The notes under the pieces: generated by a model
Told to the model about the DNA's origin: nothing
What the model saw: only the letters and a program-made list of their open reading frames with translations
Database searches by the model: none
Shown: piece by piece, positions 1 to 52,511 of the stretch
Numbering within the stretch: position 1 is the first letter of the stretch
Layout of the letters: each line of letters begins with the position of its first letter
Assembly: GCF_000380185.1 (NCBI RefSeq)
Contig: NZ_KB904760.1
Span: forward strand, 1 to 52,511
Length of the DNA stretch: 52,511 nucleotides
Reading direction: 5' to 3'
DNA from: Thiofilum flexile DSM 14609
GTDB taxonomy: Bacteria > Pseudomonadota > Gammaproteobacteria > Thiotrichales > Thiotrichaceae
Translations under genes and position numbers: made by a program

Positions 1-126
1 GGTCTTGGAATAAGAGAATGGTCTTGCCCTGAGTGTGGGGTACTGCATGATAGAGATATTAATGCAGCCAAGAACATTCTCGCGCTCGGATATGAGCGTC
101 TGGCAGCAGGAATCCCCGTCCTTTAG
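1..126 (+). CDS. tnpB: IS200/IS605-family TnpB C-terminus (partial at window edge)
   Basis: Reading frame 1 is open from the first base to a TAG at 124-126. The 41 residues contain [20 protein letters not shown], which joins the second half of the TnpB zinc finger (CPxCG) to the third RuvC motif (DRDxNAAxNI). TnpB is the RNA-guided nuclease of IS200/IS605 elements. The ending [10 protein letters not shown] is typical of the family. Only the last part is visible, so intactness of the gene and presence of tnpA cannot be judged. The downstream hairpin (113-134) fits the element's right end and overlaps the stop codon. Confidence 0.9.
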
Positions 127-143
127 GTTGGGGAGGATGTCAA
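113..143 (+). mobile_element. IS200/IS605 right-end hairpin
   Basis: An imperfect hairpin lies across the tnpB stop codon. TCCCC (113-117) pairs with GGGGA (130-134) and an inner CCT (120-122) pairs with AGG (125-127). It is followed by GAGGATGTCAA. Subterminal imperfect hairpins at the right end, recognised as single strands by TnpA, are a hallmark of this IS family, and the same region would be the 3' part of the TnpB guide RNA. The exact cleavage site is inferred, probably at or near TCAA (140-143). Confidence 0.6.
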
Positions 144-171
144 ACTGGGATTTTTAAATGGGGTTTAGCCG

Positions 172-831
172 ATGCTTAAAGCATTATTATTGGATCATGA
201 TGGTACTTTGGTTGATTCAGAGACTTTGCACGGACAGCATTGGGCCGAAGTATTAGCCTCACATGGTGTAGAACTCAGTTCTGCCGAGTATCATGCTCAT
301 TATGCGGGGTACTCTACTTCACAAAATGCTATTGATCTTATCCAACAGCATGGTTTAACCATTAGTCAGCACGCACTCGCGCAGCAAAAGGTGGCAATTA
401 CCCAAGCATGGCTGAAACAACAAGCATGGCCTTTGATTGAGGGAGCCAGCGCTATTATGCAATGGGCGAGTACCCAAGGCTTACGCCAAGCGATTGTCAC
501 CGGCGGGCAACGCGTGAGTGTCGAGCGTACTTTAAGTTATTACCAGCTCGCGCCTTTTATTGAGGTGGTGACTAGCCAAGAAGACGCGGAACACAATAAG
601 CCCGCTCCCGATTTATATTTATTGACCTTAGAGCGTCTTGGCCTTAAAGCTCATGAGGTACTCGCCCTCGAAGATACTGCACGCGGTATGCAAGCCGCTT
701 TAGGCGCGGGTATTGAGTGTGTGGTGGTGCGAAATAGCTACTCGCAAAATCAGGATTTTAGTGGGGCAGCAGCCTGTGTCGACTCCCTACCCCAAGCACT
801 CGCATGGCTAAAACAACGCTATGGCAATTAA
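172..831 (+). CDS. HAD-superfamily phosphatase, phosphoglycolate phosphatase/beta-phosphoglucomutase-like
   Basis: 219 aa, the usual length for subfamily IA HAD hydrolases. Motif I is DHDGT with nucleophile Asp8 and acid Asp10. Motif II is the Thr at about 110 (IVTGG), motif III Lys143 in NKPAPDLY, and motif IV the acidic pair Glu167-Asp168 (ALEDTARG). Residues 15-85 form the alpha-helical cap that gives substrate specificity. Such enzymes hydrolyse or move phosphate on small sugar phosphates in the cytoplasm via an aspartyl-phosphate. The substrate cannot be told from the sequence. The gene starts 28 bases past the tnpB right end, so the IS lies very close upstream. Its stop overlaps the convergent rhlE stop by 4 bp. 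Confidence 0.85.
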
Positions 832-2213
832 GAAGCCGCTACTCGTTTCGGCTGGGGCTTATTGAGGGTTTTAGTCACCACTTTGGTCGTGGCTGCAGGA
901 GCCGCTTTAGTTACCTTAGACCCAGCATGAGCCGGTTTAGGGGTATTGGGTTTTTTCGCCTGCGAATGCGTTGCGGGGGAGCGTTTCGCGGTGCTGGCCT
1001 CGGTAGCAGGTTTAGCTTTAGGTCGAGCGGGTTTACGCACCGGAGCGGCAACCTCGGCCTTGATGATAGGCTCTAAGGTGCTATTACTAATCGCTGGCAC
1101 CTCTTTACGCTCTAGGGTCTGACGAGTTAGGCGTTCAATGGCTTTGAGTAGATCGTGTTCTTCTCTATCGACTAAAGAAACCGCTTCCCCCTCAGCCCCA
1201 GCACGTCCAGTGCGCCCGATGCGATGCACATAATCCTCGGCGACATTAGGTAGCTCAAAATTGACCACATGCGGCAATTGCTCAATATCCAAGCCCCGCG
1301 CGGCGATGTCTGTTGCTACCAATACTTTAATCTGCCCTTGTTTAAAATCGGCTAGCGCTTTGGTGCGGGCATTTTGGCTTTTATTACCATGAATCGCGGC
1401 ACTGCTAATCCCATCACGAGCGAGCTTTTCCGCTAGGCGATTAGCGCCGTGTTTGGTACGGGTAAAGACTAATACTTGTTGCCAGTCATTAGCACGAATG
1501 AGGTGGCTCAATAGTGCGGTTTTACGCGCTTTATCAATTTCAAAAATAGACTGGCTGACCGTCGTAGCCGTGGTATTACGCTTAGCGACTTCAATCAGTT
1601 CGGGCTGCTGGAGTAAACCTTTGGCTAACTGCTGAATTTCATCAGAAAAAGTGGCGGAGAATAATAAGGTTTGACGCTTTTTAGGGATGAACGCTAATAC
1701 TTTACGAATATCGTGGATGAATCCCATATCGAGCATGCGGTCGGCTTCATCAAGGATTAAATACTCGACTTGATTCAGCTCGACGGCGCGTTGAGCGTGT
1801 AGATCCAAAAGGCGTCCGGGAGTCGCTACTAATATATCAACACCTGAGCGTAACTTTTGAATTTGGGGATGAATCCCTACTCCCCCGAATACTACCGCGT
1901 GTTTTAAAGGTAGGTATTGACCATAGGTTTGGACGCTTTCCATCACTTGAGCGGCGAGTTCGCGCGTAGGGGTTAGGATTAATGCGCGGACTATTTTAGG
2001 GCTAGCCGGTTTGGGGTTCAGCATGAGGCGCTGCAGGAGCGGTAAGGTAAAACCTGCGGTCTTGCCTGTTCCGGTTTGTGCGGCAGCCATGACATCGCGC
2101 CCTTTGAGTATTAAGGGGATCGCTTGCTGTTGTATGGGTGTCGGTGTGGTGTAGTTTTGTTGTTGTAATGCGTTTAGGAGTGCTTTGGATAAGCCAAGTT
2201 CAGAAAAGGTCAT
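828..2213 (-). CDS. rhlE: DEAD-box ATP-dependent RNA helicase, RhlE type
   Basis: 461 aa. The helicase core shows the Q motif (about 4-32), motif [10 protein letters not shown] (44-52), PTRELAAQV (81-89), TPGR (130-133), DEAD (154-157), SAT (185-187), [10 protein letters not shown] (299-308) and [10 protein letters not shown] (329-338). It is followed by a tail of about 90 residues rich in Lys, Ala, Pro and Thr that should be disordered and bind RNA. This arrangement and the [11 protein letters not shown] motif are typical of RhlE, which remodels RNA during ribosome assembly and cold adaptation. RhlE is preferred to SrmB or DbpA because there is no DbpA-type RNA-binding domain. It is transcribed alone and converges on the HAD gene. 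Confidence 0.88.
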
Positions 2214-2406
2214 TAAGATTCGATTCTATGAGTTTAAGAGGGAAGTAGGATTATTTAAAAATATGGGGCAGAGTGTGCATGAGTTTAGTTTGTAGCACAA
2301 GCATTTCTGGAGTATCTGGGTATTTTTGTTAAAAGGTCTTTTGTTTGTTTTTGCTTTATTTAACATAAATTAAATTATATGAATTTAAAAATAACTATTC
2401 AGCAAT

Positions 2407-2517
2407 TCATCTGAAACCGCCCGCCTTACTACTGAAATAATCCGGCTGATGGAACCTGCCACCATGAGGGCTGTAATGGTAGTAATTAAAAATACCAAAG
2501 CCCCGAACAACTCTCAT
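2407..2517 (-). pseudogene. 36-aa minus-strand frame, possible transposase remnant
   Basis: ATG at 2517 to TGA at 2407. The product is rich in aromatic residues and contains FNYYHYSPHGGRFHQPDYF. The NYYHYxxPHGG stretch vaguely recalls the C-terminal YNxxRPHxxL region of DDE transposases such as IS3 or IS481 members. No other part of a transposase is seen and there is no ribosome-binding site worth naming. It could equally be a chance frame or an unrelated small gene, and the function is unknown. Confidence 0.25.
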
Positions 2518-2529
2518 CAGACAACACCC

Positions 2530-2562
2530 AAAATAAAAAGGGACTACCTAGGTAGTCCCTTT
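2530..2562 (-). terminator. Rho-independent terminator downstream of queF
   Basis: A perfect 26-bp palindrome spans 2537-2562, with GGGACTAC at 2540-2547 pairing with GTAGTCCC at 2552-2559. Read on the minus strand the stem is followed by TTTTTATTTT, a good U-tract. It lies about 115 bases past the queF stop, so it most likely ends the queF transcript. Confidence 0.75.
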
Positions 2563-2675
2563 GGCTTACACCAAAATAACTCGAATAAAGAGAGCCTTAC
2601 GAGTTAAGTGATGCTAACAATTTCTCCACCATAAATCCATTTTTTTCAGGATAAACGGAGTATATGTCTAATGAT

Positions 2676-3143
2676 TTAGCCACGCCCCCGATAACCATCG
2701 ACCTTTTGCTCTGGCACCCACACCCCTTTTGGGACTTCGCCATACTGAAAAAATACATCAATCGGCATACCACCGCGCGGATACCAATAGCCACCAATAC
2801 GCAGCCATTTAGGGGCAAGCTCGGCTATTAGCCTACGCCCAATCCCGACTGTGCAAGCCTCATGAAAAGCACCATGATTACGAAACGAACCGAGATAAAG
2901 CTTCAGCGACTTACTCTCGACTAAGCGTTGATCAGGGATGTAATCAATCACTAAATGAGCAAAATCGGGCTGCCCGGTGAGTGGACACAGCGAGGTAAAT
3001 TCTGGCGCGGTAAAACGCACGAGATAATCCACCTCTAGCTCTGGGTTAGGTACACTTTCCAGCACCGCTTGTTCGGGTGATTCGGGTAAGGCGGTGTTAC
3101 TACCTAATTGGGTTAGGTTGTTATAGATCGAAGGTGTGGTCAT
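2676..3143 (-). CDS. queF: NADPH-dependent 7-cyano-7-deazaguanine (preQ0) reductase QueF
   Basis: 155 aa, the short single-domain type I QueF of the tunnelling-fold family. It reduces the nitrile of preQ0 to the amine of preQ1, the step before insertion into tRNA as queuosine. The active-site Cys53 sits in [11 protein letters not shown] with Asp60, and the substrate motif ESKSLKLY begins at Glu76. FRNHGAFHE follows, as in the family. The start ATG at 3141-3143 is the only reasonable one. There is no operon partner, but yhhQ at 36.9-37.5 kb belongs to the same pathway. No preQ1 riboswitch was found upstream of queF. Confidence 0.95.
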
Positions 3144-3193
3144 AGTCTGTGATTCGGCAAAAAGTATATTTTACCGAACCCAAGGGAGTGGTT

Positions 3194-4450
3194 CTAGCTA
3201 AAACCACTTTGCCACAGCGTCTCACCTTTGGCTCCTACCACCCAAAACTGATGCGCTTCATCCAGCGTGGGCAATTGATAAGCATCTAACTGTCGATCTA
3301 ACACCTCCTCCGGCACCACATGCTCCCGCGCCCGGTTATTGTTACGCAGCTCCGTTTCCGGCAACAAAAACACCACCAAGGTTACTAAGGCATGATAATC
3401 ACGCCCCAAATCTGCCACCATAGAGCGAAAATCCTTGCGTATATTCGTGGCATCCCAGATCACACCGCACTTAGCACGTAAGGCAGCCTTTAAATTTTCC
3501 TTGGCTTGCTGGCGAATCTGTCCGCTATGCTCTTGACTCGCACGATCACCATTCCAGTGTTCGCGTAACTCATCTAGAGAAATACGTTCATACTCCGGGA
3601 AATGCTGCTGTAGCCAAGTCGATTTACCCGAACCACTCATGCCACAGGTAATCACCAAATGGGCATGTTGCTCTCGATGGGTATAGGTGGTGCTTAGTGC
3701 CTCCTCGGCTTGGGTGATTTTACCACTTTCCAGCTCTGTGACCGCATAGGCCTGTACATAGCTTTGGGCGGATTCAGACAACTGTGCCAACTCAGGACGA
3801 ATCGCTTGCAGAGGATCAAACCTATCCCACACACCATAGCTTTGGCATAAGCTGCGAAACTCTTCCAGAATCAATGCGTTCATTTCGTGATCATTACAGA
3901 TGCGCCCCTGCATATCCGCCCGTGCTAACCAATACAATAAAGGTAACTTGACCTGATGCGCTAATTTCAGAAAAGCCGCCCGATTACTTTCTCGCAATAC
4001 CAGCCTATGTATCATCTGATGCTCTCCCACCAGATTCAGCACATTCCAAATCACCGCAAAAGGCAATGACCACTGCATCATCCTAACGGCTAAATAAGAG
4101 CGCCCCTTATCCTCATGACCAGAGGAACCAATCCGTATGCGCCCGTCTTTTTCATAGTTTTTGGTACATACTGGCTTAGCAATATCATGCAGACAAGCAC
4201 CCAGAATCAAAGCCTGACGCTCAGCACCTTGAATATGTTGTGCTTCGGTTTGCAGCAATTGATATAACTCCTCTAGCACCATGCCAGTATGAATATGCAC
4301 ATTGCCCTCGGCATGCCATTCATTATCCTGCGGGGTATCCTTAAAGCGTAGCAACAGCGGTAGCTCAGCGCCCATCTGTGCTACACATTCGTCTATATCC
4401 GGTGTCGCATCCAAAGCCAAGCGGGCTAACCAATCATTCAAGTCTTTCAT
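3194..4450 (-). CDS. HD-Pnk: HD-domain phosphohydrolase fused to polynucleotide 5'-kinase
   Basis: 418 aa with two domains. The N-terminal half (about 40-240) is an HD phosphohydrolase, with histidines in VHIHTGMVL (about 51-59) and the HD doublet His88-Asp89 in CLHDIAKP. The C-terminal half (about 264-418) is a P-loop kinase with Walker A GMSGSGKS (270-277) and DATNIRKDFR, as in T4 Pnkp-type kinases. The known bacterial HD-Pnk family heals broken RNA ends: the HD domain removes 2',3'-cyclic or other 3' phosphates and the kinase phosphorylates the 5'-OH. The start codon overlaps the upstream ligase stop by 4 bp (ATGA), so the two are translationally coupled. The RNA-repair role is inferred from domain order plus this neighbour. 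Confidence 0.85.
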   Translation of the reverse strand: MKDLNDWLARLALDATPDIDECVAQMGAELPLLLRFKDTPQDNEWHAEGNVHIHTGMVLEELYQLLQTEAQHIQGAERQALILGACLHDIAKPVCTKNYEKDGRIRIGSSGHEDKGRSYLAVRMMQWSLPFAVIWNVLNLVGEHQMIHRLVLRESNRAAFLKLAHQVKLPLLYWLARADMQGRICNDHEMNALILEEFRSLCQSYGVWDRFDPLQAIRPELAQLSESAQSYVQAYAVTELESGKITQAEEALSTTYTHREQHAHLVITCGMSGSGKSTWLQQHFPEYERISLDELREHWNGDRASQEHSGQIRQQAKENLKAALRAKCGVIWDATNIRKDFRSMVADLGRDYHALVTLVVFLLPETELRNNNRAREHVVPEEVLDRQLDAYQLPTLDEAHQFWVVGAKGETLWQSGFS

Positions 4451-5079
4451 TCTGCGCCCTCCTTTAAACCATTCGGGATAATCTCGGCAAACATCCAGTG
4501 CTCCGTGGTCTGTACATGTTTAGCACGTACCCATTTCGCCATATGTTGGGCAAACTCATCATAATGAAAGGCGCGTGTTGCCCGTACCACATAGCCCTCG
4601 CTACGTTGTGTATCCACCGGAATGGCGCGTATCAGCTCCTCATCCCAGATGCCTTGATACAATACGGGGGGGAGATGAATATTCAATAATCCGAACCAGT
4701 CCTGTGTGTCTGCCCAGCTCAGGCAAATATTCTGCTCATTCCAAATGGAAAAACCGTAAAAATAACTCTCCAGCGCTGGATAGATCACCGAATGCTGGGC
4801 ATAGAGATTTTCACCGCAAATACGCCAATCGGGCGGGATTTCGTGCTTGAATTGACCGTACCACTGCTTGACCCAATCTCTTGAATCATGATGGCGACTA
4901 TCGATGGAGCGGGCGTGCATACGATCTCGATACAGTGAAGTATTTTCGCCATCCATTTTTTCGGTGACAACGACTTCAAGCCCGACAAACTGCTGGGTAT
5001 TAATAATGCGAATATCATCACTAGCGACACTTGCCGACCAAGGCAAATGCGGGGTGCGCGGATATTTATAGACTGACAT
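4447..5079 (-). CDS. ATP-dependent RNA ligase (RNA_ligase/DRB0094-like family)
   Basis: 210 aa from the preferred start at 5077-5079, which has an AGGA about 9 bases upstream; an in-frame ATG at 5121 would add 14 residues with no family similarity. The nucleotidyltransferase motifs are in order: motif I KMDGE with AMP-accepting Lys41, a motif III-like FYGFSIWNE after GENLYAQHS, motif IV EGYVVR, and a motif V region KWVRAKHV. Such ligases adenylate the enzyme, transfer AMP to a 5'-phosphate RNA end, and seal it to a 3'-OH. The protein is little more than the catalytic core. It overlaps the HD-Pnk gene by 4 bp, giving a complete heal-and-seal pair. The CRISPR array begins about 210 bp upstream. 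Confidence 0.85.
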   Translation of the reverse strand: MSVYKYPRTPHLPWSASVASDDIRIINTQQFVGLEVVVTEKMDGENTSLYRDRMHARSIDSRHHDSRDWVKQWYGQFKHEIPPDWRICGENLYAQHSVIYPALESYFYGFSIWNEQNICLSWADTQDWFGLLNIHLPPVLYQGIWDEELIRAIPVDTQRSEGYVVRATRAFHYDEFAQHMAKWVRAKHVQTTEHWMFAEIIPNGLKEGAE

Positions 5080-5291
5080 AGCCTGTATTCCTAAAACCAT
5101 TAAAATACTAAGCACAAGCAAAACTGTCTCAGATAGGACTGAGCAGGCAGGTGCGATTTTTTGAGATTTGGTTTTGGATAAGTAACTACATGGCTATTAA
5201 GAATAGTTAAAGGTTAATGGTTGAAGATAAGTTTTCAATATTAGTTTGATTATATCACTTGCCACAAGTTCAAAGTAGATCAGTTGATGCT
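5080..5291. other. AT-rich flank between the RNA ligase gene and the CRISPR array
   Basis: 212 bp, strikingly AT-rich from about 5160 to 5270. It must contain the promoter of the minus-strand RNA-repair pair. It could also be the CRISPR leader if the array is transcribed on the plus strand. No clear IHF site or promoter was fixed. Confidence 0.4.
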
Positions 5292-6663
5292 GTCATAACC
5301 CCGCATGGGGATTCGTAACTAGCATCCTCGCTTAATTGCGTAGGGCACTTTGTACGTCATAACCCCGCATGGAGATTCGTAACCTTTTGTGTTTCGGCGA
5401 GTATGTCCATACGTCAGATGTCATAACCCCGCATGGGGATTCGTAACATGAAGAAGCGCAAGTGTCACCTCTCAAACTTTTATGTCATAACCCCGCATGG
5501 GGATTCGTAACAAGAATTTATAGTCTCCTATGACGGAGTATTTTATGTCATAACCCCGCATGGGGATTCGTAACCTAATTGATAAGGATGATAAGGCGGA
5601 CTCGGACTGGTCATAACCCCGCATGGGGATTCGTAACGACTCAGCCACGGACAGCTCAGGGGATTTATGCGTTGTCATAACCCCGCATGGGGATTCGTAA
5701 CCGAACGAGGCTTGAGCCACTGGGCGGCTGCCGCCATTGTCATAACCCCGCATGGGGATTCGTAACCCTCGAAGAGGATGGGATTGTCGGGCGCGATGCA
5801 AAGGTCATAACCCCGCATGGGGATTCGTAACTACGTTGAGTCAGTCAAAGAAGGGACTACGCCCGACGTCATAACCCCGCATGGGGATTCGTAACCAAGC
5901 CTCTGAGTTCGTTCTCTTGCTGATAGGTAATGTCATAACCCCGCATGGGGATTCGTAACGTCGATTTTAGTCGTAGGGATATTATCCCCACGCAAGTCAT
6001 AACCCCGCATGGGGATTCGTAACGATATCCACAGCCGTATAACCCGCCACCAGCGAGCGGTCATAACCCCGCATGGGGATTCGTAACACTAATCAAGAGC
6101 CAGATTTTGGTACATCGTTAGCAGTCATAACCCCGCATGGGGATTCGTAACTACCATGCAGAGCCATCACCCAATCCTCGTGCTTAGTCATAACCCCGCA
6201 TGGGGATTCGTAACGTTGACATTTATTTTACCAATACCGCGCATGAGCTAGTCATAACCCCGCATGGGGATTCGTAACTGAGTGATTGAGTGCCCAATCC
6301 GCTCGGATTGGACGCGTCATAACCCCGCATGGGGATTCGTAACACCTCATCAATAACGAAGGCGACGGCGAAACCGTTTGTCATAACCCCGCATGGGGAT
6401 TCGTAACGATTGATCCTAGTCTCGATGCTGCACCCGTGCCACGGTCATAACCCCGCATGGGGATTCGTAACTATTTTTTGGAAGCTGAACGGGTTTAATT
6501 CGGAGAAGTCATAACCCCGCATGGGGATTCGTAACGGATGGCACAATTGTGGGACTGGACTACCTCAAAGCGTCATAACCCCGCATGGGGATTCGTAACG
6601 ATTAGTAAAGTGGACGCAGCAGCTCGCAAGCTCAGGTCATAACCCCGCATGGGGATTCGTAAC
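5292..6663. CRISPR. CRISPR array, 22 repeats of 28 bp and 21 spacers of 35-37 bp
   Basis: Repeat starts are 5292, 5356, 5420, 5484, 5547, 5610, 5674, 5739, 5804, 5868, 5932, 5996, 6060, 6124, 6187, 6251, 6316, 6380, 6444, 6508, 6572 and 6636, each 28 bp. The plus-strand repeat begins GTCATAA, has a CCCC-GCAT-GGGG stem-loop, and ends ATTCGTAAC. All copies are identical except the second (5356), which has one G-to-A change in the right stem arm. Transcribed on the plus strand, the 3' handle after the stem would be AUUCGUAAC, resembling the AUUGAAAC handles of many Cas6 systems, and the AT-rich left flank would be the leader. The variant repeat near the left end argues weakly the other way, so orientation is unresolved. 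Spacers are all different. No cas gene lies in the window, and both neighbours (RNA-repair genes, icd) are unrelated to Cas. Confidence 0.98.
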
Positions 6664-6793
6664 CCCTGATTTCAGCGTATCTCTGGTTAAATACCACTGT
6701 ATCAAGCACACAAAATCTAACATAAGCCTTTGATTCATGTCCATCAGTGTCCGGGGTGAAATACTGCATTGGTGGTCGAAGTTCGACTCATAC

Positions 6794-6823
6794 CTGCCGG
6801 ATAACTCAACAATTATCCGGCAG
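6794..6823 (-). terminator. Stem-loop after icd
   Basis: A perfect 11-bp stem, CTGCCGGATAA (6794-6804) with TTATCCGGCAG (6813-6823), and an 8-base loop, 15 bases past the icd stop. There is no U-tract on the minus strand, so it may protect the mRNA end or act as a weak terminator. Confidence 0.5.
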
Positions 6824-6838
6824 TGCTGGACTAATAAC

Positions 6839-9109
<2,271 letters not shown>

Positions 9110-9287
9110 TTAGTCTGAGGGTATGTGGAATTATTCAGGCAAGAATGTAGCGGAATACATCCCCTGTTGACTAGATTAAACCATGGGTGCTAAGAGATTT
9201 ATTTTGTTGACGCTATTCTAGGTGGTATGGGCGCTATTTAAAACTAGCTACGCCAAATTTTAAAGCAGTACCCACTACCTCACCTCA

Positions 9288-10151
9288 TCAAACCACCTTC
9301 AGCGGAATATAACGCTCAGGTAGTACACTAGGGCTGCGTATGGGTGCCCACGCATGCCCAAAAATGACCTCATAGGTGGCAGGTAACTGCCCATCTGCTC
9401 GCCTAAAGCTCTCATAAGCTTGGTACATAGCCTGTAAACGTTGTTTACCCATTAAACCTTTGGCACGACCTTGGGTGGCATTATTCGCCCCTAAGGCTTT
9501 CAAATCGTGCAGTAAACCCTTGACCTCGCTATAGGTCAAGACTTTATCTTCTCGGTCGACCACTGGATCACGAAATCCTGCGGCTACTAATGCATCACCG
9601 ATCTCGTGCATATCCACAAACTGACTCACATGGGGGTAACCATCCACCTGTCCCCAACTCGCACGCAATTCTTTTAAGGTATCAGGGCCAAAGGTAGCAA
9701 AGGTTAATAAGCCCTCTGGACGCAAGACGCGAGCACACTCCTTAAACACTGGCACTAAATCATTACACCATTGCAGCATCACATTCGAGATCAGCATATC
9801 ACACGATTGATCCACAAAGGGCAAAGCATGTACATCGGCACACACCCCTAAAGGTTTACGCCACCAATGGCGGCGCTTCAGGGTTTGAGCCACCATACTC
9901 GCGGCTATATCAACCCCTATCACTTCCGCCTTAGGATAACGTTTGAGTAAAGCCTCTGCAATCATCCCCGTCCCACAACCGAGATCCAGCACGCGTTCGG
10001 GAACTAATTTAACCCAATCAAGACGTTCTAATAACTCCTGCCCAATTTCACGCTGTAATACCGCTGCCTCGTCATAAGTATGGGCGGCACGCTCAAAACC
10101 TAAGCGGGTTTTACGTTTATCTAATAAATGCGCTGCATCAATACTACTCAT
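9288..10151 (-). CDS. bioC: Malonyl-ACP O-methyltransferase BioC
   Basis: 287 aa, class I SAM-dependent methyltransferase. Motif I VLDLGCGTG follows an N-terminal helix containing RLGFERAAHTYDEAAVLQREIG, which is characteristic of BioC. GVDIAASMV is the ribose-binding acidic strand, and later MLQWCNDLVPVFKECARVLRPEGLLTFATFGPDTLKEL matches the family closely. It methylates the free carboxyl of malonyl-ACP so that fatty-acid synthesis can build the pimeloyl chain of biotin. Its start overlaps the end of bioH by 8 bp, so the pair forms an operon bioH-bioC. No other bio genes are in the window. Confidence 0.93.
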   Translation of the reverse strand: MSSIDAAHLLDKRKTRLGFERAAHTYDEAAVLQREIGQELLERLDWVKLVPERVLDLGCGTGMIAEALLKRYPKAEVIGVDIAASMVAQTLKRRHWWRKPLGVCADVHALPFVDQSCDMLISNVMLQWCNDLVPVFKECARVLRPEGLLTFATFGPDTLKELRASWGQVDGYPHVSQFVDMHEIGDALVAAGFRDPVVDREDKVLTYSEVKGLLHDLKALGANNATQGRAKGLMGKQRLQAMYQAYESFRRADGQLPATYEVIFGHAWAPIRSPSVLPERYIPLKVV

Positions 10152-10920
10152 AAATAAACGGCTCCACCGCAGCCAAAAACTCTTCCGTATGGGTCACAAA
10201 CGGCACATGGGAAGCATGAGGCAATACCTTAACCTCATAGCCTTTATGTTCTAATACCTCAGCCACTGCAACCGGCACTAATTTATCCAAACGCCCCAAA
10301 ATCCAGCGACTCGGTACAGGTAAGGTTTGCTCGGAGAAATCCACCGAACGCAATAGCTCTAAGCCCTGATGCAAGGCGGGCAAACGCGCGGGGTATTGTA
10401 AAATCGCATCACGCAATTGATTAAGCTCCACCGGACTATGCCGCGTACCCATAAATTGCAAAGCAAAAAAGCGTTTCACTGTGGCTACATAATCGGTTTC
10501 TAAATTGGTAGCGAATTGTTCAAGCACCTCTGGCGCTAGCGCATGAGGCCATGTTGGGGTTTGGATAAAGCAAGGTGAACTACCAATCAGTAATAAACGT
10601 GCTACTTTATCCGGCATAGCATAGGCCAAGGCCTGAGCAAGTAAGCCTCCTAGTGACCAACCAATAATAGCCGTATTCGGTTGAATCAGTGGCTTTAGTG
10701 TCTGAACTAACTGTTCTAATGTCCCTAATTGATCAACGGCACTACGTCCATGTCCGGGTAAATCGACCCAAGTGACTCGTGCATGCTGAGTTAAATGCGC
10801 TCGAATCGGTTGCCATGCGGCTTGATTCATCCCCCAACCGTGTAACACCAACAGTGGGCGACCTTGCCCTTCTGTACTACTCCATACGGTATCCACATCT
10901 AATACTATTTGACTCACCAC
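10144..10920 (-). CDS. bioH: Pimeloyl-ACP methyl ester carboxylesterase BioH
   Basis: 258 aa alpha/beta hydrolase. The catalytic triad is visible as Ser89 in GWSLGG, Asp212 in GRLDKLVP and His238 in HASHVPF. The oxyanion region LHGWGMNQAAW is the typical BioH form. It removes the methyl group put on by BioC, ending chain elongation and giving pimeloyl-ACP. It is the first gene of the bioHC operon, with its promoter in the 75-bp divergent gap shared with plsY. Confidence 0.92.
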   Translation of the reverse strand: MVSQIVLDVDTVWSSTEGQGRPLLVLHGWGMNQAAWQPIRAHLTQHARVTWVDLPGHGRSAVDQLGTLEQLVQTLKPLIQPNTAIIGWSLGGLLAQALAYAMPDKVARLLLIGSSPCFIQTPTWPHALAPEVLEQFATNLETDYVATVKRFFALQFMGTRHSPVELNQLRDAILQYPARLPALHQGLELLRSVDFSEQTLPVPSRWILGRLDKLVPVAVAEVLEHKGYEVKVLPHASHVPFVTHTEEFLAAVEPFIYE

Positions 10921-10995
10921 TGTTCCTTACAAAAGCTGCGACACTCACGCAAAATCCTGCTAAGTTACGCCCATTGATTAAGGGGAGCTATTGTA

Positions 10996-11607
10996 ATGTA
11001 TCCAGAACTGTCTAGCCTAATGCCGTGGTTATTAGTCATAGGTGCTTATTTATTAGGGTCAATCTCAGCCGCTATTATCACGGCTAAAGCGATGCAGCTA
11101 CCCGACCCGCGCTCTACTGGGTCGAAAAATCCCGGCGCTACCAATATGCTCCGCATCGGGGGCAAAAAAGCAGCCATCATTACCCTATTAGGGGATGGGC
11201 TGAAAGGCTTTATTCCGGTTTTAATCGCGCATTATGTCTTAGGCTATAGCTATGAGTGGCAAGTACTCATTGGACTGGCTGCCTTTTTAGGCCACCTCTA
11301 TCCAGTGTTTTATGGTTTTGAAGGCGGCAAAGGGGTGGCTACCGCTATCGGGGTATATCTTGCCCTCAATTTTCCAGCGGCTATGATGACGATTGCAACC
11401 TGGCTTGTTATGGCACGCGTCTTTAAATACTCCTCGCTGGCTGCCCTCACTGCTACCCTATTAGCTCCGCTATATTTTTATCTTATGACCCAAAACGGCT
11501 GGGTATTCATAGGATTATTGATCATGACGGCTTTTATTTATTACCGACATAAAAGTAATATTCAAAACCTATTAAATGGTACTGAAAAGAAATTAGGTAG
11601 CCGTTAA
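10996..11607 (+). CDS. plsY: Acyl-phosphate:glycerol-3-phosphate acyltransferase PlsY
   Basis: 203 aa integral membrane protein with about five hydrophobic segments. Family motifs are GSISAAI near the N-terminus, RSTGSKNPGATNMLR (second motif, phosphate binding), and GHLYPVFYGFEGGKGVAT. PlsY transfers the acyl group from acyl-phosphate to glycerol-3-phosphate, the first step of phospholipid synthesis. A GGGGAG precedes the ATG at 10996. The next step, done by PlsC, is encoded nearby at 13.7-14.5 kb on the other strand. Confidence 0.94.
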   Translation: MYPELSSLMPWLLVIGAYLLGSISAAIITAKAMQLPDPRSTGSKNPGATNMLRIGGKKAAIITLLGDGLKGFIPVLIAHYVLGYSYEWQVLIGLAAFLGHLYPVFYGFEGGKGVATAIGVYLALNFPAAMMTIATWLVMARVFKYSSLAALTATLLAPLYFYLMTQNGWVFIGLLIMTAFIYYRHKSNIQNLLNGTEKKLGSR

Positions 11608-11614
11608 GCCTAGT

Positions 11615-11641
11615 AAGGGGCTAAATGATGCTAGCCCCTTT
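11615..11641 (+). terminator. Terminator-like hairpin after plsY
   Basis: AAGGGGCTA (11615-11623) pairs with TAGCCCCTT (11632-11640) across an 8-base loop, 8 bases past the plsY stop. The T-run is short (3), so efficiency is uncertain. Confidence 0.55.
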
Positions 11642-11753
11642 AGCCACTATCCGTTTGTCCTTTTAGTCTTGCCACTCGCCCTAATCATTCCACGCTGCGC
11701 TTGCTAGCATCTTATAGTTGTGATTATGAACTCATTATAAGGAGCTACTCGAA

Positions 11754-12218
11754 ATGACACATATTTTCCCTAGTAATAATCGCACAGGAGCCAGCCTGCT
11801 ACCACGCACGGCCTCAGGCGATCAAAGTGCTAATATCCGTCTGGCTAGTCAGCAATTAAACTGGATGAATAATCCTTTTGCTAATAACAATAAGGCTGGT
11901 TTTTTAGATTTGGCGGTATTAGTTCGCCAGATTTTAGTACAACTAATGAATCATCTGCCTATGCCAGCACCGGCACCCGCCCCGATACCAGGGCCTATTA
12001 TGCAGCCCGTGTATGGCGTGATTCAGCCGCCGATGGCTCAACCAGTGTATGGTGTAATTCAGCCGCCTAATGACCCTATCATACAACCCGTCTATGGCGT
12101 GGTATTACCCCCCAATGACCCCATCATGCAGCCGGTCTATGGAGTAGTGCAGCCCATTGATAATGATCCTCCTATACAGGCGATCTATGGGTCAATCCAG
12201 CCAATCTCTGGGTCTTAA
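11754..12218 (+). CDS. Putative RiPP precursor with five YG repeats (spliceotide-like)
   Basis: 154 aa, no close homologue recognised. Residues 1-70 have no signal peptide and contain a predicted amphipathic helix (AGFLDLAVLVRQILVQLMNHL, part). A Pro/Ala hinge (69-82) leads to five imperfect repeats of the form Q-P-V-Y-G-V-I/V-Q-P, with Tyr-Gly at 87, 99, 114, 129 and 145; the last repeat is IYG. The repeats contain no Cys, Ser or Thr in their cores until the end (IYGS, ISGS). AAGGAG lies 8 bases before ATG 11754, and a weak promoter (TTGCTA at 11701, TATGAA at 11725, 18-bp spacing) precedes it. A radical SAM/SPASM gene follows 96 bp later on the same strand. In known spliceotide systems (PlpA/PlpX) the XYG motif is the splice site, so VYG/IYG here make it a likely multi-core precursor. 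The modification itself is inference. Confidence 0.7.
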   Translation: MTHIFPSNNRTGASLLPRTASGDQSANIRLASQQLNWMNNPFANNNKAGFLDLAVLVRQILVQLMNHLPMPAPAPAPIPGPIMQPVYGVIQPPMAQPVYGVIQPPNDPIIQPVYGVVLPPNDPIMQPVYGVVQPIDNDPPIQAIYGSIQPISGS

Positions 12219-12314
12219 CTTTAGGGTATGAGGGGTTAGTAAAAAAGAATTCAGGCTTTAACACTTAGAATAAAGTCTCCCTATTGAGTCCCATGATAAG
12301 AGGAACTACCGGCT

Positions 12315-13685
12315 ATGTCACAATCTACCACTAACAGCACTTCAGGCTTTAGCACGCGGCGTAAAAGTTACGCCGTTTGGGAAACGACACTTAAATGTAA
12401 TCTAGCTTGCTCTCATTGCGGCTCACGGGCAGGTGAAGCACGCGTCAATGAGCTATCTACGGCGGAATCGTTTGATTTAGTCCGTCAAATGGCTGAGGTA
12501 GGCATTACAGAAGTGACTATGATTGGGGGTGAGGCCTTTCTACGCTCCGATTGGCTCGACATAGCCGAGGAAATCACCCGTCAGGGGATGATTTGCTCCA
12601 TGACGACGGGAGGTTATGGGATTAACCGTAACACTGCTCAACGCATGAAAGATGCCGGAATCAATCAAGTCTCGGTATCCGTGGATGGCATGAGACAAAC
12701 TCATGATAAATTGCGCGGCAAGATTGGTTCATGGCGCTATGCCTTTGAAACAATGGAGCACTTTAATGCAGTGGGGCTTTATTTTGGCGCAAATACTCAG
12801 GTCAATCGCCTCTCCGCCCCCGAATTTCCTCTATTATTTCAAGCGTTGATTGATGCAGGCGCTAAGGCTTGGCAAATCCAAATGACCGTACCCATGGGGA
12901 ATGCTGCCGATAATTCTGACATTCTAATGCAGCCCTATGAATTACTAGCGTTTCACCCACTGCTCGCTCAGTTAGCTAAGCGTGGCTATAAACAAGGTTT
13001 TTACGTACAGCCCGGCAATAACTATGGCTATTACGGCCCTTATGATCGGATGTTGCGGGGGTTTGGACGCGAAACCGAGTTTAGTTTTTGGCGCGGCTGT
13101 AATGCAGGCTTGAGTACCATTGGTATTGAGGCTGATGGCACGATTAAAGGTTGCCCTTCCCTTCCCACGGCTGCCTATTCAGGGGGATCGATTCGGGACG
13201 CTTCCTTAGTCGAAATACTGACCGAACGGGATGAACTAACCTTTAATCTCAAGGCTGGTACAGCAGAAGGTACTGCTCATCTTTGGGGCTTTTGCAAAAC
13301 CTGTGATTTTGCCGCCTTGTGTCGGGGTGCCTGTAACTGGACAGCACATGTATTCTTTGATCAACGGGGTAATAATCCCTATTGTCATCATCGCGCCCTC
13401 GTGAATGCCGCCAATGGGGTACGTGAAGAAGTCATGATTCGCCGCAAAGCAAATGGCTTACCGTTTGATAATGGCGTATTTGATTTAAATACCTCAGCCT
13501 TCGATGCACCTTTAACGGATGATCCTATGCGCTTTGAAGTGGAGAAGGTTCAATGGCCTGAGGCATGGTTACAAGATAATCCCCACCTCAGTGCTGAGCT
13601 TAAACAAGAAGTACAACGCAATATTGATACTATGCGCAAAGCTCAACAGGCTCGTAAACCCTCTCTGAGTACAACCACTATTTAA
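12315..13685 (+). CDS. Radical SAM/SPASM peptide maturase, candidate splicease
   Basis: 456 aa. The radical SAM cluster is CX3CX2C at Cys28, Cys32 and Cys35 (LKCNLACSHCGS), followed by the GGE motif at 71-73 for SAM binding. The SPASM domain has Cys262, Cys280, Cys327, Cys330, Cys336, Cys340 and Cys357, enough to hold two extra 4Fe-4S clusters. About 90 residues follow the SPASM region and could help bind substrate. No separate RRE or PlpY-like partner, protease or exporter is next to it. SPASM proteins beside a repeat-rich small gene usually modify that peptide. AGAGGAA precedes the ATG. Whether it excises tyramine at YG, crosslinks Tyr, or does something else cannot be decided from sequence. 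Confidence 0.85.
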   Translation: MSQSTTNSTSGFSTRRKSYAVWETTLKCNLACSHCGSRAGEARVNELSTAESFDLVRQMAEVGITEVTMIGGEAFLRSDWLDIAEEITRQGMICSMTTGGYGINRNTAQRMKDAGINQVSVSVDGMRQTHDKLRGKIGSWRYAFETMEHFNAVGLYFGANTQVNRLSAPEFPLLFQALIDAGAKAWQIQMTVPMGNAADNSDILMQPYELLAFHPLLAQLAKRGYKQGFYVQPGNNYGYYGPYDRMLRGFGRETEFSFWRGCNAGLSTIGIEADGTIKGCPSLPTAAYSGGSIRDASLVEILTERDELTFNLKAGTAEGTAHLWGFCKTCDFAALCRGACNWTAHVFFDQRGNNPYCHHRALVNAANGVREEVMIRRKANGLPFDNGVFDLNTSAFDAPLTDDPMRFEVEKVQWPEAWLQDNPHLSAELKQEVQRNIDTMRKAQQARKPSLSTTTI

Positions 13686-13700
13686 ACCACTCGATTGAAT

Positions 13701-13724
13701 CAAGGATTGAATACTCAATCCTTG
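13701..13724. terminator. Bidirectional terminator-like hairpin
   Basis: CAAGGATTGA (13701-13710) pairs perfectly with TCAATCCTTG (13715-13724) over a 4-base loop. It sits in the 45-bp gap between the convergent maturase and plsC genes. There is no long T-run on either side. Confidence 0.5.
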
Positions 13725-13730
13725 AACTCT

Positions 13731-14474
13731 CTAACTATTAGCCAAAACCTCAGTTCGAATTAGTTCCTCGCACTGCGAAGCAATTTCTTTACGGTTTAAT
13801 CCCTGCGTTTCTAAGGGTGCTAAGAAATGCACTTGAGCCTTAAAACGTGGTAATGCGGTGATCGTCCAAATATTGTGGAGCAATGATTGCTTGCCTATAT
13901 AGGGTACTGATGCTAGCGCATTACCTGCCTGATCGGTGTAGCGTAATACTATGGGCTGCACAGGGGTTCCCGTATCCAAAGCAGGAGCAAAAATACGCGC
14001 AAAAAAGCGATTGACATTTTTACCGTCGGTCGTGGTACCTTCTGGAAATAAGGCCACACAATCACCTTGTAATAAGGCCTGACGTACCTCTTCGGCTGCG
14101 GCATCACCGGATTGTCCCCGATCAATATATAAAGTCCCTGCACGGGTGGCTAGCCAACCAATAATAGGCCAGCGTTTGACTTCAACTTTAGACAAAAAAC
14201 GCGGCTCACCGACCCCACCTAATACCCCAATATCCAGCCACGACACATGATTGGCTACCCATAATACCCGCCCTAGCACTGGCTCCCCCCTAATGACTAG
14301 CTCGGCTCCAGTACAATAGGCCAGACGCCTTAGCCACCATTTTCTAGTGCGCTTTAAGACCTCATGCTCATAGGTTTTACGCAATATGACCGTTAACAGT
14401 ACGGCTAAACTCACCCCAATCAACAAATGCACTAACAAGGCGCTCAAACGTAATAGACGACGGATAAATGACAT
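13731..14474 (-). CDS. plsC: 1-acyl-sn-glycerol-3-phosphate acyltransferase (PlsC family)
   Basis: 247 aa from the preferred start (14474); an upstream ATG at 14522 would add 16 residues. A hydrophobic N-terminal segment is followed by the acyltransferase motif NHVSWLD with catalytic His and Asp, then PRFLSKVEVKRWPIIG, GTLYIDRG, and FPEGTTTDG. The enzyme adds the second acyl chain to lysophosphatidic acid in the inner membrane. The ornithine-lipid acyltransferase OlsA shares these motifs, so the exact acceptor is not certain. Confidence 0.82.
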   Translation of the reverse strand: MSFIRRLLRLSALLVHLLIGVSLAVLLTVILRKTYEHEVLKRTRKWWLRRLAYCTGAELVIRGEPVLGRVLWVANHVSWLDIGVLGGVGEPRFLSKVEVKRWPIIGWLATRAGTLYIDRGQSGDAAAEEVRQALLQGDCVALFPEGTTTDGKNVNRFFARIFAPALDTGTPVQPIVLRYTDQAGNALASVPYIGKQSLLHNIWTITALPRFKAQVHFLAPLETQGLNRKEIASQCEELIRTEVLANS

Positions 14475-14569
14475 AAAAACCGTTCTTTTATTTTTCAAAA
14501 TAAACATTATGAGTGGAGCCAATCAGCACGGCAAATAATTTTTTAATCCCTCAAGGAGAGATTCTGCGC

Positions 14570-14587
14570 GTGTCATGAAACTGTCAT
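14570..14587 (+). promoter_or_regulatory. Pho box (PhoB-binding site) upstream of pstS
   Basis: Two TGTCAT half-sites, 14571-14576 and 14582-14587, are spaced 11 bp apart start to start, matching the PhoB direct-repeat consensus (CTGTCATAAA repeated). The site is about 55 bp before the pstS start, so phosphate-starvation control of the pst operon is expected. Confidence 0.85.
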
Positions 14588-14642
14588 ATTTAGCCCCTAC
14601 ACTGCGCTCATCTTAGTTTCGGAATCGATGGAGATTTTCCGT

Positions 14643-15671
14643 ATGAAATCATTAGCATGGCTCGTTGCGGCTGGTTTATTCATGGGTGTAGGTGCTGCTC
14701 AAGCGCGTGATAATATTGAAATTGTTGGCTCATCTACCGTTTATCCCTTTTCTACCACAGTGGCAGAAAATTACGCTAAAAAAACCGGCAACCCTGCTCC
14801 TAAAGTGGAGTCAACCGGCACCGGCGGTGGGATGAAATTATTCTGCTCTGGAGCCGGTGTTGATACGCCTGATATTAGCAATGCCTCCCGTCGCATTAAA
14901 GAATCCGAATTAGAAACCTGTAAGAAAAATGGGATAAATCCCGTAGAAGTTAAAGTGGGTTATGACGGTATTGCTATCGCTAATGCGAAGGAAGCCCCCA
15001 CCTTTACTATTACCCGTAAAGAATTATTCCTAGCTTTAGCGAAAGAAGTTCCTCAAGAGGATGGTACTTTAGCCCCGAATAAATTCACCACTTGGAACGA
15101 AATAGACGCAAAACTACCTGCTACCAAGATTGAAGTCTTAGGTCCTCCACCTACCTCAGGTACGCGTGATGCCTTTGTGGAAATGGTCATGCATGTCGGT
15201 TGTAAAGAGTTCGCATGGGTAAAAGACCTCGAAAAAACGGATGAGAAAAAATTTAAAGCAATTTGTGAATCCATTCGTGAAGACGGTCACTATGTAGAAG
15301 CCGGTGAAAATGACAATCTCATTGTACAAAAATTACAATCTAATAAAGATGCTTTAGGCATTTTCGGCTTTAGCTTCTTAGATCAAAATAGCGATAAAGT
15401 AAAAGGGGCTAATGTCGATGGCGTAGAAATCTCTTTTGACTCTATTGCAGCCGGTCAATATCCGGTCTCACGTCCCCTATATATGTATGTAAAGAAAGAG
15501 CATGTTGGTACAGTTAAGGGGATTGAGGACTTTTTAGCTGAATTTACTAGCGATGCGGCTTGGGGCGATGAGGGTTATCTAACCGATAAAGGCATGATTC
15601 CTATGCCTACTGAGGAACGTGCTAAATTTGCTGCTGATGCTAAAGCGCTGACCGCTTTATCTGGCTTATAA
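14643..15671 (+). CDS. pstS: Phosphate ABC transporter, periplasmic binding protein PstS
   Basis: 342 aa. The start at 14643 is chosen over 14628 because GGAG lies 9 bases before it and it gives a clean signal peptide (MKSLAWLVAAGLFMGVGAAQA). The mature protein begins DNIEIVGSSTVYPF, and phosphate-binding loops include STGTGGG and PPTSGTRDAF. It captures phosphate in the periplasm for the PstCAB transporter. It is first in the operon pstS-pstC-pstA-pstB-phoU behind a Pho box, and a terminator-like hairpin after it would keep PstS in excess over the membrane parts. Confidence 0.95.
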   Translation: MKSLAWLVAAGLFMGVGAAQARDNIEIVGSSTVYPFSTTVAENYAKKTGNPAPKVESTGTGGGMKLFCSGAGVDTPDISNASRRIKESELETCKKNGINPVEVKVGYDGIAIANAKEAPTFTITRKELFLALAKEVPQEDGTLAPNKFTTWNEIDAKLPATKIEVLGPPPTSGTRDAFVEMVMHVGCKEFAWVKDLEKTDEKKFKAICESIREDGHYVEAGENDNLIVQKLQSNKDALGIFGFSFLDQNSDKVKGANVDGVEISFDSIAAGQYPVSRPLYMYVKKEHVGTVKGIEDFLAEFTSDAAWGDEGYLTDKGMIPMPTEERAKFAADAKALTALSGL

Positions 15672-15723
15672 ATGTTGCAAATAATAATCTAATGATCCAA
15701 AGGATTGGATTTTATCTTACTTG

Positions 15724-15754
15724 GCAGGGTAGTGATTAGCTATCCTGCTTTTTT
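15724..15754 (+). terminator. Intercistronic terminator between pstS and pstC
   Basis: GCAGGGTAG (15724-15732) pairs with CTATCCTGC (15740-15748) with one G-T wobble, followed by six T. It is a textbook intrinsic terminator inside the operon. Partial read-through would supply pstCAB-phoU, as binding-protein genes often need higher expression. Confidence 0.85.
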
Positions 15755-15787
15755 AGTTTTCAATACTTCCCTTTTATTGGTGAATCA

Positions 15788-17182
15788 ATGAATACAACCA
15801 ATATTTTATTAACCTTGCTGTTATTAATAGGTTTTAGCTATGTAATAGGGCGTAAACGCTCACTAGCACTAGCAAAGCCTAATGCTCCTAGCAAGGGTAA
15901 TAACCTACACTCCCTACCTAGTTATTATGGCTACTTAGTAGCTATTTGGTGTGGTATTCCAGCCATTGCTATTTTATTGCTTTGGAATGTTTTTAGTACT
16001 CCTATTGCCAATAGCTTAGTCACTAATAGCCTACCGGCTGAAATACAAAGCCAAGCCCCTGAGCAAATTGGTCTATTTATCAACCGTATTCACAGTGCAG
16101 TGAATCAGGGCAATATTCAAGAACTCACCGACCCCGTACAAAAACAAGCTGCCGAGCATTATCAGCATATTCTCAATATTAGTAAAATGGCTAAAACGGT
16201 TTTAGTATTAGTCATAGCACTCTTAGGCATATATTTGGGTTTACGGATGATTAAGCCCGAATTACGCGCCCGGAATAAGGTGGAAAAATTTGCTACCTTT
16301 ATGATGGCCTCCTGTGCCTCTATTGCCATATTGACCACCGTGGGTATTGTCTTTTCGGTACTTTTTGAATCGATTCGCTTTTTCCATGATGTATCGATTA
16401 TTGACTTTTTATTCGGTACTCATTGGAGTCCACAAACCGCTTTAAGAGCTGATCAAGTCGGTAGCTCTGGTAGTTTTGGTTTTATCCCATTATTAACCGG
16501 AACCTTATTAATTTCCGCCATTGCCTTATTAGTAGCTGTACCCTTAGGGTTAATGTCGGCGATTTATTTATCCGAATATGCCTCTAAAACGGTGCGGAAT
16601 ATTGTAAAACCCGCTTTAGAAGTCTTAGCCGGTATTCCGACCGTAGTGTACGGCTTTTTTGCTGCCCTTACGGTTGCCCCCTTTGTGCGCGATGCCGGAG
16701 CCGCCTTAGGCTTAAATGTAGCCTCTGAAAGTGCGCTCGCAGCGGGGGTGGTCATGGGGATTATGATTATTCCTTTTATGTCCTCACTGTCTGATGATGT
16801 GATTAATGCCGTACCTCAATCCATGCGCGATGGCTCTTATGGCATGGGTGCGACCCAATCGGAGACGATTAAACAAGTCATTATTCCCGCCGCTCTGCCC
16901 GGCATTGTGGGTGCCTTTTTATTAGCGGCCTCACGTGCGATTGGAGAAACTATGATTGTAGTGATGGCAGCCGGTATGTCCGCTAATCTCACCATGAATC
17001 CACTAGAAGCCGTCACCACAGTCACCGTGCAAATCGTCGCCCTTTTGACGGGAGATCAAGAATTTGATAGTACCAAAACCTTAGCCGCGTTTGCCTTAGG
17101 TTTAACCCTATTCTTAATGACTCTAGTCTTAAATGTAATTGCCCTCCACATTGTACGTAAATACCGTGAACAATATGACTAA
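15788..17182 (+). CDS. pstC: Phosphate ABC transporter permease PstC
   Basis: 464 aa, longer than the roughly 320 residues of E. coli PstC. The extra length is an N-terminal region with three hydrophobic segments and a soluble loop (about 70-125), followed by the usual six-helix permease core. The core has the EAA-type motif near SMRDGSYGMGATQSETIKQVIIPAALPGI that contacts PstB. Extended PstC proteins of this form occur in other gammaproteobacteria. It overlaps pstA by 8 bp. Confidence 0.92.
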   Translation: MNTTNILLTLLLLIGFSYVIGRKRSLALAKPNAPSKGNNLHSLPSYYGYLVAIWCGIPAIAILLLWNVFSTPIANSLVTNSLPAEIQSQAPEQIGLFINRIHSAVNQGNIQELTDPVQKQAAEHYQHILNISKMAKTVLVLVIALLGIYLGLRMIKPELRARNKVEKFATFMMASCASIAILTTVGIVFSVLFESIRFFHDVSIIDFLFGTHWSPQTALRADQVGSSGSFGFIPLLTGTLLISAIALLVAVPLGLMSAIYLSEYASKTVRNIVKPALEVLAGIPTVVYGFFAALTVAPFVRDAGAALGLNVASESALAAGVVMGIMIIPFMSSLSDDVINAVPQSMRDGSYGMGATQSETIKQVIIPAALPGIVGAFLLAASRAIGETMIVVMAAGMSANLTMNPLEAVTTVTVQIVALLTGDQEFDSTKTLAAFALGLTLFLMTLVLNVIALHIVRKYREQYD

Positions 17183-18455
17183 TCTAACTCCCCCCGCTAC
17201 AAGTGCAACGACTGAGAAAGTAAAGCTTGGTTTGCAAAAACGTTATAGTCGTGAAAAGCGTTTTCGCTGGTATGGTATTATCTCTATCGTCGTTAGCTTA
17301 TTTTTTCTGATTGTATTACTAGCTGATATTACCTATAAGGCTCTACCGGCTTTTACTCATCATTATATTCAACTCGATATTGATTTTAATGCTGAAAAGC
17401 TAGGGATTAGCGCACAATCCACACCAGAACAATTACGTCGCGCTGATTATAGTATTTTAGTAAATGATGCATTGATAAAGCAATTCCCGAATGTCACAGG
17501 ACGCCAAGAAAAACGTGCTTTAAAAAATATTGTCAGCTCTAATGCCCCCTATCGTTTACAGGCCATGGTATTAGAAAACCCCAGCTTACTCGGTACTAAA
17601 CAAGCCATTTGGTTTTTAAGCAATGATGATAGCGATATTTACTATAAAGACGGTAATGAGCGCTTAAAGCCTTATGAAACACAATGGCTAGATACTTTAA
17701 AAGCAGAAGGCCGCGTAGATAATCGTTTTAACAGTACGCTGTTCACTAATGGCGATTCACGTGAACCAGAGCAGGCCGGTATTTTAAGTGCCTTAGTAGG
17801 CTCCTTCTTTACCATTGCCTTGACTTTAAGCTTATCCTTCCCTATTGGCTTAGCGGCTGCTATTTATTTAGAAGAATTTTCCCCTAAAAATAACTTTTGG
17901 GTGGATTTAATCGAGGTGAATATTAATAACCTCGCCGCCGTGCCTTCTATTGTTTTTGGCTTATTAGGTTTGGCAGTATTTATTCAGTTTTTTGGTGTAC
18001 CGCGCTCTACTCCACTGGTGGGCAGTTTGGTGCTTACCTTAATTACTTTACCCACGATTATTATTGCGAGTCGAGCGGCGATTAAGTCTGTACCTCCCTC
18101 TATACGCGAAGCAGCACTGGGCTTAGGTGCCTCTAAGGTGCAAACGGTGTTTCACCATGTAGTTCCCTTAGCTATGCCCGGTGTTTTAACCGGAACGATT
18201 ATTGGCATGGCACATGCTTTAGGTGAAACAGCTCCACTCCTGATGATTGGTATGGTCGCTTTTATTATTGATGTTCCCAGCAATTTAACGGATCCAGCGG
18301 CGGTCTTACCCGTACAAATCTACTTATGGGCCGATAGCCCAGAGCGGGCTTTTGTCGCTAAAACATCAGCAGCTATTTTAATTTTATTGGTGTTTTTAGT
18401 GTGTATGAACCTATTAGCTGTTATTTTAAGAAAACGCTTTGAGAGACGTTGGTAA
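17175..18455 (+). CDS. pstA: Phosphate ABC transporter permease PstA
   Basis: 426 aa from the ATG at 17175, which overlaps the pstC stop by 8 bp; a start at 17139 would lie well inside pstC. One N-terminal transmembrane segment and a periplasmic domain of about 150 residues precede the permease core. The coupling motif is [32 protein letters not shown], in part. The extended N-terminal domain matches the long PstC partner. Together PstC and PstA form the channel. Confidence 0.92.
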
Positions 18456-18459
18456 TCCT

Positions 18460-19329
18460 ATGAGTACTATTACGAGTTCAACCCCTATGTTAGATGCGAC
18501 TGCTCGTGCCGAAGGTCGTGAAGAGTTTTCGGCTGCGATTACCCATACTGTTGGCAAACCCTTCTTAGAAGATGCTAAGTTTAAGACCCGTGATGTGAAT
18601 GTTTTTTATGCGGGCGCTAAACAAGCTATTTTTGATGTCGATTTAGATATCGGACGGAATGAAGTTATTGCCATGATTGGCCCTTCAGGATGCGGTAAAT
18701 CCACCTTTTTACGCTGCCTGAATCGCATGAATGACACGATTCAAGATGCAAAAGTCACAGGTCAGCTATTATTAGATGGTATGGATATTTATTCTAAGGA
18801 ACTAGATCCTGTTTTACTCCGTGCGCGGGTAGGGATGGTCTTCCAAAAACCGAATCCTTTCCCTAAGTCGATTTATGATAATGTCGCTTATGGCCCGCGC
18901 TTGCATGGTCTCGCGGCTAATCGCTCTGAACTAGATGAAATTGTCGAAGAAAGCTTGCGAAAAGCGGGGCTATTTAATGAGGTTAAGGATCGTCTTAACT
19001 CACCCGGCACGGGTCTTTCTGGCGGGCAGCAGCAACGCTTATGTATTGCGCGTACCATTGCGGTTAGCCCTGAGGTGATTCTGATGGATGAACCGACTTC
19101 AGCACTAGACCCGATCGCGACAGCAACGATTGAGGAGCTGATTGAGGAGTTACGCCAATCGTTTACGATTTGTATTGTCACTCACTCAATGCAACAGGCT
19201 GCGCGGATTTCACAACGCACAGCTTATTTCCACTTGGGGAAACTGGTAGAGGTGAATGATACCAATACCGTCTTCACCAACCCATCACATCAATTAACAG
19301 AAAATTATATTACCGGACGTTTCGGTTAA
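18460..19329 (+). CDS. pstB: Phosphate ABC transporter ATPase PstB
   Basis: 289 aa from the ATG at 18460, which follows the pstA stop by 4 bases. Walker A is GPSGCGKST, the Q-loop [15 protein letters not shown], the signature [13 protein letters not shown], and Walker [14 protein letters not shown] with the H-loop THSMQQAAR. It powers phosphate import. An extension of about 40 residues precedes the ATPase fold. Confidence 0.96.
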
Positions 19330-19345
19330 GTTTGGGGTAGATAGT

Positions 19346-20068
19346 ATGGAGATTACACAACATACCTCTCACGCCTATAGTCATGAGTTAGAGGTTACTC
19401 GCACGCATGTACTGCAAATGGGCGGTCTAGTAGAGGAGCAACTGAGTAATGCGGTCAAAGCATTATTAGAGAAAGATAGCGAACTAGGGGCCGAGGTCGC
19501 ACGCAATGACTATAAGGTTAATAAACTGGAGGTCGCTATTGATGAAGAATGTGCCCGTATTATTGCAAGGCGTCAGCCCGCTGCGATTGATTTAAGGTTA
19601 ATTCTCGCTATTATTAAATCGATTACCGATTTAGAGCGTATTGGGGATGAAGCCGAGAAAATCGGGCGTTATGCCGCTGAGGCCTCTGAACACTTAGATG
19701 CTAATTTAATACTAGCCTTACGTCATCTATGTGATCATGTCATCATTATGTTACGGGATACCTTGGATGCCTTTGCGCGGATTGACTCTGAGCGTGCCAT
19801 GCAGGTAGCGGAAACGGATTTAGCCATTGACCGTGAGTTTGAGGCAATCTATCGGCAATTGATTACCCTCATGATGGAAGATCCGCGCAATATCAAACAC
19901 AGTCTTAATGTTGTCTGGTGCGCACGTGCTTTAGAGCGTATTGGGGATCATTGCTGTAATATTTGTGAGTATGTGATTTATCTTGTGAATGGTAAAGACA
20001 TCCGTCATACCAGCAAAGAAGAGATTAAGGCGATTATTGCCAATACGCCAATGAGAAAATTGACTTAG
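19346..20068 (+). CDS. phoU: Phosphate signalling protein PhoU
   Basis: 240 aa, two repeats of a three-helix PhoU domain, each with the E/DxxxD metal-binding signature (DLERIGDEAEKI and ALERIGDHCCNI). It links the Pst transporter to the PhoR sensor kinase and turns the Pho regulon off when phosphate is plentiful. It is the last gene of the pst operon; phoB and phoR are not in the window. Confidence 0.95.
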   Translation: MEITQHTSHAYSHELEVTRTHVLQMGGLVEEQLSNAVKALLEKDSELGAEVARNDYKVNKLEVAIDEECARIIARRQPAAIDLRLILAIIKSITDLERIGDEAEKIGRYAAEASEHLDANLILALRHLCDHVIIMLRDTLDAFARIDSERAMQVAETDLAIDREFEAIYRQLITLMMEDPRNIKHSLNVVWCARALERIGDHCCNICEYVIYLVNGKDIRHTSKEEIKAIIANTPMRKLT

Positions 20069-20095
20069 CCCACAATCGGCTAATAAGTAGGTATA

Positions 20096-20203
20096 CCAAA
20101 GTAGTCGGGTATTTCCTCCGCAGCCGCTGTGAATACTTCCCTGTACGCTACAAGGCGGCATCCTTGCCGCCAAGACTGCTCCAGAAATACCCGACCACTT
20201 TGG
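20096..20203. repeat. Palindromic repeat element, copy A (108 bp)
   Basis: Terminal inverted repeats of 19 bp (20096-20114 and 20185-20203, one mismatch) enclose a core with a GGCGGCA/TGCCGCC hairpin. The reverse complement of the core matches about 50 bp of copy B at 34.9 kb with only about four differences. It sits between the convergent phoU and pit genes, so it may also act as a bidirectional terminator. It looks like a MITE or a dispersed structured-RNA repeat. Confidence 0.8.
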
Positions 20204-20262
20204 CTCAAGTACTTATGCAGATAAGGGCAGTCCTTAACAGGGCTACCCTTATTCAAGATCTA

Positions 20263-21543
20263 CTAACTAAACATCCCTTTGAGCATAAAGAAGAATAAAA
20301 TCGAGAGTATCGCGCCCATGGGTAAAGTCACCATCCATGATAATAAAATACCGCCCATCACCCGCAAATCAATAGCGGCAATCCCTCTGGCAATCCCGAC
20401 CCCTAATACCGCTCCGACTAGGGTATGTGTAGTCGAAATAGGAATACCTGTATAAGACGCCATAACTACGGTTAACGCCGTACCAAATTCAGCCGAAAAG
20501 CCACGTGTTGGAGTTAGTTCGGTAATTTCCGTCCCTACGGTTGCAATCACCTTATAGCCTAGAGTCGCTAAACCAATCACAATCCCAATCGCACCGACCA
20601 ATAAAATCCACGAAGGAACTGCAGCCTTAGCCTCCACGGCTCCGCTTTGCACCACACTTAAAACAGCCGCCATCGGGCCTACAGCATTCGCTACATCATT
20701 AGAACCGTGGGCAAACGCCATAGCAGAGGCAGTGAAAATCATCATGACCGCAAAAATTCGCTCGACATTGGCATACTGAGAACCCCGACGTGCCGTGGTA
20801 CTATTGGTATCGGCAGTCTTGAGCTTGACGCGATTAATTAATAAATAGCCGATTAATGCTACAATCATCCCCATCCCTAAAGCGACGGCTAATTCAGCCT
20901 CATTGCTAAAATGGACTCCGACATATTTCAGCCCTTTCTTTAATGTCAATAAAGATAAAATAAAGCCCACTAAAAATAGATATAAGGGGCCAAAACGACG
21001 CGCATTTTCGAGTGGATTAGGCGTATCAATAATCAACTTTTGAATACTCATAAACACCGCAAAGGCCATGATTCCCGCCAATAGCGGAGAAAATACCCAG
21101 CTCATTGCAATGGAGGCAACATTGCCCCAATCCACCGCATGTGTCCCGACTCCAACAGCGGCGAATCCGACAATCGCCCCCACAATCGTATGCGTGGTGG
21201 AAACAGGCCAGCCTTGTTGAGTAGCGACTAATAACCATACTCCCGCCGCCAATAACGACGCGAGCATCCCCCACACCACCAGATCAGGGTGAGCGGCAAA
21301 AGCCTCTGGCTGTACCAAACCTTTGCGGATGGTTTCGGTCACTTCTGCACCGGCTAAATAAGCACCAGCAAACTCAAAAATGGCGGCAATAATCAAGGCT
21401 TGTTTAATGGTAATGGCCTTAGAACCGACCGAAGTCGCCATAGCATTGGCGACATCATTCGCACCAATCCCCCAAGCCATAAATAAGCCAAATACGGCGG
21501 CTAATAGAATATAAAGGTTCATACCCTCAAAGATAAAATCCAT
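20263..21543 (-). CDS. pit: Low-affinity inorganic phosphate transporter, Pit family
   Basis: 426 aa, 10-12 transmembrane helices. The two PiT signatures are present: GANDVANAMATSVGSKAIT near the N-terminus and GSNDVANAVGPMAAV in the second half, with repeated ISTTHT-type motifs (PVSTTHTIVGAIVG and PISTTHTLVGAVLG). It imports metal phosphate with protons. It lies 11 bp after the DUF47 gene, with which it forms an operon convergent to pst. Confidence 0.93.
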   Translation of the reverse strand: MDFIFEGMNLYILLAAVFGLFMAWGIGANDVANAMATSVGSKAITIKQALIIAAIFEFAGAYLAGAEVTETIRKGLVQPEAFAAHPDLVVWGMLASLLAAGVWLLVATQQGWPVSTTHTIVGAIVGFAAVGVGTHAVDWGNVASIAMSWVFSPLLAGIMAFAVFMSIQKLIIDTPNPLENARRFGPLYLFLVGFILSLLTLKKGLKYVGVHFSNEAELAVALGMGMIVALIGYLLINRVKLKTADTNSTTARRGSQYANVERIFAVMMIFTASAMAFAHGSNDVANAVGPMAAVLSVVQSGAVEAKAAVPSWILLVGAIGIVIGLATLGYKVIATVGTEITELTPTRGFSAEFGTALTVVMASYTGIPISTTHTLVGAVLGVGIARGIAAIDLRVMGGILLSWMVTLPMGAILSILFFFMLKGMFS

Positions 21544-21554
21544 TAGAGCACTCC

Positions 21555-22235
21555 TTAATTGGCTAACATAAGCTGTAAACGACTGCCCACACGCTGAGCA
21601 TCATCGGCGACATTGCCCATCCAATCGATTAAGCGATAGGTGAACATGACATCGGTTGGACGTAGGGAATCCTCTAAACTAAATAGTTGCTGACGTAACT
21701 TAGCTTGCATCTGATCGGTTTCGTTTTCGATTTTATCCAAGGTCTGAATCATCGCTTCGACATGGCCTACTTCACGCCCTCTAAAGCCACTTTCTAATAA
21801 ATCATCTAACTCATTAATAATTTCTAGTGCTTGCTTTACGGCATCGGTGCAGCGCATGGTAAACTGTAAAAACGGTTCTTGTAGGGTAGTGTCTAACACC
21901 ATTTTTCGCCCGACGATTAAGCCGGCAACGTCCTTAGCAAGATTAATGATTTTATCCTGCATGAGTAGCACATCTAGCAAATCACGGCGATCCATGGGCA
22001 TGAATAAACTGCGCGGTAAGTGGTGGCGTAGGGCTTTTTTCATGACATCGGCGGCATGCTCACTCGCTACAATTTTTTGATGGGCGGCGACTACTGCGGC
22101 TTCGTCTTTGTGGTTCATGGCTTGCACAAGAGGTACTAAGTGTGTGATACCTTCATAGACACCCGCCATGTGCTCTTGTAGTGGTCGAATGGGGGACTTA
22201 CCGAATAGACTCGATATATAACTCTTAGCGACCAT
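21555..22235 (-). CDS. PhoU-like DUF47 protein, Pit accessory
   Basis: 226 aa, all-helical TIGR00153/DUF47 family related to PhoU. Conserved stretches are SPIRPLQEHM and MDRRDLLDVLLMQDKIINLAKDVAGLI. These proteins are almost always paired with Pit transporters and are thought to regulate them. It is the first gene of the pair with pit. Its role is known only by association. Confidence 0.9.
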   Translation of the reverse strand: MVAKSYISSLFGKSPIRPLQEHMAGVYEGITHLVPLVQAMNHKDEAAVVAAHQKIVASEHAADVMKKALRHHLPRSLFMPMDRRDLLDVLLMQDKIINLAKDVAGLIVGRKMVLDTTLQEPFLQFTMRCTDAVKQALEIINELDDLLESGFRGREVGHVEAMIQTLDKIENETDQMQAKLRQQLFSLEDSLRPTDVMFTYRLIDWMGNVADDAQRVGSRLQLMLAN

Positions 22236-22401
22236 AATTCACCTCTCTTAAGGTTGGGGTAAGTGGCGCATTATCTGCAACTTAGTAAGGGAATAAAAGG
22301 CTTATGACCATTTTGTTATACCAAATCGCAAACGCTTTGTTGCGCGATCAAATAATATTAACGTCTAGCACATTATTGATCACTCCAATAGGAAAGCTCT
22401 C

Positions 22402-23625
22402 TTGAATAATAGTGTAGTGATCATTGGCGGGGGGCCTGCGGGACTCATGGCGGCGGAGCAAATCCTACAAGCGGGCTTTAAGGTCGATTTATACGATGCC
22501 ATGCCTACCGTGGGGCGTAAGTTTTTGCTGGCGGGTATTGGCGGGCTGAATATTACTCACTCGGAGCCTTTGGCAACTTTCGTAACTCGCTATGGAGCAA
22601 GTGAAGCACAGCTCACTCCCCTCTTACAACAGTTTGATAACCAAGCTTTGCGAGCATGGTGTCAGGATTTAGGGATTGAAACTTTTGTTGGTAGTTCAGG
22701 GCGCGTGTTTCCAAAAGAAATGAAGGCAGCCCCTTTATTACGTACTTGGCTAGCTCGCCTCAAACGTCAAGGGCTACAGCTACACACCCGTCATCGTTGG
22801 CTCGGTTGGAATGAGGCTCAGGAGATTATTTTACAAAACACCGAGACAACCTTCACACGTCCGTATCAGGCATTAGTGCTGGCATTAGGTGGGGCGAGTT
22901 GGAAAAAGCTCGGCAGTGATGGTGCGTGGTATCCACTCCTCGCCGCAAAAAACGTGGCACTTCATCCTTTTCAGCCTGCTAATTGTGGGTTTTTAGTGAA
23001 TTGGAGCGAGTACCTAAAAGAACATTGTGCGGGTCAACCACTCAAATCCATTACCTTAAGCTTTACCGATCTAGAGCAACAGACTGAAACCCGCAAAGGC
23101 GAACTCATGCTCACCTCACGCGGGGTTGAGGGTAGTCTGATTTATGCTTTTTCAGCGCGTTTGCGGGATTACTTGCTACATCATGGCTCAGCCACGTTTT
23201 ATCTAGACCTTTGCCCTGATTATACTCAAGAGGCACTGATACGGCTGTTACAAGCGAAACCGCAAGCTAAAAGTTGGGGGGCTTATCTCAAAGCTAAGCT
23301 TAAATTAGATAAGGCTAAAAGCACTTTATTTTTTGAGTATCTGACTCAACCGACGGACATTACCAGCATGTGTCAACTCTTGAAACATCTGCCTATTACG
23401 GTGACAGCAACCACACCGTTAGATGAGGCGATTAGTACCGCAGGTGGCGTGAGTTGGGAGGCTCTAGATAGTGATCTACAGCTTAAAGCATTGCCCAAGG
23501 TTTTTTGTGTGGGCGAGATGCTCGATTGGGAAGCTCCCACCGGCGGGTATTTGCTTAATGCCTGTTTCGCCAGTGGCAAACAAGGCGGGTTAGGGGTGGT
23601 TAGGCAGTTAACTGCTGCTGATTGA
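22402..23625 (+). CDS. FAD-dependent oxidoreductase, HI0933/BaiN-like (PP_4765 type)
   Basis: 407 aa starting with TTG at 22402, preceded by AGGAAAG. The N-terminus is a Rossmann FAD site, VVIIGGGPAGLMAAEQIL. GRKFLLAGIGGLNITHSE is the family signature, and the C-terminus has GEMLDWEAPTGGYLLNACFASGKQGG, which closes the FAD site. The substrate of this flavoprotein group is not established. It stands alone, divergent from the pit operon. Confidence 0.85.
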   Translation: MNNSVVIIGGGPAGLMAAEQILQAGFKVDLYDAMPTVGRKFLLAGIGGLNITHSEPLATFVTRYGASEAQLTPLLQQFDNQALRAWCQDLGIETFVGSSGRVFPKEMKAAPLLRTWLARLKRQGLQLHTRHRWLGWNEAQEIILQNTETTFTRPYQALVLALGGASWKKLGSDGAWYPLLAAKNVALHPFQPANCGFLVNWSEYLKEHCAGQPLKSITLSFTDLEQQTETRKGELMLTSRGVEGSLIYAFSARLRDYLLHHGSATFYLDLCPDYTQEALIRLLQAKPQAKSWGAYLKAKLKLDKAKSTLFFEYLTQPTDITSMCQLLKHLPITVTATTPLDEAISTAGGVSWEALDSDLQLKALPKVFCVGEMLDWEAPTGGYLLNACFASGKQGGLGVVRQLTAAD

Positions 23626-23661
23626 AACTAACGCCTTTTATTTCTTCTCTATCTATCCTAG

Positions 23662-23685
23662 AATGTATTTCAATTGAAATACATT
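23662..23685. promoter_or_regulatory. 24-bp perfect palindrome, operator of the dinJ-yafQ pair
   Basis: The 24 bases read the same on both strands, centred on CAATTG at 23671-23676, with arms AATGTATTT and AAATACATT. It ends 14 bp before the antitoxin start. Antitoxins of the RelB/DinJ type bind such palindromes through their N-terminal ribbon-helix-helix to repress their own operon. Confidence 0.8.
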
Positions 23686-23699
23686 TCGAGAAAAGTCAC

Positions 23700-23948
23700 A
23701 TGAAAACCGCTATTATCAATGCTAGGGTAGTTCCCGAACTCAAACAGGATGTGGAAGACATTCTGTCTCGCCTAGGTATCACCACTACCCAAGCTATTGT
23801 TATGTACTTTGAGCAAATCAAACTCAATAACGGCATTCCCTTTGCCCTGCGTCTCCCTAATGAAGAAACCATTGCAGCAATGAAGGCTGCTCGTAGCGAA
23901 AAAGGTGAACCTGTTACCCTTGATCAACTACGCGATAGCCTCACCTAA
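23700..23948 (+). CDS. dinJ: Type II antitoxin, RelB/DinJ family
   Basis: 82 aa from the ATG at 23700. A longer frame starting at 23622 would run through the operator and is rejected. The N-terminal part (INARVVPELKQDVEDILSRLGITTTQAIVMYF) is the ribbon-helix-helix DNA-binding and dimerisation region of DinJ, followed by a toxin-binding tail. The stop TAA shares one base with the toxin ATG, as is usual for coupled pairs. Confidence 0.9.
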   Translation: MKTAIINARVVPELKQDVEDILSRLGITTTQAIVMYFEQIKLNNGIPFALRLPNEETIAAMKAARSEKGEPVTLDQLRDSLT

Positions 23949-24220
23949 TGGCGCTTTCACTTACGCGGCTGAAATCCTTTATTAAGGACAGCGAAAAAAT
24001 CAAACTCACTGATAAACATTTTACTCGGTTTGTGGAATACCTTTATTTGCTATCCCAAGAGCATCCCCTACCTGCAGAAGCCAAAGACCACGCGCTCAAT
24101 GGCGAATGGGTAGACTTTAGAGAGTTTCATATTAGCGGCGATGTGCTAGTGATCTATCGCATTGAAAATGATTCAGTCAAACTAGTACGGATTGGTAGCC
24201 ACAGTCAACTATTTGGTTGA
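23948..24220 (+). CDS. yafQ: Type II toxin, YafQ/RelE-family mRNA interferase
   Basis: 90 aa with the compact RelE fold. The ending LVRIGSHSQLFG keeps the catalytic histidine of YafQ (here His85), and HALNGEWVDFREFHISGDVLVIYRI matches the family core. YafQ cuts mRNA in the ribosome, mainly at in-frame lysine codons in E. coli. Coupled to the antitoxin by a one-base overlap. Confidence 0.9.
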   Translation: MALSLTRLKSFIKDSEKIKLTDKHFTRFVEYLYLLSQEHPLPAEAKDHALNGEWVDFREFHISGDVLVIYRIENDSVKLVRIGSHSQLFG

Positions 24221-24247
24221 GAAGGTATATATTTACATTGCTCACCC

Positions 24248-25696
24248 TTATTTTCTTTTTAATGATGTTTTCTTAGTATTAATTAGACTAAGATATACTT
24301 TTCCAGTAGTTATTGCATCATCATAAGCTCTATGAAAATTAATACCTTTAATATCAAAATAAAAAGCAAGATCCTGTAGTTTATGACTTGTCAAATGTGG
24401 GAGTTTTCTACGTGCTAAATCCAATGTATCAATAAAATGATTCTCTATAATAAAACCATATTTATCTGCATAACGCTTTATAAATCTCTCATCAAAACTT
24501 TTATTATGAACAACAATATCCAAATTATTAATAAATCTCATAAAACGAGGAAAAACATAGTCCATTGTCGGTCTGCCAATAAGCATTTGATTAGTAATAC
24601 CTGTTATTTTTTCTACTAATGGAGGAATAGTTCTATCTGAATAAATCAATCCTCCAAACTTTCTTTTAGCATAGCCATTCTCAAATAAAATAGCAGCTAT
24701 CTCAATAATCTCATCATTATTAGAAAATCCTGTAGTTTCAATATCAACTACTACAAATACACCACCACGCCTTATCTTTTTAACCTTCTCAGCATTGGTA
24801 ATTTTATGCGAATGCTGCTTGCTATGACAAACAACGCATAAAGTTATCAAGTTATTCAAATTATGAGTACCACAATAATCCAAGTGGATGATATGGTGAA
24901 CATCTAACCCTCTGTGTTGGTAAGTTTCGCCACATAGCTGACACTGGTGTTTGTCTCGCTTTAAAATTGCTAAATTTACCTTCTTGCGCTCATCATCTAA
25001 CAATCTTTCTAAAACACTACCATCCCCAGTTATAAACCCAAGATGATAAGCCCTAATAAGTTTTGCTATCCAAGCAATACCAAAAGTGAAAGTTTCTGAA
25101 TTGTAGTTATTAATTATAATACGCTTGAATAGCAAACTATTTGCATCATCCTTATCATTAACAATAGATTCTATCCAACTCGATAGCTTTTCATCAATAT
25201 ATTGACTTTTATTAGCTATAAAATTATCACGCTCAATTTTAAGCTTCTCCAATAAAAGCAATACATCTTTCTTATTTTGCTGATAGATTTTTATTTCATA
25301 ATGGTATAAATTATCAAAAACCGACATTTGTGTTTTAAATATTTTTTCTTTATTAAATATAGACCAATACATACCTTTTAAAATACCAATACTATTTTTA
25401 GTCTCTACCTCTGCTAGCCTCATAACCTCATCCATGTTTGGCTCTTTGGGGAGTAATGGCATTGATTTTAAAGAGTATCTACCTTCAGTAATTTCGTACT
25501 CATAGTTAAACTCAACTATATCATTTTTATACTCATTAATAATTGACTCAATGGTAAAAATACTCCATTGTGCTGAGCGAAGCATTTTTCCATATTTATT
25601 AATATCATTAATACATCTTTGACATATAGAAATATTATCAATAGTAAACTTTACTATTGTGAAATTTAGGCAAATACTGCAATAGTCATGACTCAT
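24248..25696 (-). CDS. HNH endonuclease fused to a DEDDh 3'-5' exonuclease
   Basis: 482 aa, clearly more AT-rich than its neighbours. The N-terminus has CxxC pairs (Cys6/Cys9 and Cys25/Cys28) that could bind zinc, then about 200 residues with no recognised fold. An HNH domain follows at about 245-292: CQLC (252-255), DVHHIIHLD with His267-His268, Asn near 280, CVVCH (287-291). A DnaQ-like exonuclease occupies about 313-470, with DIETTG (Asp318, Glu320), HNKSFDERF (Asp402) and HRAYDDA (His455, Asp459/460). All catalytic residues of both nucleases are kept. The combination is unusual. The AT-rich composition and the toxin-antitoxin pair beside it point to recent transfer. A defence role is possible but not shown. 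Confidence 0.8.
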   Translation of the reverse strand: MSHDYCSICLNFTIVKFTIDNISICQRCINDINKYGKMLRSAQWSIFTIESIINEYKNDIVEFNYEYEITEGRYSLKSMPLLPKEPNMDEVMRLAEVETKNSIGILKGMYWSIFNKEKIFKTQMSVFDNLYHYEIKIYQQNKKDVLLLLEKLKIERDNFIANKSQYIDEKLSSWIESIVNDKDDANSLLFKRIIINNYNSETFTFGIAWIAKLIRAYHLGFITGDGSVLERLLDDERKKVNLAILKRDKHQCQLCGETYQHRGLDVHHIIHLDYCGTHNLNNLITLCVVCHSKQHSHKITNAEKVKKIRRGGVFVVVDIETTGFSNNDEIIEIAAILFENGYAKRKFGGLIYSDRTIPPLVEKITGITNQMLIGRPTMDYVFPRFMRFINNLDIVVHNKSFDERFIKRYADKYGFIIENHFIDTLDLARRKLPHLTSHKLQDLAFYFDIKGINFHRAYDDAITTGKVYLSLINTKKTSLKRK

Positions 25697-25999
25697 ATAC
25701 TAATTCATAACACATCTTAATGACTGGTTAAGACTGCAATATGCCAACTAATTACTGGCTAGACAATAGTCATTATGCTCAAACCTAAGAATCATCAATA
25801 CAAATCTTAAGAAAATTTTAATTCTATTAAATTATTAGCACTTTTTGGGTAGCTCTCCTTGGTTTTGCTCACAGTACATGCCTCAAAACAAGATCATGTA
25901 CCGTAATTTGTACCGTGTAACAGGCTATGTAATCAAGTGTAACAACTCATTCAGAGCTTATTAAATCAATAAGTTACACAGCCTGTAAAACACTATGAT
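25697..25999. other. 303-bp AT-rich gap between the nuclease fusion and lysS
   Basis: The only structure seen is a 13-bp inverted repeat with one mismatch, 25920-25932 against 25974-25986, enclosing a smaller CTTATT/AATAAG hairpin. It lies just after the lysS stop (minus strand) and may end that transcript. The rest is unexplained, and the nuclease promoter should be here. Confidence 0.4.
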
Positions 26000-27502
26000 C
26001 TATTCCGGACGCATATGTGGGAATAAGATCACATCGCGGATCGACGGTGCATTAGTAAACAACATCACCAAGCGATCAATACCAATCCCTTCGCCTGCGG
26101 TCGGTGGCATACCATACTCTAGCGCCCGCACGAAATCGGCATCGTAAAACATCGCTTCATCATCCCCCGCCTCTTTCTCACGCACCTGCTGTAAGAAACG
26201 CTCGGCTTGATCCTCGGCATCATTTAATTCCGAAAAACCATTGCCAATCTCACGCCCACCGATATAAAACTCAAAGCGGTCTGTGACAAAAGGATTACCA
26301 TCCTTAGCCCGCGCTAAAGGTGACACTTCTGCCGGATGCTCCATGACAAAGGTAGGCTGTTGCAATAAATGCTCAACGGTTTCCTCGAAAATAGCGATTT
26401 GCACCTTACCCAAACCATCACTCTCTTTGACGTGAATCTGTTTACGTTTGGCGACTTCGCGGGCGGATTCAAGGTTATCAATCTGCTCAGCGGTTACCTC
26501 AGGATTGTATTTTAAAATCGCATCCCGAATTGTAATACGCTCAAAGGGCTTAGCAAAATCAAATACTTGATCTTGATATTTGACCTCAGTTGTACCTAAT
26601 AAATCCTGTGCTAGCCCTTTAAATAGGCTCTCGGTTAAATCCATCAGATCGTGATACGTCGCATAGGCTTGGTAAAACTCAATCATGGTAAACTCAGGGT
26701 TATGGCGTACCGATACCCCTTCATTACGGAAATTGCGATTAATTTCAAATACCCGCTCAAAGCCGCCTACGACTAAGCGCTTGAGGTATAATTCCGGTGC
26801 AATCCGTAAATACATCGCCATATCAAGCGCATTATGATGTGTCACAAACGGACGCGCCGCAGCCCCGCCTGGAATCACTTGCAGCATAGGCGTTTCGACT
26901 TCTAAGTATTCGCGTTGAATAAAGAAGTTACGAATATAGCTAATGATTTTAGAGCGCATACGGAAGGTATGGCGCGACTCATCATTCATAATCAGATCGA
27001 GATAACGTTGACGATAACGCTGCTCTTGATCAGTCAGGCCATGAAACTTTTCGGGCAATGAGCGCAACGCTTTAGTCAGTAAACGAATGCTTTTGACTTT
27101 AACCGATAATTCGCCCGTTTTAGTCTTAAATAGCACACCTTCTGCGCTAATGATGTCGCCTAAATCCCAATGCGCAAAGTCATGAAAAGCTTCTTCGCCC
27201 AAGGTATTTTGCTGTACATAGAGCTGAATTCGCCCTGAAGTATCGGACAGCGTGACAAAGCTAGCTTTACCCATCATGCGACGCAACATGATACGTCCGG
27301 CGACAGTCACTGGGATGGTATTAGCTTCAAACCATTCCTTGTCATGTTCGCCATACTGAGCGGCTAGTTCAGCCGCTTTATGCTCACGCACGACCTCATT
27401 AGGAAAAGCATTCCCTTTTGCCCGTAAAGCTTTCAATTTTTCACGGCGCTGCGCCATGAGTTGATTATCATCGTGATGATCGTGATTAGTCGTTTCACTC
27501 AT
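26000..27502 (-). CDS. lysS: Lysyl-tRNA synthetase, class II
   Basis: 500 aa. The N-terminal OB-fold anticodon-binding domain (about 60-180) contains [21 protein letters not shown]. The class II core has motif 2 [23 protein letters not shown] and motif 3 [12 protein letters not shown]. It charges tRNA-Lys. It lies 15 bp after prfB, and prfB-lysS is the same operon order as in E. coli. Confidence 0.97.
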
Positions 27503-27517
27503 TGTATTTAATCCGTT

Positions 27518-28613
27518 TTAGAGTCCGCTTTTGAGGCTGGCTTCAATAAAGCGATCAAGGTCGCCATCGAGTACTGCTTGGGTATTAGAGGTTTCAACAC
27601 CAGTACGTAGGTCTTTAATGCGCGATTGATCCAACACATAAGAACGTATTTGGCTGCCCCAACCCACATCTGACTTGGTTTCTTCTAAGGCTTGCTTTTC
27701 TGCATTACGCTTGAGTAGCTCTAACTCATAGAGCTTGGCGCGTAGCTGCTTCATGGCAGTGTCTTTGTTTTGGTGTTGAGAGCGTCCGTTTTGACACTGC
27801 ACTACCGTATTGGTCGGTAAATGGGTAATACGTACCGCTGACTCAGTACGGTTAACGTGCTGCCCACCTGCACCCGATGCCCGATAGACGTCAATGCGTA
27901 AATCAGCCGGATTAATATCAATTTCAATATTGTCATCAATCTCAGGGGCCACAAACACACCTGCAAAGGATGTATGCCGTGCTCCAGCGGAGCTAAACGG
28001 TGACTTACGTACTAAGCGATGCACACCCGTTTCGGTTCTAAGCCAACCAAAAGCATATTCACCCTCAAAGCTAATCGTGGCACTTTTAATCCCCGCCACA
28101 TCGCCCGGAGAAACCTCGATGAGTTCGGTTTTAAAGCCTTTAGCCTCACCCCAGCGCAAATACATGCGCAAGATCATTTCAGCCCAATCTTGTGCCTCGG
28201 TGCCACCCGCACCAGACTGAATATCAAGGAAGGCATTATTCGGGTCTAATTCACCGGAAAACATACGCTGAAATTCAAGCTTTTCCACTTGCTCTTGAAT
28301 ACCATTAAGCTCGGTATTCACCGCCTCGACGGTATCCTCATCTTGCTCAGCTTCCGCCATTTCGAGAAGTTCATTCGCATCACTGAGTGCTGTGGTCATT
28401 TTATTAATGCCACCGACAATCGTGTCTAATAAGACCCGCTCCTTACCCAAGGCTTGAGCGCGGTCGGGATTATTCCAAATGCTAGGGTCTTCTAACTCGC
28501 GGCTGACTTCTTCTAAACGCTCAGATTTGACCTCAAAGTCAAAGATACCCCCTCAGCGCCTCAATACGCTCTTGCAGATCTCTGATACGGCTATAAATCG
28601 GATTGAGTTCCAT
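27518..28613 (-). CDS. prfB: Peptide chain release factor 2, with programmed +1 frameshift
   Basis: The main frame (27518-28450 and upstream) lacks a proper N-terminus. This is supplied from ATG 28611-28613, whose frame ends at the TGA 28539-28541. The junction reads CTT TGA C, preceded by the AGGGGG Shine-Dalgarno-like stimulator (28548-28553), exactly the conserved RF2 autoregulatory frameshift. After the +1 shift the product is 364 aa, the normal length. The codon-recognition SPF and the GGQ peptidyl-hydrolysis motif ([15 protein letters not shown]) are present. It terminates translation at UGA and UAA. It forms an operon with lysS. Confidence 0.96.
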
Positions 28614-28756
28614 GTTAATTCACACTTTATCTACTAATAAAAAGAGCTGGGGATAATACCAAGCTATTCAATAAACTGTAAGCCATTTGGCATTTACCTT
28701 GCATAATTAACCCTGTTAAGCCTAAGACTTTTTAACCTGAATGACGGAGACTAACT

Positions 28757-30223
28757 ATGACTCATGCAGTAGATGAGCAGTTGCCAATCGGGCAATTAGC
28801 AACCTTAGGGTTGCAACATGTTTTAGTCATGTATGCAGGCGCTATTGCAGTACCTCTGATTGTAGGTAAAGCATTACAACTCAACTCTGAACAAATTGCC
28901 CTGTTAATTTCGGCAGATTTATTTGTCTGCGGGATTGCTACTTTAATTCAATCATTAGGCGCTACCCAATGGTTTGGGATTCGCTTACCCGTAATGATGG
29001 GGGTTACTTTTGCTGCCGTAGGCCCTATGGTCGCTATGGCTAAAAACACGCCCGGAATGGAAGGTGCCCAACAAATCTTTGGTGCCATTATTGGTGCCGG
29101 GATTATTTCCATCCTCATTGCCCCAATAGTAAGCCGGTTATTACGCTTTTTCCCTCCTTTAGTGACTGGAACGATTATTTTAGTGATTGGTATTACCCTC
29201 ATGCGCATCGGGATTAATTGGATTTTTGGTAATCCGGTCGGCCCTACAGCCCCCAATATTGTTAATCCAGAATATGCTCAATGGTTAGAGACCGTAAAAG
29301 CTGCTGCGGGTACAACTATTCCTCCTGCTCCAGAAGGACTGGCTTTAGCGGCGAGTGTACCTAATCCTAAATACGCTACCCTGACTAATATCAGTATTTC
29401 AGCCCTAGTATTACTCTCTATTTTACTCATTGCTAAATATGCCAAAGGCTTTTTAGCCAATATTGCGGTATTACTAGGGATTATCATTGGCGGGGTATTC
29501 GCAACCTTATTAGGCATGATGACTTTTGAAAAGGTCGCGCATGCGTCTTGGTTTGCTTTAATCAAACCTTTGCAATTTGGCATGCCTATTTTTGATCCCT
29601 TGCTCATTTTGACTATGACCTTAGTCATGATTGTGGTCATGATTGAATCAACAGGTATGTTTCTCGCCTTAGGTGCTATGACCGGGCGCTCGGTTGATCA
29701 ACCAGCTTTAGCGCGTGGTTTACGCACCGATGGTTTAGGTACCTTAATTGGCGGCCTATTCAATACTTTCCCCTATACCAGCTTCTCCCAGAATGTCGGC
29801 TTAGTGGCGGTAACAGGTATTAAAAGCCGTTTTGTTTGTGTCATGGGCGGGGTTATTCTAATCCTATTGGGCTTAACGCCTAAAATAGGCGCTTTAGTTG
29901 AATCCCTACCGATTGCGGTATTAGGCGGAGCGGGTTTAGTTATGTTTGGTATGGTGGCTACAACTGGCATTCGGATTTTGGCGAGTGTGGATTTTAGCAA
30001 TCGTCATAATGCCCTGATTGTCGCGGTGTCTATTGGTATAGGCATGATTCCACTGATTGCCCCTAATTTTAAACAATGGTTGCCTCACGCTATTCACCCC
30101 TTAATTGAGTCGGGTATTATACTAGCCTCATTTAGTGCTGTGTTATTAAATTTATTTTTTAATGGCGCTCAAAAGGATTTAACTGCAATACTCCACGCGA
30201 GTGCTCAGAGCGATGCAGTATAG
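28757..30223 (+). CDS. NCS2-family nucleobase:cation symporter (uracil/xanthine/urate permease)
   Basis: 488 aa, about 12-14 transmembrane helices. The family core shows QHVLVMYAGAIAVPLIVG near the N-terminus and the signature TFPYTSFSQNVGLVAVTGIKSRFV in the middle. The form is closest to the xanthine/uric acid branch (UacT, PbuX) rather than UraA, but this is a judgement. The next gene is a RutR-like regulator on the same strand, so control by pyrimidines or purines is likely. Confidence 0.85.
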   Translation: MTHAVDEQLPIGQLATLGLQHVLVMYAGAIAVPLIVGKALQLNSEQIALLISADLFVCGIATLIQSLGATQWFGIRLPVMMGVTFAAVGPMVAMAKNTPGMEGAQQIFGAIIGAGIISILIAPIVSRLLRFFPPLVTGTIILVIGITLMRIGINWIFGNPVGPTAPNIVNPEYAQWLETVKAAAGTTIPPAPEGLALAASVPNPKYATLTNISISALVLLSILLIAKYAKGFLANIAVLLGIIIGGVFATLLGMMTFEKVAHASWFALIKPLQFGMPIFDPLLILTMTLVMIVVMIESTGMFLALGAMTGRSVDQPALARGLRTDGLGTLIGGLFNTFPYTSFSQNVGLVAVTGIKSRFVCVMGGVILILLGLTPKIGALVESLPIAVLGGAGLVMFGMVATTGIRILASVDFSNRHNALIVAVSIGIGMIPLIAPNFKQWLPHAIHPLIESGIILASFSAVLLNLFFNGAQKDLTAILHASAQSDAV

Positions 30224-30267
30224 CCTGATAATATATTAATCTATTTTTATAAAAAAATCTTATTATT

Positions 30268-30296
30268 CTACTCGGCTACCTATTAGAGTCGAGTAG
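30268..30296 (+). terminator. Weak hairpin after the permease gene
   Basis: CTACTCG (30268-30274) pairs with CGAGTAG (30290-30296) over a 15-base loop, about 45 bases past the permease stop. There is no clear T-run, so it is only a candidate. Confidence 0.35.
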
Positions 30297-30432
30297 TCTA
30301 AAAATCACCCTACTCTTTTTTAATTCCCCTAAGCCAATAAAAAGGCTTAAAATACCTCCGCTTGCCGAGGGACAGAATAATCAATGTACTTGATATTCTA
30401 TTTTATCTTTTATTTTTAAGAGACATTCCACT

Positions 30433-31080
30433 ATGTCAAAAACCCCAAATGCATCGAGTAAAGTAATCGGGCGAATCAGAAGAATTAATGAAGCAAAAAT
30501 TCTAAAAGCAGCCGAATTAGAGTTTGCCGAGCAAGGCTATCAAGGGTCTAGTATTAATAAAATTGCTCAACGTGCCGAACTACCTAAAGCCAATATTCAT
30601 TATTATTTTGGGAGTAAGCAGGAGCTTTATCTCAAAGTCCTCGAAACTACCCATAAACTATGGGATCAAACCCTCAATGATTTTAAGCCCGAAGATGATC
30701 CCCACCAAGTGCTGAGCACTTATATCCAGCATAAAATGGCGTTGGCTCAATCTCACCCTCTCGCCTCACGTATTTTTGCCAAGGAAGTTTTAAGTGGCGC
30801 ACCCGAATTAAAGCTGTACTTAGACAAAGGCTATAAGGAGTGGTTTCAGGGACGTGTTGCGGTCATTGAGGCTTGGATTGAACAAGGCAAAATACGCCCG
30901 ATTAATCCGGTACATTTTATTTTTTTACTGTGGGCGACGACCCAGCATTATGCAGATTTTGAGACTCAGATTTTAGCCGCAATGGGTAAGCGTAAACTCA
31001 CGCAAAAAGATTACGATCTGGCTAGCCAGACCTTAATTGAGGTGATTTTAAAAGGTTGTGGTTTAACCACTCAAGCCTAA
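30433..31080 (+). CDS. rutR: TetR-family regulator, RutR-like
   Basis: 215 aa. The N-terminal helix-turn-helix is at about 20-65 (ILKAAELEFAEQGYQGSSINKIAQRAELPKANIHYYF). The C-terminal domain, with SHPLASRIFAKEVLSGAP and FLLWATTQHYADFETQI, is the YcdC/RutR ligand domain that senses uracil or thymine in E. coli. It follows the nucleobase permease by 209 bp on the same strand, and the permease is a likely target. No rut catabolic genes are in the window. Confidence 0.82.
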   Translation: MSKTPNASSKVIGRIRRINEAKILKAAELEFAEQGYQGSSINKIAQRAELPKANIHYYFGSKQELYLKVLETTHKLWDQTLNDFKPEDDPHQVLSTYIQHKMALAQSHPLASRIFAKEVLSGAPELKLYLDKGYKEWFQGRVAVIEAWIEQGKIRPINPVHFIFLLWATTQHYADFETQILAAMGKRKLTQKDYDLASQTLIEVILKGCGLTTQA

Positions 31081-31084
31081 AACC

Positions 31085-31110
31085 TAGAGAGTAGTAATAA
31101 CTACTCTCTA
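31085..31110. terminator. Bidirectional hairpin between rutR-like and thiolase genes
   Basis: TAGAGAGTAGT (31085-31095) pairs perfectly with ACTACTCTCTA (31100-31110) over a 4-base loop, in the gap between two convergent genes. There is no long T-run. Confidence 0.6.
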
Positions 31111-31131
31111 ATGCTAAGAAGCTCTTTCAGC

Positions 31132-32313
31132 TTATAGACGTTCAAAGATGGCAGCAATACCTTGACCACCACCAATACACATGGTGACGAGGGCATATTT
31201 GCCATTAACACGTTGTAGCTCATACAGGGCTTTAGTGGCAATAAACGCACCAGAGCAACCGACCGGATGACCTAACGCAATTGCGCCGCCATTCGGATTG
31301 GTTTTGGCTGGATCTAAACCTAAACCACGAGTTACCGCAATCGCTTGAGCTGCAAACGCTTCGTTAGATTCAATGACATCCATTTGATCTAAGCTTAAGC
31401 CTGCTTTTTTCAGTGCAGCTTGAGTGGCAGGGATAGGGCCTTCACCCATAATGTGATTCGGTACACCCGCGACCGCATAAGACACTAAACGCGCCATCGG
31501 TTTGTGGCCTGCTTTGGCGGCTACATCAGCAGCAGCTAAAACAAAGAATGCCGCGCCATCATTGATACCAGAGGCATTACCGGCTGTAACAGTACCATCC
31601 TTTTTAAAGGCTGGACGCATTTTAGCAAGGGATTCCATGGTAGTATCCGCACGACCATGCTCGTCTTGAGCGAAGGTGACTTCACCTTTTTTGGTCTTTT
31701 TAACAATCGGTACGATTTGTGACACAAAGCGTCCCTCAGCAATCGCTGCTGCAGCACGACGTTGTGATTCAACCGCAAACGCATCTTGCTCTTCACGGGT
31801 AATACCCCATTTTTCAGCTAGATTTTCAGCGGTAATACCCATGTGACCTGCGCCAAACGGGTCAGTCAATACGGAAACCATCGCATCAAATGCGGTGCTA
31901 TCACCCATACGCGCACCTGAACGTAAGGCCGGTAGCATATAAGTACCGCGTGACATCACCTCGACACCACCGCCAATACCATAGTCCGTGTCACCTAACA
32001 TAATATTTTGGGCGCTAGTCACAATGGCTTGTAGACCGGAAGAACATAGACGATTCAATTGCATAGCAACGGAATCCATAGGAAGACCTGCATTAATAGA
32101 CGCTACCCGTGATACATAAGCATAACGACTATCAGTAGGAATACAGGTACCTACGGTGACATAATTGATCTGTTGTGGATCAACATCAGAACGTGCAACC
32201 GCTTCTTTCATCACGATTCCGCCTAATTCAGCAGGTTCCATATCAGATAAAGACCCACCAAAAGCACCAATCGCTGAACGCACTGCACTAAGAACAACAA
32301 CTTCTCTGCTCAT
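31132..32313 (-). CDS. Acetyl-CoA C-acyltransferase (thiolase), PhaA/BktB type
   Basis: 393 aa from the ATG at 32311-32313, which has GAGGAGTG 8 bases upstream; the longer frame to 32385 adds a non-family leader. The nucleophile Cys90 lies in NRLCSSGLQAI, the active-site His in GGAIALGHPVGCSGA, and the second Cys in CIGGGQG. Biosynthetic thiolases condense two acetyl-CoA to acetoacetyl-CoA, the first step of polyhydroxybutyrate synthesis; BktB also accepts propionyl-CoA. No pha genes are adjacent, so the pathway is not fixed. Confidence 0.88.
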   Translation of the reverse strand: MSREVVVLSAVRSAIGAFGGSLSDMEPAELGGIVMKEAVARSDVDPQQINYVTVGTCIPTDSRYAYVSRVASINAGLPMDSVAMQLNRLCSSGLQAIVTSAQNIMLGDTDYGIGGGVEVMSRGTYMLPALRSGARMGDSTAFDAMVSVLTDPFGAGHMGITAENLAEKWGITREEQDAFAVESQRRAAAAIAEGRFVSQIVPIVKKTKKGEVTFAQDEHGRADTTMESLAKMRPAFKKDGTVTAGNASGINDGAAFFVLAAADVAAKAGHKPMARLVSYAVAGVPNHIMGEGPIPATQAALKKAGLSLDQMDVIESNEAFAAQAIAVTRGLGLDPAKTNPNGGAIALGHPVGCSGAFIATKALYELQRVNGKYALVTMCIGGGQGIAAIFERL

Positions 32314-32443
32314 GTAACACTCCTCATAGTTAAACGTTAGCAAGCTAAGAAAGCTAAGGGTAAAGTCAAACCCAATGAATAACAACTAGCCCATCGATTT
32401 TTTTGTTATGATTCTATGAAAATGTCGACAAACTATAAGGTTA

Positions 32444-32478
32444 GCAAGGCAATACGATAAAGATTACCTTGCTTTTTT
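32444..32478 (+). terminator. Terminator hairpin downstream of sppA
   Basis: GCAAGGCAAT (32444-32453) pairs with ATTACCTTGC (32463-32472) with one mismatch, followed by six T on the plus strand. The T-run side faces the plus strand although sppA, which ends 21 bp away, is on the minus strand. It may act in both directions. Confidence 0.5.
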
Positions 32479-32492
32479 ATATCCTAATATAC

Positions 32493-33449
32493 CTAATACA
32501 AACGGGGTTGTGGCGTGCTAGACTGCATAAACCACTGACTCACAGAAGTCCCTAATTGCTCAGAGATTTTTTGGTAAAAATCTTTTTCAGCGGTAAAGTT
32601 AACCATGACTGGCGCTTTGACCACTTCGCGAGCTACATAGCGCTCATCACCAATCTCATCGATTAAGCCCAAATCCTTTGCACCTTCACCCGTCCAAATC
32701 AAGCCAGTGAATAGGTCGGGATTATCTTTTAAACGCTTACCACGTCCCTCTTTCACTACATCAATAAACTGCTGATGGGTCATATTGAGCAAAGTTTTAA
32801 TATGTTCTACTTCTTTAGGATTCTCAGGCAAGAAAGGATCAAGCATACCCTTGTTTTCCCCTGCCGTGATTAAGCGCCGCTCAATCCCTAATTTATTCAT
32901 CGCCTCCACAAAACCAAAATTATCCATGCGTACCCCAATGGAACCCACAAGGCTGGCTTTATCGGCATAAATCTTGTCGGCGGCTACCGCAATGTAATAA
33001 CCACCAGAGGCGCAAATATCAGATATCACAGCATAAATAGGAATATCCTCATGTAAAGTTTTGAGGCGGCGAATTTCATCATTGATTTGCCCCGCTTGTA
33101 CTGGGCTACCACCGGGGCTATTAATCCGTAGCAATACCGCTTTGGTTTTAGGGTTCTCAAAGGCTTTGCGCAGGGAAGGAATGACCAGATCCGCACTCGC
33201 ATCAGCCTCATCCATAATCACCCCTTTAATATCCACCACAGCAGTAATCGCCGAGGCTTTGGCGGTGGTGTCACTCTTATCCGAACCCAATAAGCCGGCA
33301 ATAAAGACTCCTCCTATTACCAACAAATAGCCCCAAAACAATAGCTTAAAGAAGATACCCCAACGCCGCGACCGACGCTGTTCTTTAAGTCCTTCTAGCG
33401 CAATGGTTTTTAAAGCATCAATAGCCTGTGTATTGTTTTCATTATCCAT
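32493..33449 (-). CDS. sppA: Signal peptide peptidase SppA, short type
   Basis: 318 aa. One N-terminal transmembrane anchor (about 28-50) precedes a single peptidase S49 domain. The catalytic Ser is in DICASGGYYIAVAADKIYA, followed by SLVGSIGV, as in the 36-kDa SppA form. It degrades signal peptides left in the membrane. It stands alone, divergent from xseA. Confidence 0.9.
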   Translation of the reverse strand: MDNENNTQAIDALKTIALEGLKEQRRSRRWGIFFKLLFWGYLLVIGGVFIAGLLGSDKSDTTAKASAITAVVDIKGVIMDEADASADLVIPSLRKAFENPKTKAVLLRINSPGGSPVQAGQINDEIRRLKTLHEDIPIYAVISDICASGGYYIAVAADKIYADKASLVGSIGVRMDNFGFVEAMNKLGIERRLITAGENKGMLDPFLPENPKEVEHIKTLLNMTHQQFIDVVKEGRGKRLKDNPDLFTGLIWTGEGAKDLGLIDEIGDERYVAREVVKAPVMVNFTAEKDFYQKISEQLGTSVSQWFMQSSTPQPRLY

Positions 33450-33558
33450 ATTAGCGAACTGAATCCTGTGTTATTCGTGATTATCAAATGTAAATACGTC
33501 ATTTTTCCCTATTGTACCTTACAATAGGCGCTACTCTAATTTTTATGCCAAGCAGATT

Positions 33559-34884
33559 ATGACCGATCAACGCCTCATCCTCACCGTGACGCAGCTTAAT
33601 AATGAAGTTAATCAATTGCTCAAGCAATCCCTTCCCCCACTTTGGGTCGAAGGTGAGATTTCTAATTTAGTGCGTGCTAGTTCCGGTCACTATTATTTTA
33701 CTCTCAAAGATGCCAGCGCCCAATTACGTTGTGCTTTATTTAAAGGGCGGCCTTTAGCTTTTAAGCCTGAAAATGGACAACAAGTGCTAGCTTTTGGTCA
33801 TACCGGTTTATACGAGCCACGCGGTGATTATCAGTTTGTCGTGAATCAATTAGAAATAGCGGGCATTGGCGCACTACAAATCCAATTTGAAGCATTAAAG
33901 CGCCGTCTGAATGAAGAGGGTTTATTTGCCACTGAACATAAAAAACCCTTACCCCTAATCCCTAAAACAATTGGCGTTATCACCTCGCCGACTGGAGCAG
34001 CAATTCGCGATATTTTAAATGTATTACGCCGCCGTTGCCCACACATTCCTGTGTTAATTTATCCGGTATTAGTACAAGGCCATTTAGCTGCGGAACAAAT
34101 TATTAAAGCCATCGCTCAAGCTAATCATACTAAACATTGTGAGGTATTAATTTTAGCACGAGGCGGGGGATCGATTGAAGATTTATGGCCTTTTAATGAG
34201 GAAAGTGTCGCGCGTGCTCTATATAAAAGTGCTATTCCCATCGTGACGGGTATTGGGCATGAAATTGATTTTACAATTGCCGATTTTGTGGCAGATCGTA
34301 GAGCACCGACGCCTTCCGCCGCAGCCGAATTAGTAGGGCCTGAAATTGAAGCATGGCGCAGCACGATTAATCAGTGGTCTACACGCCTACAACGCAGTTG
34401 GAGAAGATTACTACAAACTAAAACACAACAGCTCCAGCAACTCACTACCCGCTTAGGTCAGCAAAATCCTGAACATCAATTACAGCAAAAAACCCAGCGC
34501 CTAGATGAATTAGAACAACGCTTACAAGCCAGTATAGTACGCCTCTTAGCTCAAAAACGAGCTGAAACCAAGCAACTCACTACTCGCCTCAATACTCAAA
34601 CACCTACGAAACGCATACTGCAATCTCAGCAACACATTAGCCAATTACAACAGCACTTAACGCGCAGTATGGAATATCACCTCACCCAAAACCAAACGCG
34701 GCTGCAATCCTTAGCGGCTCAATTACAGGCTTTGAGTCCCTTGAATACTTTAGGGCGAGGCTATGCCATTGTGCAGAATGCTAATCAGGAAATAGTCAGA
34801 AGCACCCAACAAGTGCAGATCGGGGAAACACTCACCCTCCAACTGCAAGAGGGTATTATCAACAGTGTCGTGACTAGGAAATAA
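33559..34884 (+). CDS. xseA: Exodeoxyribonuclease VII large subunit
   Basis: 441 aa. The N-terminal OB-fold (about 8-100) contains LWVEGEISNLVRASSGHYYFTLKD. The catalytic core has GVITSPTGAAIRDILNVLRRRCP, ARGGGSIEDLWPFNEE and GHEIDFTIADFVADRRAPTPSAAAEL. A long coiled-coil Gln-rich region (about 270-400) follows, as in the family. With XseB it degrades single-stranded DNA. xseB is not in the window. Confidence 0.95.
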   Translation: MTDQRLILTVTQLNNEVNQLLKQSLPPLWVEGEISNLVRASSGHYYFTLKDASAQLRCALFKGRPLAFKPENGQQVLAFGHTGLYEPRGDYQFVVNQLEIAGIGALQIQFEALKRRLNEEGLFATEHKKPLPLIPKTIGVITSPTGAAIRDILNVLRRRCPHIPVLIYPVLVQGHLAAEQIIKAIAQANHTKHCEVLILARGGGSIEDLWPFNEESVARALYKSAIPIVTGIGHEIDFTIADFVADRRAPTPSAAAELVGPEIEAWRSTINQWSTRLQRSWRRLLQTKTQQLQQLTTRLGQQNPEHQLQQKTQRLDELEQRLQASIVRLLAQKRAETKQLTTRLNTQTPTKRILQSQQHISQLQQHLTRSMEYHLTQNQTRLQSLAAQLQALSPLNTLGRGYAIVQNANQEIVRSTQQVQIGETLTLQLQEGIINSVVTRK

Positions 34885-34886
34885 CC

Positions 34887-35054
34887 AAAAAGTCAGCGGG
34901 TATTGCTGGAGCAGTCTTGGCGGCATGAATGCCGCCTTGTAGCGTACATGGATGTATTATTCGGCGCATCCTTGCGCCTCTCTGGCTGGCGTGAAAAATC
35001 GTTCCTGACGATTTTTTTACAGCGGCTACGGAAGCAATACCCGCTGACTTTTTT
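34887..35054. repeat. Palindromic repeat element, copy B (168 bp)
   Basis: Perfect 20-bp inverted repeats (34887-34906 and 35034-35053 or so) enclose the same core as copy A: a GGCGGCA/TGCCGCC hairpin and a CTTGTAGCGTACA segment. About 60 bp extra (roughly 34957-35018) carries two more hairpins, GGCGCA/TGCGCC at 34963-34978 and AAAAATCGT/ACGATTTTT at 34994-35016. The latter, ending in a T-run, looks like a terminator. It sits between the convergent xseA and rlmK genes. Confidence 0.8.
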
Positions 35055-35075
35055 ATCCCAGTTTGCAGCTTTATG

Positions 35076-36044
35076 CTAACGCTGTTGAATCAACCAGCAA
35101 GCATGAATTTTAGGATTACGCTCGAAATCGACCGGCAGGGACTTCTGATGATAATCTGTGACCTGATAACGCTCGGAGATAATTGGGTCTAGCTTAAAGC
35201 GGCGAAAATTATTAGAAAATACTAATATCCCATTAGGATTAAGTATTTTCATCGCTTGATTAATCAGCCATACCTGATCGCGCTGTATATCAAAATCCGC
35301 TCGCATGCGTTTAGAGTTACTAAAGGTCGGCGGATCGAGGAAAATAATGTCGTAACGATGTGGGCATACGGGCAGCCATTCGGTCACATCGTCTTGAATA
35401 AAACGGTAATTTTCTACTGGTAAATTATTCAGGCGAAAATTGTCTTCTGCCCAATCGAGGTAGGTAGCCGACATATCCACACTATCGACTCGTACTGCGC
35501 CCCCTAAAGCCGCATGTACACTCACCGCTCCGGTATAGCAAAACAAATTTAAGACATGCTTATGTTTAGCGTTTTGCTGCATCCATAAACGCATCGGGCG
35601 ATGATCGAGAAATAGGCCGGTATCTAAGTAGTCGACTAAGTTTACTTTAAACTGAGCACCCTGCTCGAATACTGTCAGGGACTGCCCTGCACTCCCTAAA
35701 CGCTGATATTGCTCTAGCCCCTTTTGCATACGGCGCTGTTTAAGCACAATCCGCTCAGGTGGTACATTCAATACTTCTGGTAAGGTATTCAGCGCTAATT
35801 GTAAGCGCCGCTCAGCCACTTCAGGCTCAATGGTACTAGGGGCTGCATATTCTTGCACATGCAGCCAGTCGCCATAACGATCTATCGCTATGGCATACTC
35901 TGGTATATCAGCATCATAAATCCGATAAGCATTGGTTTGACCCGATTTAATAAAACCTTTGAGCTTACGCAGATTTTTTTGTAAGCGATTGGCTAAATCC
36001 GGTGCAATCTCTACTGCCTCTGCTAATGATGCTGTCTCAACCAT
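35076..36044 (-). CDS. rlmK: 23S rRNA methyltransferase, stand-alone RlmK (m7G2069 type)
   Basis: 322 aa. It aligns with the C-terminal half of E. coli RlmKL: YLDTGLFLDHRPMR, LNLFCYTGAVSVHAALGGA (SAM site), VDMSATYLDWAEDNFRLN, and IFLDPPTFSNSKRM (catalytic NPPY-like loop). E. coli carries this domain fused to RlmL; here the RlmL part is absent and the gene is free-standing. The m5C methyltransferase RlmI is related, but the DPPTFSNSKRM stretch favours RlmK. It follows the YebE-like gene by 3 bp. Confidence 0.85.
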   Translation of the reverse strand: MVETASLAEAVEIAPDLANRLQKNLRKLKGFIKSGQTNAYRIYDADIPEYAIAIDRYGDWLHVQEYAAPSTIEPEVAERRLQLALNTLPEVLNVPPERIVLKQRRMQKGLEQYQRLGSAGQSLTVFEQGAQFKVNLVDYLDTGLFLDHRPMRLWMQQNAKHKHVLNLFCYTGAVSVHAALGGAVRVDSVDMSATYLDWAEDNFRLNNLPVENYRFIQDDVTEWLPVCPHRYDIIFLDPPTFSNSKRMRADFDIQRDQVWLINQAMKILNPNGILVFSNNFRRFKLDPIISERYQVTDYHQKSLPVDFERNPKIHACWLIQQR

Positions 36045-36047
36045 ACC

Positions 36048-36743
36048 TTAGACGCCTTGTACCAGTGCATCAGGTAGACCTAGTGCCTGTTGTAGTTGGG
36101 CTAGATAAGCTTTTTCTGCTTCACTTTCTTCACCTACAACCACTTTAGAAACCAGATAGATCTCAATCGCAGCAGCCTTATCGTCATGGGCTAGTGCTGC
36201 AATATCGTTAACACTAGTCGGTTTAGTCATTTCGCTAAGAATCAGGTTATTGAGTTGATCGCCTAATTCATAATTTTTTAGTTGATCACGAATGGTGGTT
36301 AATTCAGCTTGATCAACATGGCCATCAGCTTTAGCAGCCGCAATCATGACCTTTAATAAGGTTTCAGGATCAAGACGAGTAGCCTCTACGGTATCTTGAG
36401 CGGCTGGTAAGGCAGGAGGTGCAGCGGTAGTAGACGCATCAGCCGCTTGTGCGGTATTGCCCCCTAATTGGCCAGATTGCCATTTTTGGTACATTTGATA
36501 CGCCATACCGGCTAAAGCAGTTACACTACCTACTTTCAGAGCGGTTGAAGTAGCACCTCTACCCCGTTGAGTACCCAATAACAAGGCTAATACCCCAGCC
36601 GCCATCGCGCCTGTTTTCAGTTTCGCCATAGGGTCATCGCTATTGTTAATACCTTTCAGTTGATCTTGTGCCATAGACTGCCCTTTTTGAGCCATGTCTT
36701 TGCCAGTTTTTAAGAATTGATCGACTAAATTTGCAATATCCAT
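36048..36743 (-). CDS. YebE-like DUF533 protein with TerB fold
   Basis: 231 aa from the ATG at 36741-36743, preceded by AAGGAAGAG; a start at 36779 would add 12 residues. The N-terminal half has a hydrophobic stretch (about 58-85, LKTGAMAAGVLALLLG) that may be a membrane segment. A Thr/Ala/Pro-rich linker leads to a TerB-like domain (about 125-225, LLKVMIAAAKADGHVDQAELTTI). The function of the family is unknown. It forms a tight operon with rlmK. Confidence 0.8.
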   Translation of the reverse strand: MDIANLVDQFLKTGKDMAQKGQSMAQDQLKGINNSDDPMAKLKTGAMAAGVLALLLGTQRGRGATSTALKVGSVTALAGMAYQMYQKWQSGQLGGNTAQAADASTTAAPPALPAAQDTVEATRLDPETLLKVMIAAAKADGHVDQAELTTIRDQLKNYELGDQLNNLILSEMTKPTSVNDIAALAHDDKAAAIEIYLVSKVVVGEESEAEKAYLAQLQQALGLPDALVQGV

Positions 36744-36874
36744 TATCTCTTCCTTTCCACTTTGGGTAAAAGTTGACAACTGCCAGTAGTAGCTTAATGC
36801 CTAATTAAGCTTAGCTCGAAATCGAGTGCGCGTCAGTAATACTCGTATTCTTAGTAGGACTGTTTTAAGTATTT

Positions 36875-37537
36875 TCAAACATTACTAGCAGCCATTCGAT
36901 CTTTGCTAAACCATTGTGCAATGGCACGCATCACCACACCATAGGTTGGCACAAAAATCAATAAGCTGACTAATAATTTCACCGCATAATCCACCGCCGC
37001 AATTTCAGGCCAATTAGCAGCCATGAAAGCATCTGAGCTTTGATAAAACGCTACGCCAAAAAATACTAATGTATCCACCAAGCCACCGATTAATGTTGAT
37101 AGTGCCGGAGCGACCCACCAGGCTTGAGTGAAACGTTGTCGTACTAAACTAAATACTTTGACATCTAACAGTTGCCCAATCAAATAAGCCAATAAACTAG
37201 CTAGGGCAATACGCGCAACAAAACTATTAAAGCTCATTAAAGGCGCTAACCCTTGAAACTCACCTTGATAGAAAATCACCGAAAATACATAAGACAGAAT
37301 TAAAGCCGGTAACATCGCAAAGAAAATAATTTTGCGTGCTAAAGCCACTCCATATAAACGCACTGTCAAATCAGTCGCTAAAAAAACTAAGGGAAAGGTA
37401 AATGCTCCCCATGTCACGGTCACACTGCCAAAACTCACTGGAATTTGTACCAGATAATTACTCGCTGCAATGACAAGGAGGTGAAACATCACCAAAATAG
37501 GTAAGGGATTGCGACTCGGCGCGAAGGACATATTCAT
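36875..37537 (-). CDS. yhhQ: Queuosine precursor transporter YhhQ (VUT family)
   Basis: 220 aa with about six transmembrane helices. The family motifs are TWGAFTFPLVFLATDLTVRLYG, LASLLAYLIGQLLDVKVF and PALSTLIGGLVDTLVFF. YhhQ imports preQ0 and preQ1 in E. coli. The start at 37537 is 7 bases from an AAGG that is part of a preQ1-I riboswitch, which supports both the start and the function. A second ATG at 37531 is possible. Confidence 0.92.
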   Translation of the reverse strand: MNMSFAPSRNPLPILVMFHLLVIAASNYLVQIPVSFGSVTVTWGAFTFPLVFLATDLTVRLYGVALARKIIFFAMLPALILSYVFSVIFYQGEFQGLAPLMSFNSFVARIALASLLAYLIGQLLDVKVFSLVRQRFTQAWWVAPALSTLIGGLVDTLVFFGVAFYQSSDAFMAANWPEIAAVDYAVKLLVSLLIFVPTYGVVMRAIAQWFSKDRMAASNV

Positions 37538-37544
37538 ATTAAAA

Positions 37545-37578
37545 CCTTTTTGTTAGTTGGGGGTGAGGGAACCCAAAA
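37545..37578 (-). promoter_or_regulatory. PreQ1-I riboswitch upstream of yhhQ
   Basis: On the minus strand the aptamer reads P1 5' arm TTGGG (37576-37572), loop TTCCCTCACC (37571-37562), P1 3' arm CCCAA (37561-37557), then the A-rich tail CTAACAAAAAGG (37556-37545). The GGTTC...CACCC loop and CTAACAAAAAGG tail match the preQ1 class I consensus. The AAGG that pairs with loop CCU in the pseudoknot is also the Shine-Dalgarno of yhhQ, so ligand should block translation. Confidence 0.82.
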
Positions 37579-37640
37579 GTCGGGCGGTGATTATAGTGAA
37601 GTATGTGTTAGATGCAATACCTACTCATGATGAACTCATC

Positions 37641-37678
37641 ATAAAAAACCCCCACCTAAGAATCTTATGGTGGGGGTT
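37641..37678 (-). terminator. Terminator of katG
   Basis: A CCCCCACC/GGTGGGGG stem (37649-37656 with 37669-37676) read on the minus strand ends in a run of six T. It lies 34 bp past the katG stop. Confidence 0.88.
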
Positions 37679-37711
37679 AGATAGTTACTCTATTGGCTAG
37701 ACTCGTAAAAC

Positions 37712-39955
<2,244 letters not shown>

Positions 39956-40096
39956 TTATATACAACCTATGACAACAAATCTTATTTTAACGTAGGAGGC
40001 TTTCATAAACCAAATGGATTGTATCTGACATATCGATCTTATTTTTGGATGATCAATAGGGTCATTTTTGGCATATTTTCTGCTTATAAATATTTT

Positions 40097-40519
40097 TTAT
40101 ACTAACCTAGCCATCACCGGATGATCCGGTTTTAACTGTAATAAATCCCAACGATTACCATAGAGATCCTCAAAGACGGCTACCATGCCATAATCCTGCT
40201 GCTGAGGTGGACGCACAAACCGGATACCTATGGACAACATATGCTCATAATCACGCCAAAAATCATCGGTATTGAGAAACAAAAATACCCGCCCACCCGT
40301 TTGATTCCCGATGAAATCCAGTTGCTCTGGCTTAGATGCCTTTGCCAAGAGCAGGCTAGCTCCCTGTGAGTTGGGCGGTGCAACCACAACCCAGCGTTTG
40401 TCCTGCTCTGGCTGAGGGGTATCCTCAATCAACTCAAAACGCAGCTTATTAACATAAAAATCAATAGCCTCGTCATAGTCCCTGACGACTAGGGCAATGT
40501 GAATAATATTTTGTTTCAA
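40097..40519 (-). CDS. VOC-superfamily (glyoxalase/bleomycin-resistance-like) protein
   Basis: 140 aa. Paired beta-alpha-beta modules start with IIHIALVVRDYDEAIDFYVNKLRFEL and end with VFEDLYGNRWDLLQL, the usual VOC layout. The likely metal ligands are His7 and Glu in the FEDLYG region. The substrate is unknown. Divergent from the small membrane protein gene. Confidence 0.85.
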   Translation of the reverse strand: MKQNIIHIALVVRDYDEAIDFYVNKLRFELIEDTPQPEQDKRWVVVAPPNSQGASLLLAKASKPEQLDFIGNQTGGRVFLFLNTDDFWRDYEHMLSIGIRFVRPPQQQDYGMVAVFEDLYGNRWDLLQLKPDHPVMARLV

Positions 40520-40598
40520 TTGATAACTACCAACATGGTTACTAAAATCTATGACATTAGCTTAAATTTTCAATTACCAAGAATATGCGAGTTTACCA

Positions 40599-40940
40599 AT
40601 GCTTTTCTTTCGACTTCTAACTATTGCCATTTTTCTAGCTTTATTTATCTATACCAGCATTGTTATTACTAACCATGGGCTGAATCTACTACCGATCTTT
40701 TTCGGTGACATGGCAAAACTAGAGTGGCCAGGCCAATTTAATCTGGATTTTATGTTTATGTTCGCTTTTTCAGCGCTTTGGGTATCGTGGCGTCATCGCT
40801 TTTCTGGCTCAGGTCTGGCCTTGGGAGTTTTGGCTTTTTTTGGCGGTGCATTATTCCTGAGTGCCTATCTTCTAATTCAAAGCATTCGGGTGGGTGGAGA
40901 TACAAAAAAACTGCTACTTGGCGACAATCTCCTGAAATAG
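40599..40940 (+). CDS. Small membrane protein, unknown function
   Basis: 113 aa with three predicted transmembrane segments (about 4-24, 45-62 and 72-95) and a short charged tail. It resembles LapA-type or other small inner-membrane proteins only in general form, and no family was recognised. No convincing ribosome-binding site was seen before the ATG. Confidence 0.65.
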   Translation: MLFFRLLTIAIFLALFIYTSIVITNHGLNLLPIFFGDMAKLEWPGQFNLDFMFMFAFSALWVSWRHRFSGSGLALGVLAFFGGALFLSAYLLIQSIRVGGDTKKLLLGDNLLK

Positions 40941-41035
40941 CCCCCCATACTGCCACCAACGACTATAACCAAAATGGTGCATGAAGTCATAACAGCAAAT
41001 ATCTAACCGGAGATACTCATCTAACTTTCACTCCC

Positions 41036-41078
41036 TGTCATGGTCGGCTTTATACACATAAATAAGCCCACCATGACA
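41036..41078. promoter_or_regulatory. Imperfect 43-bp inverted repeat upstream of the Liv-type operon
   Basis: TGTCATGGT...GGCTT (41036-41053) mirrors AAGCC...ACCATGACA (41062-41078) with one mismatch and one bulge. It lies about 40 bp before the sigma-54 promoter, a typical distance for an enhancer-binding protein. It could instead be the terminator of the preceding gene. Confidence 0.45.
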
Positions 41079-41118
41079 AGCACTTATGCTCTTCCTATCG
41101 CTCATCCATTCCGACGCA

Positions 41119-41134
41119 TGGCACACTTTCTGCA
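41119..41134 (+). promoter_or_regulatory. Sigma-54 (RpoN) promoter of the ABC-transporter operon
   Basis: TGGCACACTTTCTGCA matches the TGGCAC-N5-TTGCW consensus at all but one position, with GG and GC exactly 10 bp apart. It lies 85 bp upstream of the first gene. Nitrogen-status or specialised activator control is expected. Confidence 0.75.
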
Positions 41135-41218
41135 TATTCACTGCTCATATAAGCATTCTGTGTGTCAGTGCTGTTGAGTGACCGAAGGGTCGATTCTTAC
41201 CCCCAAAGGAGAAAATTG

Positions 41219-42406
41219 ATGAGCAAACGTGTATTCCTGAAATCCCTATTAGCAGGAATGATTACCCTAAGCCTAGGCTTGTCGGTCGCACAGGCGGATA
41301 ACGAAGTACTCAAAATCGGCTTTGTCGGTGTCACCAGTGGCCCAGCCGCCGCTTGGGGTATTTCTAACCAGCGCTCGATGGAAACTCGTGCCGCTTGGAT
41401 CAATGAAACCGGCGGGGTAAAAATTGGCGACAAAACCTACAATGTTGAAATCGTCGCCTTTGATGACCAGAAAGACCCCAAACGTGCCATTGCTGGCATG
41501 GAAAAAATGGCTCAAGAAGGTATCCATTATGTAGTAGGCCCGAATGTGGACGATGGTGCTGCTGCGGTGCGTCCGGTAGCTGAAAAGAATGGCATTATCT
41601 ACTTCCCCTACGCCTTCCCTAAAACCCTCTATGCGCCCCCTGCTTCCAATGCCATTCTAGGTATGGTCGCTAACTACCAGTCCGGCCCCGCTATCTATAA
41701 ATACCTCAAAGATAACAAGAGCGTTAAAAAAGCTGCCTTTGTCGCGGCTAATGAATCCGACCCACTGAGCCAGCGTGATGGCGGTGTAGAGGCTGCTAAA
41801 GCACTAGGATTAGAAGTCGTCTCCGATAACGTAACCTACCAAGTTGACACCACTGACTTTACCCCCGTACTGCTACCAGTGATTCGCTCCCAGCCCGATC
41901 TATTAGTATTGTCGGGGGTATCACCAGCCAATGCACCGCAGCTCATCCGCTCTGCCCGCGAACTTGGCTACACCGGACTGATTTCTACCGAAACTGCCCA
42001 AGATGCGCAAGTACTCAAAGAAGGTGCCGGAGAACTAGCCAATGGCTTTATTTCAGTCGGTGGCGCTTCTACCCCAGAAATTGCCTCGGACATGATGCGT
42101 GAATTTGTCGAGCGCTATACCAAAAAATTTGGCGAGTATAACGACGAATCCAACACCAAAGTCTATGCACTGGAATACATTCTAGACACCTTGAAAGCCA
42201 ATCCAGAGGCGATCAAGGATGTGGAAGCCTTTAAGAAAACGGTTGATACCTTTGAAGCTCCCAATCCCTATATGAAGGGTGAGGCTAAGCTCAAATATGT
42301 AGGCACAACTTCATTCGGGCAAAAACGCCAACTAGCCGTACCACTCGTGGTGAATGTCTATCAAGACGGTGAATTCAAAACCCTGTTTGTGGCTGAAGTT
42401 GACTGA
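41219..42406 (+). CDS. Liv-type ABC transporter, substrate-binding protein
   Basis: 395 aa from ATG 41219 (AAAGGAG 7 bases upstream); the frame from 41162 extends back past the ribosome-binding site and is not used. A signal peptide (about 1-27, ending AQA) precedes a type I periplasmic-binding fold. Stretches such as VGPNVDDGAAAVRPVAEKNGIIYFPYAFP line the ligand cleft. It resembles the Leu/Ile/Val, amide and urea binding-protein family. The racemase at the end of the operon suggests a hydantoin, amide or amino-acid-like ligand, but the ligand is not known. Confidence 0.88.
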   Translation: MSKRVFLKSLLAGMITLSLGLSVAQADNEVLKIGFVGVTSGPAAAWGISNQRSMETRAAWINETGGVKIGDKTYNVEIVAFDDQKDPKRAIAGMEKMAQEGIHYVVGPNVDDGAAAVRPVAEKNGIIYFPYAFPKTLYAPPASNAILGMVANYQSGPAIYKYLKDNKSVKKAAFVAANESDPLSQRDGGVEAAKALGLEVVSDNVTYQVDTTDFTPVLLPVIRSQPDLLVLSGVSPANAPQLIRSARELGYTGLISTETAQDAQVLKEGAGELANGFISVGGASTPEIASDMMREFVERYTKKFGEYNDESNTKVYALEYILDTLKANPEAIKDVEAFKKTVDTFEAPNPYMKGEAKLKYVGTTSFGQKRQLAVPLVVNVYQDGEFKTLFVAEVD

Positions 42407-42449
42407 GGTCTATTCCGTGTAAGCCCCCCTGCACCAATAAGGAGCCGTC

Positions 42450-43319
42450 ATGGAGCAGATTATTGCTAATGGCCTGTATCTGGGTGCCCAGTATGCTTTG
42501 ATTGCGCTGGGTCTAACCCTGATTTTTTCGCTAATGAATGTGTTGAATTTCGCCCACGGACAAATGTATGTCTTGGGTGGCTTCATCACCTATACGGTAG
42601 TCGCCCAGCTCGGCCTGCCGTTTCTGCTCGGAATACTGGTGTCGGGGCTACTGCTGGCTCTGATGGGTGCGGGGGTGGAAAAGTACCTGTTTCGCCCGGT
42701 GGTGGCTCGCTCGGTACGCGAGGAAAGCACCATGCTGCTAGCCGCCGGGATTGCCTTCTTTCTGGATGCCGTGATTCTATTGCTGTTTGGTGAAAAGCAA
42801 CGCGGTATTCCCAAAATCGTTGATGGCGTATTTAACTGGGATTTCCGCATTATCATGCCCTATGACCGTATTGTGGTGGGGCTGCTCGCACTGGCTGCGG
42901 TGGCTGCCTTTATCCTCTATATGCGCTACTCCCGCACCGGACGCGCCATGCGAGCACTGGCTCAGGATCGTACCGCCGCACAACTCATGGGTGTGGATGT
43001 AAACCGTTATTCCATGTTTGGCTTTGCCCTCGGTGCCATGTTAGCCGGAGTAGCGGGTGGATTATTGGTAAGTATTACCGGCGTTAACCTCGGCATGGGG
43101 GGACCGACCTCGATCAAGGCGTTCATGATGATTATGATCGGTGGTGCTGGGGTTATCTCTGGCGCAATTGCTGGAGGCTTCATTCTCGGCATGATGGAAT
43201 CTGTGGGTTTGACCGTATTAGCTGCCTATGGTGATGTGACCTATCTGATTATTTTTGCCTCCCTAATGGTCTTTCTGGCATTCCGCCCGCAAGGTCTAAT
43301 GGGCAAACCGTGGGGTTAA
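42450..43319 (+). CDS. livH: Branched-chain-type ABC transporter permease, LivH-like
   Basis: 289 aa, about eight transmembrane helices. It has the LivH pattern GLYLGAQYALIALGLTLIFSLMNVLNFAHG, with the coupling stretch RAMRALAQDRTAAQLMGVDVNR. It forms the channel with the LivM-like protein. It is followed by livM after 3 bp. Confidence 0.9.
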   Translation: MEQIIANGLYLGAQYALIALGLTLIFSLMNVLNFAHGQMYVLGGFITYTVVAQLGLPFLLGILVSGLLLALMGAGVEKYLFRPVVARSVREESTMLLAAGIAFFLDAVILLLFGEKQRGIPKIVDGVFNWDFRIIMPYDRIVVGLLALAAVAAFILYMRYSRTGRAMRALAQDRTAAQLMGVDVNRYSMFGFALGAMLAGVAGGLLVSITGVNLGMGGPTSIKAFMMIMIGGAGVISGAIAGGFILGMMESVGLTVLAAYGDVTYLIIFASLMVFLAFRPQGLMGKPWG

Positions 43320-43322
43320 GCC

Positions 43323-44342
43323 ATGACATTATTCAAGAAATTATTGGGTGTCGGGCTATTTCTGGCGCTGGTACTGGTCTTAGTGCCGTGGCTGATTGAA
43401 CGCTCCGGACGCTGGGACTTTTATTATACCCTAACCTCTGTCGCACTACTGTCGATAGCCTCGGCGGGGGTTTGGCTAACCTTTTACATCGGGCGCATTA
43501 ATATTGGTCAAGGTGCCTATGCACTGGTGGGGGGCTATGTCTCCGCCATTCTGGTGACACAGGCGGGTATGAATTTCTGGCTGACTCTGCCACTGGCGGG
43601 GCTATTTTGCGCCCTCTTGAGTGTGCTGATTGGCCTACCGATCCTGCGCCTGCGTGGGGTTTATTTCGCTATGGTGACACTGGTACTGACCGAAGTGGTA
43701 CGCCTGACTGCACTAGCGCTGCCCATTACCAATGGAGCCAGAGGAATAGTGAATATTCCGCTACCCACAGAGCTAAGCCTGTTCGGTCTGACCCTGATTC
43801 CGGATTTTGGCACTTTAGCAAATCCCAAGCTCGCTTTTTATCTCGCAGCCGTGATTATGATGATCCTGAGCTATGCTGTGCTATACCGCATTGTGCATTC
43901 CCGTCTGGGGCATCTATGCCGCTCTTTGCAACAAAATGAAGAATTGGCAGCTTCCATTGGGGTGAATATCACCTATCTGCGTATACTGGCCTATTCCATT
44001 TCCTCCTTCTTTGGTGGTATTGCTGGGGCTAGCTTTGTGAATATTTCCCAGTCTATTTACCCCTCCAGTTTTCAGGTGGTGGATTCGGTTAATTTCATGC
44101 TCAACTGCTTCTTAGGCGGTCTCGGCTATGTATTCGGCCCTATGCTCGGCACCCTGCTCTTGTATTTTGGCTGGGATCTATTATTCACTACGGGCAAATA
44201 TCAGCTCCTGATCTATTCATCCTTGCTAATCCTGTTGATGCTAGTACTACCTAATGGCCTGTTGAGTCTGCGTCTGTCACGTAAGGCCAAACAACCAGCG
44301 CAAGCTAGCCCCGACAAACAGCCCTCAGGAGCCACACCATGA
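43323..44342 (+). CDS. livM: Branched-chain-type ABC transporter permease, LivM-like
   Basis: 339 aa, about ten transmembrane helices. The core stretch LCRSLQQNEELAASIGVNITYLRILAYSISSFFGGIAGA is the LivM coupling region. The 3' end overlaps the next gene by 4 bp (ATGA). A hydrophilic tail of about 20 residues follows the last helix. Confidence 0.9.
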   Translation: MTLFKKLLGVGLFLALVLVLVPWLIERSGRWDFYYTLTSVALLSIASAGVWLTFYIGRINIGQGAYALVGGYVSAILVTQAGMNFWLTLPLAGLFCALLSVLIGLPILRLRGVYFAMVTLVLTEVVRLTALALPITNGARGIVNIPLPTELSLFGLTLIPDFGTLANPKLAFYLAAVIMMILSYAVLYRIVHSRLGHLCRSLQQNEELAASIGVNITYLRILAYSISSFFGGIAGASFVNISQSIYPSSFQVVDSVNFMLNCFLGGLGYVFGPMLGTLLLYFGWDLLFTTGKYQLLIYSSLLILLMLVLPNGLLSLRLSRKAKQPAQASPDKQPSGATP

Positions 44343-45127
44343 ACCCAAATCCTATTCTGGAAGTCGATCAGGTCACGCGGCGATTCGGCGGCCTGACTGC
44401 TGTTAATAAAGTATCTTTTACGGTACAGCCGAGCGAGATTTTGTCCGTCATTGGCCCGAATGGTGCGGGTAAATCCACCCTATTCAAGCTGATATCCTCT
44501 TTTCTGCATACCTCCGAGGGTGAAGTACGCCTCAAGGGTGAGCGCATTTCTGACCTTGCTCCCCATATTGTGGCGCGTAAGGGGGTGGTGCGTACCTTTC
44601 AGGAAACCACTATTTTTCGGGCTATGACGGTGCGTGAGAATATTATTATTGCTCACCATCTGCGGGCTAAAGCTAGTCTCGCCGGATACTTCTGGGGCAG
44701 TGCTGCAGCTCGACAGGATCAAGCCGCTTTTGCGCGTTCAGCCGATGAGATTATTCAGTTTCTGGGCATGGGAGCCATTGCTAATGAGCTGGCCTCCAAC
44801 CTGCCACAAGGTAATTTGCGGGCGCTGGGGATTGCCATCGGGCTAGCGACTGACCCCAAAGTTCTGCTGCTGGATGAACCCTTTGCCGGAATGAATCACG
44901 ATGAAACCATGCACATGGTGCAACTGGTTCAGAATGTGCGGCAGGAGCGCGGCATTACCGTTTTGCTGGTGGAGCATGACATACCTGCGGTGATGAAAAT
45001 TTCTGACCGCATTGTGGTGATTAACTTCGGTGAAAAAATAGCCGAGGGCACCCCTGAGGATATTCGCAACAATGACAAGGTCATCGAAGCCTATCTTGGG
45101 CGTGAAGATGACGCGATAGGAATGTAA
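44339..45127 (+). CDS. livG: ABC transporter ATPase, LivG-like
   Basis: 262 aa. Walker A GPNGAGKST, Q-loop TFQETTIFRAMTVREN and Walker B VLLLDEPFAGMNHDE are present. The signature is unusual, NLPQGNLRALGIAIGLA, with Pro-Gln-Gly in place of the normal S-G-G. The H-loop is VEHDIPAVM. It supplies ATP hydrolysis for the Liv-type importer together with LivF. Confidence 0.9.
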   Translation: MNPNPILEVDQVTRRFGGLTAVNKVSFTVQPSEILSVIGPNGAGKSTLFKLISSFLHTSEGEVRLKGERISDLAPHIVARKGVVRTFQETTIFRAMTVRENIIIAHHLRAKASLAGYFWGSAAARQDQAAFARSADEIIQFLGMGAIANELASNLPQGNLRALGIAIGLATDPKVLLLDEPFAGMNHDETMHMVQLVQNVRQERGITVLLVEHDIPAVMKISDRIVVINFGEKIAEGTPEDIRNNDKVIEAYLGREDDAIGM

Positions 45128-45130
45128 GCC

Positions 45131-45898
45131 ATGACCGAGCCAATTACCCCAGCTCAGCCCCTAGCGGCTGTCGAAACGCCGCCCCATCTGCTCGGCTTTG
45201 ATAATATCGAGCTGTATTATGACCATGTATATGCCCTCAAGGGGGTATCCATTGCCGTCAACGAAGGCGAAACCGTAGCACTAATCGGTGCCAATGGTGC
45301 GGGCAAGTCTTCCATCTTGCGAGCTATTACCGGATTGAGCCGCCCCCGCTCTGGTGCCATACAATTTCGTGGGCAATCCATTCTGGGTTTAAATCCGGCC
45401 GAGATTGTCAAACAGGGAATTGCCATGGTGCCCGAAGGCCGTCGGGTCTTTCCCTATATGAGTATCCGCGACAACCTGCTCATGGGCGCATTCACCCGCA
45501 CCGATAAGGCCGGCATTCAAACTACACTCGACAGTGTACTAGAACGCTTCCCGCGCCTGCGCGAACGTTATCGGCAAATGGCAGGTACTCTCAGCGGTGG
45601 CGAGCAGCAGATGATGGTCATCGGGCGGGCGCTGATGGCTAAGCCCAAACTGTTATTACTGGATGAACCCTCACTTGGGATTGCCCCTAAACTGGTGCAG
45701 GAAATCGCCCGCTCGATTGTCGCCATTAACCGTGATGAAAAAGTATCGGTGCTACTGGTGGAGCAAAATTCACGTATGGCACTGAGCATTTCCCATCGTG
45801 CCTATGCCATGGCGCTCGGCTCCGTGGTACTCAGTGGGGAGTCTGCTGCTCTCAAGAATGACGAACGTATCAAAGCGGCCTATCTCGGCGGCATGTAA
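45131..45898 (+). CDS. livF: ABC transporter ATPase, LivF-like
   Basis: 255 aa. Walker A GANGAGKSS, Q-loop VPEGRRVFPYMSIRDNLLMG, signature LSGGEQQMMVIGRALM, Walker B LLLLDEPSLGIAPKL. The VPEGRRVFPYMS stretch is typical of LivF. Second ATPase of the importer, 3 bp after livG. Confidence 0.92.
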   Translation: MTEPITPAQPLAAVETPPHLLGFDNIELYYDHVYALKGVSIAVNEGETVALIGANGAGKSSILRAITGLSRPRSGAIQFRGQSILGLNPAEIVKQGIAMVPEGRRVFPYMSIRDNLLMGAFTRTDKAGIQTTLDSVLERFPRLRERYRQMAGTLSGGEQQMMVIGRALMAKPKLLLLDEPSLGIAPKLVQEIARSIVAINRDEKVSVLLVEQNSRMALSISHRAYAMALGSVVLSGESAALKNDERIKAAYLGGM

Positions 45899-45919
45899 CA
45901 CGAACTCAAAAGGCTATTT

Positions 45920-46633
45920 ATGCGTATTGCTGTGATCAATCCTAATTCAACCGCCTCCATGACTGCCAAGATTGGACGGGTAGCACAAGCAGCGGCTCGC
46001 TCTGATACCGAGATTTTGGCGCTCAATCCACCCGACTCGCCCGCTAGTATCGAGGGCTATTACGATGAGGCCATGAGTCTTGCACCCCTGTTACGTACCC
46101 TGCAACAACAGCAGGATACTGGCAAGGTGGATGCTTTTGTGATTGCCTGCTTTGATGATACCGGACTGGATGCGGCTCGTTGCCTGACGACGGCTCCCGT
46201 GATCGGCATTGGTGAAGCGGCTTATCATATGGCTAGTCTGGTTGCCAATAAGTTCAGCGTGGTGACTACCCTGCCACGCTCGATTCCAGCACTAGAACAT
46301 AATCTCACCCGTTATGGCTTGATCAGCCGCTGTGCGCGGGTGCGGGCGGCTTCGGTGCCCGTGCTGGAATTGGAGCGGGCGGGTTCGGATGCGGGTTTAC
46401 GCATTCGCGCCGAGATTGAGGCGGCTCTGCGTGAGGATCAGGCTGAGGCGATTGTGCTTGGTTGTGCGGGTATGGCAGATTTGGCGGATCAGCTTAGTGC
46501 CGAGTATGGGGTGCCGGTACTGGACGGGGTGCGCTGTGCGGTGGCGCTGGCGGAGGCTATGGTCAGTATTCGTCTGCAGACAGGGAAAACAGGGGGGTAT
46601 GCGTTGCCGGTTTTGGATAAGGGGGAGGTGTAG
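45920..46633 (+). CDS. Aspartate/glutamate/hydantoin racemase-family enzyme
   Basis: 237 aa. The two catalytic cysteines are at 77 (IACFDDTG) and 182 (LGCAGM), matching the positions of the known hydantoin and allantoin racemases. The N-terminus MRIAVINPNSTASMTAKIG is the family hallmark. It catalyses proton exchange at a chiral carbon with no cofactor. As the last gene of the ABC operon (22 bp after livF), it probably acts on the imported compound, for example a 5-substituted hydantoin or allantoin. No hydantoinase or carbamoylase gene is next to it. Confidence 0.85.
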   Translation: MRIAVINPNSTASMTAKIGRVAQAAARSDTEILALNPPDSPASIEGYYDEAMSLAPLLRTLQQQQDTGKVDAFVIACFDDTGLDAARCLTTAPVIGIGEAAYHMASLVANKFSVVTTLPRSIPALEHNLTRYGLISRCARVRAASVPVLELERAGSDAGLRIRAEIEAALREDQAEAIVLGCAGMADLADQLSAEYGVPVLDGVRCAVALAEAMVSIRLQTGKTGGYALPVLDKGEV

Positions 46634-46731
46634 TGGGTTTGCTGTACAACTTTACTTGATTATTACACCTCAATCCGTTGCCAGTGGTCAGACCTCCTGA
46701 CAACGAACTGGGATCTGGGTGATTGGTAATA

Positions 46732-47115
46732 CTACAGATACAGGCTCAGGAAATCACTGCGCTGTGTATTCATGATGATATTGCAGATATTGCGGGCACG
46801 GATGGCATTGGTTCCATAGGTCGGATCGGTGGGGATAGCCTGATTGACAATGGAGCAGTTACGATCCCGCATGTCGATCCATGAGGTCTGCGAGGACTTT
46901 AATGTATCCTCAAGGCCATTACCGGCACCCTTGAATTTTACCAACAGGCTTTCATACTTTTTTGTCAGGTCGGCCTCAGTGGAACTGGCACAAACACCCG
47001 CCTGTTCAGGAGTCATGGCTCGTAGATCGGCCAGTGATTCCTGAGAGCATTCGGCGGCTGCAAACGCGTTGGTAGAAAATAATGTCATGACGGCGATCAG
47101 AATAGCCTTTTTCAT
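46732..47115 (-). CDS. LprI/DUF1311-family secreted protein (lysozyme-inhibitor-like)
   Basis: 127 aa. Signal peptide 1-20 (MKKAILIAVMTLFSTNAFAA), then a small helical domain with QTSWIDMRDRNCSIVNQ, which recalls the QxxWxxxRDxxC pattern of the DUF1311/LprI family. Some members inhibit lysozyme in the periplasm. Four cysteines remain in the mature protein. The role in this organism is inferred from the family only. Confidence 0.65.
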   Translation of the reverse strand: MKKAILIAVMTLFSTNAFAAAECSQESLADLRAMTPEQAGVCASSTEADLTKKYESLLVKFKGAGNGLEDTLKSSQTSWIDMRDRNCSIVNQAIPTDPTYGTNAIRARNICNIIMNTQRSDFLSLYL

Positions 47116-47416
47116 AATTAAATTCCTTTTAATCAGGGGGAGCGATATAGATAAAACCCACTCACTGACTATAGCCTACCTGAGATAAAATTCTACACTT
47201 TCTACCATGATAAATATTATTATTCATAAGTTGTTATTATGATTAGCCGAGTACCTGCTACCGACTTGTCTCTCATAAACAAACCGTGCTGTAGCGGCTT
47301 TTCAGCGGCTGAAGCTGGCGGCAGGCAAAAGGAATGCATTAACAACTGCTTTAGTGGTTGCTATAGAAGTCGATAAAAATAATTATTTTTCAATACTAGC
47401 GGCTCTAGTATGAAAG

Positions 47417-47461
47417 TCTAGTGATGATGCTATCTCTGATCTCGGACTACGCACAAAATAA
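47417..47461. repeat. 45-bp direct repeat, left copy
   Basis: It matches 48812-48856 at 43 of 45 positions in the same orientation. The shared core includes GATGCTATCTCTGATCTCGG. The pair encloses the pseudogene and the AT-rich secreted-protein gene. Confidence 0.85.
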
Positions 47462-47540
47462 ATAAAAAATATATCTAAGATAAGGAGTCTAAAAATCTTA
47501 TGCAAGAATTTAAACTTGATAAAAAAAACATATACTTCTT

Positions 47541-47826
47541 ATGCAAGGGTGTTTAGTTATATTTGTCGCGCTTTTGGCATTCAGTTTATCTTTACCCTTT
47601 CTTCCTGAAAAACAACAAGGAAATCCTAATACAACGTGGATAGTCACACTGATGTGTAGCCTTGATCTGATCTACCCCAGGAATAGTAGCTGCTGAAGCT
47701 CGCCTAGCTGTCAACTCTGCCTACACATTAGTTTTATTTATTGGAGTATTGGCATACCAAGTAGCTCCAACACGGACTACTTTCAAGAAACTGATTTTGA
47801 AAGAATTATTGAATCTGTCCGCATAG
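47541..47826 (+). pseudogene. Frameshifted small membrane protein remnant
   Basis: ATG 47541 opens a 51-codon frame with an N-terminal hydrophobic stretch (LVIFVALLAFSLSLPFL), ending TGA 47694-47696. In the shifted frame from about 47671 to TAG 47824-47826 the reading continues STPGIVAAEARLAVNSAYT and a further hydrophobic stretch with TFKKLILKELLNLSA. Two good stretches in different frames that meet near 47670 suggest one frameshift in a protein of about 95 residues with two membrane segments. No family was recognised, and two independent small genes cannot be excluded. Confidence 0.5.
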
Positions 47827-48082
47827 GTACCTAGCAACTACCACCACACTCTAGTGGCATTGGCGATCATGTATATATACTGTTAGTCAATAATTATTGA
47901 CTTGGGGTATAACTATACTCTAATTTACCCTCATAAATATTAATTTAAAATAATAAAATTCTCCGCTTATAGGGTAGCTTATCTACTCTAATAGATCATG
48001 TAGTTATTTTTTCAGTAGCGATCTATCCATCAGATAGATACTTTTATATCGAATAGATGAATTTTAATATAAGGATCTTTAT

Positions 48083-48799
48083 ATGAAATACTTGTTACTG
48101 TCTTTTATTTTATTTTCACCGTTTATCTATGCTGATGATACCAACTATGAAGAGAAAATACTTGGCACATGGTCATGCAGCGAAATGGCTAAAGAAAAAG
48201 ATAATATCGTGAGTCTCTTAGTAGATGTCGATTATGTTAGAAATGGTAGATCCAACTTATTCGGAAAAGTATCATTAGACATGATCACTCCTGAAAAAAA
48301 CAGAGTCAAATTAGATTATAATATTTCAGCCAGCGGAAAGTGGGAAATCAAAGAAAATAAATATTTAATAGAAACCACTGAAGAAATAAAAACAGTTAAC
48401 CTTACAAATCCATTAATAGATAAATATTTTAAATTAGAAGATTTTTTTCCAAAAAACATAAGTGTATCATCTGAAATTATCCAATTAGATAGTAATGTCT
48501 TTACAACCAAAGGAGAGAGTGATGGAAAAATTGGTACTTGCAAAAAAAAGACAACAAATATAATTAAACTAAAAGACTCTGAAAATATTATATATCTAAT
48601 AACCTATAATAAAAATGGTGCTATTTTAAAAAATTCATCAGGTGAAACTATATATTTAGGCACCTCATGTGACAGCTTTTCACAGCAATCTGGCGCTGGC
48701 AAATGGGGATATGCAAATGATGGTATGCTCATCACTTTGGGTGAAAAAATGCTATCATTCCCGAATCAAAAGCTAAATATTCAAGATTGTAATTTATAA
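48083..48799 (+). CDS. AT-rich secreted protein of unknown function
   Basis: 238 aa. Signal peptide at 1-17 (MKYLLLSFILFSPFIYA), then a mature protein starting DDTNYEEKILGTWSC, which recalls lipocalin-like beta-barrels only in that GTW stretch. Four cysteines remain in the mature part. The codons are strongly AT-biased compared with the surrounding genes, as expected of acquired DNA. AAGGA precedes the ATG. It is flanked by 45-bp direct repeats. Confidence 0.7.
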   Translation: MKYLLLSFILFSPFIYADDTNYEEKILGTWSCSEMAKEKDNIVSLLVDVDYVRNGRSNLFGKVSLDMITPEKNRVKLDYNISASGKWEIKENKYLIETTEEIKTVNLTNPLIDKYFKLEDFFPKNISVSSEIIQLDSNVFTTKGESDGKIGTCKKKTTNIIKLKDSENIIYLITYNKNGAILKNSSGETIYLGTSCDSFSQQSGAGKWGYANDGMLITLGEKMLSFPNQKLNIQDCNL

Positions 48800-48811
48800 T
48801 TGCACTATTCA

Positions 48812-48856
48812 TCTAGTCATGATGCTATCTCTGATCTCGGACTATGCACAAAATAA
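48812..48856. repeat. 45-bp direct repeat, right copy
   Basis: Second copy of the repeat at 47417-47461 with two mismatches, starting 13 bp after the secreted-protein stop. Confidence 0.85.
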
Positions 48857-48879
48857 CTTAACAACCATCAGCTAAAGCT

Positions 48880-49031
48880 GAAGGGTTAGGCGTGGGTCGC
48901 AGAGGACTGAACGTCCACCCAATATCGCGCCCCACGCTTTTAATAGATTTTCATCCTATTACCTTAATTGCAATTGCAAAACTAAGCTTGCTAAAGCTAA
49001 CCGTCTAAAGACGGTGGTTTTAACCTTGAAG
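48880..49031. other. Structured intergenic region, possible IS200/IS605 scar
   Basis: GCGTGGG (about 48890) can pair with CCCACGC (about 48930), enclosing GGAC/GTCC, and ACCGTC/GACGGT forms a second hairpin near 49000-49015 followed by GGTTTT. Such hairpins resemble TnpB element ends and guide-RNA regions, but no tnpB residue is left in frame. It may be a small structured RNA or an IS scar. Confidence 0.3.
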
Positions 49032-49049
49032 ACGGACTAATAAAAGACC

Positions 49050-49529
49050 ATGATCCGAAAATTAACCACTCAAGATAAGATAGAGGCTATGGAAGTCGCG
49101 AGATCGACCGGCCTGTTTGACGAAAGCCAAATGCCCCTGCTACAGAGAATGTTCGATCAAGCCTCTACAGATGATCCAAGCGCCCCGTTTTGGATGGGGA
49201 GTTTCAATGAAGCTCTCAATGGAGTGATTTATTGTGAACCGGAGCGCATGACTGAAGGCACCTGGAATCTACAGCTGATCGCAGTGCATCCAGATCTCCA
49301 AAGGCACAAAATCGGAACCTCACTGCTGTCCGAGGTTGAGTGTGTGACGAGAGCCTACGGTGGTAGAATCCTACTGGTAGATACAGCAGGCATTGACGAG
49401 TTCAAGCATGTTCGTACTTTCTACAAAAAATACGGTTTCACTGAGGAAGCCTGCATCCGCGACTTCTACGCGCAAGATGTAGATAAAGTCACATTTCGAA
49501 AGGCTCTACACAATGAGAAAGCAGCCTAA
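49050..49529 (+). CDS. GNAT-family N-acetyltransferase
   Basis: 159 aa. The acetyl-CoA site is LIAVHPDLQRHKIGTSLLSEVE (motif A, Q/RxxGxG/A with Lys in place of Arg), followed by ILLVDTAGIDEFKHVRTFYKKYGFTEEA (motif B). The N-terminal half is typical of the fold. The substrate is unknown. It stands alone. Confidence 0.85.
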   Translation: MIRKLTTQDKIEAMEVARSTGLFDESQMPLLQRMFDQASTDDPSAPFWMGSFNEALNGVIYCEPERMTEGTWNLQLIAVHPDLQRHKIGTSLLSEVECVTRAYGGRILLVDTAGIDEFKHVRTFYKKYGFTEEACIRDFYAQDVDKVTFRKALHNEKAA

Positions 49530-49682
49530 AAAAAATGCCACAAAAAACTTCCAGAGCGATCATGGCTGTGTAAGCTGGCTATTGACTGGTTTGTATTCAA
49601 TAACCGATCTCGCTGATCAGAACAGTAGGGGGAATACTGTTTCATGCTATACTAAAGCCCTTCCTCTGATGAGTTGACCCCG

Positions 49683-51245
49683 ATGAACCTAGCCCGCAAA
49701 AACCTACCAATCGGCATTCAGACTTTCAGCGAGATTCGCCAGAATAACTACTATTACGTCGACAAAAGCGGGCTAGCACTATCACTCATTCAACACGGCA
49801 AGCACTACTTCCTGTCACGCCCCCGCCGCTTTGGTAAAAGCCTACTCTTGGATACCCTTAAGGAATTATTTGAAGGTAACGAACCCTTATTTCAGGGCTT
49901 GGCGGTGCATGGGCATTGGGACTGGTCGGTAGCTTATCCCGTGCTGCGCTTTAGTTTCGGACGCAAAAATTACAGCCAGCAGCAGAGTCTGGAGGAATCC
50001 CTACACCAGCAGCTCACCCAACTAGAGCGTGACTTCGGGGTGCAACAAGCCTTTAATGATGCGGGTAGTCGCTTTGCCGATCTGATTGAAACCATCAGCA
50101 CACAAAAACGATCTCCTGTGGTGGTGTTGATTGATGAATATGACAAACCTATTCTAGATGCCCTGCATTATCCCGATGTAGCGCGAGCCAATCGTGATTT
50201 TCTGCGCGGCTTTTACGGCACGATTAAAGACTATGATGCCCATATCCGTTTTAGCTTTCTGACTGGAGTGAGCAAGTTTTCCAAGGTCAGCCTGTTTTCT
50301 GGGCTTAACAATCTCAATGATATTACTCTGGATGCGCGTTATAGCACCCTATGCGGCTATACCGATGCAGACATTGACAATATATTTGCTCCAGAGCTTC
50401 CTAACTTTGACCGTGAGCAGATTCGGGACTGGTACAACGGCTATCACTGGCTGGGTGAAGGGGTTTACAATCCATTCGATATTTTACAGCTCTTTGATAA
50501 ACACGAGTTCCGCAATTACTGGTTTGAAACTGGCACCCCTACCTTTTTAGTGGACTTACTATTTCAGCGTCAGATACCGACCCTACAACTCGATAGCCTG
50601 TTTAGTAGCAGTGCTATGCTCTCTAGTTTTGATGTAGACGATATCGCCACCGAAGCTCTCTTGTTCCAAACGGGCTACCTCACTATCAAACAAATCGAAA
50701 ATCTGGGTGGACAAGTCTTTTATACTCTCGGCTATCCCAACCGCGAGGTGTATCAGAGCCTAAATGAAAACCTACTAGGCAAATTGGTACAGGATCGCTC
50801 CCGTCAAGCGGTGCAGACGGCACAGTTATATCGGCTGCTGATGGTGAATGACTTTTCGGGACTGAAACAGTTATTTCATAGCTTTTTCGCCAGTATTCCC
50901 TATGCGTGGTATACCAATAATACTATCCAACAATTCGAGGGCTTTTATGCCAGCGTGTTCTACTCCTATTTTGCCGCTTTGGGGTTAGATGTCACTGTTG
51001 AGGATATGACCAATTTGGGACGCATTGATATGACCCTGAAGTTTAACCAGCAGGTGTATATCTTTGAATTTAAGGTCGTGGAAATAGTACCCGAAGGCCA
51101 TGCCCTGCAGCAGTTGCAAGATAGGGGCTATGCTGACAAATACCGCAGCCTTGAAAGACCTATCTACTTGATTGGTGTTGAGTTTAGCCGTGAGCATCGT
51201 AATCTGGTGGCTTTTGAGGTTGAAGCAGTCGGGAATACGGCTTAA
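49683..51245 (+). CDS. AAA-ATPase-like protein with PD-(D/E)XK nuclease domain (DUF1703 type)
   Basis: 520 aa from ATG 49683; a TTG at 49674 is an alternative start. The N-terminal AAA_ATPase-like domain (PF09820) has YYVDKSGLALSL, the Walker A-like RPRRFGKSLLLDTL and Walker B VVVLIDEYDKPILDAL. The C-terminal PD-(D/E)XK domain (about 400-515) has RIDMTLKFNQQVYIFEFKVVE with Asp, Glu and Lys in order. Such proteins are common and often multicopy in bacteria. Their function is unknown, though a nuclease or selfish-element role is often proposed. Confidence 0.85.
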   Translation: MNLARKNLPIGIQTFSEIRQNNYYYVDKSGLALSLIQHGKHYFLSRPRRFGKSLLLDTLKELFEGNEPLFQGLAVHGHWDWSVAYPVLRFSFGRKNYSQQQSLEESLHQQLTQLERDFGVQQAFNDAGSRFADLIETISTQKRSPVVVLIDEYDKPILDALHYPDVARANRDFLRGFYGTIKDYDAHIRFSFLTGVSKFSKVSLFSGLNNLNDITLDARYSTLCGYTDADIDNIFAPELPNFDREQIRDWYNGYHWLGEGVYNPFDILQLFDKHEFRNYWFETGTPTFLVDLLFQRQIPTLQLDSLFSSSAMLSSFDVDDIATEALLFQTGYLTIKQIENLGGQVFYTLGYPNREVYQSLNENLLGKLVQDRSRQAVQTAQLYRLLMVNDFSGLKQLFHSFFASIPYAWYTNNTIQQFEGFYASVFYSYFAALGLDVTVEDMTNLGRIDMTLKFNQQVYIFEFKVVEIVPEGHALQQLQDRGYADKYRSLERPIYLIGVEFSREHRNLVAFEVEAVGNTA

Positions 51246-51314
51246 CCCACTATCACCCTGACACATTTGGGACAAATAAGCTGGAATAACAAAACGTTTA
51301 ACTAATGAGGACTT

Positions 51315-51941
51315 ATGACTTTTCAAAATCGGGTTGATCCTTGGGGACGTTTGCATGCCGTTTCTGTGCGGGGCGAGTATATGGGTAATCGTGGCATTCT
51401 CCACAATGAGCAACAGCAAATAGTTACCCAATGGAGGCACAAATCTTGGGTCACTTGCGAGCGTGAGTTCAAGGACAGGCAGCGAAAAGTCTTTAGCCCT
51501 GGTAGTTACACTGAGCTATTCTTCCTCGATGAAGCCACCGCATTTTCTGCAGGTCATCGCCCCTGTGCCGAGTGCCGCCGAGCAAGGTATAACGAATTTA
51601 AGGCCTTGTGGTGTTCTGCAAACCTTGAGACTAACTCACCTAAATCCGTACCCATTTCCAAAATAGATGAGCTACTTCACTCAGAGCGTGTAAACAATGA
51701 TGGCAAGATCACTTTTCAAATGGAGTTTGGAGCCGTTCCAGAAGGAGCCTTTATAGATATGAATGGCACCGCTTTCCTGCTTTGGCAGGGACATTTACAT
51801 CAGTGGTCTTATCAGGGCTATAGTCAGTCTGATCTAATACTCTCACCTTCCGCTGTAGTCACGGTTCTTACTCCAGCCTCTATTGTCAGGTTATTTTCTA
51901 AAGGCTTTAAACCCCTAGTCCATGAGTCAGCAGGTAGCTAA
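51315..51941 (+). CDS. Conserved protein of unknown function with CxxC motif
   Basis: 208 aa. The N-terminal part VDPWGRLHAVSVRGEYMGNRGILHN and the core ELFFLDEATAFSAGHRPCAECRRARYNEF look conserved, and the CAEC pair could bind metal or be redox-active. A later segment with GAVPEGAFIDMNGTAFLLW is beta-rich. There is no transmembrane segment or signal peptide. AATGAGGA lies near the ATG. Its function is unknown. Confidence 0.7.
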   Translation: MTFQNRVDPWGRLHAVSVRGEYMGNRGILHNEQQQIVTQWRHKSWVTCEREFKDRQRKVFSPGSYTELFFLDEATAFSAGHRPCAECRRARYNEFKALWCSANLETNSPKSVPISKIDELLHSERVNNDGKITFQMEFGAVPEGAFIDMNGTAFLLWQGHLHQWSYQGYSQSDLILSPSAVVTVLTPASIVRLFSKGFKPLVHESAGS

Positions 51942-52172
51942 TAATAGTTCTACTTGATGGTGAATATGCTCTCGCCTACACATAGCATTCTAGACAGTCA
52001 TGATTGTATTGCAGAATAGTTAGAGAGGCTGGATATTACTTGCTTTGACGATATTCAGTTATCTAAAAAGTACTCTGGGAACTCAAAATACTCTTGTGTG
52101 GAAGACTATTTATTCCGATAGTCGGTGATTTGATCATTTTCCAAGCATAAATTGTATAGTCTATTGTTCTGG

Positions 52173-52511
52173 TCAAGCAATCCCTGACAGATTTAATTGA
52201 GACAACTCAAACTCCACCGGCGTTTGATTACCATTAGCCGTATGTAAACGCTCATGGTTGTAATAACGAATATACGCCTCCACATCCTCTTTCATGGCTT
52301 GTCGGGTCAGGTGGTTGACCTTTAATAACCATTCGTTCTTCAAACTACCAAAAAAACGCTCCACCACGGCATTATCCCAGCAGGCACCCACTCCACTCAT
52401 CGAGGCTTGTATACCATGCTGTTTCAATAAGTTACCAAAGCGTTGGCTGGTGTATTGCGAGCCTTGATCACTATGAAACATCAGGCCAGACGGGGGATTC
52501 CTCAAGGTGAT
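52173..52511 (-). CDS. IS3-family transposase OrfB, C-terminal part (cut by window edge)
   Basis: The frame is open to base 52511, so the gene continues outside. The rve integrase core shows FHSDQGSQYTS (second catalytic Asp) and WDNAVVERFFGSLKNEWL (the catalytic Glu of DDE), ending with YYNHERLHTANGNQTPVEFE. A likely right end of the IS is at about 52165-52190, where the last codons merge with a TGTTCTGGTCAAG stretch. Whether the element is intact is not visible. Confidence 0.9.
   Translation of the reverse strand: MTLRNPPSGLMFHSDQGSQYTSQRFGNLLKQHGIQASMSGVGACWDNAVVERFFGSLKNEWLLKVNHLTRQAMKEDVEAYIRYYNHERLHTANGNQTPVEFELSQLNLSGIA

Follow-up and report, generated by a model that had tools for sequence, protein, structure and literature searches.

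A candidate two-gene spliceotide cassette with five Xaa-Tyr-Gly sites in Thiofilum flexile

Known spliceotide systems and the two-gene locus

The closest described system is PlpA/PlpX/PlpY of Pleurocapsa sp. PCC 7319, where PlpX (IPR026482) acts with PlpY to excise tyramine at Xaa-Tyr-Gly, as described in the portion of the source consulted (PMC11002830). According to the consulted parts of three further papers, PlpXY accepts tags containing PIRPGYGLPI and the precursor leader is dispensable for splicing (PMC10533398), PlpY lacks the size for an RRE fold (PMC12710340) and several splicing events are possible in one precursor (PMC10373908).

The window, i.e. the whole 52,511-nt stretch of DNA analysed here, carries a precursor gene (11754-12218, 154 aa) and an enzyme gene (12315-13685, 456 aa), both on the forward strand and with their coordinates confirmed. 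The precursor gene lies upstream, separated from the enzyme gene by 96 nt, and an AAGGAG ribosome-binding site can be read in the sequence at 11739..11744 (+), 9 nt 5' of its ATG. The pair is flanked by a PlsY-like gene and an acyltransferase-like gene on the other strand, both named by eye from their translations. We read this locus, with a probability of roughly 80%, as a two-gene spliceotide cassette whose splicease would be able to act at several sites per chain, the chemistry being predicted from relatives.

The precursor falls into an N-terminal part that holds the LPR motif and a short predicted helix (residues 1-47), a second predicted helix (48-66) with a Pro/Ala linker after it, and a tail that carries the YG sites. 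The leader motif L16-P17-R18...Q24...A31...L35 (residues 16-36; 11799..11861, +) is invariant in all eight Thiothrix-type precursors and overlaps the predicted short helix at residues 24-38, which is a low-confidence element of a low-confidence structure model (pLDDT 51). The helix at residues 48-66 (11895..11951, +) is predicted to be amphipathic and resembles the N-terminal module of 13 other proteins of this genome, a resemblance supported for the window's own copy indirectly, via an alignment of its homologues. Outside the array, the invariant columns of the eight precursors include L16, P17, R18, Q24, A31, L35, L56, Q63, P73 and P77. No family was found for the window precursor in NCBIfam (E up to 10) or Pfam (E up to 1), Nif11 and NHLP included, which agrees with the original prediction that the N-terminus resembles neither; a DUF1843 match was likewise absent in the Pfam scan.

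Five YG sites are found in the tail, at Tyr87 (QPV-Tyr-Gly; 12012..12017), Tyr99 (QPV-Tyr-Gly; 12048..12053), Tyr114 (QPV-Tyr-Gly; 12093..12098), Tyr129 (QPV-Tyr-Gly; 12138..12143) and Tyr145 (QAI-Tyr-Gly; 12186..12191), all on the forward strand. The number of repeats, their positions, their spacing of 12 to 16 residues (12, 15, 15 and 16) and their cores (four VYG, one IYG) are as originally predicted. Their description as near-identical holds for the first four and fails for the fifth (QAIYGSI), which departs at positions -2, -1 and +2. When the 79-residue core was shuffled 20,000 times, five YG never arose. At the DNA level, a 45-nt period was observed from 12039 to 12155 (TRF), and a repeat search returned a 29-nt unit in four copies. 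Among repeats 1-4, the codon pairs that differ comprise 23 synonymous and 4 non-synonymous ones, as counted over six pairwise comparisons of seven codons each, which are not independent of one another.

An upstream ORF with two to four YG sites was observed in the seven other Thiothrix-type loci (L003-L008 and L017). All 29 YG sites of the eight precursors fit Q-[P/A]-[V/L/I]-Y-G, and valine forms the residue before the tyrosine (P1) in 26 of them. The PIRPGYGLPI tag accepted by PlpXY resembles QPVYGVIQPP of the window, and among the FtsZ tag placements tabled in the consulted part of the same paper only two were modified (PMC10533398). Since most of those placements stayed unmodified, a YG site need not be used. 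The array might be spliced only in part, for example at one or two sites, with the remaining repeats serving as degenerate copies or docking sites. The divergent fifth repeat of the window would suit such a reading, as would the last repeats of L003, L004, L007 and L017, which depart after YG, and the single-site relatives L040 to L047, in which one site suffices. However, Gln is retained at -3 in all 29 sites and the changes among repeats 1-4 are mostly synonymous, and we regard partial splicing as possible but not as the expected outcome.

The enzyme, its relatives and their partner genes

The enzyme is a radical SAM/SPASM protein, probably of splicease type, as judged from family scores, tree, alignment and an AlphaFold model. 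Its best family is TIGR04103 (rSAM_nif11_3; 693 bits, E 1e-208), which we take to be the same as the PlpX family entry IPR026482; the score lies 32 bits under the NCBI curated cut-off of 725, which the enzyme of Nostoc sp. C057 passes with 853 bits. The second family, TIGR03913 (GDL), scores 392 bits, 300 bits below the first and under its own curated cut-off of 591.75. The models of StsB, SkfB, WgkB, PapB and DynA give 51 to 85 bits, with 52 for PapB, 51 for DynA and 70 for WgkB, where the curated cut-offs of the last three are 340, 450 and 650.

The predicted cysteine set is complete. The CX3CX2C cluster site (C28, C32 and C35; 12396..12419, +) and the seven cysteines of the SPASM region (C262, C280, C327, C330, C336, C340 and C357; 13098..13385, +) were confirmed, and none of the ten varies across an alignment of 25 sequences that includes the window's. 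The Pfam SPASM model scores 20.1 bits, just below its cut-off of 21.5. The structure model is of good quality (pLDDT 86, pTM 0.87), with SkfB, PqqE, anSME and SuiB among the solved folds nearest to it; no solved structure named as a splicease was seen among the eight sequence matches of the window enzyme.

In a tree of 54 relatives, the eight Thiothrix-type enzymes form one clade (100/100) which is sister (98/90) to the Nostoc sp. C057 enzyme. Both are nested in a clade of 24 rows (98/96), the rest of which is myxobacterial. Nine loci repeating others were dropped from the tree, L002, L012 and L021 have no row, and the tree covers fetched loci, which are part of the places matched in Myxococcota. 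The nearest enzymes to that of the window come from named species of Thiothrix, a filamentous sulfur oxidiser. At E up to 1e-60, relatives were observed in 48 of 195 Myxococcota genomes, in 3 of 398 genomes of Pseudomonadota and in 2 of 369 of the window's class, the window's own genome being counted in the last two figures. Viral copies were also considered and rejected, as all 20 loci gave weak partial matches with 23 to 38% identity. The wider enzyme family includes DUF1843 precursors that carry LYA or MYA in place of YG.

The Nostoc C057 locus (L023) consists of a precursor that matches the Nif11 model and ends in GSIALYGLPPELF (ALYG), the enzyme, and a 71-aa ORF that overlaps the end of the enzyme gene by 4 nt. 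This ORF is called PlpY-like on account of its location and length. The locus has the spliceotide arrangement and is used here as a stand-in for the Pleurocapsa PlpX and PlpY. The Nostoc and window enzymes are 63% identical, and whether the window's system represents a new subfamily, as had been suggested, is a matter of degree.

A crosslinking enzyme was rejected on the family scores of PapB, DynA and WgkB and on the tree position. On the question of splicease or crosslinking enzyme, which the original prediction had raised, the enzyme groups with the former through its TIGR04103 score and as sister to the enzyme of the Nostoc Nif11/ALYG locus. More broadly, a different radical chemistry could be carried out at the same tyrosines, such as a cyclophane or ether crosslink of Tyr or an epimerisation, given that SPASM enzymes of similar fold (SuiB, SkfB and anSME) do other reactions and that the window enzyme scores under the TIGR04103 cut-off. 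The low scores of the five other maturase models against 693 bits, together with the nesting of the enzyme in the clade of the Nostoc enzyme and its ALYG precursor, make this improbable.

Precursor and enzyme are kept together in all eight Thiothrix-type loci, and no other ORF is common to three or more of them when frames of 80 aa or longer are compared over about 4 kb (in the window, those starting between 7.5 and 18.5 kb). Flanking genes in common were observed only for the L003/L004 pair, the other shared pairs being antisense frames inside the enzyme gene. Could the YG-repeat protein be a proline-rich surface protein that merely neighbours an unrelated enzyme gene? The likeness of its helix module to that of other proteins of the genome, described below, would fit this, but the conservation of the pair in a setting where almost no other neighbour is shared, and the equivalent pairs in Myxococcota and Nostoc, leave this reading with very little probability.

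An adjacent ORF with an xYG site accompanies all 24 enzymes of the 24-row clade, a count that covers the same fetched loci as the tree, and 15 of the 24 neighbours have two or more sites. The nine single-site loci are that of Nostoc and eight myxobacterial ones (L040-L047). The 15 multi-site loci are the eight of Thiothrix type (two to five sites) together with L009, L013 and L036 (five each), L037, L038 and L039 (four each) and L048 (ten); in L009 and L038 one more YG 5' of the leader was left uncounted, ORFs having been called from the first start codon. YG repeats occur in seven of the 15 myxobacterial loci of the clade and a single site in the other eight. Five further myxobacterial places, with 55 to 57% identity, were added. 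L114 has three RYG sites and a leader of [LF]PR-x-x-W type with FPRASWKD, L115 and L116 have one site each and leaders of FPR type, and in L117 and L118 (57% identity) the same strand holds no ORF with xYG out to about 900 nt, which brings the count of xYG neighbours to 27 of 29. The P1 residue varies with the lineage: Arg or Lys is found in L009, L013, L037, L038 and L114, Met in L036, Leu with one Met in L048, and Val in L039. The L039 precursor also has a C-terminal hydrophobic stretch that resembles a membrane helix.

YG repeats at homologous loci were the second point on which the original prediction could be examined from sequence, and they were observed in eight of eight Thiothrix-type loci, in seven of 15 myxobacterial ones and in one of the five added places. 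Together with the grouping of the enzyme, they support the reading of the locus as a candidate spliceotide system.

Leader, PlpY-like module and helix module

No PlpY partner had been visible in the original reading, and none was found in the window's genome with one short Nostoc ORF as query; leader HMMs run against the window ORFs of at least 30 aa likewise gave no credible match, both searches being weak for a short divergent protein. An HMM built from six myxobacterial [LF]PR-x-x-W leaders was run on 4278 ORFs of the fetched loci. It matched the six precursors from which it was built, along with L013, which nearly duplicates L009; the Nostoc C057 PlpY-like ORF came next, at E 1.1e-5. A second Nostoc ORF (UHCC 0926, L086), which was found by tblastn and added to the ORF set by hand, was matched at E 0.017, and noise begins at E 1.3. 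With an HMM of eleven leaders, single-site ones included, the Nostoc ORF follows 14 myxobacterial precursors at E 0.0087, with the next match at 0.61. In pairwise shuffles against the Nostoc ORF, the myxobacterial leaders of L009 and L013 were equalled in 0 of 2000. From the HMM matches we take the Nostoc PlpY-like ORF to be homologous to the leader of the myxobacterial repeat precursors, so that the module would act in trans in Nostoc and in cis in Myxococcota. Cis leaders occur throughout the clade and the trans arrangement was met in Nostoc alone, which makes the free protein the probable derived form, as far as one tree can tell.

The Thiothrix-type leaders are less clear. Homology to the myxobacterial leader was not recovered by HMM: these leaders were not among the listed matches of either leader HMM, and hhalign gave only P 0.056 and 0.008. 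In the shuffles against the Nostoc ORF, p was 0.013 for the window, 0.0005 for L003 and 0.001 for L004; in the remaining five it ranged from 0.27 to 0.83. A composite LPR...AxxxL motif was observed in 18 of 4277 ORFs, of which 14 are precursors or the PlpY-like ORF and four are chance matches; it was written after seeing the Thiothrix-type leaders, and its rarity is no clean test. This short shared motif weakly links the Thiothrix-type leader to the PlpY-like module. The absence of a separate PlpY may reflect a PlpY-like leader within the precursor. For Myxococcota such a leader is clear, for the Thiothrix type no more than suggestive. The helper could instead be hidden in the C-terminal helix of the enzyme (residues 425-451; 13587..13667, +), which is seen in the structure model past the end of the 420-aa Nostoc enzyme and is absent there.

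The second region of the precursor recurs elsewhere in the genome. The precursor alignment also matches other proteins through helix 48-66 and the linker, with a best E of 1.4e-4 and most matches weak. Thirteen other proteins have this N-terminus at E up to 7e-13 in a search with an alignment of ten of them, so that ten of the 13 are the query rows themselves. Six were scanned for domains; SASA esterase (two), bacterial Ig/cadherin (one) and VWD (one) were above the Pfam cut-off, one protein was just under the VWD cut-off and one had no match. No obvious signal peptide was seen by eye in the module proteins read. An HMM of nine segments ranked the precursors of L007 (E 1.9e-4), L017 (0.074), L006 (0.13) and L004 (0.84) first to fourth of 4277 ORFs; the window precursor and three others were not listed by it, nor did the module alignment recover the window precursor with E allowed up to 1. 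Segment boundaries were chosen by eye, in proteins that the precursor alignment had itself brought up, and shared composition may account for the similarity. If the module is real, the precursor would be handled as a protein and not trimmed to a small peptide.

These observations bear on what the ketoamides of a spliceotide pair might do. They could be reactive handles, for example for attachment or crosslinking in a sheath or outer layer, with the export route marked by the helix module. This proposal draws on the 13 module proteins (ten of them query rows), on the four of six scanned that pass Pfam cut-offs for domains common outside cells, on the ranking of four spliceotide precursors at the top of 4277 ORFs and on the membrane-helix-like stretch of the L039 precursor. 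Yet only L007 reaches a good E-value, with the window precursor and three others unmatched, the caveats just given on segments and composition apply, and the regular P1 and P2 residues suit inhibition more than random attachment. We consider the handle function possible but rather unlikely.

Proposed mechanism and comparison with known systems

Under the preferred reading, a multi-site spliceotide cassette, splicing, site use, leader role and function are inferred to be as follows. The precursor would offer up to five sites in a flexible proline-rich tail behind the LPR leader and the amphipathic helix. The leader would dock the substrate on the enzyme, probably in cis, as PlpY does in trans in cyanobacteria. 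Radical SAM enzymes in general act through a 5'-deoxyadenosyl radical, and this chemistry would take place at Tyr, so that C8H9NO would be lost and the chain closed to a ketoamide at each accepted site. The product would probably remain an entire protein, of about 15.9 kDa, and bear several Pro-Val ketoamides. By calculation the unmodified precursor has a monoisotopic mass of 16543.56 Da (16412.52 Da if Met1 is removed), and loss of 135.07 Da at each of five sites would leave 15868.22 Da (15737.18 Da if Met1 is removed); its sequence contains no Lys or Arg beyond R58, and has Asp at D107, D122, D136 and D138. Pro at P2 and Val at P1 would suit elastase-like serine proteases, and such ketoamides would suit their reversible covalent inhibition; a role as protease inhibitor is one that the protein could have, as residue preferences from general biochemistry suggest.

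A wider scenario, which we offer tentatively, is that PlpY is a leader detached from its precursor: an [LF]PR helix ancestrally in cis, as in Myxococcota, free in cyanobacteria, and in Thiothrix degenerated to LPR in cis and joined to a targeting helix that other surface-type proteins of the cell also use. The cells would display multi-headed protease inhibitors, with up to five identical Pro-Val ketoamides here and Arg, Lys, Met or Leu arrays in related lineages, where specificity would be set by the residue before YG. Detachment of PlpY in cyanobacteria, if true, would have freed the substrate from needing a leader. Were the whole array spliced, a single ribosomally made protein would bear several identical backbone ketoamides and be a natural inhibitor of the multivalent, covalent-reversible kind. 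One residue would set its specificity, and the recognition helix in its leader could be transferred to other proteins. A leader in cis that corresponds to the PlpY-like ORF in trans would also fit the statements, in the consulted parts of the sources, that PlpY is too small for an RRE (PMC12710340) and that PlpXY splicing is leader-independent (PMC10533398).

A literature search for Thiothrix, radical SAM and precursor peptide found no paper combining the three in the library searched. The spliceotide kind is known, and the repeat array with a cis leader is a variant not met in the literature consulted. Repeat precursors or a helper helix may already be described by Scott et al. in Chem (2022) and by Richter et al. 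in Chem Sci (2024), with which the present description may overlap.

Among the known systems, the maturases PapB, DynA, WgkB, StsB and SkfB share the SPASM fold with the window enzyme but only at the 51 to 85 bits given above, and they are not known to follow an Xaa-Tyr-Gly rule. The TIGR03913 maturases of GDL-motif/DUF1843 peptides form the nearest other enzyme family (392 bits), and some of those peptides have a PYG near their start; they differ in lying outside the clade in the tree, in having another leader and in that none of the five peptides read carries more than one YG.

Compared with PlpA/PlpX/PlpY of Pleurocapsa sp. PCC 7319, for which the Nostoc locus stands in, the window has in common a SPASM enzyme probably of PlpX type, a similarly flanked Xaa-Tyr-Gly and adjoining genes. 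It differs in its leader, which is neither Nif11 nor NHLP, in that a separate PlpY was not found, in its five sites in a proline-rich array and in being a two-gene cassette with no epimerase gene recognised beside it. The repeat precursors of Myxococcota (L009, L013, L036, L037, L038, L039, L048 and L114) differ from that of the window in their [LF]PR-x-x-W leader with its homology to the PlpY-like ORF, in that no Thiothrix-type helix was noticed and in their mostly different P1 residues (Arg, Lys, Met or Leu, with Val only in L039). They are alike in their three to ten xYG sites, in the related enzyme that adjoins them and in their [LF]PR leader.

Precursor-like proteins of the closer relatives

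The longest array seen was observed in L048 (L-numbers denote fetched loci of other genomes or contigs, each with its own coordinates), where an ORF at 168-1412 with the leader LPRRAWKDDQALLKAEKRALEGL contains ten PLYG/PMYG sites and lies upstream of a relative of the window's splicease-type enzyme (52% identity). A precursor-like protein with an LPR leader motif and four VYG sites was found in locus L039 (2718-3122), where its gene is located directly downstream of its own enzyme gene and its C-terminal hydrophobic stretch resembles a membrane helix. Myxobacterial enzymes in L009, L013 and L048 are followed downstream by mutually similar ORFs of ~96 to 100 aa (2379-2669, 5271-5561 and 2735-3037, respectively).

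Near-identical splicease-type paralogues were observed in two genomes (L117 and L118), which also carry the single-site pairs L047 and L045. These paralogues may act on a distant substrate, because no xYG ORF was found on the same strand within about 900 nt of either enzyme. In Nostoc sp. UHCC 0926 (L086), a PlpY-like ORF (about 3936-4106), so called after the small ORF named from place and size beside the Nostoc sp. C057 enzyme, precedes a large protein to which a Nif11-like leader is fused (4143-5957). Inspection by eye of the larger ORFs in this 8.1-kb stretch revealed no splicease.

Other features of the Thiofilum flexile genome

We noticed that thirteen proteins of the window's genome share an N-terminus in which an N/T/Q/S-rich stretch and an amphipathic helix (e.g. 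LLNQLLAQLNQ) are followed by a P/T- or G-rich linker. Examples are found on contigs C25 (L095 4599-7519), C2 (L096 2041-3285), C13 (L097 487-2919), C3 (L098 1197-3116) and C5 (L099 479-2639). SASA, VWD or bacterial Ig/cadherin domains follow the module in most of the six proteins scanned, and no obvious signal peptide was seen by eye in those helix-module proteins that were read. This N-terminus could represent a signal for targeting or secretion not described so far. Within the window itself, a 2-kb stretch at 24001-26000 is low in G+C (0.315 versus about 0.46 on each side).

Neighbours of more distant enzymes

More distant enzymes adjoin small proteins with a zinc-ribbon-like start and a hydrophobic stretch, followed by Cys-Tyr-Gly or xYG at or shortly past a lipobox-like Cys (L011 3444-3896, L056 2729-3022, L057 2681-3220, L058 2721-3095, L062 993-1442 and L031 1038-1469). 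These are possibly tyramine-spliced lipoproteins. Clostridial enzymes with a distant relationship to that of the window neighbour small lipoprotein-like ORFs in which YG occurs twice, KYGPP among them (L018 3721-3912 and L019 3631-3852). In Thermoplasmatota (L016 2893-3976), membrane-type proteins encoded as three tandem paralogues lie upstream of a distant relative of the enzyme, and all three have YGVF close to the C-terminus. The proteins beside another enzyme clade (L049 2700-3335, L050 902-1432, L051 643-1371 and L053 779-1387) have two sites, for example RPMYGVFIRD or APMYGVVFRD, and a helix-like segment comes after every site.

Comparison with GDL-peptide maturases

Five DUF1843 (GDL) peptides adjoining enzymes of the TIGR03913 type, the nearest other family, were compared, including those at L024 4180-4893 and L026 4287-4742. 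PYG was observed in two of the five, LYA or MYA in two and neither in one; TIGR03913-type maturases may therefore perform related chemistry with a looser motif.
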